A stretch of DNA of 64,000 nucleotides from contig NZ_JQKD01000020.1 in NCBI RefSeq assembly GCF_000745855.1, positions 1-64,000 of the forward strand, given 5' to 3'. Positions 1-64,000 of the stretch are shown here, piece after piece (within the stretch, counting starts at the first letter, position 1; each line of letters starts with the position of its first letter). The translations under genes were made by a program, and so were the position numbers. The notes under the pieces were generated by a model. The model was not told the origin of the DNA and ran no database searches. It was given only the letters and a program-made list of their open reading frames with translations. The stretch is from Xenophilus azovorans DSM 13620 (GTDB lineage Bacteria > Pseudomonadota > Gammaproteobacteria > Burkholderiales > Burkholderiaceae_C).

Positions 1-316
1 CTTCATGACCTTCCCGCGAGCGCACTGGGCGCAGATCTACAGCACCAACCCGCTGGAGCGGCTGAACGCGGAGATCAAGCGACGCACCAACGTCGTGGGC
101 ATCTTCCCCAACGATGCGTCCATCGTGCGCCTGGTCGGCGCCATGATGCTGGAGCAGAACGACGAGTGGTCGCTCAACCGGCGCTACATGCAACTTGAAG
201 GCCTGCAGACCCTGAGCGACACTGCGCCCACTCGGCTGTCCGCTGTGGCTCGCTGAGTACCGTGCATCTCAGCCTCGTCCGGGCTGTGGACTTACACCAC
301 GAATTGGGACACGACC
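1..316 (+). mobile_element. Right end of an IS256-family insertion sequence
   Basis: The segment holds the 3' end of a mutator-type transposase gene followed by about 60 bp of non-coding DNA ending near a GGGACACGACC stretch (306-316), which looks like an IS256-family terminal inverted repeat. The outer boundary is judged by where the interrupted gene's secreted-protein sequence gives way to IS-like sequence, so it may be off by a few bases. The left end lies outside the window, so the target duplication cannot be checked. Confidence 0.75.
2..256 (+). CDS. IS256-family transposase, C-terminal fragment (runs off window start)
   Basis: This is the last roughly 84 residues of a DDE transposase of the IS256/mutator family. 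The motif 'TNPLERLNAEIKRRTNVVG' (around residues 16-34) is the conserved helical stretch around the catalytic Glu (LNAEIKRR) that marks the family, followed by the usual 'IFPN...IVRLVGAMMLEQNDEW' tail. The reading frame is open to the window edge, so the gene begins upstream and the N-terminal two thirds are not visible. The C-terminus ends normally at a TGA about 60 bp before the element's end, so the visible part looks intact. The partner inverted repeat and the other catalytic Asp residues would decide whether the copy is active. Confidence 0.9.
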   Translation, partial: FMTFPRAHWAQIYSTNPLERLNAEIKRRTNVVGIFPNDASIVRLVGAMMLEQNDEWSLNRRYMQLEGLQTLSDTAPTRLSAVAR

Positions 317-621
317 TCGAACAAGGCATCGCGCGTTGTGAACGGGCCCAGTTGGAGGTCCGTTTTTACGTTCAAACCGCAAGAATGGAAGTCCCAGGCT
401 GTGGGTTCTCTCTCAAGGTTGAACTCGAGGTAGCCCTTGCCCCAGTCTGCGAACGCGTTGTAGATCACTGGACCGGCCGCTAGGGGGGCCATCCTGTCGC
501 CGCGAACCCACGACACGCACACCTGTTCGTCGCCCACCGCGGCGCCGTGCCAGGCGCCTGCGCAGATGACGGCCATTGCCGCGAGCGCGGCTCTCCGCCG
601 CTGTCTTGGACGGTTCTTCAT
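292..621 (-). pseudogene. Small secreted protein truncated by the IS256 element
   Basis: The frame starts with a typical Sec signal peptide: basic N-terminus with RQRRR, hydrophobic core AALAAMAVICAGAW, probable cleavage after AVG near residue 30. A GGGAGAAG ribosome site lies just upstream. About 70 residues of mature sequence with two Cys follow. The last eight codons and the TAA stop come from the IS end, so the native C-terminus has been lost and the frame stops inside the inverted repeat. I do not recognise the family. What remains could still be exported as a short protein, but it is best treated as a broken gene. The native product must have been longer than about 102 residues. Confidence 0.55.
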
Positions 622-702
622 CGACTTCTCCCTGAATGCTTATGGTTCTACTTGCAACCATATCGCACGAAGAAATCGACTGGTAAGCGTCCGCGCTCCT
701 CT

Positions 703-721
703 CTCCTCCTTTGAGGAGGAG
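703..721 (-). terminator. Hairpin directly after gspF (terminator-like, no U tract)
   Basis: A perfect 7-bp stem (CTCCTCC/GGAGGAG, 5-nt loop) begins one base after the gspF stop codon. It lacks a run of U on the transcript side, so it may protect the 3' end or act with Rho instead of being an intrinsic terminator. The rest of 622-702 holds only the likely promoter and ribosome site of the truncated secreted-protein gene. Confidence 0.3.
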
Positions 722-1957
722 CTATTTCACGAACTGGTTGAGCTGGATGATCGGCAGCAGCACCGCCAGCACGATCATCATCACGATGGCGCCCATCGCC
801 ACGATCAGCAGCGGCTCCAGGATGGTCGCCAGGTGCATGGCGCGGCGCTGCACCTCGGCGCCGAGTTGCTGCGCGGCGCGCTGCAGCATCGCGGGCAACT
901 GGCCGGTCTGCTCGCCCAGCCGCGCGAACATGGCGACGATGCCGGGGAAGCGCTTCTTCTGCGTCAGCGCCGAGGCCAGCGGCGCGCCCTCGCGCACCAG
1001 CACCAGCGCATCCATCGCGTCGGCGCGCATGGCGCGGTTGCCCAGCGTCTCGGCCGCCGCCTGCAGCGCGCGCAGGATGGGCACGCCGGCGCCCGTCAGC
1101 ATGGCCAGCGTGCCGGCGAAGCGGGCCGCGTTGTAGCCGCGCGCCAGGCGGCCGACCAGCGGCAGCCTGAGCCAGGCGGCATCGAACTTCTCGCGCACGG
1201 CGGGCCGCAGCAGCATCACCCGCACGGCCACCACCACGGTGGCCAGCGCGCCCAGCATCAGCCAGCCGTGGTGGCGCACCACGTCGCTGATGGCGAGCAT
1301 GATGGTGGTCAGCAGCGGCAGGGCGCGCTTGGTGCCGGCGAACACCGCGGCCACCTGCGGCACCACGTAGCTCACCAGGAAGATCACGATGACGATGGCG
1401 ATCACGGTGACGATGGCCGGGTACATCGTCGCGCCGATCAGCTTCTGCCGCAGCGCCTGGCGCTGCTCCAGGTCGTCGGCCAGGCGTTCGAGCACCAGGC
1501 CGAGGTGGCCGCCCTGCTCGCCGGCGCCGATCACGGCGGTGTAGATGGGCGAGAACTCGCGCGGGTGCCGGCCCAGCGCGCGCGCGAAGCCGGAGCCGGC
1601 GTTGACCTCGGCGCGCAGTGCCGCCACCAGCCGGCGCTGCGGCTCGTTCTCGGCCTCGTCGGTCAGGGCCGTCAGGGCGCGCTCCAGCGGCAGGCCCGAG
1701 CCGACCAGGCCCGCGAGCTGGCGCGTCCAGACGGCGAGGGTGGTCGAATCGAACACGCGGCGCTGGCCCAGGCGGGCGAGCCAGCCGCCCTGCGGGACGC
1801 CGTCCTCGCCCTCGGCCTGCCCGACCAGGTCGACGGCGAGCGGGATCAGCGCCTGCGCGCGCAGCAGGCTGCGGGCGCTGCGGGCGGTGTCGGCCTCCAG
1901 CACGCCGGTGCGCGAGCGTCCTTCCTGGTCGATGGCTTCGAAGGCGTAGGCGGGCAT
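722..1957 (-). CDS. gspF: Type II secretion inner-membrane platform protein GspF
   Basis: GspF is the polytopic inner-membrane platform of the type II secretion system; it contacts the GspE ATPase and GspL and couples ATP hydrolysis to pseudopilus assembly. The 411-residue length fits the family. Two repeated T2SSF domains are visible (about residues 70-195 and 270-395), each with the 'R.LA.L..SG.PL..AL' type signature (LAGLVGSGLPLERAL; LAMLTGAGVPILRAL). Hydrophobic segments lie near 180-200, 231-250 and 381-402. The N-terminus 'MPAYAFEAIDQEGR' is typical of GspF and fixes the start. It is the last gene of the leftward gsp operon and ends with TAG followed by a hairpin. Confidence 0.95.
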   Translation of the reverse strand: MPAYAFEAIDQEGRSRTGVLEADTARSARSLLRAQALIPLAVDLVGQAEGEDGVPQGGWLARLGQRRVFDSTTLAVWTRQLAGLVGSGLPLERALTALTDEAENEPQRRLVAALRAEVNAGSGFARALGRHPREFSPIYTAVIGAGEQGGHLGLVLERLADDLEQRQALRQKLIGATMYPAIVTVIAIVIVIFLVSYVVPQVAAVFAGTKRALPLLTTIMLAISDVVRHHGWLMLGALATVVVAVRVMLLRPAVREKFDAAWLRLPLVGRLARGYNAARFAGTLAMLTGAGVPILRALQAAAETLGNRAMRADAMDALVLVREGAPLASALTQKKRFPGIVAMFARLGEQTGQLPAMLQRAAQQLGAEVQRRAMHLATILEPLLIVAMGAIVMMIVLAVLLPIIQLNQFVK

Positions 1958-1984
1958 GGTGTCGGGCGAAGGGGGATGCGGCGC

Positions 1985-2419
1985 TCAGCGCCGCAGGATG
2001 CCGCTGACCTCGACGTCCTCGCGCTCGAAGCTGCGGGTGCTGCGCATGCGCAGCGAGGCGTGGCCGAGGGCCAGGCTGGTGAGCAGCCGGCCTTCGTAGG
2101 GGCCGTCCAGCCGCGCGTCGCGGCAGGCCTGCAGGCTGAGCTGCACGGTGGCGTGCGCGCCGTTGCGGAAGTCGCTCGCGCTGCCGGCCAGCAGGCAGCG
2201 GGCGTCGGCCAGGCGGCCGGCCACGGCGCCGTCGGGGCCGATGGACAGCTCCACGCCCGAGGCGCTGCGGCGGGCGACATGGAAGCCGCTGGCGTCGAGC
2301 AGGAAGAACTCCAGCGTGCCCTGCCAGTGGCCGTGGTAGTCGGCGTAGCCCTGGGCATGCACGCCGCCGGCCAGGCACAGGGCGGCCATCGCGAGGGTGC
2401 TGCGGGTGCAGGCGGGCAT
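1985..2419 (-). CDS. Uncharacterised secreted protein encoded between gspE and gspF
   Basis: The ATG at 2419 gives a 144-residue product with a clear Sec signal peptide (MPACTRSTLAMAALCLAGGVHA, cleavage before QGYADYHG). An upstream in-frame ATG at 2461 would place 14 non-signal-like residues in front, so I prefer the inner start. The mature part begins 'YADYHGHWQGTLEFFLLDASG' and is rich in beta-strand-like alternation with two Cys that could form a disulphide. I do not recognise the family. Sitting between two core gsp genes with only 27 bp to gspF, it is probably co-transcribed. It could be a periplasmic accessory factor or a substrate of the system; the sequence does not say which. Confidence 0.7.
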   Translation of the reverse strand: MPACTRSTLAMAALCLAGGVHAQGYADYHGHWQGTLEFFLLDASGFHVARRSASGVELSIGPDGAVAGRLADARCLLAGSASDFRNGAHATVQLSLQACRDARLDGPYEGRLLTSLALGHASLRMRSTRSFEREDVEVSGILRR

Positions 2420-2494
2420 GGCGGTGATTGTGGCCGGGCGGGCCTGCGGCGCGAAGCTCATTCGGCGACCCTCCGTCCTGCGGACGGCGGGGGC

Positions 2495-2524
2495 GGGCGC
2501 CTTCGCAGCGGCCGGGCGGCGCTC
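2495..2524 (-). repeat. REP-like stem-loop after gspE, copy B
   Basis: A short inverted repeat overlaps the gspE stop codon. Its arms are GGCGCC and GGCGCT (one G-U pair) and its loop contains GCCCGGCCG followed by CGAAGG on the coding strand. It shares loop and placement with the element after gspD at 3988-4019. This suggests a dispersed palindromic repeat that may buffer or protect segments of the operon mRNA. Confidence 0.45.
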
Positions 2525-3956
2525 ATTCGCGTGTCACGCGCAGCAACTCGGCGCGCGAGGTGACGCCGGCGGCCACCAGCCGCTCGCCGTCCTGCCGCAT
2601 CGACTGCAGGCCGCCGCGCTCGGCGGCGGCGAGCAGCTCGCTCTCGGCCGCGCGGCCGTGCACCAGCGCGCGCACGGCGTCGTCGGCCACCAGCATCTCG
2701 AAGATGCCGGTGCGGCCCTGGTAGCCGGTGTGACCGCAGGCCTCGCAGCCGACCGGCTCGCGGCCGGAGGGGCCGTCCACCGCGCAGGCGGTGCACAGCC
2801 GGCGCACCAGCCGCTGGGCCAGCACGCCCAGCAGCGAACTGGACAGCAGGAAGGGCTCCACGCCCATGTCCGTGAGGCGGGTGACGGCGCTCACCGCGTC
2901 GTTGGTGTGCAGCGTGGCCAGCACCAGGTGGCCGGTGAGCGAGGCCTGGATGGCGATCTGCGCCGTCTCGTAGTCGCGGATCTCGCCGATCATGATGACG
3001 TCCGGGTCCTGCCGCAGGATCGCGCGCAGGGCCTTGGCGAAGGTCAGCTCGATGCGGGCGTTGACTTGCGTCTGGCCGATGCCGGGCAGCTCGTACTCGA
3101 TCGGGTCCTCCACCGTCATGATGTTGCTGCGGCTGGCGTCGAGTTCGCCGAGCGCCGCGTAGAGGGTGGTGGTCTTGCCCGAGCCGGTCGGCCCCGTCAC
3201 GAGGATGATGCCGTGCGGCTGCGTGATCAGCCCGCGGAAGCGCGCGAGCTGCGCGCCCTGCATGCCCACCGCCTCCAGCGTGAGCCGGCTCTCGGACTTG
3301 TCCAGGAGACGCAGCACCGCGCGCTCGCCGTGCGCCGAGGGCAGGGTGGACACGCGCACGTCCACCGCCCGCGTGCCGATGCGCAGCGAGATGCGGCCGT
3401 CCTGCGGCAGGCGCTTCTCGGCGATGTCCAGGTCGGCCATGATCTTCAGCCGCGAGATCAGCGCCGCGTGCAGCGCGCGGTTGGGCTGCACCACCTCGCG
3501 CAGCGTGCCGTCGATGCGGAAGCGCACCGAGGAGTGGCGCTCGTAGGGCTCGATGTGGATGTCGCTGGCGCCGTCGCGCGCGGCCTGCGTCAGCAGCGCG
3601 TTGAGCATGCGGATGATGGGCGCGTCGCCGGCCGACTCCAGCAGGTCCTCGACCGCCGGCAACTCCTGCATCATGCGCGTGAGGTCGGCGTCGCTCTGCA
3701 CCTCGCTGACCACCGCGGCGGCGCTGGATTCGCCCTGCGCGTAGGCCGCGCTGATGCGCTGCGCGAGCTGGTCGGCCGGCAGCGTCTGGAAGCCGGCGAC
3801 GGCGTGCTTGCGCAGCACCTCGCCCACGGCGCTGCGCGAGGCGCCCACCGGCATCCACAGCGTGCAGGCGCCGTCGTCGCCGCACTCCAGCAGCAGTTGC
3901 TGGCTGCGTGCGAAGGCGTAGGGCAGCGGGTAGCGGGCAGCAGCCGGCGAGGTCAT
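2523..3956 (-). CDS. gspE: Type II secretion ATPase GspE
   Basis: GspE is the cytoplasmic hexameric ATPase that powers pseudopilus extension, docked on GspL and GspF. The 477-residue protein shows Walker A GPTGSGKTTTLY near residue 254, the Asp-box region ending in 'TVEDPIEY', Walker B 'LRQDPDVIMIGEIRD' and the His-box 'LTGHLVLATLHTNDA'. Near the C-terminus two CxxC pairs (CTAC and CEAC) form the zinc-binding module typical of GspE. The N-terminal part is shorter than in enteric GspE, as in many betaproteobacteria. It lies 61 bp downstream of gspD; the gap holds a stem-loop repeat. Confidence 0.96.
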   Translation of the reverse strand: MTSPAAARYPLPYAFARSQQLLLECGDDGACTLWMPVGASRSAVGEVLRKHAVAGFQTLPADQLAQRISAAYAQGESSAAAVVSEVQSDADLTRMMQELPAVEDLLESAGDAPIIRMLNALLTQAARDGASDIHIEPYERHSSVRFRIDGTLREVVQPNRALHAALISRLKIMADLDIAEKRLPQDGRISLRIGTRAVDVRVSTLPSAHGERAVLRLLDKSESRLTLEAVGMQGAQLARFRGLITQPHGIILVTGPTGSGKTTTLYAALGELDASRSNIMTVEDPIEYELPGIGQTQVNARIELTFAKALRAILRQDPDVIMIGEIRDYETAQIAIQASLTGHLVLATLHTNDAVSAVTRLTDMGVEPFLLSSSLLGVLAQRLVRRLCTACAVDGPSGREPVGCEACGHTGYQGRTGIFEMLVADDAVRALVHGRAAESELLAAAERGGLQSMRQDGERLVAAGVTSRAELLRVTRE

Positions 3957-3987
3957 TGGATGCCTCCGCGCTGGCGCGCTGCGGCGC

Positions 3988-4019
3988 GAGCCCCCTTCGG
4001 AACGGCCGGGCGGGGGCTC
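3988..4019 (-). repeat. REP-like stem-loop after gspD, copy A
   Basis: A perfect 8-bp stem (GAGCCCCC/GGGGGCTC) encloses a 16-nt loop containing GCCCGGCCG and CGAA and overlaps the gspD stop codon. Placement and loop match copy B at 2495-2524. No U tract follows, so read-through into gspE is expected. Confidence 0.5.
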
Positions 4020-6357
4020 ATGGCATGCGCTGTTGCGTGGCCGGATCGGCGGTGGGCGGCGGCGCGCCGCGCATCGGGTCCCAGTCGCTCGGCGGCGCCG
4101 GGCGCGCGGCCGGCGGCAGCGGCGGCGGGATCAGGCGCGTGCCCTCGACGCGGCGCGAGGGGTCGCCCTCCCGGGCGCCCAGCTCGGGCAGCGGCGGCAG
4201 GACCGCCGACGAACGCACGGCGTTGAGCATCGGGTTGTCGGTGGCCGGCTGGCTGGCCTGCTGCAGGGCGCGCAGCTGCTCGTAGCGGTCGGCGGTGACG
4301 GCGTCGCCCGAGAGCTGGTCGCGCACGATGGTGGGCCGCAGGAACACCATCAGGTTGGTCTTGCGGCGGCTGCGCACCTCGCTCTTGAACAGGTTGCCCA
4401 GCACCGGCACGTCGCCCAGGCCGGGCACCTTCTCCTGGTTGGCGGAATACTCGTCCGACAGCAGGCCGCCCAGCACGATGATGCTGCCGTCGTCCACCAG
4501 CACGCTGGACTCGATGGCGCGCTTGGTGGTGGTGGGTCCGTTGGGCGCGTTCTCGGTGCCCGCCAGCACGGCCGAGACCTCCTGGAAGATCGTCATCTTC
4601 ACCGTGCCCGTCTCGCTGATCTGCGGGCGCACGCGCAGCGTCAGGCCGACGTCCTTGCGCTCGATGGTCTGGAAGGGATTGACCTGCGTGGTCGCGCTGC
4701 CGGTGTTGGTGAACTGGCCGGTGACGAAGGGCACGTTCTGGCCGACGACGATCTTGGCCTCCTCGTTGTCCAGCGTCAGCAGGTTGGGGGTCGAGAGCAC
4801 GTTGCCCTCGCCGTTGGCCGAGAGGAAGCGCGCCACCAGCCCCAGCACGTACTGCCCGCCGATGCGGTGGCCGATGCCGAAGTTGAAGCCCGACGAGGGC
4901 CGCGTCGTCGGATTCCCGGTCGCCAGGCCCACCGCCAGGTCGATGATGTTGGCGCCGGCCAGGCTGGAGTTGGTGCCGATCACGCCGACGTTGCGGTCGC
5001 CGCTGTTGCCCAGCGCGCTTTGCCACTGCACGCCGAACTCGGCCGCCCGCTCGGCGTTGACCTCCACGATCAGGCTCTCGATCAGCACCTGCGCGCGGCG
5101 GCTGTCGAGCCGGTCGATGACGGCGCGGATCTGCCGGTACTGCGGCTCCGGCGCGGTGATGATCAGCGAGTTGGTCGACGGGTCGGCCTGGATCTGCCCG
5201 CCGGTGGAGGGCTGGTTGGCGTTGTTCACCGGCGCCGTGGCGGCGCTGCTGGCGCCCATGCCGTTGCTGCCTTGCGCGCCCAGTTGCGCCATCGTGTTGA
5301 GCATGGGCGCCGCCGGGTTGGCGGCGCCGCCGCCGCCCGCGGCCACGGGCTGGCCGGTGGCCGAGATCTGCCCGCTGGCGATGGCCGCGCGCAGCGTGGT
5401 CGCCAGCCGCACCGCGTCGGCGTTCTTCAGGTAGACCACGTAGATGTTGCCGGCGGCGCCGTTGCCGGTGTCCATCGGCGGGCGGTCCAGCTTGTCGACC
5501 AGCGTGCGGATGAGCTGCACCCGCGCCGGGTTGGCGGCGCGCACGATGATCGCGTTGCTGCGCGGGTCGGCCAGCAGCGCGGTGCGGAAGGACGTGTCGG
5601 CCCCGCCGCCCGCGGCGGCCGGCACGGCGCCCGCCGGGCCGGTGCCGCTGCCGCCGTCCACCAGCCGCTGCACCAGCGGCAGCATGTCGGTGGCGACGGA
5701 GTGGCGCAGCGGGATGACCTCGATGTCCGAGGCGTTGGGCACGTCCAGCGCGGCGACGATGCGCGCCAGCCGCCGCAGGTTGCCGGCGTAGTCGGTGATG
5801 ACCAGCGAGTTGTTGCCGGGGTTGACGTTGATCGTGTTGTTGGGCGGGATCAGCGGACGCAGCACCGGCAGCAGGTTGGCCGCGGACTCGTGGTGCAGGC
5901 GGAACACCTGCGTGACGATCTGGTTGTCGCCCGCGCCGCCGGACGCGCCCACGGAGGTGGCGACGGTGCCCGTCTGCAGCTTGGCCTCGGCCTCCGGCAC
6001 CACCTTGTAGAGGCCATCGGCCTGCACGATGGCGAAGCCCTGCAGCCGCAGCGCCGCCGAGAACTGGTCGAACGCGGCGGCCGGCGGCACCGGCCGCTCG
6101 GTGTGCAGGTTCATCGTGCCCTTCACTCGCGGGTCCACCACCACGTCGCGGCCGGTGATCACGGCCATGGTGCGGGCCACCGCCTCGATCTCGGCGTTGG
6201 TGAAGTTCAGCGTGATCGGTTCGCCGCGGCGCACCGGCTGTTCTGCTGCCTGGCCGGCCTGCGCCAGCGCGACGGCGGGGAAGGCCGCCAGCAGCGCCAG
6301 GTGGATCGATGCGGCCAGCACGGCCGGCCGCAGGCGGTCAAGGGAAGGAAGGGTCAT
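4018..6357 (-). CDS. gspD: Type II secretion outer-membrane secretin GspD
   Basis: GspD forms the multimeric outer-membrane channel for folded exoproteins. The 779-residue sequence has a signal peptide (cleavage after AVALA, about residue 32), an N0 domain starting 'PITLNFTNAEIEAVARTMAVITG', three N1-N3/KH-type repeats ending near residue 400, and the C-terminal secretin domain with 'VPGLGDVPVLGNLF' and the terminal 'KTNLMVFLRPTIVRD' strand. Gly/Ala/Asn-rich linkers (around 205-225 and 325-375) lie inside the N-domains. No lipobox is seen, so a separate pilotin would be needed; none is nearby. It follows gspN by only 3 bp, showing tight coupling. Confidence 0.96.
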   Translation of the reverse strand: MTLPSLDRLRPAVLAASIHLALLAAFPAVALAQAGQAAEQPVRRGEPITLNFTNAEIEAVARTMAVITGRDVVVDPRVKGTMNLHTERPVPPAAAFDQFSAALRLQGFAIVQADGLYKVVPEAEAKLQTGTVATSVGASGGAGDNQIVTQVFRLHHESAANLLPVLRPLIPPNNTINVNPGNNSLVITDYAGNLRRLARIVAALDVPNASDIEVIPLRHSVATDMLPLVQRLVDGGSGTGPAGAVPAAAGGGADTSFRTALLADPRSNAIIVRAANPARVQLIRTLVDKLDRPPMDTGNGAAGNIYVVYLKNADAVRLATTLRAAIASGQISATGQPVAAGGGGAANPAAPMLNTMAQLGAQGSNGMGASSAATAPVNNANQPSTGGQIQADPSTNSLIITAPEPQYRQIRAVIDRLDSRRAQVLIESLIVEVNAERAAEFGVQWQSALGNSGDRNVGVIGTNSSLAGANIIDLAVGLATGNPTTRPSSGFNFGIGHRIGGQYVLGLVARFLSANGEGNVLSTPNLLTLDNEEAKIVVGQNVPFVTGQFTNTGSATTQVNPFQTIERKDVGLTLRVRPQISETGTVKMTIFQEVSAVLAGTENAPNGPTTTKRAIESSVLVDDGSIIVLGGLLSDEYSANQEKVPGLGDVPVLGNLFKSEVRSRRKTNLMVFLRPTIVRDQLSGDAVTADRYEQLRALQQASQPATDNPMLNAVRSSAVLPPLPELGAREGDPSRRVEGTRLIPPPLPPAARPAPPSDWDPMRGAPPPTADPATQQRMP

Positions 6358-6360
6358 GGG

Positions 6361-7170
6361 TCAGCCCAGGGAAATGATGGATCGGGCGCCTTCCCGGCGG
6401 CCGATGATGTTCAGCAGGTTCGACAGCGCGTCCTCGCTGCCGGGGGCGGCCGCGGCTTCGCCGCTGAAGCGCATGGCGCGGCCCGTCCAGCGGCCGCTGC
6501 CGGCCAGTTGCAGGCTGCCCTCGGTGGTGGTCAGCAGCAGGCTGGCGGCGGGGCCGCCCTCCAGCGCCACGCGGTAGCTGCCCATCGGGCGCAGCGTCGA
6601 CAGGCTGGAGGAGATGTCCACCGCGTCGACCGTCGCCGCGCCGTCGAAGTCCAGCCGGCCGTCGCGCCAGCGCAGCGAGAAGCCGCGCGTGCGCAGGTCC
6701 AGCGTGCCTTCCGGGCGCAGCGTGTTCCAGGGCGCGCCCAGGCCGGACAGCATGGCGGCCGGCCAGCGCGACGGCGCGTCCTGCCAGGCCAGGCGCCAGC
6801 CGGCGCCGGCTGCGCCGGCCACCTGGGCGCGGAAGCCCAGGCCCTGCGGCGTGCAGCAGGGCAGGTCGAGCCGGCCGCGCACGCCGTCCAGCGCCGGGCG
6901 CAGCCGCCAGGCCAGCCGGCCCGGCAGCGAGACCGGGTCGGCACCGCCGGCGCCGCTGGCCAGCACCACCCCGGCGCTGCCGTTCCACACGGTGCCGCGC
7001 GCCTGCACCAGGCGCAGGTGCCCGCCGCTCCAGCCTTCCAGTGCGCCGGCCAGCCAGCGCGCCGGCGCCCAGACGGCCAGCGCCGCCAGCACGCCCAGCA
7101 GGCCGCCCAGCAGCGCCCAGCGCCAGCCGGCGGCGTGCGAGACGGGGAGCAGCGCGTCGCGGCGGGCCAT
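6361..7170 (-). CDS. gspN: Type II secretion protein GspN
   Basis: GspN is an accessory subunit of unsettled function found in some type II systems. The 269-residue product starts with a short basic segment, one transmembrane helix (about residues 16-36) and a periplasmic domain carrying the recognisable 'GTVWNGSAGVVLA' and 'LRPEGTLDLRTRGF' motifs of the family. I chose the ATG at 7170 because it follows the gspM stop by 5 bp and precedes the membrane anchor directly; longer frames in this phase run through gspM and are artefacts. Order gspL-gspM-gspN-gspD is normal for Comamonadaceae. Confidence 0.88.
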   Translation of the reverse strand: MARRDALLPVSHAAGWRWALLGGLLGVLAALAVWAPARWLAGALEGWSGGHLRLVQARGTVWNGSAGVVLASGAGGADPVSLPGRLAWRLRPALDGVRGRLDLPCCTPQGLGFRAQVAGAAGAGWRLAWQDAPSRWPAAMLSGLGAPWNTLRPEGTLDLRTRGFSLRWRDGRLDFDGAATVDAVDISSSLSTLRPMGSYRVALEGGPAASLLLTTTEGSLQLAGSGRWTGRAMRFSGEAAAAPGSEDALSNLLNIIGRREGARSIISLG

Positions 7171-7175
7171 GTGCT

Positions 7176-7718
7176 TCAGCGGTTGGGCAGGTTCATGACC
7201 AGCGTGCCGTCCCAGCGCACGGCGGCGGGCGTGCCGGGCGCCTTGGCGGCGGCAGCGTCGGCGCCGGTCGCCGCGCTGCGCGTGAGATGCACCTCGCGCG
7301 GCACGGCGCGGGCGTTGCTGCGCGCCTGCGCCAGCCAGTCGGCCAGCGCCTCGGCCGGCACGCCGCGCAGCACGATGCCCACCGCCTCGCCGCCGCCGGC
7401 CGCCTGCACCCGCGCGTCGGCGCCCAGGCTGTCGCGCACCGACGCTTCCAGGGCACGCAGGGCGTCGTCGCGGCCGGCCTTGGGCTGGGCCTGCAGGGCG
7501 CGGGCCTGGGCCTGCAGCGCCGCCATCTGCTGCCACTGGGCGTCCAGCCGCGCATGGGCCTGCGGTGCGGCCGCGAGCGTGCGCAGCGCCGGCGCCAGGG
7601 CGACCCACCACAGCAGGGCCAGCACGACCAGCGCGGCGGCGCCGGCCACCAGCCGCTGCTCGCGCGGCGCCAGGGCGGCCCACCAGGTCCGCCAGTGCCG
7701 GCTTGCCTGCGGCGTCAT
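7176..7718 (-). CDS. gspM: Type II secretion assembly protein GspM
   Basis: GspM is a bitopic inner-membrane protein that pairs with GspL in the assembly platform. The 180-residue sequence has a cytoplasmic N-terminus with 'WAALAPREQRLVAGAA', a single membrane helix (about 24-46), a coiled-coil-like 'LDAQWQQMAALQAQARALQAQ' stretch split by Gly/Ala and a C-terminal ferredoxin-like domain ending 'WDGTLVMNLPNR'. The ATG overlaps the gspL stop in an ATGA arrangement, indicating translational coupling. Confidence 0.92.
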   Translation of the reverse strand: MTPQASRHWRTWWAALAPREQRLVAGAAALVVLALLWWVALAPALRTLAAAPQAHARLDAQWQQMAALQAQARALQAQPKAGRDDALRALEASVRDSLGADARVQAAGGGEAVGIVLRGVPAEALADWLAQARSNARAVPREVHLTRSAATGADAAAAKAPGTPAAVRWDGTLVMNLPNR

Positions 7719-8923
7719 CGGGCGGCCTCCGCCTGCACCAGCAGCAGGCCCCCTTCGCTGCGCGCGTGGTAGCCGCGGCTGGCGAGGGCGCCGGCCAGGG
7801 TGTTCTGCGCGCTCGGGGGCAGGTCGAGGCCGCGCAGGCGCAACTGGCCGCCGGCATAGTCGATGGCGGTGGGCAGGCTGCCTGCCGGCAGGCTGGCGGC
7901 CAGAGCGGCCAGCATGGGTTCCAGGTCGCCCGCCGTCAGGCCGCCGGTGGCCTGCTGCAGGGCGGCGACCTCGCGCGCCATCTGCGCCGGCGCGTCGATC
8001 ACCAGCTTCACCGAGGGGAAGGTCTGCACCAGCACCTGATCGACCGCGCGGCGCTTGGCTTCCAGGGCGTGGCGTTCCTTCCAGGCCCAGGCGTTGACGC
8101 CGACCAGTTGCGCTGCCACCAGCAGGCCCGCGCCCCAGCGGGCGGCACGCCAGCGTGGCGCGCGCCACAGCGCATCGGCCGTGGCGGCCAGTTGCTTGCC
8201 GGCCCGCGCGCGGCCCGTCATGGCGAACTCGAACTGCGCCAGATCCCAGGGCAGTTCCGTCGCTTCCAGCCAGCGCTGCGGCGCGGGCAGCAGGCGCACC
8301 GGGCGGCCCATCAGCGCCTCGGCCAGTTCCGCCACCGCCGGTTCGGCGCCGGCCTCGGCATCGGGCGGCAGCGGGCCGGCCAGCGCGACGGCGGCGCCGT
8401 CCAGCGGCAGGCTGAGCACGCCGTTGCCGTCGCACACCGTCAGGTGCGCATGGCCGGGCTCGCCGGTGGCGAAGAGCAGCGGCGGCGCGTCGGCGGGGCG
8501 CGGCGCGAACTCGGGCACCAGCCGGCCGATGCGGCGCCCGGCACCTTCCAGCGCCTGCACCACCGCGCGCAGCCAGGCGCGCTGGCAGATGGCGACCCAG
8601 GCCGGCTCGCCGGCGCGGGCGCCGGGCTCCAGGGCGAAGTGCAGTTGCTCGGGCTCGTCCAGCAAGCGGTCTTCCAGCAGGCCGGCCAGCACGCTGCGCA
8701 GCCGGGCGGCGCTGGCCAGGCTGCCCGGCGGCAGCGTCACGCGATGCCAGGACAGCGCCGCTGCCGGCACGATCACCGTCGCCTCGCCCTGGCCCGGCAG
8801 CAGGGCCGGCGGGGCGCTGCCCTGCTGGCGCAGCCGCTGGCGGTCTGCCGACCATTCCGCCCACGCGAAGTCGGCGCCGGGCAGTGCCGTGGGCGGCGGA
8901 GGCTGGACCAGGATCAAGGCCAT
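7715..8923 (-). CDS. gspL: Type II secretion protein GspL
   Basis: GspL recruits GspE to the membrane through its cytoplasmic actin-like domain and binds GspM through its periplasmic part. From the ATG at 8923 (MALILVQPPPP) the product is 402 residues: cytoplasmic domain to about residue 250, one transmembrane helix near 258-278 (ARWGAGLLVAAQLVGVNAWA) and a periplasmic ferredoxin-like domain. In-frame codons further upstream lie inside a non-coding repeat, so they are not used. It is separated from gspK by about 140 bp, the longest break inside this otherwise overlapping operon. Confidence 0.92.
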   Translation of the reverse strand: MALILVQPPPPTALPGADFAWAEWSADRQRLRQQGSAPPALLPGQGEATVIVPAAALSWHRVTLPPGSLASAARLRSVLAGLLEDRLLDEPEQLHFALEPGARAGEPAWVAICQRAWLRAVVQALEGAGRRIGRLVPEFAPRPADAPPLLFATGEPGHAHLTVCDGNGVLSLPLDGAAVALAGPLPPDAEAGAEPAVAELAEALMGRPVRLLPAPQRWLEATELPWDLAQFEFAMTGRARAGKQLAATADALWRAPRWRAARWGAGLLVAAQLVGVNAWAWKERHALEAKRRAVDQVLVQTFPSVKLVIDAPAQMAREVAALQQATGGLTAGDLEPMLAALAASLPAGSLPTAIDYAGGQLRLRGLDLPPSAQNTLAGALASRGYHARSEGGLLLVQAEAAR

Positions 8924-8980
8924 CGGTGCGGGGCGGGGGATTGCAGTGGTCGGGGAAGGGCGGGCGGCACGGGTCGCTTT

Positions 8981-9060
8981 GCTCTGGATTTGATAGCTGG
9001 CCGCATCCGCCGGCTGGGCGGGGAGGCCATTTTTATTCAACTTTGCTACAAGCGCTTACA
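8981..9060 (-). repeat. Degenerate Comamonadaceae-type intergenic repeat between gspK and gspL
   Basis: This AT-richer block in an otherwise very GC-rich operon contains, on the coding strand, TAAGCGCTTGTAGCA, AAAAATGGCCTCC and CAGCTATCAAA. I recall these words from a dispersed intergenic repeat common in Comamonadaceae (GATAGCTG / AGCGCTT / GAGGCC). The copy is imperfect. The identification comes from memory of the pattern, not from a search. Confidence 0.45.
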
Positions 9061-9063
9061 GGG

Positions 9064-10083
9064 TCAGGGGCCGGTGAGTTCGTCCGTGGTGCCTGCACCA
9101 CGCTGGCGCCACACCACGCTCAGCGCCAGGCCGTTGCGCAGGAGCAGCGAGCGCTCCTCGACCCAGGTGCGGTCCAGCCGCAGCCGGCCCAGCACCTCGA
9201 AGTACTGCGTCGCCACGCCGTGCAGGCCCTCGGTGAACTGCGCGTCGCTGGACTGGATGAGTTCGTTCGCCTCGGCGAGCGTCCTGAAGAAGCGGCGCTG
9301 GCGCTGCTCCACCAGGCGGCGCGCGCCGGCCAGGTCCAGCTTCGGCACGCTGGCGAACAGCGCCTCGGCGCTGGCGGTGTTGATGTTCAGCTTCGCACCG
9401 GTGGTGGGCAGCACGGTGACGTGAGGCGCGATGGCCGCGACGCTGGCGGCCGGCAGGCCGAGCCAGACCAGTTCCTGCACGCGCTGGGGCATCAGCGGCG
9501 CGTCCTCGCCGCCGGCGGGGGGCTGGGCCTCCGCGCCCGCGGGCGTGGCGGTGCGCGGGCTGGCCCGCAGCAGCCCGGCCACCAGCGTATCGACCTGCGA
9601 GGGCGGCAGCCCCAGCAGCTCGAACAGCTTGCGGAAGGCCGCCACCGCCTGGGGCACGGCGCGGCCGCCGTCCACCAGGTTGCGCACGTTGAGCCTGGAC
9701 TGCGCGTCCACGATGCGGCCCGACAGGAAGGCGTCCGGCAGGCCTTCCAGCGCGTCGCTGCCGATGTTCTTGTCGGCCGCGAGGAAGCTGGTGAGCTTGG
9801 CCTCGGCCAGCGGCACGGCCCAGGGCTCGGCCAGGTGGTCGGCGCCGCCGGTGCGGCCGTCCTCGCGCAGGATCAGGCGCGACCAGTCGAGCGCGCCCAC
9901 CAGCACCCAGGCCGATTGCAGGCGCGCCCGCTCTGCGGCCTCGATCTCGGTGCTGCGCCACTGCTGCCACAGGGCGGCGGCGGAGAAGGTGGCGACCAGG
10001 GTCACGGTCAGCATCGCCAGCAGCAGGGCGGCGCCGCGCTGGTGCCGGGACAGGGCAGAAGAGGGCCGGTGCATGCGCTTCAT
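9064..10083 (-). CDS. gspK: Type II secretion minor pseudopilin GspK
   Basis: GspK is the large minor pseudopilin that caps the pseudopilus tip with GspI and GspJ. The 339-residue protein starts at the ATG at 10083 and has a class III leader ending 'SRHQRG' before 'AALLLAMLTVTLVA'. Position +5 is not Glu, which is the known exception for GspK. The long C-terminal domain contains the GspK alpha domain and the 'LNINTASAEALFASVPKLD' helix-hairpin-helix-like segment. The start overlaps the end of gspJ by 4 bp. Confidence 0.94.
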   Translation of the reverse strand: MKRMHRPSSALSRHQRGAALLLAMLTVTLVATFSAAALWQQWRSTEIEAAERARLQSAWVLVGALDWSRLILREDGRTGGADHLAEPWAVPLAEAKLTSFLAADKNIGSDALEGLPDAFLSGRIVDAQSRLNVRNLVDGGRAVPQAVAAFRKLFELLGLPPSQVDTLVAGLLRASPRTATPAGAEAQPPAGGEDAPLMPQRVQELVWLGLPAASVAAIAPHVTVLPTTGAKLNINTASAEALFASVPKLDLAGARRLVEQRQRRFFRTLAEANELIQSSDAQFTEGLHGVATQYFEVLGRLRLDRTWVEERSLLLRNGLALSVVWRQRGAGTTDELTGP

Positions 10084-10748
10084 CCCTGCTTCGGCGCAGC
10101 GTAGGTGGGCCGCACCCAGTCGCGCTGCACCGCGCTGCTCAGGCCGGCGCCGGGTGGCAGCGCCAGCAGCAGGCGCACGCCGTCGGGCAGCGGGTTGTTC
10201 AGGCCCAGGGACTCGGCAGGCACGGCCGCGCTCCAACTGCCGCCGCGGAAGTACGCCAACTGCCAGCCGGCCAGCGGCAGCAGCGGGGTGGCGGCCGCGT
10301 CGACCTCGCGCGCGCCGTCCTGCGCCCAGGCGGCGGCCCGTTGCCAGGCCTGCTGCCATTGGTCGCGCGCGGCCAGCGGCGGCGACTGCCAGCGCATCCA
10401 GCGCAGGCCCCCGGCGCCCGGGCGCGCGGTCCAGGCCACCACCAGCGCGGCCGGCCGCCCGGCGCCGTCGCTGCCGCGGCGGGTGAGGCGCAGCACCTGG
10501 CCGTTCCAGTCCATGGCGGGCAGGTCGCCGTACGGCGTGGCGGCGTCCAGGTCGGCGTTCCACTGCGCCAGGGAGGTCTGCAGCACCAGCACCGCGTCGT
10601 CGCGCTCGCGGTGGCCGGCCTGCGCACGGGCCATCGCCTCCAGCCCGCGCCAGCTCACCAGCGCCAGCAGCGCCATCACGGCCAGCGCGACCAGCAGCTC
10701 GACCAGGGTGAAGCCGGCGGCGCGCGCGCGAAGGCCGGGGCGCGGCAT
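10080..10748 (-). CDS. gspJ: Type II secretion minor pseudopilin GspJ
   Basis: GspJ is a minor pseudopilin of the tip complex. The 222-residue product has a prepilin leader 'MPRPGLRARAAG' followed by 'FTLVELLVALAVMALLALVSW' (N-methylation site with Glu +5). The globular domain has the family features 'WRGLEAMARAQ' and 'GLRWMRW'. Start and stop overlap gspI and gspK in 4-bp arrangements. A prepilin peptidase (GspO/PilD) must process it but is not encoded here. Confidence 0.94.
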   Translation of the reverse strand: MPRPGLRARAAGFTLVELLVALAVMALLALVSWRGLEAMARAQAGHRERDDAVLVLQTSLAQWNADLDAATPYGDLPAMDWNGQVLRLTRRGSDGAGRPAALVVAWTARPGAGGLRWMRWQSPPLAARDQWQQAWQRAAAWAQDGAREVDAAATPLLPLAGWQLAYFRGGSWSAAVPAESLGLNNPLPDGVRLLLALPPGAGLSSAVQRDWVRPTYAAPKQG

Positions 10749-11113
10749 CAGAACCGCCCCACCACGGTCGACAACCGCAGCACCGGCCACTGGTCGGCGT
10801 CGCGCACCTGCACGTCCACGCGGCGGAAGTTGGGGTTGAGCGTGGAGGTGGTGGTGACGGCCACCGTGAAGACCGTGCCGGCCTGCGTGCAGGCCAGCAT
10901 GCTGTCGCCCACGGCCGGCATCTGCGACGCCAGCCGCACCTTCGCCAGTTCGTTCTCGGCGCACAGCTGCGCCAGCACCATGTCGGACTGCCGCTGCGCG
11001 TTGCGGCCGAGCGCATTGACGGCCTGCGTGCCGGCGGCCAGCGCGATCGCGACGATGGCCAGCGCCACCATCACCTCGATCAGCGTGAAGCCGTTGCGGC
11101 GCATCGTCGTCAC
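10748..11113 (-). CDS. gspI: Type II secretion minor pseudopilin GspI
   Basis: GspI nucleates the minor pseudopilin tip. The product is 121 residues if translation starts at the GTG at 11113, which overlaps the gspH stop (GTGA), or 118 if it starts at the ATG at 11104. The leader is MRRNG and the mature protein starts 'FTLIEVMVALAIVAIALAAG' with Glu +5. 'CAENELAKVRLA' matches the conserved GspI core. The overlap favours coupled translation from the GTG, but the ATG gives the canonical short leader. Confidence 0.93.
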   Translation of the reverse strand: MTTMRRNGFTLIEVMVALAIVAIALAAGTQAVNALGRNAQRQSDMVLAQLCAENELAKVRLASQMPAVGDSMLACTQAGTVFTVAVTTTSTLNPNFRRVDVQVRDADQWPVLRLSTVVGRF

Positions 11114-11589
11114 GGCAGGTTCGTGACGGCGAAGGGCCGCAGGCCGTCGGTCGCCACCCGCAGGCGGCGCGCCGGCGGCCCCTCGGTGCTCAGCAGCACC
11201 TGCTGTGCGGCGATGATCGGCTCCGGACCCAGTTGCAGCACCGGCACCGCGACGCCGGCGGCATCGAGCGGCAGGGCGCCGACGCCGGCGTGCATCCAGT
11301 GGCTGGGCAGGGCCCCGGGGGGCAGGCCGTCGAAGGCGAAGCCTTCCTCGGTGACGCGCCAGCGCACCGTGGCGCCGCTGGCGCGCGACTGCGCGCGGGC
11401 CGCTTCCAGCAGCGCGGCCAGGCGCTCGGCTTCGCGGTCCAGGGCGGCCTGCCCGCTGTCGCGCAGCGACAGGCTCACGCCTGCGATGGCGAAGGCCATG
11501 ATGGCCACCACCACCAGGAATTCGATGAGGGTGAAGCCCCGCGGGGGGCGCGTGGCGCTGTGGCTATTGCCAGCTACCGATGTCGGCAT
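11110..11589 (-). CDS. gspH: Type II secretion minor pseudopilin GspH
   Basis: GspH links the pseudopilus tip to the GspG shaft. The 159-residue protein has a leader ending 'RPPRG' (cut before residue 19) and the helix 'FTLIEFLVVVAIMAFAIAGV' with Glu +5, followed by a small beta-rich domain ('ATVRWRVTEEGFAFDGLP'). Its 5' end lies inside gspG by 26 bp, an unusually long overlap that suggests coupled translation. Confidence 0.92.
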   Translation of the reverse strand: MPTSVAGNSHSATRPPRGFTLIEFLVVVAIMAFAIAGVSLSLRDSGQAALDREAERLAALLEAARAQSRASGATVRWRVTEEGFAFDGLPPGALPSHWMHAGVGALPLDAAGVAVPVLQLGPEPIIAAQQVLLSTEGPPARRLRVATDGLRPFAVTNLP

Positions 11590-11995
11590 CGTTGCCTTCG
11601 CCGCCGGGCTGGCCGTCGGCGCCGAGGGAAAGCACGTCGATCTCGCCCTGCACGCCCGGATTCATGTACTGGTAGGGGCGGCCCCACGGGTCGTTGGGCA
11701 GCTTGTCGACGTACGGCTTCCAGTTCGGCGGAACGGGGTTGGCGGTCGGCCGCGCCACCAGCGCCTGCAGCCCCTGCTCGGCCGTGGGGTAGCGCTGGTT
11801 GTCCAGGCGGTACATCTTCAGCGCGTTCATCAGGTTGTGGACGTCGGTGCGCGCGGCGGTCACGCGGGCGTCGTCGGCGCGGCCGATGACGTTGGGCACG
11901 ATCAGCGCCGCCAGCACGCCGATGATGACCAGCACCACCATCAGTTCGATCAGCGTGAAGCCGCGTTGCAGTGTGGGAACCGGACGTTGGCGCAT
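11564..11995 (-). CDS. gspG: Type II secretion major pseudopilin GspG
   Basis: GspG polymerises into the pseudopilus shaft. The 143-residue product shows leader MRQRPVPTLQRG and mature helix 'FTLIELMVVLVIIGVLAALI', then 'RYPTAEQGLQALV' and 'PNDPWGRPYQYMNPG', both hallmark GspG segments; the Asp-rich C-terminus ('GNDADIGSWQ') contains the Ca2+ site of the family. It is the first gene of the leftward operon and is divergent from gspC with a 51-bp gap. Confidence 0.97.
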   Translation of the reverse strand: MRQRPVPTLQRGFTLIELMVVLVIIGVLAALIVPNVIGRADDARVTAARTDVHNLMNALKMYRLDNQRYPTAEQGLQALVARPTANPVPPNWKPYVDKLPNDPWGRPYQYMNPGVQGEIDVLSLGADGQPGGEGNDADIGSWQ

Positions 11996-12026
11996 CGCAG
12001 GAAGGGAGAGGGGGATCGGGGAAGCG

Positions 12027-12042
12027 GCGGATCATAATCCGC
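12027..12042 (+). promoter_or_regulatory. gspC -10 box inside an inverted repeat; probable leaderless start
   Basis: A perfect 6-4-6 inverted repeat (GCGGAT, CATA, ATCCGC) contains a -10-like CATAAT at 12033-12038. Only 8 nt separate it from the gspC ATG, so transcription would begin at or next to the start codon. The palindrome could also bind a regulator controlling the divergent gspG promoter. Confidence 0.45.
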
Positions 12043-12046
12043 ACCC

Positions 12047-12544
12047 ATGACACAAGCGCACGCCCCGACCCGCTGGCCGGCTGCCGCCACCACCGTGCTG
12101 GTATGGGCGGCCGCTGCGGCGAGCCTCGTGTTCTGGGGCCTGCGGCTGGCATCGCCGGCCGATGGCGACCGCCCGCCTGCGGTGTCGGCTACGCCGGCGA
12201 TGAGCATCGACACCCAGGCCGTGGCGCGGGCCCTCGGCGCGCAGCCGGCGGTGGCGCAGGCCGTCCGCGTGCCCGATGCCGCCAGCCGCTTCGCGCTGCT
12301 GGGCGTGGTGGCCGATGCCAACGGCCGCGGCGCCGCGCTGATCGCCGTCGATGGCAAGCCGCCGCGCCCCTTCCGGGCGGGCGCCGCGCTGGCGCAGGGC
12401 TACGTGCTGCAGGGTGTGGATGCGCACGGCGTGCGCGTCGGCGCCGGCGTGGATGCGCCCGCGGCCTTCACGCTGCAGGTGCCGGCGCGGCCCGGCGCCG
12501 TCAATGGCCCGCCGCGCCCGGCGCCGGCCATGCCGGCGGGCTGA
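12047..12544 (+). CDS. gspC: Type II secretion protein GspC, short PDZ-less form
   Basis: GspC links the inner-membrane platform to the GspD secretin through its periplasmic HR domain. The 165-residue product has a cytoplasmic N-terminus, one transmembrane helix (about 12-35) and an HR-like domain (about 78-145: 'FALLGVVADANGRGAALIAVDG...YVLQGVDAHGVRVG'). It ends in a Pro/Ala tail without the PDZ or coiled-coil domain of enteric GspC, so it is roughly 100 residues shorter. It is divergent from all other gsp genes. Assignment rests on the HR motif and locus position. Confidence 0.88.
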   Translation: MTQAHAPTRWPAAATTVLVWAAAAASLVFWGLRLASPADGDRPPAVSATPAMSIDTQAVARALGAQPAVAQAVRVPDAASRFALLGVVADANGRGAALIAVDGKPPRPFRAGAALAQGYVLQGVDAHGVRVGAGVDAPAAFTLQVPARPGAVNGPPRPAPAMPAG

Positions 12545-12556
12545 GCCGGTTCTCTC

Positions 12557-14113
<1,557 letters not shown>

Positions 14114-14206
14114 GGCGGAGGGGGAAGCGTCTTGAGAGGAGCCAGTGATGATAAATCGGCACACGATTTGCTGTCGGCATGCGGCGTGGACACTTTTGTC
14201 ATCGCC

Positions 14207-15322
14207 ATGCTGACGAGAGTGACCGCAGCCAACGATCCGGCTTTTTCCGAGCGAGCACATCCAGGGAGCGTCGGGCTCCCGGGCGAGCTGACAAGCAGCG
14301 AAGCGTCGTCAGACCTTTGTGTCAGAGACCTCGCTTTCCAGTTGCTCGATGCCGAGCGTGCGCGAGTGGCTCGCGGCGAAATCGCCCGGGGCAGTTGGCA
14401 GGTGATGGACAACCGGCTGAGAGCGCACATCCTGCCTTTGCTGGGCGATCTGCCGGCGCACCGCGTCGACGCCGCGGCGGGGCAGCGCCTGATCGACCGG
14501 CTGGGTGATCAGGGCCTGTCGAGCACGACCCTCTCGCAATACGTGGTGCTGCTGCGCAAGGTTCTCATGCACGGCGTGCTCACCGGCGTGTTGCACGAGT
14601 TGCCGCGCTTGCCCAAGGTCAAGGTCCGCAGCCGGCCGCGCGGCAGCTTCAGCGTAGCGGAATATCGGCAGCTCGCTTCCGCGGCGCGGGCGTTGCGCGG
14701 ACAAGCGCATCCGATACTGGGCACTCTGGACGCCGGCGACAGGTTCTGGATCGCCCGCGACCTGTTGTACATGCCGGACGAGATGTCGTGGCTGATCCGC
14801 TGGATGGTCAACACCTTCGTGCGGCCCAGCGACGTCAAGCTCGTCCGACACAAGCATGTCGACGTCGTGCGCGGGCGTCAGCTTTACCTGCGCCTGCGGC
14901 TGCCGGAAACGAAGCGGCACGGCCAGCCCGTGGTGAGCCTGCGGCCGGCCGTGCACGTCTATGAGGCGTTGCTCCGGCAGCGGCGCAGCGAAGGCCTGGC
15001 TGCGCCCGATGACTACCTGTTCCTGCCGCGCGTCAAGGACCGCAATCAGGCGCTGGCGGTGCTGAACTTCTTTTTCAAATGGGTGCCGCAGCAAACCGGT
15101 CTGGAGACGGGGCCGCTGGGGCAGACGCGCACCCTCTACTGCCTGCGCCACACCGCCATCACGCTGCGCCTGCTGTACGGCCAGGGCATCGACATGCTCA
15201 CCCTGGCGCGCAACGCGCGCACCAGCGTCAACATGATCGAGCGCTTCTACGCCTCGACCCTGAGCGGTGAGATGAACGTGGATCTGCTGCAAAGCCGGCG
15301 CGGGAGGAAGAGTGGTCCTTGA
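14207..15322 (+). CDS. Orphan tyrosine recombinase (integrase family)
   Basis: The protein has an SAM-like N-terminal core-binding domain (about 50-145) and a C-terminal catalytic domain. Candidate residues are Arg in 'FVRPSDVKLV', Lys in 'ETKRHGQPVV', Arg in 'YCLRHTAITLRL' and the nucleophile Tyr in 'TSVNMIERFYAS'. The YxLRHT and TSxxMIExxY forms fit a phage-type subfamily. No strong ribosome site marks the start: ATG 14207 gives 371 residues, GTG 14186 or TTG 14132 would be longer. It stands alone between ilvA and a porin, with no attachment site, excisionase or phage genes visible, so it may be a remnant of a lost element or a domesticated recombinase. Confidence 0.8.
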   Translation: MLTRVTAANDPAFSERAHPGSVGLPGELTSSEASSDLCVRDLAFQLLDAERARVARGEIARGSWQVMDNRLRAHILPLLGDLPAHRVDAAAGQRLIDRLGDQGLSSTTLSQYVVLLRKVLMHGVLTGVLHELPRLPKVKVRSRPRGSFSVAEYRQLASAARALRGQAHPILGTLDAGDRFWIARDLLYMPDEMSWLIRWMVNTFVRPSDVKLVRHKHVDVVRGRQLYLRLRLPETKRHGQPVVSLRPAVHVYEALLRQRRSEGLAAPDDYLFLPRVKDRNQALAVLNFFFKWVPQQTGLETGPLGQTRTLYCLRHTAITLRLLYGQGIDMLTLARNARTSVNMIERFYASTLSGEMNVDLLQSRRGRKSGP

Positions 15323-15325
15323 ATG

Positions 15326-15354
15326 AAAAAGCCACCCCGCTGTCGCGAGGTGGC
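15326..15354 (-). terminator. Rho-independent terminator of the left porin
   Basis: On the minus strand a GCCACC/GGTGGC stem with a GC-rich interior is followed by TTTTT, about 40 bp after the porin stop codon. It lies at the convergent end of the recombinase gene. Confidence 0.8.
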
Positions 15355-15393
15355 CTTGGCCTCCGATCCTGATCTGGCATCAGCCAGCGGGAA

Positions 15394-16701
15394 TCAGAAA
15401 GCGTGGCGGATGCCCAGGTCGTAGCCGATGGAGGTCTTCGGGCGATAGTCGCCGCTGATCCAGTTGCCGCGCGCGATGCCGCCCACGGAATAGTCAGCCC
15501 CATTCTTGTTCTTGATGTAGGCCACGGTGCCGTACAGAGCCGTGCGCTTGGACAGGTTGTGCACGTAGCCCACGGCGATCTGATCAGCCTTGGGGTTGCC
15601 CTGGTTGCCGAAGGCCTGTGCCCAGTAGTCTTTCAGGCTCGGCAGCGGCGCCAGACCGTAGTAATGCACCGAAGGCTTGAGCGTCACGCGGCCGTAGGAC
15701 GCCTTGATGACGCCAGCGCCCACCGGTGCGGTCAGGCCGATGTGATAGCCGTTCAGACGGCCGTTGGTGACAGCCAGCGATTCGAACGGCGACACGTTCG
15801 TGTACTCGCCGTCGGATTTGACGCGGGCGTATTCGCCGACCAGCTTGAGCACGCCGAAGTCGTAGGATGCGCCGACGTTGAAGGTCTTTACGGTGCGGTC
15901 GAAACCATCGTAGTAGTCGGACTCGACGTTCTGTTCACCATAGGCCACGGCCACATCCAGCGGGCCGTTGGCGTAGCCGAAGCGGCCTCCCCAATAGCGG
16001 CCCGAGCGCGTGTCGCCGTTGGCGGGCGTGAACGTGCCGTCGCTGTACTTGGCCTTCTCGTGGAAGGCATACATCACGTTGCCGTAGAAGCCGCCCAAGT
16101 TCCGGGGCAGGAAGTAGCCGACCGAGTTGGAAGCGCGGACGTTGTCGGACTCAAAAGCCCAATCGGAACCGACCAAGTTGCTTGCCGTCAGTGGAGCGGC
16201 GCCGGCGGCCTTCTGGATGAGGTTGGTGCCCACGCCCACGGTGCCGAACGGATCGAAAACGGAGTTGTTGGAGAACGTCGGCTTGTAGTCGCGGCCCAGG
16301 CGGATTTCACCGAAGGCGCCCGACAGGCTGACGGTGGCGCGGCGGTTGAAGTTCAGTGCGTACGACGCGTCATCGTTGCGGATCGACGATTCCAGCCAGA
16401 AGCTGGCCGCCAGACCCCCACCCAGGTCTTCCACGCCACGAAAGCCGAGACGGGCGGACGATTCGTTGCCGACGGTCATGCCGGTCCAGCTCTTCTTGGC
16501 GGAATCCGCCTGGAAGATGTAGGCAAGGGGATCGGTCGCCAGGACGAAGGGGTCGGTGACCAGTTGGCTCTTGTTCGAGTAGCTGCTGATGCCGGCGTCC
16601 ACCACGCCGAACAGCGTCACCGACGATTGCGCCGAGGCAACACCGGCAGCAGCCAGGGCAGCCAGAGCAGCTAGACCGGCCGTTGTGATCCACGGCGCCA
16701 A
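15394..16701 (-). CDS. Gram-negative porin with a displaced or lost start
   Basis: This is a 16-stranded general porin of the betaproteobacterial type ('AQSSVTLFGVVDAGISS' at the mature N-terminus, 'YRPKTSIGYDLGIRHAF' ending in the C-terminal Phe signal). It is a paralogue of the porin at 18294-19544. The body is intact, but the first codons do not match: where the paralogue reads MKKSLVALAALAAAG, this frame reads ITTAGLAALAALAAAG with no ATG, no charged N-terminus and no ribosome site. The coordinate given uses an in-frame TTG, the only near start after the terminator at 16703-16732. An upstream TTG at 16827 overlaps a promoter and is unlikely. Expression is therefore doubtful. Confidence 0.75.
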   Translation of the reverse strand: MAPWITTAGLAALAALAAAGVASAQSSVTLFGVVDAGISSYSNKSQLVTDPFVLATDPLAYIFQADSAKKSWTGMTVGNESSARLGFRGVEDLGGGLAASFWLESSIRNDDASYALNFNRRATVSLSGAFGEIRLGRDYKPTFSNNSVFDPFGTVGVGTNLIQKAAGAAPLTASNLVGSDWAFESDNVRASNSVGYFLPRNLGGFYGNVMYAFHEKAKYSDGTFTPANGDTRSGRYWGGRFGYANGPLDVAVAYGEQNVESDYYDGFDRTVKTFNVGASYDFGVLKLVGEYARVKSDGEYTNVSPFESLAVTNGRLNGYHIGLTAPVGAGVIKASYGRVTLKPSVHYYGLAPLPSLKDYWAQAFGNQGNPKADQIAVGYVHNLSKRTALYGTVAYIKNKNGADYSVGGIARGNWISGDYRPKTSIGYDLGIRHAF

Positions 16702-16702
16702 G

Positions 16703-16790
16703 AAAAAAGCCCCGAGTCTTGCGACTCGGGGCCAAATCCACCAATTGAGAGGGTGGAGGAGACAACCGGTGCGCACCTGGGTGCGCGTTG
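16703..16790 (-). ncRNA. Candidate small RNA with three hairpins and an intrinsic terminator
   Basis: A promoter (16797-16824) would produce a transcript of about 88 nt. It folds into hairpin 1 (GCGCAC/GTGCGC, loop CCAG), hairpin 2 (TCCACC/GGTGGA, 9-nt loop) and a 10-bp terminator stem (GCCCCGAGTC/GACTCGGGGC, GCAA loop) followed by TTTTTT. The unpaired segment between hairpins 1 and 2 contains TCTCCTCC, complementary to Shine-Dalgarno sequences. No open frame of note lies in it. It does not resemble 6S, tmRNA, SRP RNA or RNase P RNA. It may instead be the attenuated leader of the porin downstream. Confidence 0.5.
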
Positions 16791-16796
16791 AAATAA

Positions 16797-16824
16797 AGTA
16801 TAGCGAGGTCTTGCTGCGATGCAA
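16797..16824 (-). promoter_or_regulatory. Sigma70-type promoter upstream of the candidate small RNA
   Basis: On the minus strand TTGCAT (16819-16824) and TATACT (16797-16802) are separated by 16 bp, close to consensus. The start point would fall near 16790, just before the first hairpin. Confidence 0.65.
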
Positions 16825-16929
16825 CAAGGCAATGGTGATTTACCCCACAACCTTTGCGCGAAGTCGACGGCTTTGTGATTTTTGACCGTCACCCGCGTAT
16901 CTGAACTCGAGAAAGAAAGAGCGATTGCA

Positions 16930-17379
16930 ATGGAGTGCACCGTCAGTTGGACCGGCGCCACAGGAACCCGATCGGCCATGGGTTTCGTCGCTGAAACGGG
17001 AAGTGGGCATGTGCTCACAATGGATGGCGCTCCCGACGCGGCCCGGCCCGAGAACGGAGGGCAGAACCTTGCTCCCCGCCCGATGGAGACCGTGCTCGCC
17101 GGCACGGGCGGCTGCACCGCCTACGACGTGGTCATGATCCTCAAGCGGGGGCGGCACCAGGTCGAGCGCTGCAGCGTCAAGCTCACCAGCGAGCGGGCCG
17201 ACAAGGATCCCAAAGTCTTCACCAAGATCCATATGCACTTCACGGTGGCGGGCAAGGGCATTCCTGCGGCGGCGGTCGAGCGCGCGATCGCCCTGAGCCA
17301 TGACACCTACTGCTCCGCCAGCATCATGCTGGGCAAGACGGCGGAGATCACCACGAGCTTCGACCTGATCGACCTCTGA
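16930..17379 (+). CDS. OsmC/YhfA-family protein
   Basis: OsmC-family proteins are small dimeric enzymes, several of which reduce organic peroxides with two Cys. The 149-residue product has both: Cys in 'GTGGCTAYDVVMILKR' (about residue 61) and Cys in 'HDTYCSASIMLGK' (about residue 125). The 'RPMETVLAGTGGCTA' segment fits the YhfA-like branch, for which function is less certain. I chose ATG 16930 because it begins at 'MECTVSW', the normal N-terminus; a GA-rich stretch upstream could serve as a ribosome site. It is convergent with coq7 and divergent from the small-RNA promoter. Confidence 0.88.
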   Translation: MECTVSWTGATGTRSAMGFVAETGSGHVLTMDGAPDAARPENGGQNLAPRPMETVLAGTGGCTAYDVVMILKRGRHQVERCSVKLTSERADKDPKVFTKIHMHFTVAGKGIPAAAVERAIALSHDTYCSASIMLGKTAEITTSFDLIDL

Positions 17380-17390
17380 GCGCCATGTGC

Positions 17391-18020
17391 TCAGATGCGG
17401 TGCGCCACCGTCGTCATGACACGGGCCGCCAGCCGCATCAGCGCCTTTGCCGGGCCGGGCAGCAGCGCGGCGCCTGATTGCTCGGCCCACTCGGCGTGCC
17501 GGGCCTCGTCCGCCTTCATCTGCTCCACCACGGCACGAGAGGCCGTATCGCCCTCGGGCAGGCGGCTCAGGTGGCCGTCCAGGTGGGCTTCGACCTGCCG
17601 CTCCGTTTCTGCCACGAAGCCCAGGCTCCAGGGATCGCCCAGACGACCGGCCAGCAACCCCAGGCCGAAGGCGCCGGCATACCAGAAGGGATTGAGCCGC
17701 GACCGGTGCGTGCCGAGCGCCTCGATGCGCGCCTGGGTCCAGGCGAGGTGATCCGTCTCTTCCTCGGCGGCTTGAAGCAGCTTTTTTTGCAATACGGGAT
17801 CTCGCGTGGAGGCGGCCTGGGCGGTGTAGAGCGCCTGGGCGCAGATTTCTCCGACATGGTTGACCCGCATCAGCGCGCCGGCTTCGCGCCGCTGCGCATC
17901 GGTCAAGGGGCTGGCCGGTCCACCTTGAGGCATGGCGCGATGGGCATGAGGGGTGGCGAACAGAGTTCGCAATGCGGAATCGGCGGCAGCCAGCAGTGGA
18001 TCGACGGGCGAGAGGGACAT
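17391..18020 (-). CDS. coq7: 2-nonaprenyl-3-methyl-6-methoxy-1,4-benzoquinol hydroxylase (Coq7)
   Basis: Coq7 hydroxylates demethoxyubiquinol, the penultimate step in ubiquinone synthesis, at the inner membrane. The 209-residue protein carries the di-iron ligands of the family: Glu in '[15 protein letters not shown]', the 'EEETDHLAW' ExxH, a further Glu in '[11 protein letters not shown]' and the second ExxH in 'DEARHAEW'. ATG 18020 ([10 protein letters not shown]) begins the family-like N-terminus; longer frames run into the porin promoter region. The 273-bp gap to the right porin holds that gene's promoter and ribosome site and nothing else I recognise. Confidence 0.94.
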
Positions 18021-18293
18021 GCCCGCATTTGAGCGCAATCCAAGCGCCGGTTCTTTGGCGCAGGGAAAACAGGCCGGGCGAAGGGGCTGCGGTGCTGTTG
18101 CAGTGCTACAACGAAACGGACGGGCACTTCCGGATTTCTGCCAATTTGCTTTGCCCTTGTGCGGCGCCTCTGGTGCAATAGCAACAACTTCCCAAAAGGA
18201 GGTTGGCCCGGGGCCCGGTGGGAGCACAAGAAGTGCCAGCACGGTGAACCCTTCGCACCGGCGCCCTATGTCTTAACCTTGGAGAAACTTGCA

Positions 18294-19544
18294 ATGAAAA
18301 AATCCCTCGTTGCTCTGGCTGCCCTGGCTGCTGCCGGTGTTGCCTCGGCGCAATCGTCGGTGACGCTGTTCGGTATCGTGGACGCCTCGATCAGCAGCGT
18401 GTCGAACAAGAGCGAGCTGGTGACCGATCCGTTCACCCTGCTGACCAACCCGTACGCCTACCTGTACCTGCCGGGCTCGCTGAAGACCAGCCGGACCGGC
18501 CTGAACAACAGCGCCTACAACTCCAGCCGCCTGGGCTTCCGTGGCGTCGAAGATCTGGGCGGCGGTCTGTCGGCCAGCTTCTGGCTGGAAGCGCCCATCA
18601 CCAACGATGATGGCGCCACCGGTGTCACCACCTTCGCTCGTCGCTCCACCGTGAGCCTGTCGGGTGGCTTCGGTGAAATCCGCCTGGGCGTCGACTACAA
18701 GCCGACGTTCTGGAACTACACGGTCTTCGATCCGTTCGGCACCGTGGGCGCCGGCACCGCTCTGATCCAGCGTGCCACGCCTGCGCTCGAGAACTCCAAC
18801 GTTCGCGCCAGCAACTCCATCGGCTACTTCCTGCCCAAGAACCTGGGTGGCTTCTATGGCCAGGTGATGTACTCGTTCCACGAGCAACTGAAGGCTGACA
18901 ACAACCTGCAAGACGCTCTGAACCCGAACAGCCGTGGTGGCCGTTACTGGGGTGGCCGCTTCGGCTATGCCAACGGTCCTCTGGACGTTGCTGTGGCCTA
19001 CGGCGAGCAGAACAACGAGTCGGACTGGCTGACGGGCTACGACAACACGGCCAAGAACTTCAACGTCGGTGCCAGCTATGACTTCGGCGTCGTGAAGCTG
19101 TTCGGCCAGTACGCCCGCGTGAAGAACAAGGACGAGTACTCGGCGAACGAGCCCTGGTTCAATCCGTCGACCAAGATGGACGGCTACCTGCTGGGTGTGA
19201 CGGTTCCCGTCGGCGCCGGTCAGATCCGCGCTTCCTACGGCCGCGTGAAGTTCAAGACCGATCGCGATCCGCTCGTGGCGCTGCTGGATCCGTACTACCA
19301 GTACGCCGATCCGAAGGCTGACCAGCTGGCTGTGGGCTATGTCCACAACCTGTCCAAGCGCACGGCTCTGTACGCGACGGTTGCCTACATCAAGAACAAG
19401 AACGGCGCGAACTTCAGCGCTGGTTCGGGCAACATCACCGCTCCGTTCGCGTCGACCTACACCGACACGGTGTTCGGCTCGTCGGGCGCCTATCGTCCGA
19501 AGACCTCCATCGGCTACGACCTGGGCATCCGCCACGCCTTCTGA
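18294..19544 (+). CDS. Gram-negative porin (general diffusion, betaproteobacterial type)
   Basis: The 416-residue outer-membrane porin forms trimeric 16-strand barrels for small hydrophilic solutes. It has a textbook signal peptide (MKKSLVALAALAAAGVASA, cleavage before QSSVTLFG), 'SRLGFRGVEDLGGGLSASFWLE' and FGEIRLG motifs, and ends in '...SIGYDLGIRHAF' with the terminal Phe needed by the BAM complex. A GGAGA ribosome site lies 9 bp before the ATG. A weak promoter with TTGCCC and TGCAAT 17 bp apart may lie near 18154-18182. It differs from the left paralogue mainly in loop regions. Confidence 0.96.
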   Translation: MKKSLVALAALAAAGVASAQSSVTLFGIVDASISSVSNKSELVTDPFTLLTNPYAYLYLPGSLKTSRTGLNNSAYNSSRLGFRGVEDLGGGLSASFWLEAPITNDDGATGVTTFARRSTVSLSGGFGEIRLGVDYKPTFWNYTVFDPFGTVGAGTALIQRATPALENSNVRASNSIGYFLPKNLGGFYGQVMYSFHEQLKADNNLQDALNPNSRGGRYWGGRFGYANGPLDVAVAYGEQNNESDWLTGYDNTAKNFNVGASYDFGVVKLFGQYARVKNKDEYSANEPWFNPSTKMDGYLLGVTVPVGAGQIRASYGRVKFKTDRDPLVALLDPYYQYADPKADQLAVGYVHNLSKRTALYATVAYIKNKNGANFSAGSGNITAPFASTYTDTVFGSSGAYRPKTSIGYDLGIRHAF

Positions 19545-19583
19545 TCCCCCGCTGGCTCACGCCAGCAGGGATCGAAAGCCAAG

Positions 19584-19616
19584 GCCACTCCGCGAAAGCG
19601 GAGTGGCTTTTTCTTT
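19584..19616 (+). terminator. Rho-independent terminator of the right porin
   Basis: A perfect 10-bp stem (GCCACTCCGC/GCGGAGTGGC) with a GAAA tetraloop is followed by a T-rich tract, 39 bp after the porin stop. Confidence 0.93.
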
Positions 19617-19739
19617 TGGCGCATGCGATGGCCTTGTGTCCGAGTTTTTTCGTGCCCTCATTAGGTGCAAACCCCGTGCGCCGCCAGGCTCGGGCACGCG
19701 CCTTGCTCTGCTAGCATCCTTTGAAACTCGCTCCACTGA

Positions 19740-20720
19740 ATGCTCGCTTTCGTATTGCGCCGCCTGATCCAGGCCGTGATCGTGATGGTCGCGGTGGCTT
19801 TCATCGCATTCCTGCTGTTCCAGTACGTTGGCGACCCGGTGGTGTTCCTGCTGGGGCAGGATGCCAAGCCCGAGCAGATCCGTGAATTGCGTGTGGCGCT
19901 GGGGCTGGACCAGCCCTTCTTCGTGCAGTTCTGGCATTTCCTGCTGAACGCGGCCCAGGGTGAGTTCGGCCTGAGCCTGCGCCAGGGCGCGAAGGTGTCG
20001 AGCCTTCTGGCTTCGCGTTTCCCCGCCACCTTCGAGCTGGCTCTGGTGGCAGCTGCGCTGGCGCTGCTGATCGGCATCCCGATGGGGGTCTACACGGCGC
20101 TGCGGCGCGGCAGCTTCATGAGCCAGGTGTTCATGACGCTGTCGCTGCTGGGCGTGTCGCTGCCGACCTTTCTCATCGGCATCCTGCTGATCCTGGTGTT
20201 CGCGGTGCAACTGGGCTGGTTTCCCAGCTTCGGCCGGGGCGATGTGGTGCAGGTCGGCTGGTGGCGCACCGGCCTGCTGAGCCTGAACGGCTGGCACCAC
20301 CTCGTGCTGCCGGCGGTGACGCTGGCGATCTTCCAGCTCACGCTGATCATGCGCCTGGTGCGCGCCGAGATGCTGGAGGTGCTGCGCACCGACTACATCA
20401 AGTTCGCGCGGGCGCGCGGCCTGTCGAACCGGGCCATCCACTTCGGCCACGCGCTGAAGAACACGCTGGTGCCGGTGATGACCATCACCGGCCTGCAACT
20501 GGGCGGCCTGATCGCCTTCGCCATCATCACCGAGACGGTGTTCCAGTGGCCCGGCATGGGCCTGCTGTTCATCCAGGCCGTGACCTTCGCCGACATCCCC
20601 GTGATGGCCGCCTACCTGTGCCTGATCGCGCTGATCTTCGTGGTCATCAACCTGGTGGTCGATCTGCTCTATTTCGCGGTCGATCCGCGCCTGCGCGTGG
20701 GCAAGGCGGGAGGGCACTGA
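19740..20720 (+). CDS. dppB: Dipeptide/oligopeptide ABC transporter permease, DppB/OppB type
   Basis: This 326-residue inner-membrane permease has the six membrane segments and the N-terminal 'RRLIQAVIVMVAVAFIAFLLF' helix of the DppB family. The EAA loop that contacts the ATPase is visible in 'DYIKFARARGLSNRAIHFGHALKNTLVPV'-like sequence around residues 219-247. It is the first gene of the dpp-type operon and is followed after 2 bp by the amidohydrolase. Substrate could be di- or oligopeptides or a related compound; sequence alone does not settle it. Confidence 0.93.
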   Translation: MLAFVLRRLIQAVIVMVAVAFIAFLLFQYVGDPVVFLLGQDAKPEQIRELRVALGLDQPFFVQFWHFLLNAAQGEFGLSLRQGAKVSSLLASRFPATFELALVAAALALLIGIPMGVYTALRRGSFMSQVFMTLSLLGVSLPTFLIGILLILVFAVQLGWFPSFGRGDVVQVGWWRTGLLSLNGWHHLVLPAVTLAIFQLTLIMRLVRAEMLEVLRTDYIKFARARGLSNRAIHFGHALKNTLVPVMTITGLQLGGLIAFAIITETVFQWPGMGLLFIQAVTFADIPVMAAYLCLIALIFVVINLVVDLLYFAVDPRLRVGKAGGH

Positions 20721-20722
20721 AG

Positions 20723-22009
20723 ATGAGCGAGCTGCGCTACCAGGCCGGCGGCCGTGCGTTCGCGCACATCGCCCGCTTCCACCCCGAATTGACGGCGTTG
20801 CGGCGCGACCTGCACGCGCATCCGGAACTCGGTTTCGAGGAGGTGTACACCGCGGCGCGCGTGAAGGAATCGCTGCGCGCCTGCGGCGTGGACGAGATCC
20901 ACACCGGCATCGGCAAGACGGGCGTTGTCGGCGTGATCCGCGGCCGCACCACCGCCAGCGGGCGCGTGATCGGCCTGCGCGCCGACATGGACGCGCTGCC
21001 GATGAAGGAGGACAACGCCGGGCTGCCCTGGTGCTCCGCCCGGCCGGGCCTCATGCACGGCTGCGGCCACGACGGCCACACGACCATGCTGGTCGGCGCC
21101 GCGCGTTACCTGGCCGAGACGCGCCGCTTCGACGGCACGGCGGTGCTGATCTTCCAGCCGGGGGAGGAGGGCTTCGCCGGCGCGCGCGTGATGATCGAGG
21201 ACGGCCTGTTCGAGCGCTTTCCCGTCGACGCGGTCTATGCGATGCACAACTGGCCGGCGATGCCGGCCGGCACGGTGGGCATCAACCGCGGCGCGATGAT
21301 GGCCGCGGCCGACCGCGTCACCATCGACATCGCGGGCAAGGGCGGCCACGGCGCCCATGCGTACCAGACGGTGGACCCGGTGCTCGTCGCAGCGCACATC
21401 ATCACGGCGGCGCAGAGCATCGTCTCGCGCAATGTGCGGCCCATCGACGCGGCCGTCATCAGCCTGTGCGCCATGGAAGCCGGCGACCTGGACGCCTTCA
21501 GCGTCATCCCCGGCTCGGCGCGGCTGGTGGGCACCGTGCGCACCTTCAACGTGCGGGTGCAGAACCTGGTCGAGCAGCGCCTGCGCGACCTGTGCGCCTC
21601 GGTGGCCGCCGCCTTCGGCGCCACGGCCGAGCTGAAGTACGAGCGCATCTACCCGGCCACCATCAACACCGCGCCCGAGGCCATGTTCGCCGGCGACGTG
21701 GCGGCCTCGATCGTCGGCCCGCACAACGTGGACCGGCAACTGGAACCCAGCATGGGCGCGGAGGACTTCTCCTTCATGCTGCAGAAGAAGGCCGGCGCCT
21801 ACCTGCGCATCGGCCAGGACGTGCGCGAGGGCGCCTACCTGCACAACGCGCGCTACGACTTCAACGACGAGATCCTGCCACTGGGCGCCGCCTTGCACGC
21901 GGGCCTGGTCGAGCAGGGCATGCCGCTGGCTGACGAGGGCAGCCAGCCACCCGATGCGGCCGCCACCCGCGGCCGGCAGCCCGAGCCCGCCGCGACCGCG
22001 GCCACCTGA
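20723..22009 (+). CDS. M20-family metal-dependent amidohydrolase
   Basis: M20D peptidases/amidohydrolases hydrolyse N-acyl or peptide-like amide bonds with two metal ions. The 428-residue protein shows 'RRDLHAHPELGFEE', 'GLRADMDALPM', the ligand motif 'HGCGHDGHTTML' and 'FQPGEEGFAGA', then a dimerisation domain and the final ligand His region 'EPSMGAEDFSFML'. The C-terminal 25 residues are low-complexity. Its start lies 2 bp after the dppB stop, inside the transporter operon, so it probably processes the transported substrate. Hippurate hydrolase-like and N-acyl-amino-acid hydrolase names are both possible. Confidence 0.93.
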   Translation: MSELRYQAGGRAFAHIARFHPELTALRRDLHAHPELGFEEVYTAARVKESLRACGVDEIHTGIGKTGVVGVIRGRTTASGRVIGLRADMDALPMKEDNAGLPWCSARPGLMHGCGHDGHTTMLVGAARYLAETRRFDGTAVLIFQPGEEGFAGARVMIEDGLFERFPVDAVYAMHNWPAMPAGTVGINRGAMMAAADRVTIDIAGKGGHGAHAYQTVDPVLVAAHIITAAQSIVSRNVRPIDAAVISLCAMEAGDLDAFSVIPGSARLVGTVRTFNVRVQNLVEQRLRDLCASVAAAFGATAELKYERIYPATINTAPEAMFAGDVAASIVGPHNVDRQLEPSMGAEDFSFMLQKKAGAYLRIGQDVREGAYLHNARYDFNDEILPLGAALHAGLVEQGMPLADEGSQPPDAAATRGRQPEPAATAAT

Positions 22010-22048
22010 GTCCGTGAACTGCACGGCAACCACCCGAGGAGTGCTTCC

Positions 22049-23635
22049 ATGAGCTTCAAGAAAAAAGTGGCCGCAGCGGCCGTCCTGTCCGCCCTGGCGA
22101 CGGCGAGCCTGCTCGCGAGCGCGCAGACCATCCGCATCGCCAACCAGGGCGACGCGCTGTCGATGGACCCGCATTCGCTCAACGAGTCGCTGCAGTTGTC
22201 CACCACCGCCAACGTCTACGAGACGCTGACCGGCCGCAACAAGGACCTGAGCCTGGCCCCGCTGTTGGCCACGAGCTGGAAGCAGGCCTCGCCCAGCGTG
22301 TGGCGCTTCGAGCTGCGCAAGGGCGTCAAATTCCACGACGGCACGCCCTTCACCGCCGACGACGTGCTCTTCAGCCTGGCGCGTGCCGCGGGCGACGGCT
22401 CCGACATGAAGAGCAACACCAACGACATCAAGGAAGTGCGCAAGGTCGACGACTTCACCGTCGACATCGAGACCAAGGCGCCCTTCCCGGTGCTGCCAGA
22501 TGTGCTCTCGACTGTGATGATCATGAGCAAGAAGTGGTGCATCGAGAACAAGGCCGAGAAGCCGGTGGACCGCCGCAAGGGCATCGAGAACACCGCCTCC
22601 TTCAAGGCCAACGGCACCGGTCCCTTCAAGCTGCGCGAGCGCCAGCCCGACGTGCGCACCACCTTCGTGCGCAACAACGACTACTGGGGCAAGATCGAGG
22701 GCAACGTGCAGGAGGTGGTCTTCACCCCCATCGCCAACCCGGCCACGCGCGTCGCGGCGCTCATCTCCGGCCAGGTGGACGTGATGGAGCCGATCCCGGT
22801 GCAGGACATCCCGCGCGTCAACGCCAGCCCGAACGCGCGCGCCGTGGTCGGCCCCGAACTGCGCACCATCTTCCTGGGCATGGACCAGAAGCGCGACGAG
22901 CTGCTGTACTCCAGCGTCAAGGGCAAGAACCCCTTCAAGGACAAGCGCGTGCGCCAGGCCTTCTACCAGGCCATCGACATCAACGCGATCCAGAAGACGG
23001 TGATGCGCGGCGCCTCGCGGCCCACGGCCCTGATGGTCGGCCCCGGCATCAACGGCTGGACCGAGGCCCAGGACAAGCGCCTGCCCTTCGATCCCGACGG
23101 CGCCAAGAAGCTGCTGGCCGATGCCGGCTACCCGAGCGGCTTCGAGGTCACGATGAACTGCCCGAACGACCGCTACGTCAACGACGCGCAGGTCTGCCAG
23201 GCGGTGGCGGCCAACCTGGCGCGCATCGGCGTCAAGATCAACCTGCAGGCCGAGACCAAGGGCACCTACTTCCCGAAGATCCTGCGCCGTGACACCAGCT
23301 TCTACCTGCTCGGCTGGACGCCCTCGACCTATGACGCGCACAACGCGATGAATGCGCTGATGCGCTGCCCCGACGACAAGACGGGCGACGGCCAGTTCAA
23401 CCTGGGCTCGTACTGCAACCCGAAGTTCGACGAGCTGACGGTGAAGGTGCAGTCCGAGACCGACAAGGCCAAGCGCGACGCGATGATCAAGGAGGCCTTC
23501 CAGATCCACACCGACGACGTGGGCCACCTGCCGCTGCACCAGCAGTCGCTGGCCTGGGGCGTGAGCAAGAAGGTCACGCTGGTGCAGATGGCCGACAACT
23601 ACATGCCCTACAAGTGGATGAGCATCAAGCCATGA
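22049..23635 (+). CDS. dppA: Periplasmic peptide-binding protein, SBP family 5 (DppA/OppA type)
   Basis: This 528-residue binding protein delivers substrate to the DppB/DppC permeases. It has a signal peptide (basic FKKK, hydrophobic core, cleavage after LLASA, about residue 25) and the family signature 'ATSWKQASPSVWRFELRKGV' followed by 'KFHDGTPFTADDV'. The C-terminal 'AWGVSKKVTLVQMADNYMPYKW' is also typical. The gene follows the amidohydrolase by 39 bp with a GAGGAG ribosome site. Confidence 0.95.
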   Translation: MSFKKKVAAAAVLSALATASLLASAQTIRIANQGDALSMDPHSLNESLQLSTTANVYETLTGRNKDLSLAPLLATSWKQASPSVWRFELRKGVKFHDGTPFTADDVLFSLARAAGDGSDMKSNTNDIKEVRKVDDFTVDIETKAPFPVLPDVLSTVMIMSKKWCIENKAEKPVDRRKGIENTASFKANGTGPFKLRERQPDVRTTFVRNNDYWGKIEGNVQEVVFTPIANPATRVAALISGQVDVMEPIPVQDIPRVNASPNARAVVGPELRTIFLGMDQKRDELLYSSVKGKNPFKDKRVRQAFYQAIDINAIQKTVMRGASRPTALMVGPGINGWTEAQDKRLPFDPDGAKKLLADAGYPSGFEVTMNCPNDRYVNDAQVCQAVAANLARIGVKINLQAETKGTYFPKILRRDTSFYLLGWTPSTYDAHNAMNALMRCPDDKTGDGQFNLGSYCNPKFDELTVKVQSETDKAKRDAMIKEAFQIHTDDVGHLPLHQQSLAWGVSKKVTLVQMADNYMPYKWMSIKP

Positions 23636-23640
23636 ATTGA

Positions 23641-23780
23641 ACCACCCCCAGTCTTCGCGGACTTCGTTCCGCTACGCCAACCCCCTGCGGGGGCACCGCC
23701 TGCGGTCTGGCCAAGCCAGTCCCGCGGCGGTTCCCGCATGGCCTGCTCCGCGGCCTTCAGTGTGTTGGCGGCTCTTGTCG
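23641..23780 (+). repeat. Intergenic repeat between dppA and dppC
   Basis: The 152-bp gap is filled by a sequence with CCCCCTGCGGGGG (a small palindrome), ACTTCGTTCCGCTACGCC and GCCTGCTCCGCGGCC. I recall this composition as a dispersed intergenic repeat in Comamonadaceae. A shorter related copy lies inside pbpC (37012-37106). The palindrome may form an RNA hairpin that separates the 3' half of the operon. Confidence 0.5.
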
Positions 23781-23787
23781 CACCCCG

Positions 23788-24699
23788 ATGAAAACAACCC
23801 TCGCCCGCTGGTACGACAGCGACGTTGGCTACAGTTTCCGCACGTCGCCGGTGGCGATCGTGGCGGCGGTGATTGCCTTCGTGTGCATCTTCTGCTCGGT
23901 GTTTGCCGGCTGGGTGGCGCCGCACAACCCGTTCGACCTGGCCTCGCTGGACCTGATGGACGCGCGGCTGCCGCCGGCGTGGATGGAAGGCGGCAGCGCC
24001 AAGTACCTGCTGGGCACCGACGACCAGGGCCGCGACATCCTCTCGGCGCTGATCTACGGCGCGCGCATCTCGCTGGTGGTGGGCGTGGTGTCGGTGCTGC
24101 TGTCGGTCTTCGTGGGCGTGCTGCTGGGGCTGATGGCCGGCTTCTGGGGCGGCTGGCTCGATGCCTTCCTGATGCGCCTGTGCGACGTGATGCTGTCCTT
24201 CCCGGCCATCCTGGTGGCGCTGCTGATCGCCGGCGTGGGGCGGGCGCTGTTCCCCGACGCGCACGAGTCGCTGGCCTTCGGCGTGCTGATCTTCGCCATC
24301 GCGCTCACGGGCTGGGTGCAGTACGCGCGCACCGTGCGCGGCTCCACGCTGGTGGAGCGCAACAAGGAGTACGTGCAGGCCGCCCGCGTGATGGGCGTGC
24401 CGCCGCTGCGCATCATGCTGCGCCACGTGCTGCCCAACGTGCTGGGCCCGGTGCTGGTGCTGGCCACCATCCAGGTGGCCACCGCCATCATCACCGAGGC
24501 CACGCTGTCCTTCCTGGGCGTGGGCGTGCCGCCCACCTCGCCCTCGCTGGGCACGCTGATCAACAACGGCAATGCGGTGCTGTTCTCCGGCGAATGGTGG
24601 GTGCTGGTGTTCCCCGGCGCGATGCTGGTGCTGCTGGCCCTGTCGGTGAACCTGCTGGGCGACTGGCTGCGCGATGCGCTCAACCCGCGCCTGCGCTGA
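23788..24699 (+). CDS. dppC: Dipeptide/oligopeptide ABC transporter permease, DppC/OppC type
   Basis: The 303-residue permease pairs with DppB. It has the OppC N-terminal helix ('VAIVAAVIAFVCIFCSVFAGWVAP'), the conserved 'LLGTDDQGRDILSALIYGARISL' region split by variable residues, and the EAA loop in 'EYVQAARVMGVPPLRIMLRHVLPN'-like sequence near residues 193-216. The 3' end is 16 bp from dppD. It is separated from dppA by the repeat, so a second promoter or mRNA processing site is possible. Confidence 0.94.
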   Translation: MKTTLARWYDSDVGYSFRTSPVAIVAAVIAFVCIFCSVFAGWVAPHNPFDLASLDLMDARLPPAWMEGGSAKYLLGTDDQGRDILSALIYGARISLVVGVVSVLLSVFVGVLLGLMAGFWGGWLDAFLMRLCDVMLSFPAILVALLIAGVGRALFPDAHESLAFGVLIFAIALTGWVQYARTVRGSTLVERNKEYVQAARVMGVPPLRIMLRHVLPNVLGPVLVLATIQVATAIITEATLSFLGVGVPPTSPSLGTLINNGNAVLFSGEWWVLVFPGAMLVLLALSVNLLGDWLRDALNPRLR

Positions 24700-24715
24700 G
24701 GAAGGACGCCCGCCC

Positions 24716-25687
24716 ATGAGCCTTCTTCAAGTCAGGAACCTGATCGTCGAGTTCCCCACGCGCCGCGGCACGCTGCGCGCGCTGGACGACATCTCCTTCG
24801 ACATCGCGCCGGGCGAGATCCTGGGCGTGGTGGGCGAGTCCGGCGCCGGCAAGTCGCTCACCGGCGCGGCCATCATCGGCCTGCTGGAGCCGCCCGGGCG
24901 CGTGGCCGGCGGCGAGATCGTGCTGGAGGGCCGGCGCATCGACACCCTGGGCTACGAGCAGATGCGCCACATCCGCGGGCGGCGCATCGGCGCGATCTTC
25001 CAGGACCCGCTGACCTCGCTGAACCCGCTGTACACCGTGGGCCGGCAACTGGTCGAGACCATCCGCACGCACCTGCCGGTGGGCGAGGCCGAGGCGCGCC
25101 GGCGCGCCGTCTCGCTGCTGCAGGACACCGGCATCCCCGCCGCCGAGCAGCGCATCGACCACTACCCGCACCAGTTCTCCGGCGGCATGCGCCAGCGCGT
25201 GGTGATCGCGCTGGCCCTGGCGGCCGAGCCCAAGCTGATCGTGGCCGACGAGCCGACCACCGCGCTGGACGTGTCGATCCAGGCGCAGATCATCCAGCTT
25301 CTCAAGCGCCTGTGCCGCGAACGCGGCGCGGCGGTGATGCTCATCACCCACGACATGGGCGTGATCGCCGAGACCTGCGATCGCGTGGCCGTGATGTACG
25401 CCGGGCGCGTCGCCGAGATCGGGCCGGTGCGCGAGGTCATCCACCAGCCGGCGCATCCCTACACCGCGGGGCTCATGGCCTCCATCCCCGACATGGACAG
25501 CGACCGCGAGCGGCTCAACCAGATCGACGGCGCCATGCCGCGGCTGAACGCCATCCCCCAGGGCTGCGCCTACAACCCGCGCTGCCCGCGCGTGTTCGAG
25601 CGCTGCCGGCAGGCCCGCCCCGAGCTGCTGGCCGCCGGCGCGACGATGGCCGCCTGCTGGCTGCACGACACGCAGGTGCGGCCATGA
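24716..25687 (+). CDS. dppD: Dipeptide ABC transporter ATP-binding protein, DppD/OppD type
   Basis: The 323-residue ATPase has Walker A '[13 protein letters not shown]', signature '[15 protein letters not shown]' and Walker B '[14 protein letters not shown]', and the C-terminal oligopeptide/dipeptide extension with the Cys cluster '[15 protein letters not shown]' that often binds an iron-sulfur cluster in this subfamily. It overlaps dppF by 4 bp (ATGA). It works as a heterodimer with DppF. Confidence 0.95.
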
Positions 25688-26703
25688 ATGCAGCAGTGAA
25701 CACCGTGAACACCGCCCCGCTGGTCGTCGCCCACGACCTGGCCAAGACCTTCGACGTCTCGGCGCCCTGGCTCAACCGCGTGCTCGAGCGCAAGCCGCGC
25801 ACCCTGCTGCACGCGGTGGACGGCGTGAGCTTCGAGATCGAGCGCGGCAGGACGCTGGCGCTGGTGGGCGAGTCCGGCTGCGGCAAGAGCACCGTGGCGC
25901 GCCTGCTGGTGGGCCTGTACGAGCCCACGCGCGGCGGCATGCGCTTCGACGGGCAGGACGCGCAGGCCGCCTACGTCTCGCGCGAGGGCCGGCAGCTGCG
26001 CCGGCGCATCCAGATGATCTTCCAGGACCCCTACGCCAGCCTGAACCCGCGCTGGCTGGTCGAGCAGATCATCGCCGAGCCGCTGCGCGAGCACGCCATC
26101 CTGCAGGACAAGGATGCCATCCGTGAGCGCGTGGGCGAGCTGCTGCGCTCGGTGGGCCTGTCGGCGCTGGACATGGCCAAGTACCCGCACCAGTTCTCCG
26201 GCGGCCAGCGCCAGCGCATCTCCATCGCCCGCGCGCTGGCCACCGCGCCCGAGTTCCTGGTGTGCGACGAGCCCACCTCGGCGCTGGACGTGAGCGTGCA
26301 GGCGCAGGTGCTCAACATCATGAAGGACCTGCAGCGCGAGCGGGGCCTGACGTACCTGTTCATCTCGCACAACCTGGCGGTGGTGCGCCACGTGAGCGAC
26401 CAGGTGGGGGTGATGTACCTGGGCCGGCTGGTCGAGCTGGCCGACAAGGCCGAGCTGTTCGCGCGGCCGCGCCACCCCTACACGCGCATGCTGCTGGACG
26501 CCATCCCGCAGATGCACGCGGTGGGCCGCGCGCGCACGCCGGTGCAGGGCGAGGTGCCCAATCCGCTGAACCCGCCCACCGGCTGCGCCTTCCATCCGCG
26601 CTGCCCGCATGCCAATGCGCGGTGCTCGGCCGAGCGGCCGGTGCTCACTTCCATCGGCGGCGTGCGCGTGGCGTGCCACGCGGTCGAGGAGGGGCGGATC
26701 TGA
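25684..26703 (+). CDS. dppF: Dipeptide ABC transporter ATP-binding protein, DppF/OppF type
   Basis: The 339-residue partner ATPase shows Walker A '[14 protein letters not shown]', signature '[15 protein letters not shown]', Walker B '[14 protein letters not shown]' and the C-terminal Cys-rich motif '[15 protein letters not shown]'. Translation starts at the ATG overlapping the dppD stop. It is the last gene of the operon and ends 12 bp before the convergent binding-protein gene, with no obvious terminator between them. Confidence 0.95.
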
Positions 26704-26715
26704 ACCTGGAACGGT

Positions 26716-27882
26716 TCAGGTCAGCAGCCGTCCGCCCGCGCCGATCACCGCCACGTCGACAAACTGGCTGCCTTCGCGGTTGCCGCGGCCGAAGCTGATC
26801 TTCATGCCGCCCAGTTCGTAGCCCTCGATGCTCTCCAGCGCCGCCATCAGCTGCGCGCGGCTGGCGCCGGGCCCGGCGCGGCGCAGGCCCTCGGCCAGCA
26901 CGCGGGCGTTGACGTAACCCTCCAGGCTCGGCAGCGAGAAGGTCTGCTGGCCCGCGGCCAGCATGTCGGCCTGGTAGCGGCGCACGATCTCGTGGCGGGT
27001 GGCGAAGGGCGAGGGCACCACGATCGAGAAGCCCAGCCCGTGCGCCAGGTCGCCCATGGCCGAGAGCGAACCGGCCGTGATCGACAGCCCGTAGGCCGAG
27101 CTCTTGCCGCCGGCCGCGCGCAGCGCCTTCACGAAGGCCGGCGCGGTGCCCGCGAGCCCCACGATGACCACGTGCGGCCGCGCCTCGGCGATGCGCTTGG
27201 CGGCGGGTTCGACCTCCATGCTGATGGTGTTGGGCGTGGTCGCGATGATCGCCGGCTCCAGCTTGGCCTTGGCCAGCGCGGCGTTGAAGCCTGCCAGCAG
27301 CGACTGGCCCAGCGGATCGTTGGAGTGCACCAGGCCGATGCGCGTCTGGCCCAGGGTCACGGCCTGCGCGACCAGGCGGTCGATCTCCTGGTCGTAGTTG
27401 GCGCGCACCCAGAAGGTGTTGGGCGTGTTCTTCCTGCGCAGCGCCACGGTGCCGGTGTTGGGCCCGACCACCGGCAGGCCGGGCACCGCATCGCTGACCT
27501 CCGAGGCCTGGCGCGTGCCCAGCGGATGCAGGATGGCCAGCACGGCCGGGTCGGCGGCGAAGGCCAGGGCGTTGGCCTTGGCCACGTCGGGCTTGAACTG
27601 GTCGTCGGCCAGTTGCAGCTCGACCCTGGCGCCGTGGATGCCGCCGGCCTTGTTGATCGCGGCGAAGCAGGCGCTGGAGCCCAGGAACAGGCCGGTGCCG
27701 TTGGCCTTTTCGACGCTGCTGTGGTCCAGCGTGACGCCGATGCGCACCGCGCGCGCCTGCGCCAGAGCCGGCAGGCCCAGGCCGGCCGATGCGCCGGCGG
27801 CGGCCAGCGTCAGGACGGTCCGGCGGCGCAGCGCGGGCGCAGCAGGGCGGGAAGGGGCGGACGACGACGAACGATCGGGCAT
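26716..27882 (-). CDS. ABC transporter substrate-binding protein, LivK/branched-chain amino acid type
   Basis: A 388-residue type I periplasmic binding protein (Peripla_BP_6). The signal region 'ALRRRTVLTLAAAGASAGLGLPALAQA' region (residues about 17-43) has twin Arg followed by a mild hydrophobic stretch, so Tat export is possible. The mature part begins 'VRIGVTLDHSSVEKANGTGL' and has the usual two-lobed pattern. No permease or ATPase genes of the Liv type are adjacent, so it is an orphan binding protein or works with a distant transporter. Ligand unknown. It converges on dppF. Confidence 0.88.
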   Translation of the reverse strand: MPDRSSSSAPSRPAAPALRRRTVLTLAAAGASAGLGLPALAQARAVRIGVTLDHSSVEKANGTGLFLGSSACFAAINKAGGIHGARVELQLADDQFKPDVAKANALAFAADPAVLAILHPLGTRQASEVSDAVPGLPVVGPNTGTVALRRKNTPNTFWVRANYDQEIDRLVAQAVTLGQTRIGLVHSNDPLGQSLLAGFNAALAKAKLEPAIIATTPNTISMEVEPAAKRIAEARPHVVIVGLAGTAPAFVKALRAAGGKSSAYGLSITAGSLSAMGDLAHGLGFSIVVPSPFATRHEIVRRYQADMLAAGQQTFSLPSLEGYVNARVLAEGLRRAGPGASRAQLMAALESIEGYELGGMKISFGRGNREGSQFVDVAVIGAGGRLLT

Positions 27883-27939
27883 GGCTGAACTCCGCAGACG
27901 GCGCCGTGGCGCGGCGCCTGGTTCACAAAGTTCAATGCT

Positions 27940-27981
27940 ATGTCAAATCATACGAAAGTCACAATCGGACACATGTATGTG
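27940..27981 (-). promoter_or_regulatory. Promoter/operator region of the LivK-type gene
   Basis: This AT-rich stretch contains two inverted repeats: TATG/CATA around a 6-nt spacer (27940-27953) and CACAT/ATGTG around a 2-nt spacer (27970-27981). On the minus strand TTGTGA and TAGCAT lie 18 bp apart and may form a promoter. The repeats may bind a transcription factor. The rest of 27883-28032 shows nothing else clear. Confidence 0.35.
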
Positions 27982-28032
27982 AAATAGTCCACCCGAAGGA
28001 GAGCCGCCGGCGCGGCCGTGCCCCTGCTGCCC

Positions 28033-29508
<1,476 letters not shown>

Positions 29509-29563
29509 CGAAACGCGACTTTCTTGAAGCTGTGCAGGCTGCCGCCCACGTTGCGAACGCCTT

Positions 29564-29583
29564 GAAACTTTAACGGTAGTTCC
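29564..29583. promoter_or_regulatory. Imperfect palindrome between zwf and the afuABC-type operon
   Basis: GAAACT and AGTTCC flank an 8-bp AT-rich spacer, a 5/6 inverted repeat in the zwf-afuA divergent region. It could be an operator shared by both promoters. I cannot assign the regulator. Confidence 0.35.
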
Positions 29584-29625
29584 ACCGATGCTCGATACGT
29601 GCTTGCGTGGCGTAAGCTCCCTGGC

Positions 29626-29648
29626 CGGCCTTGCGAGGCCGTTTTTTT
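29626..29648 (+). terminator. Intrinsic-terminator-like hairpin in the afuA leader
   Basis: A CGGCCT/AGGCCG stem with a TGCG loop is followed by seven T, only 28 bp before the binding-protein start. Since no gene ends upstream on this strand, it may act as an attenuator or end a short leader RNA. Confidence 0.6.
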
Positions 29649-29676
29649 GTTTTACCGTCAGGCAAGAGGCATGCCC

Positions 29677-30699
29677 ATGAAGAACTCCACCAAGACCCTC
29701 CTGGCCGGCGCCGTGCTGGCCGCCGCATCGGCCAGCGCCAGCGCGCAGCAGGTCAACGTCATCTGCTCGGTCCAAGCCGACTGGTGCAACATGATCGCCA
29801 CCGTCTATGCCCGCACGACGGGCGTGAAGATCAACCTGGCGCTCAAGGGCTCGGGCGAGGCGCTGGCCCAGCTCATCGCCGAGCGCGAGAACCCCAAGAC
29901 GGACGTGTGGTTCGGCGGCACGGGCGACCCGCACCTGCAGGCGGCCGAGCAGGGCCTGACGCTGGAGTACAAGTCGCCCACGCTGTCGCAGCTCTACCCG
30001 TGGGCGCAGGACCAGGCGAAGCAGTCGGGCTACAAGACGGTGGGCATCTATTCCGGCCCGCTGGGCTTCGGCTACAACACCGAGCTGCTGGCCAAGAAGA
30101 AGCTGCCGGCGCCGAAGAGCTGGGCCGACCTGCTCAAGCCGGAGTACAAGGGCGACATCCAGGTGGCCAACCCGGCTTCCAGCGGCACCGCCTACACCAT
30201 GATCGCCACGCTGGTGCAGCTCATGGGCGAGGACAAGGCCTTCGATTACCTCAAGGGCCTGCACAAGAACATCGCGGCCTACACCCGCTCCGGCACCGCG
30301 CCCATCAAGGCGGTGGCGCGCGGCGAGACGGCGGTGTCGATCAGCTTCATCCACGATGCACCGCAGGAGAAGATGCAGGGCTTCCCGGTCGAGACCGTCA
30401 CGCCCTCCGAAGGCACCGGCGCCGAGATCGGCTCGATGAGCATCGTCAAGGGCGCGCGCAACATGGAGCAGGCCAAGAAGTTCTACGAGTGGGCGCTGAC
30501 CCCGGCCGCGCAGGCCTTCGGCGCCGCCACCAAGCAGTACCAGCTGCCCTCGAACAAGAGCACGCCGGTGGACCCGAACGTGCCCGACTTCAAGAAGATC
30601 AAGCTGATCGACTACGACTACAAGAAGTACGGCGCCAGCGCCGAGCGCCGGCGCCTCATCGCGCGCTGGGAGAAGGAAGTCAACTCGCTGCCGAGATAA
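29677..30699 (+). CDS. afuA: AfuA-type ABC transporter substrate-binding protein (probable sugar-phosphate binder)
   Basis: The 340-residue protein is a family 1 extracellular solute-binding protein related to FbpA/AfuA. It has a signal peptide (MKNSTKTLLAGAVLAAASASASA, cleavage before QQVNV) and a CSVQADWC disulphide-type pair. The Tyr-Tyr ferric ligand pair of FbpA is absent. Instead 'FIHDAPQ' is followed, 23 residues after its Asp, by Glu in 'PSEGTGAEIGS'; from memory these match His205, Asp206 and Glu229 in the hexose-phosphate-binding AfuA. Start ATG 29677 has AAGAGG 7 bp upstream. Automatic annotation would likely say iron(III) transporter. Confidence 0.85.
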   Translation: MKNSTKTLLAGAVLAAASASASAQQVNVICSVQADWCNMIATVYARTTGVKINLALKGSGEALAQLIAERENPKTDVWFGGTGDPHLQAAEQGLTLEYKSPTLSQLYPWAQDQAKQSGYKTVGIYSGPLGFGYNTELLAKKKLPAPKSWADLLKPEYKGDIQVANPASSGTAYTMIATLVQLMGEDKAFDYLKGLHKNIAAYTRSGTAPIKAVARGETAVSISFIHDAPQEKMQGFPVETVTPSEGTGAEIGSMSIVKGARNMEQAKKFYEWALTPAAQAFGAATKQYQLPSNKSTPVDPNVPDFKKIKLIDYDYKKYGASAERRRLIARWEKEVNSLPR

Positions 30700-30705
30700 G
30701 CGGCG

Positions 30706-32919
30706 GTGAGGGCGCGCCGACCGAACGCCGCCGCCTGGCTGTGCATCGCCGCCGGGCTGCTGGGCTACCTGCTGCTGCCGTGGTACGCCATCCAGGACAC
30801 GAGCTGGTGGCAGGCGCTGCCTGGCATCTTCTCCGAGGGTGAGGCGGCCAACGGGCTGCTGCAGGCCTCGCGCCAGGGGCGGCCCTGGCTCTACGCGGGC
30901 CTGGCGGGGCTGGGCCTTGCCGCCGTCGGCGCGCTGCTGCGGCCGGGCCGCGCGCAGGGCCGCTGGCTGCTGGCCGGCGGCGCGCTGGGCGCGCTGGGGC
31001 TGGCCGCCGCCGGCTTCACCATCGGCGCGCGCGGCTGGAGCATCGCCGCCTTCAACACGCTGTTCGGCGAGCTGTCGGTCAACCAGTTCGGCATCGGCGC
31101 CGGCGGCTTCGTCGCCGTCGCGGCGCTGATCCTGCTGGCGGCCTTCGGGCTGGCGCGGCTGGGCTTCTTCCGCGGCGACCTGTTCGTCTCCGGCGCGGTG
31201 GTGGGCTGCGCGGTGCTGCTGCTGCTGTTCATCGCCTGGCCGGTGGGCAAGGCGCTGGCCGGCGCCTTCTTCGACGAGGACGGCGGCTGGTCGCTGGCCG
31301 CCTTCGCCGAACGCATCTTCACCGCGCGCATCTGGGGGCTGGGCTGCATCGCCGGCGGCACGAGCTGCGGCGTGGCCTGGAACACGCTGCTGCTGGCGCT
31401 GCTCACCGCCGCCGGCACCACCTTCCTCGGCACGCTGATAGCGCTGATGGCCGAGCGCGGCAGCCGCCGTTGGCAGGGCCCGCTGAAGGTCATCGCGCTG
31501 CTGCCCATCATCACGCCGCCCTTCGTGGTCGGCCTGGGCCTGATCCTGCTGTTCGGCCGCGCCGGCGTGGTCAACCAGTTGCTGGAGGCCTGGTTCGGCA
31601 TCCAGCCCACGCGCTGGTTCTACGGGCTGCCGGGCATCCTCACGGCGCAGCTCTTCGCCTTCACGCCCATCGCCTTCATGATCATGCGCGGCGTGGTGCA
31701 GGGCATCGCGCCGAGCCTGGAGGAGGCGGCGCTGATGCTGCGCGCCGACCGCTGGCGCACCTTCCGCACGGTGACGTTGCCGCTGATGAAGCCGGGGCTG
31801 GCCAACGCCTTCCTGGTCGGCTTCATCGAGAGCATTGCCGACTTCGGCAACCCGGTGGTGGTGGGCGGCCAGTATTCCGTGCTGTCCACCGACATCTTCT
31901 TCGCCATCGTCGGCGCGCAGTACGACCAGGGCCGCGCGGCCTCGCTGGCCTGGGTGCTGACGCTGTTCGCGCTGACGGTGTTCGCGCTGCAGCGCGGCCT
32001 GCTGGGCAAGCAGAACTACACCACCGTGAGCGGCAAGGGCGACGCCGGCATCCCGATGCCGCTGCCGGCGGGCGTGCGCAGCATGGTCTACGCGATCGCC
32101 TTTCCGTGGATCCTGTTCACGGTGGTGGTGTACCTCTTCGCCTTCACGGGCGGCTTCGTGCAGACCTGGGGGCGCGACTACACCCTCACGCTCAACCACT
32201 TCCGCACCGCCTTCTCGCTGGAGTGGGGGCAGTTCGGGCTGGTGTGGGCGGGCACGGCGTGGAACTCGCTGTGGACCACGCTCAAGCTGGCCGGCATCTC
32301 GGCGCCCATCACCGCGGCGCTGGGCCTGCTGATCGCCTGGCTGCTGGCGCGCAACGAGTTCAAGGGGCAGGGCGTCTTCGAGTTCGCGGCGCTGCTGGCC
32401 TTCGCCATCCCGGGCACGGTGCTGGGCGTGAGCTACATCCTGGCCTTCAACGTGCCGCCGCTGGAGCTGACGGGCACCGGGCTCATCATCGTGCTGTGCT
32501 TCATGTTCCGCAACCTGCCGGTGGGTGTGCGGGCGGGCACGGCGGCCTTCAAGCAGATCGACCGCTCGCTGGACGAGGCGTCGCTGATGCTGCGCGGCTC
32601 GACAGCGCAGACGCTGTTCAAGGTGGTGCTGCCGCTGCTCAAGCCGGCGCTGGTGGCGGCGCTGGTCTACAGCTTCGTGCGCGCGATGACGACGGTGAGC
32701 GCGGTGATCTTCCTCGTCACCGCCGAGAACGAGCTGGCCACCACCTACATCATCGGCCGCGTCGGCAACGGCGACTACGGCGTGGCGCTGGCCTACTGCA
32801 CGGTGCTGATCGTGCTGATGTCGCTGGCCACCGCGCTGATCCAGGTGCTGGTGGGCGAGCGGCGGCTGGGGCGGCGCAAGGCCGGCACGGCGGCGGCCAC
32901 CGTCGCCACGCCGGCGTGA
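30706..32919 (+). CDS. afuB: AfuB-type ABC transporter permease (two fused permease halves)
   Basis: This 737-residue protein contains two binding-protein-dependent permease domains in one chain (about 210-420 and 520-725), preceded by extra N-terminal membrane helices, as in FbpB/AfuB. EAA-type loops are visible in 'LEEAALMLRADRWRTFRTVT' and 'LDEASLMLRGSTAQTLFKVV'. The start is GTG, 6 bp after the afuA stop. Together with AfuA and AfuC it makes an importer; the sugar-phosphate assignment depends on AfuA. Confidence 0.92.
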   Translation: MRARRPNAAAWLCIAAGLLGYLLLPWYAIQDTSWWQALPGIFSEGEAANGLLQASRQGRPWLYAGLAGLGLAAVGALLRPGRAQGRWLLAGGALGALGLAAAGFTIGARGWSIAAFNTLFGELSVNQFGIGAGGFVAVAALILLAAFGLARLGFFRGDLFVSGAVVGCAVLLLLFIAWPVGKALAGAFFDEDGGWSLAAFAERIFTARIWGLGCIAGGTSCGVAWNTLLLALLTAAGTTFLGTLIALMAERGSRRWQGPLKVIALLPIITPPFVVGLGLILLFGRAGVVNQLLEAWFGIQPTRWFYGLPGILTAQLFAFTPIAFMIMRGVVQGIAPSLEEAALMLRADRWRTFRTVTLPLMKPGLANAFLVGFIESIADFGNPVVVGGQYSVLSTDIFFAIVGAQYDQGRAASLAWVLTLFALTVFALQRGLLGKQNYTTVSGKGDAGIPMPLPAGVRSMVYAIAFPWILFTVVVYLFAFTGGFVQTWGRDYTLTLNHFRTAFSLEWGQFGLVWAGTAWNSLWTTLKLAGISAPITAALGLLIAWLLARNEFKGQGVFEFAALLAFAIPGTVLGVSYILAFNVPPLELTGTGLIIVLCFMFRNLPVGVRAGTAAFKQIDRSLDEASLMLRGSTAQTLFKVVLPLLKPALVAALVYSFVRAMTTVSAVIFLVTAENELATTYIIGRVGNGDYGVALAYCTVLIVLMSLATALIQVLVGERRLGRRKAGTAAATVATPA

Positions 32920-32942
32920 GTCAAGAAAGAACGGGTCTGCAC

Positions 32943-33992
<1,050 letters not shown>

Positions 33993-34026
33993 AGGGCCCC
34001 CGCGGGCCGGAGGACAATGCCGGCCC

Positions 34027-34671
34027 ATGAATGTGGTGTTCGACCTGGGGGCGGTGCTCATCGGCTGGGAGCCCGCGCGGCTGGTGCAGGCGCACTTCCC
34101 GGAGCGCGCGGCGGACGAGGCTGCCGCCGCGGCGCTGGCCAAGGCGCTGTTCCATCACGAGGACTGGCTGGCCTTCGACAGCGGCCTGCGCAGCGCGGCG
34201 GAGGTCATCCAGCGCAGCGCGGCCCGGCTCGGCCTGCCGGTGGCGGCGCTGCGCGAGCTGATCGAGCCGCTGGGCGAGCGGCTGGCGCCCATCCCCGAGA
34301 CGCTGGCGCTGCTGCGCGACCTGCGCGCGCGGCGCGAGGCGCAGGGCAGCCCCCGGCTGTTCTACCTCTCCAACATGCCGGCGCCGTACGCGCGGGCGCT
34401 GGAGCGGCGCTTCGACTTCTTCGGCTGGTTCGACGGCGGCGTGTTCTCGGGCGATGCCAAGCGGGCCAAGCCGCACGAGGAGATCTACCAGTTGCTGGCA
34501 TGGCGCCACGGCCTGGCGCCGGCGCGCACGCTGTTCATCGACGATGCCGTCGCCAACGTGGAGATGGCGCGGGCGCTGGGCTGGCGCGCCATCCACTGCA
34601 CCTCGCCGGCCGCGCTGCCGCGCGAGCTGATGCGGCAGCTCGAAGCGATGGAGGCCGGCGCGGCGCGCTGA
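34027..34671 (+). CDS. HAD-superfamily hydrolase, YihX-like
   Basis: The 214-residue protein has the HAD motifs: nucleophile Asp in 'VVFDLGAVLIGW' (the DLG form used by YihX-type enzymes), motif II 'FYLSNMPAPY', Lys in 'DAKRAKPHEEIYQ' and motif IV 'TLFIDDAVANVEMARALGW'. YihX acts on alpha-glucose-1-phosphate, so a sugar-phosphate substrate would fit the neighbouring afuABC/zwf genes, though specificity is not readable. A GACAAT box 8 bp before the ATG suggests its own, nearly leaderless, promoter. It is convergent with the lipocalin gene. Confidence 0.88.
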   Translation: MNVVFDLGAVLIGWEPARLVQAHFPERAADEAAAAALAKALFHHEDWLAFDSGLRSAAEVIQRSAARLGLPVAALRELIEPLGERLAPIPETLALLRDLRARREAQGSPRLFYLSNMPAPYARALERRFDFFGWFDGGVFSGDAKRAKPHEEIYQLLAWRHGLAPARTLFIDDAVANVEMARALGWRAIHCTSPAALPRELMRQLEAMEAGAAR

Positions 34672-34687
34672 CCCCGGTGGCGCGGCC

Positions 34688-35359
34688 TCAGGCCGTCGCG
34701 GGCGAGGGCGCGGGGCGCACCACCCGGTCCACGTCGAAGCCCAGGGTGCGTGCGTACTCCAGTTCGGCGTCCAGCGCGGCCGCGTCCATCCGCGGGGCGC
34801 GCGAGAGCACCCACAGGCAGCGCCGGTCCGGCGTGCCGACCAGCGCCACTTCGTAGTCGCGGTCCAGCTTGAGGATCCAGTACTCGCCCCAGGCCAGTGG
34901 CAGCCAGCCCAGCCAGTCGGGCGCGAAGCACACCTGCAGCCGTCCGGCGCCCGGCAGTCCCGCCACCGGCACCGCGCGGGCCCGGCCCACGGCCTCGTCG
35001 ACGCGGCCGTCCTCTCGCTCGCAGCGGTTGACGACCCGCAGCGAGCCGTCGGGCTGCGGCGTGTACTCGGCGGTGGCGCGGCCGGCGCAGTCGGCCTCGA
35101 AGCGGTTGGGCAGGCGCGCCTGCTCGTGCCACAGGCCCGCATAGCGCTTCAGGTCCACCGGCGCGACCACCTGCAGCGGTGCGCGCATCAGCGGCGCACC
35201 GTCCGCCGGGCCGGCCGGCCGGTGCTGCCTGCGCGCGGCGCGCAGCGCATACAGCGCCGCCACGCCGCCCGCGCAGAAGGCCGCCGCCAGCAGGCCGATG
35301 CGGTGGCTGGTGGCGTCGTCGTCATGGAAGGCGTCGGGGGGCAGGGTGCGGTCGGGCAT
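34688..35359 (-). CDS. Membrane-anchored lipocalin (Blc-like)
   Basis: The 223-residue protein begins with a single transmembrane helix (about residues 21-42) without a lipobox and continues into a lipocalin domain with the 'DLKRYAGLWHEQARLPNRFE' GxW motif, the 'Y.P..DGSLRVVNRC' strand and 'YWILKLDRDYEVALVGTPD' typical of bacterial Blc lipocalins. These bind lipophilic molecules such as lysophospholipids at the envelope. The membrane-anchor variant differs from the lipoprotein Blc of enteric bacteria. The 109-bp gap to pbpC holds nothing recognisable. Confidence 0.9.
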   Translation of the reverse strand: MPDRTLPPDAFHDDDATSHRIGLLAAAFCAGGVAALYALRAARRQHRPAGPADGAPLMRAPLQVVAPVDLKRYAGLWHEQARLPNRFEADCAGRATAEYTPQPDGSLRVVNRCEREDGRVDEAVGRARAVPVAGLPGAGRLQVCFAPDWLGWLPLAWGEYWILKLDRDYEVALVGTPDRRCLWVLSRAPRMDAAALDAELEYARTLGFDVDRVVRPAPSPATA

Positions 35360-35468
35360 GCGGGCTCCAGAGGGGAAGGGCGTGACGAAAAGCAGGCACC
35401 TTCACCCTATCGCGGCGGCCGGCGGCGCCGTGTCAGCCGCAGGCCACTGCGCGTGTGCGGCAGGCCCC

Positions 35469-37799
35469 TCAGCGCGCCGCCGGCGGCGGGCCGCCGCGCC
35501 CGGGCGCCACGCCGGCGCCGCGCACCTCCACTCGCACGCTGTCCAGCACGCGGCCCTGCGCGTCGGCCAGTTCGACGACGTGCCGCCCCGGCCAGGGCAG
35601 CCACTGCGCGCGCGGGCCGCGGGCGACGGTGCGGCCGCCGATGCGCCACTGCGCGCCGGCGCCGGCCGCATCGGCCTCGAAGCGCACGCGCTGGTGGCGC
35701 GGCGGGATGTCCGGGTCCAGCGCCAGCAGCGTGCCGTCCGCCGGCGCGGTGATGCGTGCGGGCGGCGGCTCGCCGGCCGGGCCGGCACCGGCGGCGATGC
35801 CCTCCAGCGCGAAGAGGGGCTGCTCGGTGCCGGCGATGAACCACTCGCCGCGCGCCGCCTCGATGGGCTGGCCGCTCCAGTCGCCGAAGCGCACCGCCGC
35901 CTGGCGCAGGCCCGGCGGCGGCGCCGGCGCCCGGCTGGGCTCGCGCGCGTGCAGGAAGCGCATCAGTTCGGCCCACACGGGCGCCGCGCCGCTGGTGCCG
36001 CTCACGTCCCACATCGGCGCGCCGCCGGCGTTGCCCACCCACACGCCGACCGTGTAGCGCTGGGACCAGCCCACGGCCCAGTTGTCGCGCATGTCCTTGC
36101 TGGTGCCGGTCTTCACCGCGCTCCAGAAGCGCGTGCCGAGCACGCTGTCGGGACCGAAGGTGCGCACGCGGGCGTTGGCGTCCGAGAGGATGTCGCCGAC
36201 GATGAAGGCGGCGCGCGGGTCGAGCGCGGCGGCGAACGCCGGCGCCTCGCCGGCGGCCGGCGGCAGCACGCGCGTGGGGCTGAAGCGCCCCCCGTTGGCC
36301 AGCGTTCGGAAGGCGTTCGCCAGTTGCAGCAGCGTCACCTCGGCGCTGCCCAGCGCCAGGCTGTAGCCGTAGTAGTCGCCGCTTTGCGCCAGCGCGATGC
36401 CGGCCGCGCGCAACTGCCGCGCGAAGCCCTCGGGCGAGACCATCACCAGCGTGCGCACCGCAGGCACGTTGAGCGAGGCCGCCAGCGCGGTGCGCACCGA
36501 CACCGGCCCCTTGAAACGACGGTCGTAGTTCTGCGGGATGTACAGGCCGCCGGGCGTGGCGATCTGGGCCGACGAGTCCTCCAGCAGCGAGGCGGCCGTG
36601 AGGCGCCGCTCGGCGATGGCCTGCGCGTACAGCAGCGGCTTGAGGGTGGAGCCGGGCTGGCGCGGCGCCAGCACCGCGTCGACCTCGCGGGCGGCGCTCA
36701 GCTCGCCCGAGGAGCCGACCCAGGCCAGCACCTCGCCGCTGGCGTTGTCGAGCACGACGAGCGCGCCGTCCTCCACGTTGCGGTCGCGCAGCTCGCGCAG
36801 GTGGCGCTGCAGCGTGGCCAGGGCGAAGCGCTGCAGCGGGGCGCGCAGGGTGGTGTGCAGTTCGGTCGGCACGGGGGCGCCGCCGGCGTTCGTCTCGCGG
36901 GCCGCGCGCAGCGCCTGCCGCGCCAGGTGCGGCGCGATGCCCTCGCTGGCCTCGAAGGCGCGGCGCTGCAGCGCCGCGGCGGTGAACATGTCGACCGCGG
37001 CGCAGTCGGAGAATGTGGCCCCCACGCTCGGCACTTCGTGTCCTCGCTGCCCCCCCAGGGGGCGCGGGCTTGCTTGGGGCGGCCCGGCGCTGCGCCCCGC
37101 CGGCTGCATGGCGCGCAGCACCTCGCAGGCGCGCTGCGCCACCCGCGCGGGCGAGGCGTTGGGCGCGCGCACCAGCGCGGCGGCCACCGCGGCCTCGCGC
37201 GCCTGCAGGCCGTGCGGCGCCTTGCCGAACAGCGTGCGCGAGAGCGCGTCGATGCCCACCAGCTCGCCGCGGAAGGGCACCAGGTTGAGGTACGCCTCCA
37301 GGATCTGGTCCTTGCGCCAGCCGCGCTCCAGCTGCGTGGCGGTGTAGGCCTGGTCGATCTTCTGCCCCAGGCTGCGGCCGCCGCCGGCGCGGCGCAGGTC
37401 CTCGTCGAGCAGGCCGGCCAGTTGCATGGTGATGGTGGAGGCGCCGCGCGTGCGCGTGTGCCACAGGTTGGCCCAGGCGGCGGCCGAGACGGCGCGCCAG
37501 TCCACGCCGCTGTGCTCCCAGAAGCGCTTGTCCTCGCTCATCACCAGCGCGGTGCGCAGTGCGGGCGAGACCTCGGCCAGCGGCACCCAGCGGCCGCGCC
37601 GCACGGTGGCGTCGGTGCGCAGGCGCTGCAGCGGCTCGCCGGCGCGGTCCAGCACCCGGATGTCGGAGGGTCGCCAGGCGGAGCGCACCTCGTCGAAGCG
37701 CTCCAGCGCGAAGGCGCCGGCCGCAGCGTGCGCCAGCAGCGCGGCGGCCAGCGCGCGGCGCAGAAAGGTCGAGACGAGGAGTGGCGGGACGGACAACAT
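35469..37799 (-). CDS. pbpC: Penicillin-binding protein 1C with an in-frame repeat insertion
   Basis: PBP1C combines a peptidoglycan glycosyltransferase (about 60-230) and a transpeptidase domain (about 290-590) with a C-terminal beta-rich BiPBP_C domain (about 680-770). Visible residues include the GT Glu in 'MSEDKRFWEHSGVDW', SxxK in 'PGSTLKPLLYA', SxN in 'ASLNVPAV' and 'KTGTSKDMRDNWAVG'. Residues about 232-263, rich in Pro, Gly and Arg, come from a dispersed intergenic repeat inserted in frame at 37012-37106, in the linker between the two catalytic domains. The 776-residue chain is otherwise complete. Confidence 0.93.
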   Translation of the reverse strand: MLSVPPLLVSTFLRRALAAALLAHAAAGAFALERFDEVRSAWRPSDIRVLDRAGEPLQRLRTDATVRRGRWVPLAEVSPALRTALVMSEDKRFWEHSGVDWRAVSAAAWANLWHTRTRGASTITMQLAGLLDEDLRRAGGGRSLGQKIDQAYTATQLERGWRKDQILEAYLNLVPFRGELVGIDALSRTLFGKAPHGLQAREAAVAAALVRAPNASPARVAQRACEVLRAMQPAGRSAGPPQASPRPLGGQRGHEVPSVGATFSDCAAVDMFTAAALQRRAFEASEGIAPHLARQALRAARETNAGGAPVPTELHTTLRAPLQRFALATLQRHLRELRDRNVEDGALVVLDNASGEVLAWVGSSGELSAAREVDAVLAPRQPGSTLKPLLYAQAIAERRLTAASLLEDSSAQIATPGGLYIPQNYDRRFKGPVSVRTALAASLNVPAVRTLVMVSPEGFARQLRAAGIALAQSGDYYGYSLALGSAEVTLLQLANAFRTLANGGRFSPTRVLPPAAGEAPAFAAALDPRAAFIVGDILSDANARVRTFGPDSVLGTRFWSAVKTGTSKDMRDNWAVGWSQRYTVGVWVGNAGGAPMWDVSGTSGAAPVWAELMRFLHAREPSRAPAPPPGLRQAAVRFGDWSGQPIEAARGEWFIAGTEQPLFALEGIAAGAGPAGEPPPARITAPADGTLLALDPDIPPRHQRVRFEADAAGAGAQWRIGGRTVARGPRAQWLPWPGRHVVELADAQGRVLDSVRVEVRGAGVAPGRGGPPPAAR
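37012..37106 (+). repeat. Intergenic-type repeat inserted inside pbpC
   Basis: The segment contains CACTTCGTGTCCTCGCTGCC, CCCCCAGGGGG, and CTTGCTTGGGGCGGCC, words I recall from intergenic repeats in Comamonadaceae. It is read through in frame by pbpC and adds about 32 residues without a stop. The boundaries are judged from the protein, where unusual sequence gives way to family-like sequence. Confidence 0.55.
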
Positions 37800-37841
37800 G
37801 GCGCGGGGAATGCCCGGACTGTAAGGCCCGGCCCGCGCCGT

Positions 37842-39524
37842 TCAGCGGGCCGCGCCTGTCGCGGGCTCCTGCGCGATCTCCGGCGCGCCGGAGGAGGTGG
37901 CCTCGGCGCCGCGCGCCGCCGACAGCGACCAGACGCTGTCCACCGGCCCCTGGCGCACCCGCCGCGCGGTGGCGCGCGCCATCCACGCCAGGCCCAGCGC
38001 GCCGGCCATCGCCACCGCGTCCACGCCCAGCGCCGCGGCGCTGCCGTGCGCCCAGGGGCCGATGCCGGGCAGCAGCCAGCCGGCCAGGGTGGTCAGCGGG
38101 ATGGCGGCGGTGCACAGGGCCGCCGCCCACAGCAGCGCCGGCGCCGCACGCGCCGCGCCGCGCGCGAAGGCCCAGCCCACCGCGCCGAGGAACACCGCGT
38201 AGTACACGCCCATGTGCCAGGCCTGGAGGTCGTCCACCCGCCCGTGCAGCCACTTGCCCGCCGCCAGCGTGGCCGAGATGCCCGCCACGCAGCCGATGCA
38301 CACGCCCACCGTCGCCGCGGCCATCAGGAAGGTGGAGCGCTTCTGCACCACCGGTGCGCCCCTGCCGCGGTCGGCCTTGCGGCGCGACTCCACCCACAGC
38401 AGGTTGCCGGAATAGAAGAGGAAGGCGCCCGCCAGCCCGAGCAGGAAGTACATCCACTGCACCGGCGTGCCGCCGAAGGTGGCGAAGTGCAGGCTGAAGA
38501 AGCTGACGATCGTGGCGTCGGCGGCGGTCTGGCGCCCCGGCAGGTACTCGGTGCTGCGCACCTGGCCGGTGTACGGGTCGAGCAGCGCGAAGCCGCCGTT
38601 GACGCTGCGCTGGATGGTGGTGGCGTCGCGCACCCACACGCGCACCGCGGCGCGCGGCGTGGTCGGCTGCACGTAGTCCAGCGCCACCGGCACCAGCGTG
38701 GGCGACAGCGCCTGCACCCGCGCCACCAGCTCGGCCGGCGGCAGCATGGTGCCCACGTCGCGCGGCGGGGGCGGTGGGCCCTTGGGCGGCGTGCGGCTCC
38801 ACAGGCGCTCCCACTGGCCCTGGTAGAGCACCGTGTCCTGCACCGCGTAGATGCCGTCGTGGAAGGCGAACACCGCCGCCGACAGCGCCATGATCACGTG
38901 GAAGGGCAGGCTGACGATGCCGATCACGTTGTGCGCGTCCAGCCACATGCGCTTGAGGTTCTTCCCCAGGCGCAGCGCGAAGAAGTCCTTCACCAGCGTG
39001 GGCAGCAGCACGATCACGCCCGAGACCAGCGCCACGGCGTACAGCGCGCTGATCACGCCCATCACCCAGCGGCTGGGGTCGTTGTCGAAGGGCAGGCCGA
39101 CCACGCGGTGCAGCACGTCGATGAACTCGGCCACGCGCGACTGTTTCGTCTCCTCGATCAGCGGCGCGCCGTCGGCCTGCAGCGTGGCGAGGTAGTGGCG
39201 GTCGTTCGAGCGGTCGTGGTCGTCGCCGCCCTGGGGCCGCTCGGTCCAGCCCATGCGCGCGGGCACGTGCTCGGTCTCCAGCAGGTGGATCTGGAAGCTC
39301 TTGGCCGCCGCCGGGTGCGCGGCCAGCGTGCGGGCGATGAGCTGCGGCGCCTCGTCCAGCGGCACCGCCGCCGCGCCGGGCGAGGGCGCGGCCACCCAGC
39401 GGGCGATCGGCTCCTTGAAGACGGTGAGCGCGCCGGCGTAGAAGGCGATGAACAGCGCCATGCCGGCGACGATGCCGGTCCAGGTGTGGACGGTCTTGTA
39501 GAGGCGGATGACGTCTGCGCGCAT
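37842..39524 (-). CDS. PepSY-domain inner-membrane protein of the iron-uptake block
   Basis: The 560-residue protein has an N-terminal 'LYKTVHTWTGIVAGMALFIAFYAGALTVF' helix, several further transmembrane helices and PepSY-type periplasmic segments, as in proteins that are often encoded with TonB-dependent siderophore receptors and are thought to act as ferric reductases. Conserved His in the helices ('YKTVHTW', 'DVLHRVVG', 'WLDAHNVIG', 'SLHFATFGG') could coordinate haem. It lies downstream of two small membrane proteins and a receptor, all on the same strand, so it is probably in the same Fur-controlled operon. Confidence 0.87.
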   Translation of the reverse strand: MRADVIRLYKTVHTWTGIVAGMALFIAFYAGALTVFKEPIARWVAAPSPGAAAVPLDEAPQLIARTLAAHPAAAKSFQIHLLETEHVPARMGWTERPQGGDDHDRSNDRHYLATLQADGAPLIEETKQSRVAEFIDVLHRVVGLPFDNDPSRWVMGVISALYAVALVSGVIVLLPTLVKDFFALRLGKNLKRMWLDAHNVIGIVSLPFHVIMALSAAVFAFHDGIYAVQDTVLYQGQWERLWSRTPPKGPPPPPRDVGTMLPPAELVARVQALSPTLVPVALDYVQPTTPRAAVRVWVRDATTIQRSVNGGFALLDPYTGQVRSTEYLPGRQTAADATIVSFFSLHFATFGGTPVQWMYFLLGLAGAFLFYSGNLLWVESRRKADRGRGAPVVQKRSTFLMAAATVGVCIGCVAGISATLAAGKWLHGRVDDLQAWHMGVYYAVFLGAVGWAFARGAARAAPALLWAAALCTAAIPLTTLAGWLLPGIGPWAHGSAAALGVDAVAMAGALGLAWMARATARRVRQGPVDSVWSLSAARGAEATSSGAPEIAQEPATGAAR

Positions 39525-39547
39525 GTGGGGCCCTTTTCTTTTTTTTT

Positions 39548-39841
39548 CTAGATGAAACGCAGCGCGGCCCAGAGGCCGAACACCGCCGCGTTGGCCGCGC
39601 CCAGCCACAGCCAGGCGCGTGCGCCGCTGCCGAAGAGGAAGCACAGGCTCAGCACGCCGAACCACACCGGCGGCACCAGCCACATGGAGAGCTGGCCGCG
39701 CGTGGCCAGCGGCAGGGCCTGCGTGGCCAGGTCGAGCAGCCCGCTGACGGCCACCGCCAGGGTGAAGCCCAGCAGGGTGCCGGCGATGCTCTTGGACAGC
39801 CAGTCGCGGCGGATCGGCGGCGCCTTCACCTTGGTGTTCAT
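39548..39841 (-). CDS. Small membrane protein, DUF3649-like
   Basis: The 97-residue product has a basic N-terminus and about three hydrophobic segments ('SIAGTLLGFTLAVAVSGLLDL', 'MWLVPPVWFGVLSLCFLFGS', 'LWLGAANAAVFGLWAALRF'). It fits the DUF3649 family that occurs next to siderophore receptors. Its ATG overlaps the preceding gene's stop (ATGA), and it precedes the PepSY gene by 23 bp. Confidence 0.8.
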   Translation of the reverse strand: MNTKVKAPPIRRDWLSKSIAGTLLGFTLAVAVSGLLDLATQALPLATRGQLSMWLVPPVWFGVLSLCFLFGSGARAWLWLGAANAAVFGLWAALRFI

Positions 39842-40113
39842 TCCTTCACCTCGTGCAGGTTCCGCAGCGCGCCCAGGTACGGCAGCAGCACGAACAGCAG
39901 CATCGCCCAGGTACAGAACACGAACACCGCCGTCACCGGCCGCAGCGCCGCGAACAGGGCCGCCAGCCCGCCGGCCAGCAGCAGCGCGCCGGCGATGCGC
40001 GCCGGCCACGCGGGCCAGCGGCGCGCCAGCAGCCGCTGGTGCTCGGCGCCCAGGTACACGCTCAGGCAGCCCGCCAGTGCGAGCGCCAGGCCGAGGGCGA
40101 GGGCAGGGGGCAT
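39838..40113 (-). CDS. Small membrane protein, DUF3325-like
   Basis: A 91-residue protein of three hydrophobic segments with 'YLGAEHQRLLARRWP' between the first two, as in DUF3325 proteins of betaproteobacterial iron-uptake operons. It starts 10 bp after the receptor's stop. Role unknown; co-occurrence with DUF3649 and PepSY proteins suggests a shared complex. Confidence 0.8.
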   Translation of the reverse strand: MPPALALGLALALAGCLSVYLGAEHQRLLARRWPAWPARIAGALLLAGGLAALFAALRPVTAVFVFCTWAMLLFVLLPYLGALRNLHEVKE

Positions 40114-40123
40114 GGCTGCGTCC

Positions 40124-42643
40124 TCAGAAATCGACCGAGGCCGAGAGCAGGAAGGTGCGCGGCGCACCCAGGATCGCCAGGCCGTCGCGCCAGCTCGCGT
40201 CCCAGTAGGCGCGGTTGGTGGCGTTCTGCAGCGTGGCACGGAAGGTGACCGGGTAGCTGGCGAGTTGCGTCGCGTAGCGGGCGCCCAGGTCCAGGCGCGT
40301 CCAGGAGGGCGCGCGCTGCGTGTTGGCGGCGTTGATCCAGGCGGCGCTGTTGTAGATCACGGTCCCCGACAGCGTCAGGCCGGCCACGCCGGGCACGTCC
40401 CATTCGCCGCCCAGGTTGACCTTCCACTTGGGCGCGCCCGGCGGCGTGTTGCCCTGGTTCACGCCGCGGGCGGTGCGGGTCAGCTCGCCGTCGGTGAAGG
40501 CCACGCCGCCCAGCAGGCGCACGCCCTTCGTGACCTCGCCGAACACGCTCCATTCGACGCCGCGGTTGCGCTGCTCGCCCTGGCCGTCGACGTAGTACTG
40601 CGTGTCGCCGGTGTAGACGTTGATCGTGCTGGGCCTCTTGATCTGGTAGACGGCCAGGGTGTTGGTCCAGGTGCCCAGGTCCCACTTGACGCCCAGCTCC
40701 ACCTGCTTGGTCTGCAGCGGCGGAATGACGTCGCCGTAGTTGGTGGCCCGGGTGTCGCTGACCAGCGAGCCGCTGGTCAGGCCCTCGATGTAGTTGCCGT
40801 ACAGCGCCACGTTGGGCACCGGCTTGAACACCACGCCGAGCATGGGCGTGGTGCGCTTGGCGGCATAGCTGCTGTTGACGGCCACCAGGTTGCTCAGCGG
40901 GCTGTTGAGGTTGGCGGACAGCTGCGTGAAGCCCAGCAGCCCCACGCGCTGCTCGCGCAGGCCCAGCGTCAGCTTGAGCCGGTCGTCCAGGAAGGACATC
41001 GTGTCGGTGATGGCGTAGCTGTTCAGCGCGGTGCGCGAGCGCGGCAGCGGCAGGTAGTCGGAGCCGGTCAGCGGCACCCGCACCGGGTTGTAGATGTTGG
41101 ACACGTAGGCTGGCGTGAGGCGGGTCGCGGAACTGCCGTTCTCGATGTCCATGTCCTGGCCGCCGATGTTCCAGTCGTGCCTGACCGGCCCCGTGTGGAA
41201 GTGGCCGCGCAGGCCGGCCTCCAGCGAGCGGGTGTCGTTGTAGCCGGTGCCCGGCGGCAGCGTCGTCGGGTTCGTGCAGACGCCGGGCCGCACGCCGCCG
41301 CAGAAGTTGCCCAGCGCGTCCACGTTGCGTGCGGCCGTCGAGAGGTAGCCGGTGTAGCGGTGGTGCCGCTGGCCGTAGCCCGCGTAGACCGTCAGGTTGT
41401 CGAGGATGTCCACCTCGCCGCGGAACATGCCGCCGCTGTCGGAGGCGTCCATGTAGGTGCCGGGAAAGAAGTTGGTGTTGGCCTTGGGCGCCTTGGGCAC
41501 CACCGGCGTGCTGAACTGCGCGAAGATGCCGATGCCGTCGTTGGTGCGGAAGCGCTGGTCGTACAGGTCCAGCGAGAAGCGGGTGCGCTCGCCGCGGTAG
41601 TCCAGCCCCAGGCCCGCGACCCGCCGGCGGCTGCTCATGTAGTCGGTCGGGGTGTCGCCGCTCATGGTGGATGCGTTGAGGCGCACGCCCCACTGCTTGC
41701 GCTCGCCGAAGCGCCGGCCGATGTCCACCGCGCCGCCGAACTGCCGGTCGGTGGCGAGGCTGGCCGTCACGCGGGTGAGCGGGTCGTCCTCCGCCCGCTT
41801 GGGCACCACGTTGATCGTGCCGCCCACCGCGCCGGTGGGCGACTGCCCGTACAGCAGCGAGCCCGGCCCGCGCAGCACCTCCACGCGCTCGGCCAGCTCC
41901 ACCGGGATGCGGCCGTAGGGCAGCACGCCGTACATGCCCGACATCGCGATGTCCTCGCCGTAGGCCAGGAAGCCGCGCAGCTGGTAGAACTCCAGGCCGT
42001 AGGCCGAGGGGCTGGCCTGGCGCACGGCCGGGTCGGCCACCAGCACTTCGGCGATGCTGCGCGCCTGCTGGTCCTCGATGGTCTTGGCCGTGTACGAGGT
42101 GATGCTGAACGGCGCGTCCATCACGTCCACGTTGCCCAGCACGCCCAGGCGCGCCCCCTTGCCGACCTGGCCGCCGGCGTACACCGGCGGCGCGCCGTAC
42201 ACGGAGTTGGCGGTCACCGTGGTGGCTTCCAGCGTCGGCCCGTCGGTGCCCGCGGCAGCGGCGGTCGCCGCCGTGGCGGCGGGCACGAGCCGGTAGCTGC
42301 CGTCGCCCACGGTTTCGGCGCGCAGGCCGCTGCCGGCCAGCAGCCGGGCGAGCGCCTCGTCGACCGGGAGCGAGCCCTGCACCGCCGGCGCCTGCACGCC
42401 GCGGGCCTGGTCGGCCGTGAAGGCGATGCGGGCGCCCGTCTGGCTCGACAGGGCGGCCAGGGCACTGTCCAGCGGCTGCGCCGACACGGCGATGGACAGC
42501 GCCCGCGGCTGGGCGTGCAGCGCCCCGGCCGCCAGCAGCGCGGCGCACAGGGCGGCCAGGCGCGGCGCCGGGCGGCGGGAACGGGTCGAAACGGGGCGTG
42601 CGGCGGGCACGCCGGTGCGCGGCGAGCGCAGGCGACTGGACAT
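40124..42643 (-). CDS. TonB-dependent siderophore receptor with STN domain
   Basis: The 839-residue outer-membrane receptor has a signal peptide (cleavage after GALHA, about residue 46), an STN signalling domain (about 50-125: 'LSIAVSAQPLDSALAALSSQTG'), a plug domain with 'VEVLRGPGSLLYGQSPTGAVGGTINVV'-type sequence near 250-285 and a 22-strand barrel ending in '...FLLSASVDF' with the terminal Phe. STN domains normally signal to FecR/FecI pairs, but none is nearby. It is the first gene of an operon with DUF3325, DUF3649 and PepSY proteins. A Fur box and a structured leader lie upstream. Confidence 0.93.
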   Translation of the reverse strand: MSSRLRSPRTGVPAARPVSTRSRRPAPRLAALCAALLAAGALHAQPRALSIAVSAQPLDSALAALSSQTGARIAFTADQARGVQAPAVQGSLPVDEALARLLAGSGLRAETVGDGSYRLVPAATAATAAAAGTDGPTLEATTVTANSVYGAPPVYAGGQVGKGARLGVLGNVDVMDAPFSITSYTAKTIEDQQARSIAEVLVADPAVRQASPSAYGLEFYQLRGFLAYGEDIAMSGMYGVLPYGRIPVELAERVEVLRGPGSLLYGQSPTGAVGGTINVVPKRAEDDPLTRVTASLATDRQFGGAVDIGRRFGERKQWGVRLNASTMSGDTPTDYMSSRRRVAGLGLDYRGERTRFSLDLYDQRFRTNDGIGIFAQFSTPVVPKAPKANTNFFPGTYMDASDSGGMFRGEVDILDNLTVYAGYGQRHHRYTGYLSTAARNVDALGNFCGGVRPGVCTNPTTLPPGTGYNDTRSLEAGLRGHFHTGPVRHDWNIGGQDMDIENGSSATRLTPAYVSNIYNPVRVPLTGSDYLPLPRSRTALNSYAITDTMSFLDDRLKLTLGLREQRVGLLGFTQLSANLNSPLSNLVAVNSSYAAKRTTPMLGVVFKPVPNVALYGNYIEGLTSGSLVSDTRATNYGDVIPPLQTKQVELGVKWDLGTWTNTLAVYQIKRPSTINVYTGDTQYYVDGQGEQRNRGVEWSVFGEVTKGVRLLGGVAFTDGELTRTARGVNQGNTPPGAPKWKVNLGGEWDVPGVAGLTLSGTVIYNSAAWINAANTQRAPSWTRLDLGARYATQLASYPVTFRATLQNATNRAYWDASWRDGLAILGAPRTFLLSASVDF

Positions 42644-42670
42644 CAAGGTCTTCTCCTCTCGGGATGTGCA

Positions 42671-42717
42671 GGGCACCGGCTGTCTGGCTACGCCGCGCAT
42701 TGCGCACGGCGGCACCC
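42671..42717 (-). promoter_or_regulatory. Structured leader RNA, copy 1, upstream of the STN receptor
   Basis: On the minus strand an outer stem (GGGTGCCG with CGGTGCCC, two G-U pairs) encloses an inner hairpin (CCGTGCG/TGCGCGG, loop CAA) and the sequence CGCGGCGTAGCC. The same layout with compensatory changes occurs at 45110-45155. It begins 6 bp from the Fur box, so it should be the very 5' end of the transcript. A GTG-initiated frame through it (PPCAMRGVA) is in phase with the receptor. Confidence 0.6.
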
Positions 42718-42723
42718 GTTGTA

Positions 42724-42742
42724 GATGAGAATAATTCTAATT
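42724..42742 (-). promoter_or_regulatory. Fur box of the STN receptor operon
   Basis: GATGAGAATAATTCTAATT matches the GATAATGATAATCATTATC-type Fur box in most positions. On the minus strand it overlaps a -10-like TATTCT, so Fe-Fur would block transcription. Confidence 0.75.
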
Positions 42743-42782
42743 TGAAAACATCCTCATGACATCCGCCCGGCCAGCGCCGCCG

Positions 42783-44975
42783 TCAGAACGACACCGTCGC
42801 CGACACCCTGAAGGTGCGCGGCGCGCCGGGCATCACGAAGCCGTCGCCGAAGGTGCCGATCCAGTAGTTCTTGTCAGCCACGTTCTCCACGCTGGCGTTG
42901 AAGCGCACCGGCGTGGCGGCGATCTGGGTGGCGTAGCTGGCCATCAGGTCCACGCGGTTCCAGGAGGGCAGGCGCAGCTTGTTGCCCGAGTCGGCCCACT
43001 GCTTGCTCGTGTAGATCAGTCGGCCGCCCACGGTCAGGCCCTGCACGGGCGTCTGCCAGTCCAGGCCGATGCGGGCGCGCCATTCGGGCACGCCGTAGGT
43101 GTCGCGGCCGGTGTTGAGCTGCTCCGACTTGATGTGGGTGATGCCGCCCAGCAGCGACACGGTGTCCGTCAGCTTGCCGAACAGGCTCCATTCCATGCCG
43201 CGCAGGCGCTGCTCGCCGCCGTCCACCAGGCGGTTGCCGGCCGCGGCGACGAAGGACGGGCGCTTGATCTGGAAGGCGCTGATGGTGTGCGTCAGCTCGC
43301 CGGTCTGCAGCTTCACGCCCAGCTCCGCCTGCTTGGTGACCTTGGGCGGCAGCGCCTCGCCGGCGTTGGCGTAGGTGGAGGGCACCACCTGGCCCGGCTC
43401 CAGGCCCTCGGTGTAGTTGCCGAACAGCGAGACGGTGTCGCCCCACGGGCGCACCACGGCGGCCACCATGGGCGAGAAGCGGCTCTCGCTGTAGTCGGAG
43501 TAGGGCATCTTCACGCTCTGGTGGCGCCCGCCCACGGTCAGCAGCACCCGCTCGTCCGCGATGCTCATGGTGTCGGCCACGGCCAGCGAGCGGAAGTCGT
43601 ACTTGCTGGCGACGCGGGCCGATTCGTAGCCCGTCCACAGCGGCGCCGTCGGGAACACCGGCGTCACCGGGTTGTACAGGTTGGTGACGTAGCAGTAGTT
43701 GCAGGCCGTGTTGTTGGTGCCTTCCTTGATGCGCAGCACGTTGGCCGAGAACTGCAGGCGGTGCTTGACGGGGCCGGTGTCGAACTTGCCGATCACGCCC
43801 GCCTCGGCGGTGCGGCGCTCGGAGCGGGTGTCCACGTTGTAGATGGCGCCGCGGGTGGTGCCGTCCAGCCCGACGACGATGGCCCGCGTGCCGAACATCA
43901 GGCCCTGGCCGGTGGAGTTGGAGCCGCCCGCGGCCACGTAGCCCTGCCAGTTCTGCGTGAAGTCGAATTCGGCGCGGGCCAGCGCGCCGGTGTTGTGGTA
44001 GCGGCCGTGGGTGCCGCGGAACATGTTGGTGTCGCCGTCGGGCGGCGCCAGCAGCAGGCCCAGCGCGGGTGCCGCCCGCAGCGCCGTGCCTGTCGGCGAT
44101 GCGGCCGCCGACACCGCCGGCGCTGCCGAGGTGAAGCTGAACATGCCCGGGCTGCCGTTGTCGATCGTGTTCACGCTGTCGTACAGGTCCAGCGAGAAGC
44201 GCGCGCGGTCGCCCAGGTAGTCCAGCCCGAGCGAGGCCATGCGGCGCTTCTGCTGCTCGTCCTGGGCGCCCATCTCGCCCTTGCCGTAGACGCCGTTGAA
44301 GCGGATGCCCAGGCGCTGCTCCTCGCCGAAGCGCTTGCCCAGGTCGGCATGCAGCTGGCCGTAGGAGTGCGAGCCGTAGGTCATCGTCAGCTCCGCCAGC
44401 GGCTTGACCAGCGCGCGCTTGGTCACCATGTTGACGGTGCCCGCCACGCTGGAGGCCGGCGGCATGCCCGAGAGCAGCACGTTCGGGCCGCGCAGCACCT
44501 CGACCCGCTCGAACAGCTCGATCGGCACCTGGTTGGCCGGGGCGATGCCGTACAGGCCGTTGGTGGCGATGTCGATCGCCGTCATGTCCAGCCCGCGCAG
44601 GTTGAAGTTCTGCAGCATGTGGCCCTTGTTGGTCGTGAAGACGACGGCCGAGTCGTTCTCCAGCACGTCCTGCAGCGTCAGCGCCGACCAGTCCTCCGCC
44701 AGTTCGCGCGTGTAGGCGTTCACGTGCACCGGCGCATCGACGATGGAGGTGGCGCCCAGGATGCCCAGGCGGGCGCCCTTGGCGGCCTTGCGGCCCGGCG
44801 CCAGCTTCGGCAGGTCCTCGCGCTCGTACCTGTCGCGCACGTAGACCTGTTCGAGCGTGCCGACCGCGGCGGGGTCCGCCGGCGCGGGCTCCGTCTGCGC
44901 CGCCGCGAAGGCGGGGATGGCCAGCAGCGCCAGGACGATGGGGTTGGGCCGGGGGCGGCGGTGGACGGATGGCAT
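42783..44975 (-). CDS. TonB-dependent siderophore receptor (no STN domain)
   Basis: The 730-residue receptor has a signal peptide (cleavage after FAAAQ/AAA near residue 26), a plug domain with 'LQNFNLRGLDMTAIDIATNG' and 'FERVEVLRGPNVLLSGMPP', and a barrel ending in 'FRVSATVSF'. A 'NACNYC'-like Cys pair lies in a loop near residue 420. It is related to the STN receptor (shared 'KGARLGILG' and 'DAPV..NAYT' plug motifs) but lacks the signalling domain. It has its own Fur box and structured leader and ends 139 bp before the STN receptor's start codon; that gap carries the STN receptor's Fur box and leader. Confidence 0.93.
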   Translation of the reverse strand: MPSVHRRPRPNPIVLALLAIPAFAAAQTEPAPADPAAVGTLEQVYVRDRYEREDLPKLAPGRKAAKGARLGILGATSIVDAPVHVNAYTRELAEDWSALTLQDVLENDSAVVFTTNKGHMLQNFNLRGLDMTAIDIATNGLYGIAPANQVPIELFERVEVLRGPNVLLSGMPPASSVAGTVNMVTKRALVKPLAELTMTYGSHSYGQLHADLGKRFGEEQRLGIRFNGVYGKGEMGAQDEQQKRRMASLGLDYLGDRARFSLDLYDSVNTIDNGSPGMFSFTSAAPAVSAAASPTGTALRAAPALGLLLAPPDGDTNMFRGTHGRYHNTGALARAEFDFTQNWQGYVAAGGSNSTGQGLMFGTRAIVVGLDGTTRGAIYNVDTRSERRTAEAGVIGKFDTGPVKHRLQFSANVLRIKEGTNNTACNYCYVTNLYNPVTPVFPTAPLWTGYESARVASKYDFRSLAVADTMSIADERVLLTVGGRHQSVKMPYSDYSESRFSPMVAAVVRPWGDTVSLFGNYTEGLEPGQVVPSTYANAGEALPPKVTKQAELGVKLQTGELTHTISAFQIKRPSFVAAAGNRLVDGGEQRLRGMEWSLFGKLTDTVSLLGGITHIKSEQLNTGRDTYGVPEWRARIGLDWQTPVQGLTVGGRLIYTSKQWADSGNKLRLPSWNRVDLMASYATQIAATPVRFNASVENVADKNYWIGTFGDGFVMPGAPRTFRVSATVSF

Positions 44976-45109
44976 GGCTTCGGACTCCTCTTCGATGCGG
45001 ATTCGGGGGCAACCGGGTTCGACGAGGAGGGCGCGCGGCGGCCACGGGGGCGCGGCGGGCGCACCCGTCCGGGCTTTCAGGGCCCGTTCTCCTCGGAGCA
45101 GTGGTTGTG

Positions 45110-45155
45110 GGGTGCTGGCTTGCGGCTACGCCGCGTGTTGCACGCGGCAGCACCC
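45110..45155 (-). promoter_or_regulatory. Structured leader RNA, copy 2, upstream of the second receptor
   Basis: The outer stem is GGGTGCTG/CAGCACCC (all Watson-Crick) and the inner hairpin is CCGCGTG/CACGCGG with loop CAA, followed by GGCGTAGCC as in copy 1. The pair differences from copy 1 keep pairing (T-A versus C-G, G-C versus G-T), which supports a selected RNA structure. The GTG frame (LPRATRGVA) is out of phase with the receptor here. A GAGGAG sequence further on may be part of the leader. Confidence 0.6.
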
Positions 45156-45159
45156 AATG

Positions 45160-45178
45160 GATGAGAATGATTCTAAAT
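45160..45178. promoter_or_regulatory. Fur box between the second receptor and the esterase
   Basis: GATGAGAATGATTCTAAAT closely matches a Fur box. It sits 4 bp from the structured leader on the minus strand and 62 bp before the esterase start on the plus strand, so it may control both divergent genes. The rest of 44976-45240 holds the receptor's long 5' leader and no gene. Confidence 0.8.
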
Positions 45179-45240
45179 CATAAACAAATGTAAACAACGC
45201 CGGCTGCCGCCATCGGCCCTCTTTTCCTCCCTTCCGAGCC

Positions 45241-46275
45241 ATGTCCGACCTGTCTTTCGAGCTTCTGTTGTCGCCTGCCTGCAACATCGTCCGCCGCCGC
45301 CTGCTGGGCGCTATCGCCGGGGCGGCCGTCCTGCCGGGCTGTGCCGGCGCACCGCCCGCCGCGCCGCAGCGCTTCGATCCGGCCCGCCGCATGGGCCCGA
45401 CCGTGTGGGACGAGGGCGGCTCGCGCCACTACCGCTTCGAGCGCGTCGCAGCGGCTGCCGCCAGCGGCCGCCGCTACCGGCTGTGGCTGGCCTGGCCGCG
45501 CCGTGCGGCGCCGGCAGGCGGGCATCCGCTGGCCTGCCTGCTGGACGGCAACGCCGTGGCCGATACCCTGGGCGCCGCGCAGCTCGACGCGCTGGCCGAA
45601 GCCGGCGATGCGCCGGCGATCCTCGCGATCGGCCCCGACAGCGACCTGCGCTTCGACGTGGCCCAGCGCGCCTACGACTACACGCCGCCGGTGCGCGGCG
45701 ACGGGCCGACCTGGGACGACGAAGCGCTGCAGCGGCGGGGCGGCGGCGCGGACGCGTTCCTCGACTTCATCGCCGGGCGGGCCCTGCCGGCTCTGGCGGC
45801 GCGCGCCCCGCTGGACGCGCGGCGCCACACCCTCTGGGGCCACTCCTACGGCGGCCTGTTCGTGCTGCATGCGCTGCTGCGCCGGCCGCTGCTGTTCTCG
45901 CGCTATGCGGCGGCCGACCCGTCGCTGTGGTGGCAGGAGGGCTTCATCCTGCGCGAGGCCGGCCAACCGGCGCCCCTGCCGGCCGGGCGCGAGACCGCGC
46001 TGCTGCTGATGCAGGGCGCCTCGGCGGACGAGCGCGGCCCCGCGCCGCCGCCGGCCGGCGCCGACGCGGCACGCGTCGAGCGCATGCGGCGGCAGCGCGC
46101 CTCGGTGCCGCCGGAAGCCGGCCGCATGCTGGTCGACAGGCTGGGCCGCCGGCCCGGCATGCGCGCCGAGTTCCGTGCCTTCCCGGGCGTGCCGCACGGT
46201 CCGATGCTGGCGGCCTCGCTGCCCGCCGCGCTGGCGCTGGCCGCCCGGGCGCCGGCCGGGATGCAAACGGGATGA
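45241..46275 (+). CDS. Siderophore-esterase-like alpha/beta hydrolase (IroE/BesA type), exported lipoprotein
   Basis: The 344-residue protein has a signal region with 'NIVRRRLLGAIAGAAVLPGC': basic residues, hydrophobic core and a lipobox-like LPGC, so it is probably a lipoprotein, possibly Tat-exported. The hydrolase domain shows the nucleophile elbow 'WGHSYGGLFVLHALL' and a late His in 'GVPHGPML', as in IroE-type esterases that cut ferric siderophores. The location beside two siderophore receptors and under a Fur box supports a role in iron release in the periplasm. Substrate unknown. Confidence 0.85.
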   Translation: MSDLSFELLLSPACNIVRRRLLGAIAGAAVLPGCAGAPPAAPQRFDPARRMGPTVWDEGGSRHYRFERVAAAAASGRRYRLWLAWPRRAAPAGGHPLACLLDGNAVADTLGAAQLDALAEAGDAPAILAIGPDSDLRFDVAQRAYDYTPPVRGDGPTWDDEALQRRGGGADAFLDFIAGRALPALAARAPLDARRHTLWGHSYGGLFVLHALLRRPLLFSRYAAADPSLWWQEGFILREAGQPAPLPAGRETALLLMQGASADERGPAPPPAGADAARVERMRRQRASVPPEAGRMLVDRLGRRPGMRAEFRAFPGVPHGPMLAASLPAALALAARAPAGMQTG

Positions 46276-46361
46276 ACGCCTACCCGCGTTCGGGCGCGCC
46301 GTCCGGCGGGCGGCGCGCCGGCGCGGGCTAAGCTGCCACGCGTACCCGTATCAAAGGAGAG

Positions 46362-46583
46362 ATGCAGATGATGAAGCTGACCGCGCTGCTGGCCGCCGGC
46401 ACCGTCCTCGCGGGCTGCGTGGTGGCGCCCGAGCCGCCCCCGCCGCACCACCACCGTCCGCCGCCCGGCGCCTACGGCGACCGCGACCGGGACGGCGTGC
46501 CCAACCGCTACGACCGGGACCGCGACAACGACGGCGTGCCGAACCGCTACGACCGCCGGCCGGGCGATCCCTACCGGCGCTGA
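46362..46583 (+). CDS. Small lipoprotein with tandem Asp-rich Ca-binding repeats
   Basis: The 73-residue product has a signal peptide with lipobox LAGC (Cys19), a Pro/His-rich linker, and two copies of 'DGVPNRYDR' embedded in DRDRD/DRDND. Such D-x-D-x-D-G repeats resemble thrombospondin type 3 calcium loops. A good AAGGAG ribosome site precedes it. Function unknown; it is likely attached to the outer membrane. Confidence 0.75.
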   Translation: MQMMKLTALLAAGTVLAGCVVAPEPPPPHHHRPPPGAYGDRDRDGVPNRYDRDRDNDGVPNRYDRRPGDPYRR

Positions 46584-46598
46584 CGGGCCGGCCCGCCC

Positions 46599-49500
46599 TC
46601 AGCGGGCGGGCTGCTCCACCCGGACGCGCGCGTTCGGCGCCTCGCCGAACATCTCCGGCGCGTACATCGCCTCGACGCGGCTGGGCGGCAGCGTGAAGTC
46701 GCCGGCGTTGTTCAGGCGCACCGTGTACTCCATCTTCACCGTGCCCTTGGGCAGGTACTCGTAGTAGCTGCGGAAGGCCTCGAAGCTGCGCTCCTCGAAG
46801 GCCGGCCAGCCGGCGCCGCTGCTCTGCTTCTCGCCCTGCGTGGCGATCTGCGAGTCGCGGCCCAGGCCGCTGCCCAGGATGGTCGCGCCGCCCGGGATCG
46901 GGTCGGTGATCACCACCCAGGTCATGTCGGCGCTGGCGTTGACTTCCAGCGTCACGCGCAGGATGTCGCCGCGCGTGTACTTGCCGCTGGCGGCCTGCTC
47001 GACCGGCGTGACCGTCTTCTTGATCGCGTAGCCGGCCGCGAAGGGTGCCTTCAACTGCACCGCCGCGAGCGACTGCACCGTGAGCCACGGCCGGCCGCTG
47101 CCCTGCTGGGTGACCAGCAGCGTGTCGCGGCCGGCGTTGCCCGTGGGCCAGGGCAGGAACATCGTGTTGTTGCGCAGCGTGCCGGGCGAGGCCGGCGCGC
47201 CGAACATGCTGCGCCGATGCATCGCGCCGCCGGCATCGCTCGCCTTCACGCGCTCGACCTGGCTCCAGTCCACCTGCGCCTTCGTCTCGCCGAGCTGGGC
47301 GGCGGTGAGGCCGGCGACCGGCTCGCTCTCGAAGGTCTTGCTGAACTTCTCCAGCGCCAGGCCGCCCCACAGGTTGGCGGTGGTGGTGTGCCATGCGCCG
47401 CGCTGCTGGCGGCCGATGAAGCCGCTGGCCAGGCGGCCCAGGTCGTCCTTCCAGCCCGGATCGTCCATCACCGCCAGCAGCAGCCGTGCGGTGTTGACGT
47501 CGCCGTTGGTCATCAGCCACCACCAGTAGTCGTCCTGCTCGGTGCTGAAGATCAGCTTCGTGCCCTGGTACGACAGGCGCGCCTTCAGCACGTTGTTCGC
47601 CTCCTCGATGCGCTGCGCGCGCTGCGGCACGTCCTTCACGCGCCTGAGCACGTTCAGCCAGTCGATCACCGCGCTGGTGGGCCACTGGTTGGGCGCGATG
47701 GTCAGGCTGGTGGTCATGCCGCCGGTGGCCTTGCCGTAGCGAGACAGCGCCTCCAGCGCGGCCAGCTTGCGCACGTCCAGGTCCTTGCGCGGGCTCCAGA
47801 AGCTGCGCTGGATGCGGCCCTCGACGAAGGCGATCAGGCCGCCTTCCATCGGCGCGCGCACGTCGTCGGGCAGGGCGAAGGCCGGGTCGATGGCCGCCGC
47901 CTCGTTTGTCGCCGCCAGCAGGTAGCTGGTGAGGATGTCGCTGCCGCGGTTGGCGTCGCCATCGCGCGGCGGGAAGTAGTTCGCCAGGCCGTCGCTGTCG
48001 AGGTAGCCCGGCATCTGCGCCACCACCGTCTGCCACAGCTTCGCGTCGCGCAGGCCGATGGACTTGCTGGCCTTCTGCTCCAGGCAGACGAAGGGGTAGT
48101 TGGCGAACCAGTCGCGCACGCCGGGCAGGCCCTCGGCCAGGCGCGGCTGCAGCGCGAGCTTGAGGCCGCCCCTCTTTTGCCCGCTCTCGGGCAGGGCGTC
48201 GGCGGGCGGGCCGACGTCGAGCGTGAACGGCCCGTCCACCTGTGCCAGCGTGGCCTGCTGCACCGTCAGCGGCACGGCGGGCACGATGCGTTGGCTGAGC
48301 TTGAGCGCATCGCTCGCGCCGCCGGCCTGGTCCTTCGCCTCGATCTCCCACAGGATCGCCTCGGCGCGCGTCTGGCCGAGCTGCGCCGGCGCCGTCACGT
48401 CCCAGGCCACCTCGCGCGCCTCGTTCGGCGGGATCTCCACCGTCTTCGGCTCCAGCGTCAGCAGCGTGGCGCGCGGCGCCACCTCCACCTTCATCGCCTT
48501 GGCCGTGGTGTTGCGCAGCGTGAGCTGGGCGCGGAACTGGTCGTCCTCGCGCACCAGCGGCGGCAGGCCGCTGATGATCTGCAGGTCCTGCGTGCTCTGG
48601 ATGCGCGCCTCGCCGGTGCCGAACAGGCCCGTGCCCGCGTCGGCCACCGCGACGATGCGGAAGGTGGTGAGCGCGTCGTTCAGCGGCACCGTCACCTGCG
48701 CCTGGCCGTTGGCGTCGAGCACCACCTTCGGGTTCCACAGCAGCAGCGTGTCCAGCAGTTCGCGCGTGGCGCCTTTGCCGCCGCCGCCGCCGGCGGGCAC
48801 GGCCTTCTTGCCGTAGTGGCGGCGGCCGACGATCTCCATCTGCGCGGTCGAGGTCGAGACGCCCCAGCTGCGCCGCTGCATCATGGCTTCGAGCAGGTTC
48901 CAGCTCGTGTTGGGCAGCAGTTCCAGCAGCGCCTGGTCGACCGCCGCCAGCGCCACCTCGGCGCCGGCGGCGGGCTTGCCGTCGGGCAGCCTGGCGCTGA
49001 TGGTCACCAGCGCCTTGCCGCGCACGGTGTAGCTGGGCTGGTCGGTGGCGACCTTCACGTCGATCTGGTGCGCCTGCGTGCCGACGCGGATCTCGGCCAT
49101 GCCGAAGCGGTAGGCCGGCTTGCTCAGGTCGACCATCGCGGTGGGCGCCACGTATTCCTTGCCCTCGACCCAGAAGGCCGTCCACCACTCGCGCGGCGCC
49201 TTCCAGCCCCAGGTGAAGAAGGAGTACCACGGCACCTCGCGCAGCCGCCCGCGCAGCGCCAGCACGCTGACATACGCGTTGGGGCCCCACTCGGGCTTGA
49301 CCTCCAGGCTGACCGTCGGGTCCTGCCCATTGAGCTGCACCACGTGCGTCTCGACGATGCCCTCGCGCTCCACCGCCACCAGCGCGGTGGCATGGCGGAA
49401 GGGGCTGCGCACCTGGAACTTCGCCACCTCGCCGGGCTGGTAGCTCTTCTTCTCGGGCAGCACGTCGATGCGGTCGTGGTCCTCGCCGCCGAACCACAGC

Positions 49501-52500
49501 TCGCCCTGCTTGGTCACCCACACGGTGCTGGCGGCCTGGCTCTTGCGGCCGTCGCCGTCCGTGGCGGTGGCGACCAGCTCGACCTGGCCTGCCTCCTTGA
49601 GCTGCGATTCGCACAGCAGCAGGCCCCGCGCGTCGCTGCTGCCGCTGCACACCACGCCCAGCGGCCTGGTCTCGGTCTTGTTGTCGTAGGTGTAGAAGCC
49701 GCCCACCATGCGCTTGCGGCTGGTGGTGGTGATGCGCGCGACGGCGCTCACCTCCAGCTTCGCGCCGGCCTGCGGCTTGCCCGCGAGGTCCAGCGCCAGC
49801 GCCTGGAACTTCAGCTTGCGGTCCACCGAGATCCAGTTCTCGGTCTTCAGCCCGGCGACCACGGCGGCCGGCCACAGCGTCTGCACGCTGCGGATCGTCT
49901 GCACCTCGCCGTTGGGGTCGGAGTAGGTGGCCTCGATCAGCAGTTCGCGCGGCGTGGCCCGCACCTGCGGCACCTTGTCGATGGTGACACGGCCGGCGCC
50001 CTCGCGGTCCAGCGTGACGGGCAGCTTGTCGGCGATGACGCGGGTGTCCTGCGCGGCCTCGGGCTCCTCCTCGCCGGCGGCGGAGGCGGCGTCCTCGTCG
50101 CGGCGCGGCGGGGAGAAGCTGAAGCCGTCGTAGTCGGCCCAGTCCAGGTCCTTGCCGCGCACCATGGCCGACACGCGCACCGGCAGGTTGGCCGCCGCGC
50201 CGCCCGAGACGTAGTTCACCTGCACCTCGGTCGGCACGCTGCCCACCGCCACCAGCGGCTTCTTCTCGGCCGGGCCGACGCGGCCTTCCAGCACCGGCAG
50301 GCGGAATTCCTCGACGCGGAACTGGCCGGTCTGGAAGCTGCGTCCACCGCGGTCCTCGTCATCCTCGTCCCCGTTGCGCTTGCCGTTGCCGGCGGCGCGC
50401 AGCTCGATCTGGTAGACGCCCAGCTTGGCTGCGGGCGGGATGTGGAAGCTGTTCTCCGCGCTCAGGCCGCCAGTGGCCGTCTTGCGCCAGGCCAGCGGCT
50501 GCGTGAACTCCTGGCCGCTGCCCACGTGGGTGATGACCAGCGTGCCCGGCTGCGTGGCCGGCAGGCCGAAGCCCTGCGCCGTCTGCGTGCGGATCACGTG
50601 CTTCATCGACACCGTCTCGCCCGCGCGCAGCAGCGGGCGGTCGAGCACGGTGTGGGCCACCACGTCGGCCTCGGCCTCCTGGCTGGTGGGCGCGTTGAAG
50701 CGCCAGGGCTCGATGCCGCGCTGCCAGTCGCTCCACACGAAGGCGAGGTCTTCCACGCCCTTGTCGTCCTTGGCGCGGGCGCTGACGAAGTAGGCCGGCT
50801 CGTGGTAGTCGTCCTCGCCGGAGCAGTTGGGCGGCTGCGGCGGCACGCCCGCGAGCTGCGCCAGGCCGTTGGCGTCGGTGCGCGCCGTCGCCACCTCCTT
50901 GCCGCGGCAGTCCGAGACGCGCACGGCGGCGTTCGCCACCGGCTTGCCCTTGTCCAGCGTGGTCACCCAGGCCAGCGCGTTCTCGCGGCCCAGCTTGAAG
51001 TGCACCGCCAGGTTGGTCGCCAGCGCGGTGGTGCGCACGTACATCGTGCGGCCGGCGCCGTAGCGCTCGTCCAGCAGCGCGTCGCCCAGCTTGCCCGAGG
51101 CGATCTCCAGCACGTGGAAGCCGGGCGTGAGCGGGATGCCGACCACCTCGAAGGGGCGCGGGTCGCTGCCGGCCTTGGGCATGTCCAGCGTCTTCGCGCC
51201 GGGCTGGCTGCCCAGCAGCGAGACCATGCGCGTCTGCATGTATTCACGCTCGTTGCGGTCGATGACCGGCGGCAGCGGCACCTTGCTGTCCCGGCCGGCG
51301 GCGGCGCGCGACACCGTGTAGCCGTCGTAGCGCCGGACCTTGCGGAACCACGCGATGATCTCGGCGTCGGTCTGCGGGTTCAGGTCGCTCACCTTGCCGG
51401 GCGTGAGGGCGTGCACCTGCAGGGCGGGCTCCACGCGGCGCACCGTCACCGGCATCATCGCCACGCCATCGGGCTCGGCCAGGCGCTCGACCACGCCGAA
51501 GGGCGAGGCGGCGAACTTGGCCAGCGGCGGCATCGCGCCGGTGGCGGTCTGCAGCGGGAAGCTGCCGGGCTCGGCCAGCGTGCGGCCCGAGGCGTCCTCG
51601 AAGCCCGAGGGCAGCTCGATGGTGAAGGGCGTCTGTTCGGGGAAGGGTGGGGGCAACGTCACCGAATCGACCACCGCGTCCTCGCTCGCGTTCTCGTCCT
51701 CGAAGCGCGGCCTGACGGTCTGCCCGCCGCCCTTGGCGACGATCTTCGCCGCCAGCGCGCGCGTGACGGGCGCATTGAAGCGAAGCTGCATGGGCTTGAG
51801 CGGCAGGCAGGCGGCCTGCGCGTTCTCGCGCTCGCAGCTGAAGCTCGCCGCGAAGGGCTCGCGCACCTCGAAGGACAGGCGCCGCTCGACGTTGTTGGCG
51901 ATGCCCGAGGGCGTCGCCACGCCCTTGCCGTAGACCAGTTGCACGCGGCCGCCCGGCGTGAGGGTGCGGTTGCACTGCAGCGTGAGGAAGCGCAGCGGCT
52001 CCTTCTTCGCGGCCTGCTCGTAGCCGCGGGCCTTGAGCAGGGCATCGCGCTGCTCGCCGGTGACCGGCTTCACGGGGATGCGCTCGCCCACCCCGTCGGC
52101 CGCGCACCACATGTTCGCCTGCACGCTCTCCGGCGTCGCCGGGCCGTTGAGCTGCAGCAGGAACATCTGCTCCTCGTCGATCTTCCCGTAGCTCGGCCAG
52201 TGGCTGCGCACGAAGGGGCCGCCGGTGTTGAAGCGGTAGCTGGCGGGGCCGGTCAGTTCCGCCCCGGACGCCGGCTTGAAGCCCGGCACCCGCGTGACCG
52301 TGCAGCGCACGCCCGGCGGCAGGTCGTTCTCGAAGTCGAAGACCCAGCGCTTGTCGGAGGTCCAGCGCCCGGTGCCCTTGCCGGCCTGCGCGTCGCTGCA
52401 GCTCACGGCGAGCGGGGCGGGCGCCTTCGGGTCGCCGAAGTTGACGGCCGCCTGGTCGAAGCTGGCCACCACCTGGCGTACGCGCGAGACCTCGCCCTGC

Positions 52501-52583
52501 GGCGTGAGGCTGGTGATCTGCAGCGCCAGCGCCGGGCCGGCGGCGAATCCCGCGACCGCCAGCGCCCAGGCCGGCAGCGTCAT
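46599..52583 (-). CDS. Bacterial alpha-2-macroglobulin (YfhM type) with thioester
   Basis: This 1994-residue periplasmic protein belongs to the bacterial alpha-2-macroglobulin family, which traps proteases and partners with PBP1C. It has a signal peptide (MTLPAWALAVAGFAAGPALA), several MG domains, a bait-like region and the thioester motif 'FVCLEQKASKSIG' near residue 1500, so it is the thioester-bearing form. It has no lipobox at the start chosen. An in-frame ATG at 52673 lies further upstream but adds non-signal-like residues. In E. coli the gene is next to pbpC; here the two are 8.8 kb apart. Confidence 0.95.
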   Translation of the reverse strand: MTLPAWALAVAGFAAGPALALQITSLTPQGEVSRVRQVVASFDQAAVNFGDPKAPAPLAVSCSDAQAGKGTGRWTSDKRWVFDFENDLPPGVRCTVTRVPGFKPASGAELTGPASYRFNTGGPFVRSHWPSYGKIDEEQMFLLQLNGPATPESVQANMWCAADGVGERIPVKPVTGEQRDALLKARGYEQAAKKEPLRFLTLQCNRTLTPGGRVQLVYGKGVATPSGIANNVERRLSFEVREPFAASFSCERENAQAACLPLKPMQLRFNAPVTRALAAKIVAKGGGQTVRPRFEDENASEDAVVDSVTLPPPFPEQTPFTIELPSGFEDASGRTLAEPGSFPLQTATGAMPPLAKFAASPFGVVERLAEPDGVAMMPVTVRRVEPALQVHALTPGKVSDLNPQTDAEIIAWFRKVRRYDGYTVSRAAAGRDSKVPLPPVIDRNEREYMQTRMVSLLGSQPGAKTLDMPKAGSDPRPFEVVGIPLTPGFHVLEIASGKLGDALLDERYGAGRTMYVRTTALATNLAVHFKLGRENALAWVTTLDKGKPVANAAVRVSDCRGKEVATARTDANGLAQLAGVPPQPPNCSGEDDYHEPAYFVSARAKDDKGVEDLAFVWSDWQRGIEPWRFNAPTSQEAEADVVAHTVLDRPLLRAGETVSMKHVIRTQTAQGFGLPATQPGTLVITHVGSGQEFTQPLAWRKTATGGLSAENSFHIPPAAKLGVYQIELRAAGNGKRNGDEDDEDRGGRSFQTGQFRVEEFRLPVLEGRVGPAEKKPLVAVGSVPTEVQVNYVSGGAAANLPVRVSAMVRGKDLDWADYDGFSFSPPRRDEDAASAAGEEEPEAAQDTRVIADKLPVTLDREGAGRVTIDKVPQVRATPRELLIEATYSDPNGEVQTIRSVQTLWPAAVVAGLKTENWISVDRKLKFQALALDLAGKPQAGAKLEVSAVARITTTSRKRMVGGFYTYDNKTETRPLGVVCSGSSDARGLLLCESQLKEAGQVELVATATDGDGRKSQAASTVWVTKQGELWFGGEDHDRIDVLPEKKSYQPGEVAKFQVRSPFRHATALVAVEREGIVETHVVQLNGQDPTVSLEVKPEWGPNAYVSVLALRGRLREVPWYSFFTWGWKAPREWWTAFWVEGKEYVAPTAMVDLSKPAYRFGMAEIRVGTQAHQIDVKVATDQPSYTVRGKALVTISARLPDGKPAAGAEVALAAVDQALLELLPNTSWNLLEAMMQRRSWGVSTSTAQMEIVGRRHYGKKAVPAGGGGGKGATRELLDTLLLWNPKVVLDANGQAQVTVPLNDALTTFRIVAVADAGTGLFGTGEARIQSTQDLQIISGLPPLVREDDQFRAQLTLRNTTAKAMKVEVAPRATLLTLEPKTVEIPPNEAREVAWDVTAPAQLGQTRAEAILWEIEAKDQAGGASDALKLSQRIVPAVPLTVQQATLAQVDGPFTLDVGPPADALPESGQKRGGLKLALQPRLAEGLPGVRDWFANYPFVCLEQKASKSIGLRDAKLWQTVVAQMPGYLDSDGLANYFPPRDGDANRGSDILTSYLLAATNEAAAIDPAFALPDDVRAPMEGGLIAFVEGRIQRSFWSPRKDLDVRKLAALEALSRYGKATGGMTTSLTIAPNQWPTSAVIDWLNVLRRVKDVPQRAQRIEEANNVLKARLSYQGTKLIFSTEQDDYWWWLMTNGDVNTARLLLAVMDDPGWKDDLGRLASGFIGRQQRGAWHTTTANLWGGLALEKFSKTFESEPVAGLTAAQLGETKAQVDWSQVERVKASDAGGAMHRRSMFGAPASPGTLRNNTMFLPWPTGNAGRDTLLVTQQGSGRPWLTVQSLAAVQLKAPFAAGYAIKKTVTPVEQAASGKYTRGDILRVTLEVNASADMTWVVITDPIPGGATILGSGLGRDSQIATQGEKQSSGAGWPAFEERSFEAFRSYYEYLPKGTVKMEYTVRLNNAGDFTLPPSRVEAMYAPEMFGEAPNARVRVEQPAR

Positions 52584-52746
52584 TCTTGTCGTTGTCTGGA
52601 TGGGTCGGGTCACTTTCCTGGTGCCTCCTCTTGGACAGGGTCCGCAGGGTAGCCGATCCGCAAGGCGCTTCATCCGGCCTCCTAGAATCCGCTTTTCGTC
52701 GTGCCGGCCGCCGGGGGTGAAACGCCGACGCCCCCTGCTGTCACGC

Positions 52747-53895
52747 ATGAAACGCCATTGGGAAATCGACGCGCTGCGCGGGCTGATGCTCGTGCTGATG
52801 ACCGTCACCCACCTGCCGACCCGCTTCACCGACCCGCTGGGCCAGCCCTTCGGCTGGGTCTCGGCGGCCGAGGGCTTCGTGCTGCTGTCGGCCTTCATGA
52901 CCGGGCTGGTCTACAGCCGCTACGCCCGCCGGGACGGCGTGGAGACGATGCGCCGCGCCTTCTGGCGCCGGGCCCTGAAGATCTATCTGTGCCACGCGGC
53001 GCTGCTGCTGTTCCTCTTCACCGCCATCGCCGCCGTCGGCCTGCGGGTGGAGCCGCCGGCGGTGCGCAACCTGCTCTCGTTCTACCTCGCCCAGCCGCGC
53101 GAGGGCTTCCTCTGGGGCCTGCTGCTGGTCTACGAGCCGGCGCTGCTGGACATCCTGCCCATGTACATCTTCTTCATGCTGATGAGCCCGTGGGTGCTGG
53201 CCTACGCGCTGCGCCACGGCTGGGCCGGCGTGCTGTTGGCCAGCGGCGCGCTCTGGGCGCTGGCGCAGTTCGGCCTGAGCGAGCGGCTGTACGGCCTGGC
53301 CGTGGCGTTCACGCACATCCCCGTGCCTTTCCACGAGATGGGCGCCTTCAATGCCTTCGCCTGGCAGTTCCTCTGGTTCGCCGGCCTGTGGCTGGGCGCG
53401 CAGCGCAGCGCGCCCGACGCGCCGCCGCTGCGCCTGGGCTGGCCGGTGGTGCTGCCGGCCGCGGCGGTCGCGCTGGCGGGCTTCGCCTGGCGGCACTTCG
53501 GCGCGCACGGCCAGGCCCCCTTCGGCGCCGACGTGCAGCTGAACCTGCTGGTCGACAAGTGGCAGCTCGGCCCGCTGCGCCTGCTGGACCTGATCGCCCT
53601 GGGCGTGCTGGCGGTGCGCTTCGGCCCGGCCCTGGCCCGGGCGCTGCCGCGCATGCGGTGGCTGGAGATGCTGGGCCGCGCCTCGCTGCCCGCCTTCTGC
53701 GCCCACCTGGTGGCGGTGCTGATCGTGCTGGCTTTCTGGGGCGACGCGCTGGACCGCCGCGGCTGGGTGCAGGACAGCCTGCTGCTGGCGGCGGTGCTGC
53801 TGTGGATGTTGGCGGTGGCGCGCGTCACCCAGGGGGCCGACGCGGCGCCGCCGGAGGAAAGCGTGCCGGACGCACCGGCCGCCGCCTCCCGCTGA
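52747..53895 (+). CDS. OpgC-domain inner-membrane protein (acyltransferase 3-like)
   Basis: A 382-residue protein of about ten membrane segments starting 'MKRHWEIDALRGLMLVLMTVTHLP', a signature of OpgC-type proteins. OpgC adds succinyl groups to periplasmic glucans in some bacteria. The conserved 'ALRG...TH' and a later 'FHEMGAFNAFAWQFLWFAGLW' support the family. No opgG/opgH genes are nearby, so substrate is open. It is divergent from the macroglobulin gene; a TAGAAT box about 60 bp upstream of the ATG may be its -10 element. Confidence 0.88.
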   Translation: MKRHWEIDALRGLMLVLMTVTHLPTRFTDPLGQPFGWVSAAEGFVLLSAFMTGLVYSRYARRDGVETMRRAFWRRALKIYLCHAALLLFLFTAIAAVGLRVEPPAVRNLLSFYLAQPREGFLWGLLLVYEPALLDILPMYIFFMLMSPWVLAYALRHGWAGVLLASGALWALAQFGLSERLYGLAVAFTHIPVPFHEMGAFNAFAWQFLWFAGLWLGAQRSAPDAPPLRLGWPVVLPAAAVALAGFAWRHFGAHGQAPFGADVQLNLLVDKWQLGPLRLLDLIALGVLAVRFGPALARALPRMRWLEMLGRASLPAFCAHLVAVLIVLAFWGDALDRRGWVQDSLLLAAVLLWMLAVARVTQGADAAPPEESVPDAPAAASR

Positions 53896-53904
53896 CCCCC
53901 GCCG

Positions 53905-53925
53905 GGCAGGGTGTCATGCCCTGCC
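53905..53925 (+). terminator. Hairpin after the OpgC-like gene
   Basis: GGCAGGG/CCCTGCC with a 7-nt loop lies 10 bp after the stop codon. No T-tract follows, so termination is uncertain. Confidence 0.3.
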
Positions 53926-53968
53926 TCTACCATCGCGCCTGTCGTTCACACCGTCTGGAGAACTGCGC

Positions 53969-54586
53969 ATGCCGGTCGTTCTGGTCGCCAATCCGAAGGG
54001 AGGCGCGGGCAAGTCCACCCTCGCGACGAACATCGCGGGCTACTACGCGCGCCAGGGGCACGCGGTGATGCTGGGCGACACCGACCGGCAGCAGTCCTCG
54101 CGGCTGTGGCTGGGCCTGCGGCCGGCGCAGGCCGTGCCCATCCGCGGCTGGACGACGGACGGCGACGGCGCGCTGCTCAAGCCGCCGCCGGGCACCACCC
54201 ACGCCGTGCTGGACTCGCCCGCCGGCCTGCACGGCAAGCGCCTGAAGGAGCTGCTGGCCCTGGCCGACCGCGTCATCGTGCCGCTGCAGCCCAGCCTGTT
54301 CGACATCTACGCCGCGCGCGACTTCCTCGACCGCCTGACGGAGCGCACCGCGGGCACGAAGACCCGCATCGGCCTGGTCGGCATGCGGGTGGACGGCCGC
54401 ACGCTGGCGGCGCAACGCCTGCGCGAGTTCGAGGCGCAGCTGAGCGTGCCGGTGGTCGCCGAGCTGCGCGACACGCAGCTCTACGTGCAGCTGGCGGCGC
54501 GCGGGCTCACGCTGTTCGACATCGCGCCGGGCCGGGTGGAGCGCGACCTGGCGCAGTGGGCGCCGCTCACGGCCTGGCTGGATTGA
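53969..54586 (+). CDS. Orphan ParA/MinD-type ATPase
   Basis: The 205-residue protein has the deviant Walker A 'NPKGGAGKSTLATNIAGYYA' with the signature Lys, 'DTDRQQSSRLW' (switch I), 'AVLDSPAGL' (Walker B) and 'VPLQPSLFDIYAARDFLDRL'. No ParB, MinC or partner gene is adjacent, so it may position a protein complex instead of DNA. A TGGAGA ribosome site sets the ATG. It lies between an OpgC-like gene and a MaoC gene, with no obvious link. Confidence 0.9.
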   Translation: MPVVLVANPKGGAGKSTLATNIAGYYARQGHAVMLGDTDRQQSSRLWLGLRPAQAVPIRGWTTDGDGALLKPPPGTTHAVLDSPAGLHGKRLKELLALADRVIVPLQPSLFDIYAARDFLDRLTERTAGTKTRIGLVGMRVDGRTLAAQRLREFEAQLSVPVVAELRDTQLYVQLAARGLTLFDIAPGRVERDLAQWAPLTAWLD

Positions 54587-54657
54587 GGGTTTCCCTGGAG
54601 CGGGGCTGTCCCGGCGCCGACATGCCGGGCGCCGCCGGGCGCGACAGAATCCGCCGC

Positions 54658-55119
54658 ATGACCAAGAAGACCTTCCAGACCCTTCAGGACCTGGCCGCCT
54701 GCGTCGGCCAGGACGTCGCCACCAGCGACTGGCTCACCATCACCCAGGCCCAGGTGAACCAGTTCGCCGAGGCCACCGGCGACCACCAGTGGATCCACGT
54801 GGACGTCGAGCGCGCCAAGGCCGGCCCCTTCGGCGCGCCGATCGCGCACGGCTTCCTCACGCTGTCGCTGCTGCCGAAGATCTTCGAGGCCGGCGTGGAG
54901 GTGGTCGAGTCGCGCATGGGCGTGAACTACGGCCTGAACCGCGTGCGCTTCATGTCGCCGGTGCCGGTGGGCAGCCGGGTGCGCGGCCACATGAAGCTGC
55001 TGTCCAGCGAGCCGATCGATAACGGCGGCGTGCAGATGGTGTGGCAGACCACCATCGAGCTGGAGGGCGCCTCCAAGCCGGCCTGCGTCGCGGAATCGGT
55101 GGTGCGCCGCTACCCCTGA
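54658..55119 (+). CDS. MaoC-family (R)-specific enoyl-CoA hydratase/dehydratase
   Basis: The 153-residue protein has the hot-dog fold signature of MaoC hydratases: 'FAEATGDHQWIHVD' with the catalytic Asp/His pair and 'PIAHGFLTLSLLP'. It hydrates or dehydrates acyl-CoA thioesters. A CAGAAT box ends 7 bp before the ATG, hinting at a leaderless message. The 3' end overlaps the convergent trmL gene by 10 bp. Confidence 0.93.
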   Translation: MTKKTFQTLQDLAACVGQDVATSDWLTITQAQVNQFAEATGDHQWIHVDVERAKAGPFGAPIAHGFLTLSLLPKIFEAGVEVVESRMGVNYGLNRVRFMSPVPVGSRVRGHMKLLSSEPIDNGGVQMVWQTTIELEGASKPACVAESVVRRYP

Positions 55120-55586
55120 GCGGCGCCGCCGAAGCCGTTCTGGCGCCAGGCCTCGAACACCGTCACCGCCACCGCGTTCGACAGGTTGAGGCTGCGCTGC
55201 CCGGGGCGCATCGGCAGGCGCAGCAGCTGCGCCGGCGCAAAGCGCGCGCGCAGCGCGGGCGCCAGGCCGCGCGTCTCGGCGCCGAAGACCAGCCAGTCGC
55301 CGGGCCGGAAGGTGGTGCCGTGCACGCTGCCGGTGCCGTGCGTGCTCAGGCCGAACAGGCGGTCGGGCGCGGGGTGGCAGGCGGCGAGGAAGGCGTCCCA
55401 GTCCGCGTGGCGGCGCACCTCGGCGTACTCGTGGTAGTCCAGCCCGGCGCGGCGCAGCAGCCGGTCGTCCATCGAGAAGCCCAGGGGCTCGATCAGGTGC
55501 AGGTCGCAGCCGGTGTTGGCCGCCAGGCGGATCACGTTGCCGGTGTTGGGGGGAATCTCCGGCTCCACCAGGACGATGTGGAACAT
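55110..55586 (-). CDS. trmL: tRNA (cytidine(34)-2'-O)-methyltransferase TrmL
   Basis: TrmL methylates the wobble ribose of leucine tRNAs with SAM. The 158-residue SPOUT enzyme has 'VLVEPEIPPNTGNVIRLAANTG', 'LVFGAETRGL' and the knot motif 'LPMRPGQRSLNLSNAVAVTVFEA', all standard. The start ATG 55586 follows the family N-terminus MFHIVLVEPEIPP. It ends overlapping the MaoC gene tail-to-tail; comF starts upstream on the same strand. Confidence 0.95.
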   Translation of the reverse strand: MFHIVLVEPEIPPNTGNVIRLAANTGCDLHLIEPLGFSMDDRLLRRAGLDYHEYAEVRRHADWDAFLAACHPAPDRLFGLSTHGTGSVHGTTFRPGDWLVFGAETRGLAPALRARFAPAQLLRLPMRPGQRSLNLSNAVAVTVFEAWRQNGFGGAAQG

Positions 55587-55603
55587 CGGCAGAGCATAGC
55601 GAG

Positions 55604-56323
55604 TCAAGGCGGGGCGTGCGTGCGTGCCAGCACCAGCGCATCCACCTGCGCCGCACCGGCTTCGCGCAGCGCCTGCGCGGCGGCGGTCAGCGAGGCGCCG
55701 GTGGTCATCACGTCGTCCACCAGCAGTACGCGGCGGCCGCGCACGAGGCCGGCGCGCAGCGGCTCCACGGCGAAGGCGCCGTGCAGGTTGCGCAGGCGCT
55801 GCGCGCGCGTCAGGCCGCTTTGCGGCGGCGTGTCGCGCAGCCGCAGCAGCAGGGCGGCGTCGCAGCGCTCCGGGGCCAGCCGGCGCGCCAGCTCCAGCGC
55901 CTGGTTGAAGCCGCGCTCGCGCAGGCGCCGCGGGAACAGCGGCATGGGCAGCACCCGGTCGGCCTGCGACAGCAGCGCGTCGGCGCCGGGGACGGCCCGC
56001 ATCAGCGCGCACAGGGGAGCGGCCCAGCCCGGCTCGCCCTGGAACTTGAAGTGCCCGATGCAGTCCGGCCACGGCCACACGTAGTCGCAGGCGGCCAGGC
56101 AGGTGTCGAGCGTGCCGGGATGCCGCAGGCAGCCGCCGCAGCGCGCCACGCCGGCGGGCACGCGCAGCGCGCAGCCGCGGCAGCGCGGCACGGCCGGCGC
56201 GAAGCGGGCCACGCAGGCCCCGCACAGCGGGCGCCCGGGCCAGGCGCGGCACAGGGCGCACTGGCTGGGCAGGGCATCGAGGCCGCGGCGCAGCAGCCCG
56301 CGCGCGGCGGAAGGAATGGACAT
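55604..56323 (-). CDS. comF: ComF-family phosphoribosyltransferase-like protein
   Basis: A 239-residue ComF protein with an N-terminal zinc-finger-like set of Cys pairs ('[16 protein letters not shown]', 'CRGC', 'CGGC') and a C-terminal phosphoribosyltransferase domain containing '[13 protein letters not shown]' near residue 205. ComF proteins act in DNA uptake for natural transformation. It is divergent from the BioC-like gene with 81 bp between starts and lies 17 bp upstream of trmL on the same strand. Confidence 0.92.
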
Positions 56324-56404
56324 GGCTTCCTATACTGGCGCGCCTTGGCCAGGCCGCACGCCCCGCAGCGGGGAGGACGCGGCCGCCTTCGTGCGTTATT
56401 GCCC

Positions 56405-57313
56405 ATGCCTGCCGAATCCGACCGTCGCCCGCCGACCATCGACCCCGTGGCCGCGGCCCGATGGGCGCGGCTGGCGCCCGGGTCCGCATCGCCATGGCTG
56501 CACGAGGAGGTGGGCCGGCGCATGGAGGAGCGGCTGCAGTGGATCACCGCGCGTCCCGCGCGCTGGGCCGACTGGTCGCCCCTGCGCGGCGGGCTGCAGG
56601 CGCATGCGCGCGTGGCGGCGCGCTACCCGCAGGCGCAGCGCCACGTGATCGAGCCGGCGCTAGCGCTGCAGCCGGCGACCGCGCAGGCCCTGGCCGCGCC
56701 CTGGTGGAGCGCGCGCCGCTGGCGCGGCGGCGACCCGTTCGCGCCGCCGCCGGCGTCCGGCGTCGACCTGCTGTGGGCCAACATGGCCCTGCATGCCGAG
56801 GCCGACCCCGAGGCGCTGATCGCCCGCTGGCACCGCCTGGTCGCCGTCGACGGCTTCCTGATGTTCTCCTGCCTCGGCCCCGACACCGTGCGCGAGCTGC
56901 GCGCGCTGTACGCGTGCCTGGGCTGGCCGCCGGCGGGCCACGAGTTCACCGACATGCACGACTGGGGCGACATGCTGGTCCACGCCGGCTTCGCCGAGCC
57001 GGTGATGGACATGGAGCGCATCGTGCTGACCTGGTCCACGCCCGAGGCGGCGCTGGCCGAGCTGCGCACGCTGGGCCGCAACCTGCATCCCGCGCGCTTC
57101 GGCGCCCTGCGCGGCCGGCATTGGAAGCGCGCATTGCTCAATGCCCTGGCCGGCCTGGCCGTGCCCGGCGAGCACGACGGCCGCATCGCCATGACCTTCG
57201 AGGTCGTCTACGGCCATGCCTTCCGGCCGGTCCCGCGTGCCAGGGTGGCTGGCGAGACCGCCGTGCCATTGGATGATCTGCGCGCCATGCTCGGGCGCAA
57301 CCGGCCCGGCTGA
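56405..57313 (+). CDS. BioC-like SAM-dependent methyltransferase
   Basis: The 302-residue protein resembles betaproteobacterial BioC-type methyltransferases: 'DLLWANMALHAEADPEALIARWHRLVAVDGFLMFSCLGPDTVREL' (around residues 121-165) carries the post-motifs, and 'HEFTDMHDWGDMLVHAGF' is the BioC tail. BioC methylates malonyl-ACP to start biotin synthesis. Motif I, usually a Gly-rich 'DxGxG', is not clear: the matching stretch reads 'ADWSPLRGGLQAHARVAARY'. Whether it still binds SAM is uncertain. A TATACT box lies about 66 bp upstream. Confidence 0.8.
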   Translation: MPAESDRRPPTIDPVAAARWARLAPGSASPWLHEEVGRRMEERLQWITARPARWADWSPLRGGLQAHARVAARYPQAQRHVIEPALALQPATAQALAAPWWSARRWRGGDPFAPPPASGVDLLWANMALHAEADPEALIARWHRLVAVDGFLMFSCLGPDTVRELRALYACLGWPPAGHEFTDMHDWGDMLVHAGFAEPVMDMERIVLTWSTPEAALAELRTLGRNLHPARFGALRGRHWKRALLNALAGLAVPGEHDGRIAMTFEVVYGHAFRPVPRARVAGETAVPLDDLRAMLGRNRPG

Positions 57314-57368
57314 GCGAAGACGCTCACGATGCCCACGCTACAATGATTCGTTGCGTGTACCCCGGGGG

Positions 57369-57932
57369 ATGGTCCCCCGACCAGAGCCCGCCGCATGCCC
57401 GTGTTGTGCTTGTGCGTCCGGCCCTGCGCGCCCCATCGATCCGCTGAACTCGTACGTGCCGAATCCCGTGTTCCGCTTCGCCACCGTTTCGGGCCAGACC
57501 ATCCACTGGTTCCTGAAGCGCAACTGCTCGATCACGCCGAGCCAGCTGGGCTGGCTGTACGCGTCGTTGTGCGTGGTGTCGCTGGCCATCGGCTTCGGCT
57601 TCTGGGTTCGCGGCGCACGCCTCGTGCTGCCCTTCGCCTGGCTGGAGCTGGCGGCGGTCGGCGTGGCCTTCCTCTTCTACGCCCGCCATGCCACCGACGG
57701 CGAACGCATCGCCCTGCAGGAAGGCCGGCTGGTCGTCGAGCTCGAAAACGGCGGCAGCTGCGAGCGCACCGAATTTCTTTCGCATCAGGTCCGCATCGAA
57801 CCCCAGGCAGGCGACCGCTCGCTCATCGAGTTGTCGGGTCCGGGGTGTGCGGTGCGGGTGGGCCGCTACGTGCGGCCCGAGTTGCGCCCGGCGCTGGCGA
57901 GGGAGATCCGCATGGCCCTGCGCGGCGCCTGA
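57369..57932 (+). CDS. Small membrane protein, DUF2244 family, upstream of the cox operon
   Basis: The protein has two adjacent membrane helices and a 'IHWFLKRNCSITPSQLGWLY' N-terminal motif that fits DUF2244, commonly encoded before coxB in Comamonadaceae. The start is unclear: ATG 57369 gives 187 residues including a Cys-rich lead, while GTG 57456 or 57468 gives about 155-160 residues that begin closer to the family pattern. A TACAAT -10 box at 57339-57344 would transcribe it and probably the cox genes. Confidence 0.75.
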   Translation: MVPRPEPAACPCCACASGPARPIDPLNSYVPNPVFRFATVSGQTIHWFLKRNCSITPSQLGWLYASLCVVSLAIGFGFWVRGARLVLPFAWLELAAVGVAFLFYARHATDGERIALQEGRLVVELENGGSCERTEFLSHQVRIEPQAGDRSLIELSGPGCAVRVGRYVRPELRPALAREIRMALRGA

Positions 57933-57999
57933 GGCGCGCGGGCCGGCGGGGAGACAAGGCCGGTGGATTCAGTTTGGAAGCATTGAACAAGTGAACACG

Positions 58000-59169
58000 A
58001 TGAAGAGCATTTGGACCAAGCCGGCGGGCCTGCTGCTGGCGGCCGGCGCGGCATTCAGCGGCGCGGCGCATGCAGTCAACGACCTGCCCGGCGGCCCGGC
58101 CGTGCGCCAGCTCAATCTTCCGGTGGGCGTGACCAAGGTGTCCCAGGAGCAGTACACGCTGCACTGGGGCCTGATGATCCTGTGCACGGTGATCTTCATC
58201 GGCGTGTTCTCGGTCATGTTCTATTCGATCTGGAAGCACCGCAAGTCGGTGGGCCACAAGGCCGCCAACTTCCACGAATCGGTGGTGGTGGAAGTCGTCT
58301 GGACCATCGTCCCCTTCATCATCGTGATCCTGATGGCGCTGCCGGCCACCAAGCTGCTGGTGGCGCAGAAGGACACCACCAATGCCGACCTCACCATCAA
58401 GGTGACCGGCTACCAGTGGAAGTGGGGCTACGACTACCTCAAGGGCGAGGGCGAGGGCCTGTCCTTCATCTCCACGCTGCTGCCCGAGCATCGCCGCCTG
58501 TCCGACGAGGGCGCGCGCGGCGAGGTGCCCGACAACTACCTGCTGGCGGTTGACAACCCGCTGGTGGTGCCCGAGAAGCAGAAGATCCGCATCATCACCA
58601 CCGCCAACGACGTGATCCACGCCTTCGCGGTGCCGCAGTTCGGCATCAAGCAGGACGCCATCCCCGGCTTCGTGCGCGACACCTGGTTCCGCGCCGAGCA
58701 GACCGGCGACTTCTACGGCCAGTGCCAGGAGCTGTGCGGCAAGGAGCACGCCTACATGCCGATCCACGTGAAGGTGGTGTCCGCGGCCGACTACACCGCC
58801 TGGGTCGACCAGAAGAAGAAGGAAGCCGCCGCCAAGCAGGACGACCCGAACAAGGTCTGGACGCTGCCCGACCTGCTGGCCCGCGGCGAGAAGGTCTATG
58901 CCGCCAACTGCGCGGCCTGCCACCAGGCCAACGGCAAGGGCGCCGGCCCGATCAAGCCGCTGGACGGCTCGCAGGTGGTGCTGGACGCCGACCACACCAA
59001 GCAGATCCACGTGCTGCTCAACGGCCAGAACAACGGCGCCATGCCCTCCTGGAAGCAGCTGAGCGACACCGACCTGGCGGCCGTGGCCAGCTACACCAAG
59101 AACAGCTGGTCCAACAAGACGGGCCAGATCGTGCAGCCGGCCGAGGTGCTGGCCGAGCGCGGCAAGTAA
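58000..59169 (+). CDS. coxB: Cytochrome c oxidase subunit II with fused cytochrome c domain
   Basis: CoxB receives electrons from cytochrome c via its CuA centre. The 389-residue protein has a signal peptide (cleavage after AAHA), two transmembrane helices (about 51-75 and 95-118), the CuA ligands in 'DVIHAFAVP' and 'CQELCGKEHAYM', and a C-terminal haem c domain with CAACH (residues 304-308) and a Met near 349. This fused form is typical of Comamonadaceae. A GTG at 57991 is an alternative start. The gene begins 67 bp after the DUF2244 gene. Confidence 0.97.
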   Translation: MKSIWTKPAGLLLAAGAAFSGAAHAVNDLPGGPAVRQLNLPVGVTKVSQEQYTLHWGLMILCTVIFIGVFSVMFYSIWKHRKSVGHKAANFHESVVVEVVWTIVPFIIVILMALPATKLLVAQKDTTNADLTIKVTGYQWKWGYDYLKGEGEGLSFISTLLPEHRRLSDEGARGEVPDNYLLAVDNPLVVPEKQKIRIITTANDVIHAFAVPQFGIKQDAIPGFVRDTWFRAEQTGDFYGQCQELCGKEHAYMPIHVKVVSAADYTAWVDQKKKEAAAKQDDPNKVWTLPDLLARGEKVYAANCAACHQANGKGAGPIKPLDGSQVVLDADHTKQIHVLLNGQNNGAMPSWKQLSDTDLAAVASYTKNSWSNKTGQIVQPAEVLAERGK

Positions 59170-59203
59170 GCCGCGGTGACGAGATAGAGCAAGGAAGAGA
59201 CCC

Positions 59204-60844
59204 ATGAGCGCAGTCCTCGATCCCCACGGTCACGCCGCCCCCGGCGGTCACGCGCACGACGACCACCACGACCACCATGCACCCACCGGCTGGCGCCGCT
59301 GGGTGTTCGCCACCAATCACAAGGACATCGGCACGCTGTACCTGCTGTTCAGCTTCACCATGCTGATGATCGGCGGCCTGCTGGCGATGCTGATCCGCGC
59401 CGAGCTGTTCCAGCCCGGCCTGCAGCTGGTCAACCCCGAGCTGTTCAACCAGTTCACCACCATGCACGGCCTGATCATGGTGTTCGGCGCCATCATGCCG
59501 GCCTTCGTGGGCTTCGCGAACTGGATGATCCCGCTGCAGATCGGCGCCAGCGACATGGCCTTCGCGCGGATGAACAACTTCAGCTTCTGGCTGATGATCC
59601 CCGCGGCCATCATGCTCGTGGCCTCGTTCTTCATGCCCGGCGGCGCCCCCGCCGCGGGCTGGACGCTCTACGCGCCGCTGACCCTGCAGATGGGCCCCTC
59701 GATGGATGCCGGCATCTTCGCGATGCACATCCTGGGCGCGTCGTCCATCATGGGCTCGATCAACATCATCGTCACCATCCTCAACATGCGCGCCCCCGGC
59801 ATGACGCTGATGAAGATGCCGATGTTCTGCTGGACCTGGCTGATCACCGCCTACCTGCTGATCGCGGTGATGCCCGTGCTGGCCGGCGCCATCACCATGA
59901 CGCTGACCGACCGCCACCTCGGCACGCACTTCTTCAACCCCGCCGGCGGCGGCGACCCGGTGATGTACCAGCACATCTTCTGGTTCTTCGGCCACCCCGA
60001 GGTCTACATCATGATCCTGCCGGCCTTCGGCATCGTCAGCCAGGTGGTGCCGGCCTTCGCCCGCAAGAAGCTGTTCGGCTACGCCTCGATGGTGTACGCC
60101 ACCGCGTCGATCGCGATCCTGAGCTTCATCGTGTGGGCGCACCACATGTTCACCACCGGCATGCCGGTGACGGGCCAGCTGTTCTTCATGTACGCGACCA
60201 TGCTGATCGCGGTGCCCACGGCGGTGAAGATCTTCAACTGGATCGCCACCATGTGGCAGGGCTCGATGACCTTCGAGACGCCGATGCTGTTCGCGGTCGG
60301 CTTCATCTTCGTGTTCACCATGGGCGGCTTCACCGGCCTGATCCTGGCCGTCGCGCCGGTGGACATCCAGCTGCAGGACACCTACTACGTCGTGGCCCAC
60401 TTCCACTACGTGCTGGTGGCCGGCTCGCTCTACGCCATGTTCGCGGGCGTGTACTACTGGATGCCCAAGTGGACCGGCGTCATGTACAACGAGTGGCGCG
60501 GCAAGGTGCACTTCTGGTGGTCGCTGATCTCCTTCAACGTCACCTTCTTCCCGATGCACTTCCTGGGCCTGGCCGGCATGCCCCGCCGCTACGCCGACTA
60601 CCCGATGCAGTTCGCCGACTTCAACGCGATCGCCTCGATCGGCGGCTTCGCCTTCGGCCTGGCGCAGGTCTACTTCTTCCTGTTCATCGTGCTGCCGTGC
60701 ATGCGCGGCAAGGGCGAGCCCGCCCCCCAGAAGCCCTGGGAAGCCGCGGAAGGCCTGGAGTGGGAAGTGCCCTCTCCGGCGCCCTTCCACACCTTCGAGA
60801 ACCCGCCGCGCCTGGACGCCACCGCGACCAAGGTGATCGGCTGA
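59204..60844 (+). CDS. coxA: Cytochrome c oxidase subunit I
   Basis: The 546-residue catalytic subunit of an aa3-type oxidase has twelve membrane helices, the His/Tyr pair in '[15 protein letters not shown]', a CuB His-His region near '[11 protein letters not shown]', and haem ligands around '[13 protein letters not shown]'. The N-terminus carries a His-rich stretch ([18 protein letters not shown]) before the first helix. It is 34 bp downstream of coxB with an AAGGAAG ribosome site. Confidence 0.98.
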
Positions 60845-60866
60845 GCCCGGGAACGGTCCGCACGAC

Positions 60867-60983
60867 ATGCCGATGACGCCCGAACAGAAGAAGGCCAACC
60901 GGAAGATGGGGCTGACGCTGGCCACCATCGCGCTGGTGTTCTTCGTCGGCTTCGTGGTGCGCATGGTCTGGCTGGGGCGCTGA
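60867..60983 (+). CDS. Small membrane protein between coxA and ctaG (cytochrome oxidase small assembly protein)
   Basis: A 38-residue frame reads MTPEQKKANRKMGLTLATIA and then one hydrophobic helix, ending 'FFVGFVVRMVWLGR'. It fits the short 'cytochrome oxidase small assembly protein' found at this place in many betaproteobacteria. It starts at ATG 60867 (MPMTPEQ) and ends 4 bp before ctaG. Confidence 0.8.
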   Translation: MPMTPEQKKANRKMGLTLATIALVFFVGFVVRMVWLGR

Positions 60984-60987
60984 GTAC

Positions 60988-61608
60988 ATGGGCCTCGGTA
61001 CCCGTCTTCGCCGCGAGAACGCCCGCATGGTGGGCAAGCTGGCCGTCGTCGCGGCCGGCATGTTCGCCTTCGGCTACGCGCTGGTGCCGCTGTACCGCGC
61101 CATCTGCGAGGTCACGGGCATCAACATCCTGTCGCTGTCGGAGTTGCAGGTGCCCGGCGGGGCCAAGGGCGGCGCCGACGTGCGCGTGCCGGCCAACACG
61201 CAGGTGGACACCTCGCGCACCATCACCGTCGAGTTCGACGCCAACGCGCGCGGCCTGTGGGAGTTCCATCCTGCGCAGCGCTCGATGGAAGTTCATCCCG
61301 GCGAACTGCACACGGTGATGTACGAGTTCCAGAACACGCAGAACCGCCGCATGGCCGCGCAGGCCATCCCCAGCTACGCGCCGCAGCAGGCAGCGCCGTA
61401 CTTCAACAAGCTGGAGTGCTTCTGCTTCAACCAGTACACGCTGGACGCCGGCGAGAAGAAGGAATGGCCGGTCGCCTTCGTGATCGATCCGAAGATCTCG
61501 AAGGACGTGAAGACGATCACCCTGTCGTACACCTTCTTCGAGGTGGGCGGCAGGACGCCGCCGGCGCCCACGGCAGCCGCCTCGACGGCGACGGAGCCGC
61601 GCTCATGA
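60988..61608 (+). CDS. ctaG: Cytochrome c oxidase assembly protein CtaG/Cox11
   Basis: Cox11 delivers copper to CuB of subunit I. The 206-residue protein has one N-terminal membrane helix (about 17-38) and the periplasmic domain with the CFCF copper motif in 'KLECFCFNQYTLDAGEKKEWPV'. The C-terminus is Ala/Pro-rich. It starts 4 bp after the small protein and overlaps the next gene by 4 bp. Confidence 0.96.
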   Translation: MGLGTRLRRENARMVGKLAVVAAGMFAFGYALVPLYRAICEVTGINILSLSELQVPGGAKGGADVRVPANTQVDTSRTITVEFDANARGLWEFHPAQRSMEVHPGELHTVMYEFQNTQNRRMAAQAIPSYAPQQAAPYFNKLECFCFNQYTLDAGEKKEWPVAFVIDPKISKDVKTITLSYTFFEVGGRTPPAPTAAASTATEPRS

Positions 61609-61796
61609 GCAGCCGGTCCTCGCTCTGGCAGACCTTCAAGGCCGTCGGCTGGGGTTTCTTCGGCGTGCGCAAGAACAGCGAATACCAGAAGGACATCGCC
61701 CGCCTGTCGCCGCTGCACATCGTCGCGGTGGGCTTCGTGGCGGTGCTGTTGTTCATCGGCGTGCTGATCGCGCTGGTGAAGCTCGCCGTGGCATGA
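61605..61796 (+). CDS. Small membrane protein, DUF2970 family
   Basis: The 63-residue product reads 'LWQTFKAVGWGFFGVRKNSEYQKD' followed by a single hydrophobic helix, typical of DUF2970 proteins found between ctaG and coxC. Its start overlaps the ctaG stop (ATGA). Function unknown; the position suggests oxidase assembly. Confidence 0.9.
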   Translation: MSSRSSLWQTFKAVGWGFFGVRKNSEYQKDIARLSPLHIVAVGFVAVLLFIGVLIALVKLAVA

Positions 61797-61871
61797 ACGC
61801 CGCCAGCCGCATGCGAGCCCGTATCGATCGATCGAGAGTCAAGAAGAGAAGAGAAAGCCCCAGGAGCTGAA

Positions 61872-62753
61872 ATGAGTTCGACCACCCACGGCGCCACGCC
61901 CTACTACTTCGTGCCCGGCCCCTCGCGGCATCCGGTCATGGCGGCCATCGGCCTGTTCTTCGTCATCCTCGGCGCGGCCCAGTGGATCAACGGCCACACC
62001 TGGGGCGCGTATTCGCTGGCCTTCGGCCTGCTGTGGTGGTGGATGGTGCTCTACCAGTGGTTCGGCGACGCCGTGCGCGAGAGCGAGGGCGGCCGGTACG
62101 GCCACAAGATCGACCTGTCCTACCGCTGGAGCATGAGCTGGTTCATCTTCTCGGAGGTGATGTTCTTCGGCGCCTTCTTCACGGCGCTGTGGTGGACCCG
62201 CACCCACTCGCTGCCGGCGCTGGGCAGCCTGGACAACGCGCTGCTGTGGCCCGACTTCAAGGCCGTGTGGCCCACCGTGCAGGCCGGCGCCACCGGTTCG
62301 CCGGCCGGCATCGTCGAGCCCTTCCAGACCGTGGGCCCGTTCTGGCTGCCCACCATCAACACCGCGCTGCTGCTGACCTCCGGCGTGACGCTGACCATCG
62401 CCCACCATGCGCTGCGCGCCGACCACCGTGCGCAGTGCATCCGCTTCATGTGGCTGACGGTGCTGCTGGGCTTCGTCTTCCTGTGCGTGCAGGGCTACGA
62501 GTACTTCCACCTCTACACCGAGCTGAACCTCAAGCTCAGCTCCGGCGCCTACGGCTCGACCTTCTTCATGCTGACCGGCTTCCACGGCCTGCACGTGTTC
62601 ATCGGCATGCTGATGCTGCTGTTCATCACCCTGCGGCTGATGCGCGGCCACTTCACGCCCGAGCGCCACTTCGGCTTCGAGGGCGCGGCCTGGTACTGGC
62701 ACTTCGTGGACGTGGTCTGGCTGGGCCTGTACATCCTGGTCTACTGGATGTAA
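61872..62753 (+). CDS. coxC: Cytochrome c oxidase subunit III
   Basis: The 293-residue subunit has seven membrane helices and family motifs 'RWSMSWFIFSEVMFFGAFF', 'GFHGLHVFIGMLML' and 'AAWYWHFVDVVWLGLYILVYW' split over the last helices. It stabilises subunit I and is the last gene of the operon. It lies 75 bp after DUF2970 with a CAGGAG ribosome site. No plus-strand terminator with a T-tract follows; the hairpin at 62781-62817 is oriented for the convergent gene. Confidence 0.97.
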   Translation: MSSTTHGATPYYFVPGPSRHPVMAAIGLFFVILGAAQWINGHTWGAYSLAFGLLWWWMVLYQWFGDAVRESEGGRYGHKIDLSYRWSMSWFIFSEVMFFGAFFTALWWTRTHSLPALGSLDNALLWPDFKAVWPTVQAGATGSPAGIVEPFQTVGPFWLPTINTALLLTSGVTLTIAHHALRADHRAQCIRFMWLTVLLGFVFLCVQGYEYFHLYTELNLKLSSGAYGSTFFMLTGFHGLHVFIGMLMLLFITLRLMRGHFTPERHFGFEGAAWYWHFVDVVWLGLYILVYWM

Positions 62754-62780
62754 GGCCACGACGCAGGATGACCCGGCAAC

Positions 62781-62817
62781 AAAAAAGCCGCCCACCCCGC
62801 CAAGCGGGATGGGCGGC
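62781..62817 (-). terminator. Rho-independent terminator of the glycine-zipper lipoprotein gene
   Basis: A GCCGCCCA/TGGGCGGC outer stem with a CCCGC/GCGGG inner stem is followed on the minus strand by TTTTTT. It may also slow plus-strand transcription from coxC. Confidence 0.88.
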
Positions 62818-62841
62818 AGCCGGTGTTTCCGGCGCCCTGCC

Positions 62842-63147
62842 TCAGTAGCGCGGGCCGTTGTTCGGGTAGTAGCTCGGGCTCGGCGGGTAGTACGGCTGCT
62901 GGTACTGCTGCTGGTTGTAGTAGTTGCGTTCGTCGACGTTCCGGCCCACCTGGTTGCCGATGATGCCGCCGATCGCCGCGCCGCCCAGCGTGCTGCCGGT
63001 GTTGCCGCCGATCGCATGGCCCACCGCCGCGCCGCCCAGGGCGCCGATGCCGGTGCCCAGGTTCTGGTTGGGACCGCTTGCACAGCCTGCCAGCGCCACG
63101 ACCGACGTGGCGGCCGCTGCGGCGATCCAGAGACGTGTATTGATCAT
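62842..63147 (-). CDS. Glycine-zipper outer-membrane lipoprotein
   Basis: The 101-residue protein has a lipobox (VVALAGC), a Gly-rich zipper ('GTGIGALGGAAVGHAIGG...GAAIGGIIGNQVG') that likely forms a membrane hairpin, and a Tyr/Gln/Pro-rich tail. It belongs to the 17-kDa-antigen/SlyB-like set of envelope lipoproteins. ATG 63147 has an AGGTGG ribosome site; a GTG at 63156 is possible. The 165-bp gap to the amidase gene holds nothing I recognise. Confidence 0.85.
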   Translation of the reverse strand: MINTRLWIAAAAATSVVALAGCASGPNQNLGTGIGALGGAAVGHAIGGNTGSTLGGAAIGGIIGNQVGRNVDERNYYNQQQYQQPYYPPSPSYYPNNGPRY

Positions 63148-63312
63148 GAGGTCCACCTTTCAGGAGTGATGACCTCATCATGCGCAGCCCGCCCGGCCCC
63201 CCGTGTAGGAACCTGCCGCTGCCGCCTGTGCGACGCCCGGGGCGGTGCGGTGTGCGCACGTGCGCCGCCCGCGCGGATGTGACAAATGAAAGGAAATGCA
63301 GCCCCCGCTGGC

Positions 63313-64000
63313 TCAGAGCTGTCTGCTGCGTGCCAGGGGTGGGTTCTGCGCGAAGTAGCGCAGGATGCCGCGCATCAGCGCGTCGGCCAGGTCCTCCTGG
63401 TAGGCCGTGCTGCGCAGGGCGGCCTCTTCCTCCGGGTTGCTGATGAAGGCGGTCTCCACCAGCACGCTGGGGATGTCCGGCGCCTTGAGCACCGCGAAGC
63501 CAGCCTGCTCGACGCGGGGCTTGTGCAGCCGCGCGCCGATGCCCTTGATCTCGCCGAGCATGGCGGTGCCGAGCTTGAGGCTGTCGTTGATCTGCGCCGT
63601 GGTGCTCATGTCGAACAGCGCGCGGCGCACCTGCACCTCGTGCTCGCCGAAGCTGACGCCGCCGACGCGGTCGGACTGGTTCTCCTTGTTCGCCAGCCAG
63701 CGCGCGGCGCTGCTGGAGGCGCCGTGCTGGCTGAGCGCGAACACGCTGGCGCCGCGCGCGGCCGGCGTGGTGAAGGCGTCGGCATGGATGCTGACGAACA
63801 GGTCGGCCTGCACGCGCCGCGCTTTCTGCACGCGCACGTGCAGCGGCACGAAGAAGTCGGCGTCGCGCGTGAGGAAGGCGCGCATCGGGTTGCCGCCGAC
63901 GCTGGACTTGTTGATGCGCTCGCGCAGGCGGTGCGCGACCTGCAGCACGATGTCCTTCTCGCGTGTGCCGCGGGGGCCGATGGCGCCCGGGTCCTCGCCG
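63313..64000 (-). CDS. amiC: N-acetylmuramoyl-L-alanine amidase, AmiC type (5' end outside window)
   Basis: The visible 228 residues are the C-terminal amidase_3 domain, reading 'GEDPGAIGPRGTREKDIV' at the window edge and containing the zinc His in 'LFVSIHADAF' and the catalytic Glu in 'PSVLVETAFISNPEEE'. The enzyme cuts the peptide stem from peptidoglycan during cell separation. The N-terminal AMIN/Tat region would lie beyond the window, so the amiC symbol is provisional. Confidence 0.9.
   Translation of the reverse strand, partial: GEDPGAIGPRGTREKDIVLQVAHRLRERINKSSVGGNPMRAFLTRDADFFVPLHVRVQKARRVQADLFVSIHADAFTTPAARGASVFALSQHGASSSAARWLANKENQSDRVGGVSFGEHEVQVRRALFDMSTTAQINDSLKLGTAMLGEIKGIGARLHKPRVEQAGFAVLKAPDIPSVLVETAFISNPEEEAALRSTAYQEDLADALMRGILRYFAQNPPLARSRQL

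Follow-up and report, generated by a model that had tools for sequence, protein, structure and literature searches.

The Betaproteobacteria toxic sRNAs, also called "double-hairpin" RNAs (RF02278), form a family whose founding paper is reportedly that of Kimelman in 2012. The family name derives from toxicity on cloning in E. coli (PMC4603805), and double-hairpin RNAs described in Burkholderia cenocepacia are ncS03, ncS05, ncS27 and ncS62 (PMC4603805, PMC5688073). Overexpression of ncS27 attenuates growth, and its authors liken the double-hairpin RNAs to the NmsRs and report a common upstream motif, their regulation being given as unknown; the triggers have so far been left open despite expression and overexpression work, and the main text of that report never mentions PhaR or phasin (PMC5688073). 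In Bordetella pertussis, the sRNA S17 adjoins coq7, contains a stretch of 27 nt that is conserved across various Betaproteobacteria, is stated by its authors to be homologous to RF02278, and represses the sigma-54 activator BP2158; 70 of the 91 genes upregulated on its deletion have pairing sites near ribosome-binding sites, and the text of the report mentions neither PhaR, phasin nor PHB (PMC11722255). In Neisseria, NmsRA represses TCA-cycle mRNAs via anti-Shine-Dalgarno (anti-SD) segments, and NmsRB resisted cloning in E. coli (PMC5362039). Phasin genes in C. necator are repressed by PhaR until nascent PHB binds PhaR (PMC9049629), and the Sinorhizobium meliloti sRNA MmgR (RF00519) is likewise repressed by PhaR (PMC12542648).

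The 64-kb stretch of DNA analysed here (the window) carries on its minus strand what is, on the evidence of sequence, a genuine sRNA gene of this known kind (Table 1). The best explanation of the locus as a whole, in which we place fairly good confidence, is that of an RF02278-family sRNA that is putatively controlled by PhaR, would be linked to PHB, and lies within a recombinase-flanked porin segment. An earlier note on this DNA had interpreted the site as an sRNA gene that has a promoter and terminator of its own and an anti-SD segment, a reading that is borne out by family match, fold and covariation, and only partly covers the locus: the PhaR-type operator, the paralogue in a phasin 3'UTR and the recombinase/porin module were missed.

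Table 1. Features of the sRNA locus, in window coordinates
Feature	Position	Strand	Basis or remark
ilvA-like gene	12557..14260	-	Directly behind sRNA where porin module absent
YR, diverged tyrosine recombinase	14186..15322	+	AlphaFold2 model, Foldseek, conserved residues
Porin frame (Porin_4) without normal start	15394..16674	-	Pfam PF13609 6.5e-64; downstream of sRNA terminator
Inverted-repeat arm TGCTCTGGCTGCC...	16607..16669	-	63 bp identical to other arm
sRNA gene (RF02278; likely S17 orthologue)	16703..16791	-	~89 nt; Rfam match, fold, covariation
Hairpin 3 = intrinsic terminator, then T run	16708..16733	-	Fold; covariation
Hairpin 2	16737..16757	-	MFE structure
Anti-Shine-Dalgarno segment TCTCCTCC	16755..16762	-	Read in sequence
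Hairpin 1	16771..16786	-	Outside RF02278 model; covariation
-10 box TATACT	16797..16802	-	Read in sequence; close relatives similar
17-bp palindrome TTGCTGCGATGCAACAA / TTGTTGCATCGCAGCAA	16811..16827	.	Overlaps -35 box
-35 box TTGCAT	16819..16824	-	Within 17-bp palindrome
osmC-like gene	16882..17379	+	ORF, likely ATG at 16930; Pfam PF02566; synteny
coq7	17391..18242	-	Pfam PF03232; synteny; borders S17 in Bordetella (PMC11722255)
Active porin, RBS + ATG	18294..19544	+	Lies inverted beyond coq7
Inverted-repeat arm in active porin	18311..18373	+	63 bp identical

RF02278 covers 16702-16764 with 61.8 bits over the full model (1-64), above the curated cut-off of 50 bits (E 5.2e-10 over the whole window), which answers the comparison with Rfam that the earlier note had suggested, and the RNA shows the family traits of an anti-SD segment, two 3' hairpins and a terminator. 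As the note had described, three hairpins form; the fold of the 89-nt RNA has an MFE of -44.1 kcal/mol (z -5.39; 0 of 200 shuffles equally stable), and its last hairpin consists of 11 pairs closed by a GCAA loop, with T's behind it. Across 28 distinct sequences, window included, the paired state is found in 99.0% of pair cells, and the covariation score is reached by 0 of 500 shuffles. Changes on both sides occur in 4 of the 6 pairs of hairpin 1 (97.6% of cells paired) and in 6 of the 10 pairs compared in hairpin 3, while all six pairs of hairpin 2 are constant, making it uninformative by covariation. The anti-SD segment TCTCCTCC was found where it had been claimed, its final three bases doubling as the foot of hairpin 2; it is invariant across 42 aligned sequences, all of them selected by that very core, and the ten bases of TGTCTCCTCC are constant because the relatives were picked by the pattern TGTCTCCTCC. 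Hairpin 1 is missing from the RF02278 model, which leaves the description of the family incomplete at the 5' end for this lineage. The boxes TTGCAT and TATACT are separated by 16 nt on the minus strand, with transcription predicted to start about 6 nt past the -10 box, and this promoter element is kept in relatives. Boxes and spacer are thus present as described, although "near-consensus" was generous wording for 3/6 (-35) and 5/6 (-10) matches to the sigma-70 consensus, which fall under the promoter-scan threshold. The open frame that runs across the RNA in the frame of the porin (from a TTG at 16827) is accounted for by the downstream porin body.

The window RNA resembles the double-hairpin RNAs in its model match over the cut-off, the anti-SD segment, hairpins 2 and 3, and the occurrence of several copies per genome, and ncS27 likewise has an additional 5' part; unlike them, it has a PhaR-type operator over its -35 box and a weaker copy in a phasin 3'UTR. 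With S17 it shares the adjoining coq7, the terminator, RF02278 homology, and an identical -35 box, TTGCAT, in the promoter reported for B. pertussis (PMC11722255). Given its family membership and its coq7 neighbour, the window RNA is taken as likely orthologous to S17, by family and position; RNase E shortens the 190-nt S17L to ~67 nt, while the primary transcript predicted for the window is ~89 nt (PMC11722255). As in NmsRA and NmsRB, three hairpins are present with the anti-SD segment between the first two (PMC5362039), and under permissive search settings the window RNA can be aligned to the NmsRb model (RF02877), 5' hairpin included. By contrast with the Neisseria RNAs, the score is under the cut-off (40.2 bits against 52), the copies are not in tandem, and a second CUCC motif in loop 2 is absent. 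The similarity to MmgR lies in an sRNA placed under a PhaR site and in RNA regulation tied to PHB (PMC12542648, PMC9049629), but by covariance model the window RNA is not a member of that family (RF00519, 15.3 bits, E 0.9, cut-off 41). The likeness to alphaproteobacterial CCUCCUCC-loop RNAs proposed in the earlier note calls for correction, the top Rfam match being betaproteobacterial.

Matches to RF02278 at E 0.001 were found in 47 of 60 genomes (own included), 37 of them above the cut-off. At 17 loci from other genera, with about 1.5 kb covered per side, the sRNA adjoins osmC in 15, coq7 in 11 and the ilvA-like gene (ilvA below) in 13. Within the genus, ilvA lies directly after the sRNA in 5 of 14 loci, so that the RNA is conserved without the porin, a comparison that the earlier note had put forward, and three distinct porin-less loci that were aligned retain all three hairpins. 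From the recurrence of ilvA right behind the sRNA, within and outside the genus, the sRNA with its synteny probably predates the porin module.

Invertible switches of surface proteins that involve tyrosine recombinases are known from fim and from Bacteroides invertons. The window is similar in that a recombinase lies beside inverted repeats at the 5' ends of surface-protein genes, and different in that the repeat consists of porin signal-peptide codons and that the segment bears coq7, osmC and the sRNA. A 2023 survey of programmed inversions, said to be by Milman and colleagues, may list this locus; listings and abstract openings in the literature on these bacteria report no porin switch. The recombinase, YR, has an AlphaFold2 model of mean pLDDT 76 (residues 334-359 of low confidence; an earlier fold from 9 sequences was poor at 47.7), for which Foldseek returns a Cre variant (2.0e-07), lambda Int (2.5e-07) and Tn1549 Int (6.5e-07) at TM ~0.5. 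R213, K243, R321, H322 and Y355 are invariant in 28 sequences, and position 318 is Y where many members have H; we take these to form the catalytic pattern R...K...(H)xxR-H...Y. By sequence, YR reaches Pfam PF00589 below the cut-off only, has no match in NCBIfam, and finds an integrase fragment among PDB sequences at 4.6e-05. Together, the catalytic motif and the integrase fold predicted by the model mark YR as a putative tyrosine recombinase, with homologues in 20 of 399 family genomes and 8 of 141 genera.

The two porin frames differ at their starts. The copy beside YR lacks the MKKSLV start and has an in-frame TTG 10 codons upstream of the repeat. The exact 63-bp stretch shared by the two copies starts at TGCTCTGG, in signal-peptide codons, and the first 20 bases of the arm in the start-less copy occur exactly at only two sites in the genome. 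Among 25 genomes (related, two of them records of one strain, and omitting L087 as outgroup and L073 and L083 for indels), the two copies agree fully over this stretch in 17, whereas such identity is seen in 37 of 600 cross-genome pairs; 0 of 20000 permutations reach the within-genome level, and a tree of porin bodies intermixes the two positions, with 10 label changes, 6 of them forced. The start-less frames are open to the end in 32 of 33 cases (no length filter), with pN/pS of 0.08-0.23 in 8 chosen pairs, against 0.05-0.54 for active copies. An in-frame ATG, GTG or TTG lies upstream in 20 of 32 porin copies (ATG in 7) and is lacking in 12, so that some copies may be translated in place.

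In the genome collection, the order recombinase, porin copy, sRNA, osmC, coq7 is found at 31 of 41 loci, a few of them cut in the far porin. The porin module is present at 9 of 14 same-genus loci, and in a fifteenth genome it sits where the contig ends (L115). Recombination by YR between the two inverted porin ends that flank the sRNA segment would constitute a porin switch, and such a recombination-driven switch is likely, from these genomic arrangements, in Variovorax, Pseudacidovorax, Xenophilus and Ramlibacter. The strength of this reading is limited by orientation: the sRNA-osmC-coq7 segment points the same way in 31 of the 32 collection loci that have both sRNA and porin copy, and this near-constancy in assemblies means that switching is rare or biased, or that gene conversion keeps the repeats alike. 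The latter view, in which ordinary gene conversion between porin paralogues keeps the shared repeat identical and the recombinase does something else, is also favoured by the consideration that the adjoining 60-100 bp would not be kept uniform by a site-specific crossover on its own, and by the premature stop that breaks one porin copy beside the recombinase (L078, a Xenophilus record). It is nevertheless somewhat unlikely, since the segment is flipped in one Ramlibacter MAG contig (L087) that shares only a short core, and since diverged recombinases (40-56%) adjoin porins at 10 of 13 loci, with the frame starting at GCTCTGGC in 5; tblastn detected no porin for the recombinases of L108, L110 and L116. 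The open frames and their low pN/pS are, moreover, expected if the start-less copies are sometimes expressed. At another locus, L094, tblastn found no porin, and no other module neighbours are present.

The nearest functional tie between sRNA and porin is the sRNA terminator, which leaves ~33 bp between its end and the porin repeat and would protect the porin copy behind it from read-through. The porin as an sRNA target was rejected: pairing of the anti-SD segment with the RBS of the active porin gives -9.7 kcal/mol, weaker than the median of -11.0 for 3000 random 36-nt windows drawn from the 64-kb window, and a value of -27.9, obtained with the structured RNA in full length, carries no meaning.

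The 17-bp palindrome that overlaps the -35 box matches exactly the Ralstonia eutropha PhaR palindrome YTKNTGCRNYGCANMAR (PMC12849132) and the Herbaspirillum seropedicae PhbF motif TG[N]TGC[N]3GCAA, which PhbF shields from DNase I (PMC3206438). It is common to close relatives, and the genome encodes a PhaR (PF07879, 2.3e-29), with no exact box near the phaR gene itself. In this genome the strict form TTGYTGCRNYGCARCAA is exact only at the sRNA and at C22:27426-27442. With one mismatch it occurs at six more sites, including one that lies 60 bp away from the exact C22 box. A one-mismatch PhaR-type box was also seen near the start of what is presumably a PEP-carboxylase-like (ppc-like) gene of this genome (L121). 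Among 49 distinct sRNA loci, from which a chance low-score match (L007) had been removed beforehand, the H. seropedicae motif is exact upstream of 43, against 22 of 1959 random windows from the same loci, and the strict palindrome occurs at no more than one mismatch in 39, against 18 of 1959, counts that are not independent, the loci being related. Both C22 boxes belong to a phasin promoter, and the 3'UTR of that phasin gene (PF09361, 2.8e-27) holds the second RF02278 copy of this genome (36.1 bits, under the family cut-off). This layout, a phasin gene with two boxes (<=1 mismatch) and the RNA element behind it, recurs at 14 of 14 second copies in 15 same-genus genomes, the remaining genome (G003) having no second RF02278 copy. 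Elsewhere in the family, a phasin is present at three of seven loci fetched (L139, L140, L144), with weaker second boxes, and no phasin is found at the other four. At L129, L131 and L134, an extra TTGTCTCCTC element with a terminator was seen right after the stop codon of another ORF, near a phasin gene. Exact fit, enrichment at orthologues and association with phasin place the sRNA promoter among the candidate operators of a PhaR regulon.

The same association was followed in 37 Variovorax genomes, of which 35 have a detectable RF02278 RNA. The exact palindrome occurs in 1-3 copies per genome (65 in total), and a reversed control pattern is absent from 36 of the 37. An exact box lies just upstream of the best sRNA match in 30 of these genomes and is missing there in 7. 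The other exact boxes were read in 34 of 35 cases, one at a contig edge (G453) being left out, and a phasin starts 69-124 bp downstream of 17 of the 34: three precede a PF09361-type phasin, each with an TTGTCTCC element and terminator behind it, and 14 precede a second phasin type (NF045536 PhaP6, 6.5e-43). Another three (L213, L225, L226) precede a gene that we take to be ppc-like, and at 14 neither a phasin nor a ppc-like gene adjoins. Beyond the family, the box fades. The best-scoring order-wide loci (20 readable, 18 of them outside the family, the core being unreadable in 6 of the 26 new loci, which were excluded) have no exact box and three with one mismatch, against 0 exact and 31 one-mismatch of 2080 control windows; a looser motif is exact at 2 of 13 loci outside the family and 3 of 3 inside, against 12 of 1440 controls. 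The box as a trait of all RF02278 was therefore rejected, and putative PhaR control is better read as a trait of one branch. That the palindrome instead serves some regulator different from PhaR would agree with the lack of an exact box at the phaR locus and with the 14 Variovorax boxes beside neither phasin nor ppc; we consider this improbable, given that two published motifs of PhaR orthologues are fitted exactly and that the box associates with phasins of two families, each recognised by a different model.

Two further alternatives concern the RNA itself. If it did not act in trans as an sRNA but served the downstream porin in cis, as a regulator or as an attenuator in its 5' leader, the element would suit its position on the same strand ~33 bp upstream of the porin repeat, the open frame that continues from RNA into porin, and the 20 of 32 porin frames with an in-frame upstream start (7 of them ATG); this is very improbable in view of the strong, covarying terminator, the 12 of 32 porin copies that lack any such start, and the replacement of the porin by ilvA behind the sRNA (5/14 same-genus, 13/17 other-genus loci). 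Hardly credible is a toxin-like or selfish RNA, as suggested by a family named after toxicity when cloned in E. coli (PMC4603805) and by the unclonable NmsRB (PMC5362039), against which stand the conserved synteny with osmC and coq7 and the only modest effect of S17 on growth at stationary-phase entry (PMC11722255).

The favoured reading, a PhaR-controlled sRNA linked to PHB, may be put as follows. The sRNA would be transcribed from its own promoter, and the PhaR-type repressor site, covering the -35 box, should keep the gene off without PHB. Once PhaR is bound by newly formed PHB granules, sRNA and phasins would be made together, and the second copy would be freed from the phasin mRNA 3'UTR under the same control. 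The CU-rich segment would then, as described for relatives, pair with Shine-Dalgarno regions and block translation of its targets, probably genes of carbon uptake and catabolism. On this sequence-based view we infer that the RNA is a PHB-sensing anti-SD RNA, analogous to MmgR. In its boldest form, the proposal is that RF02278 sRNAs of Comamonadaceae act as a PHB-storage checkpoint, comprising a gene with a PhaR operator and a copy in a phasin 3'UTR, in which an anti-SD RNA would flood the cell as carbon storage begins, and that the stand-alone gene lies within a recombinase-driven porin switch with signal-peptide codons as its crossover site; we rate this about as probable as its contrary. For the sRNA, the PhaR-type operator and the phasin-3'UTR copy appear new, and the porin module, a separate finding, likewise appears new within the literature searched. 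PhaR control of an sRNA in these bacteria was not found among the top matches of the literature search or in excerpts of PMC12849132, PMC11332829 and PMC12542648. Operator and phasin-mRNA copy would make the RNA a reporter of carbon storage in one bacterial family and, if true, a betaproteobacterial counterpart of MmgR, with an RNA that scores below the cut-off of the MmgR covariance model in the same role. The porin module would extend recombinase-controlled surface switches to porins, with signal-peptide codons as the recombination site.

Several module loci are incomplete or rearranged in the assemblies. The contig ends soon after YR at six of the 41 collection loci, and at L086 a porin fragment lies on the opposite strand ahead of the contig end. 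Contigs of L061, L067, L070, L074, L079 and L084 stop inside one porin, which may reflect mixed arrangements or mere porin repeats. Variovorax beijingensis 502 (L095) lacks the porin copy, and its recombinase gene has lost its end; genome G225 (L103, L104) has four recombinase genes and several start-less porin frames within ~35 kb, resembling a cassette array.
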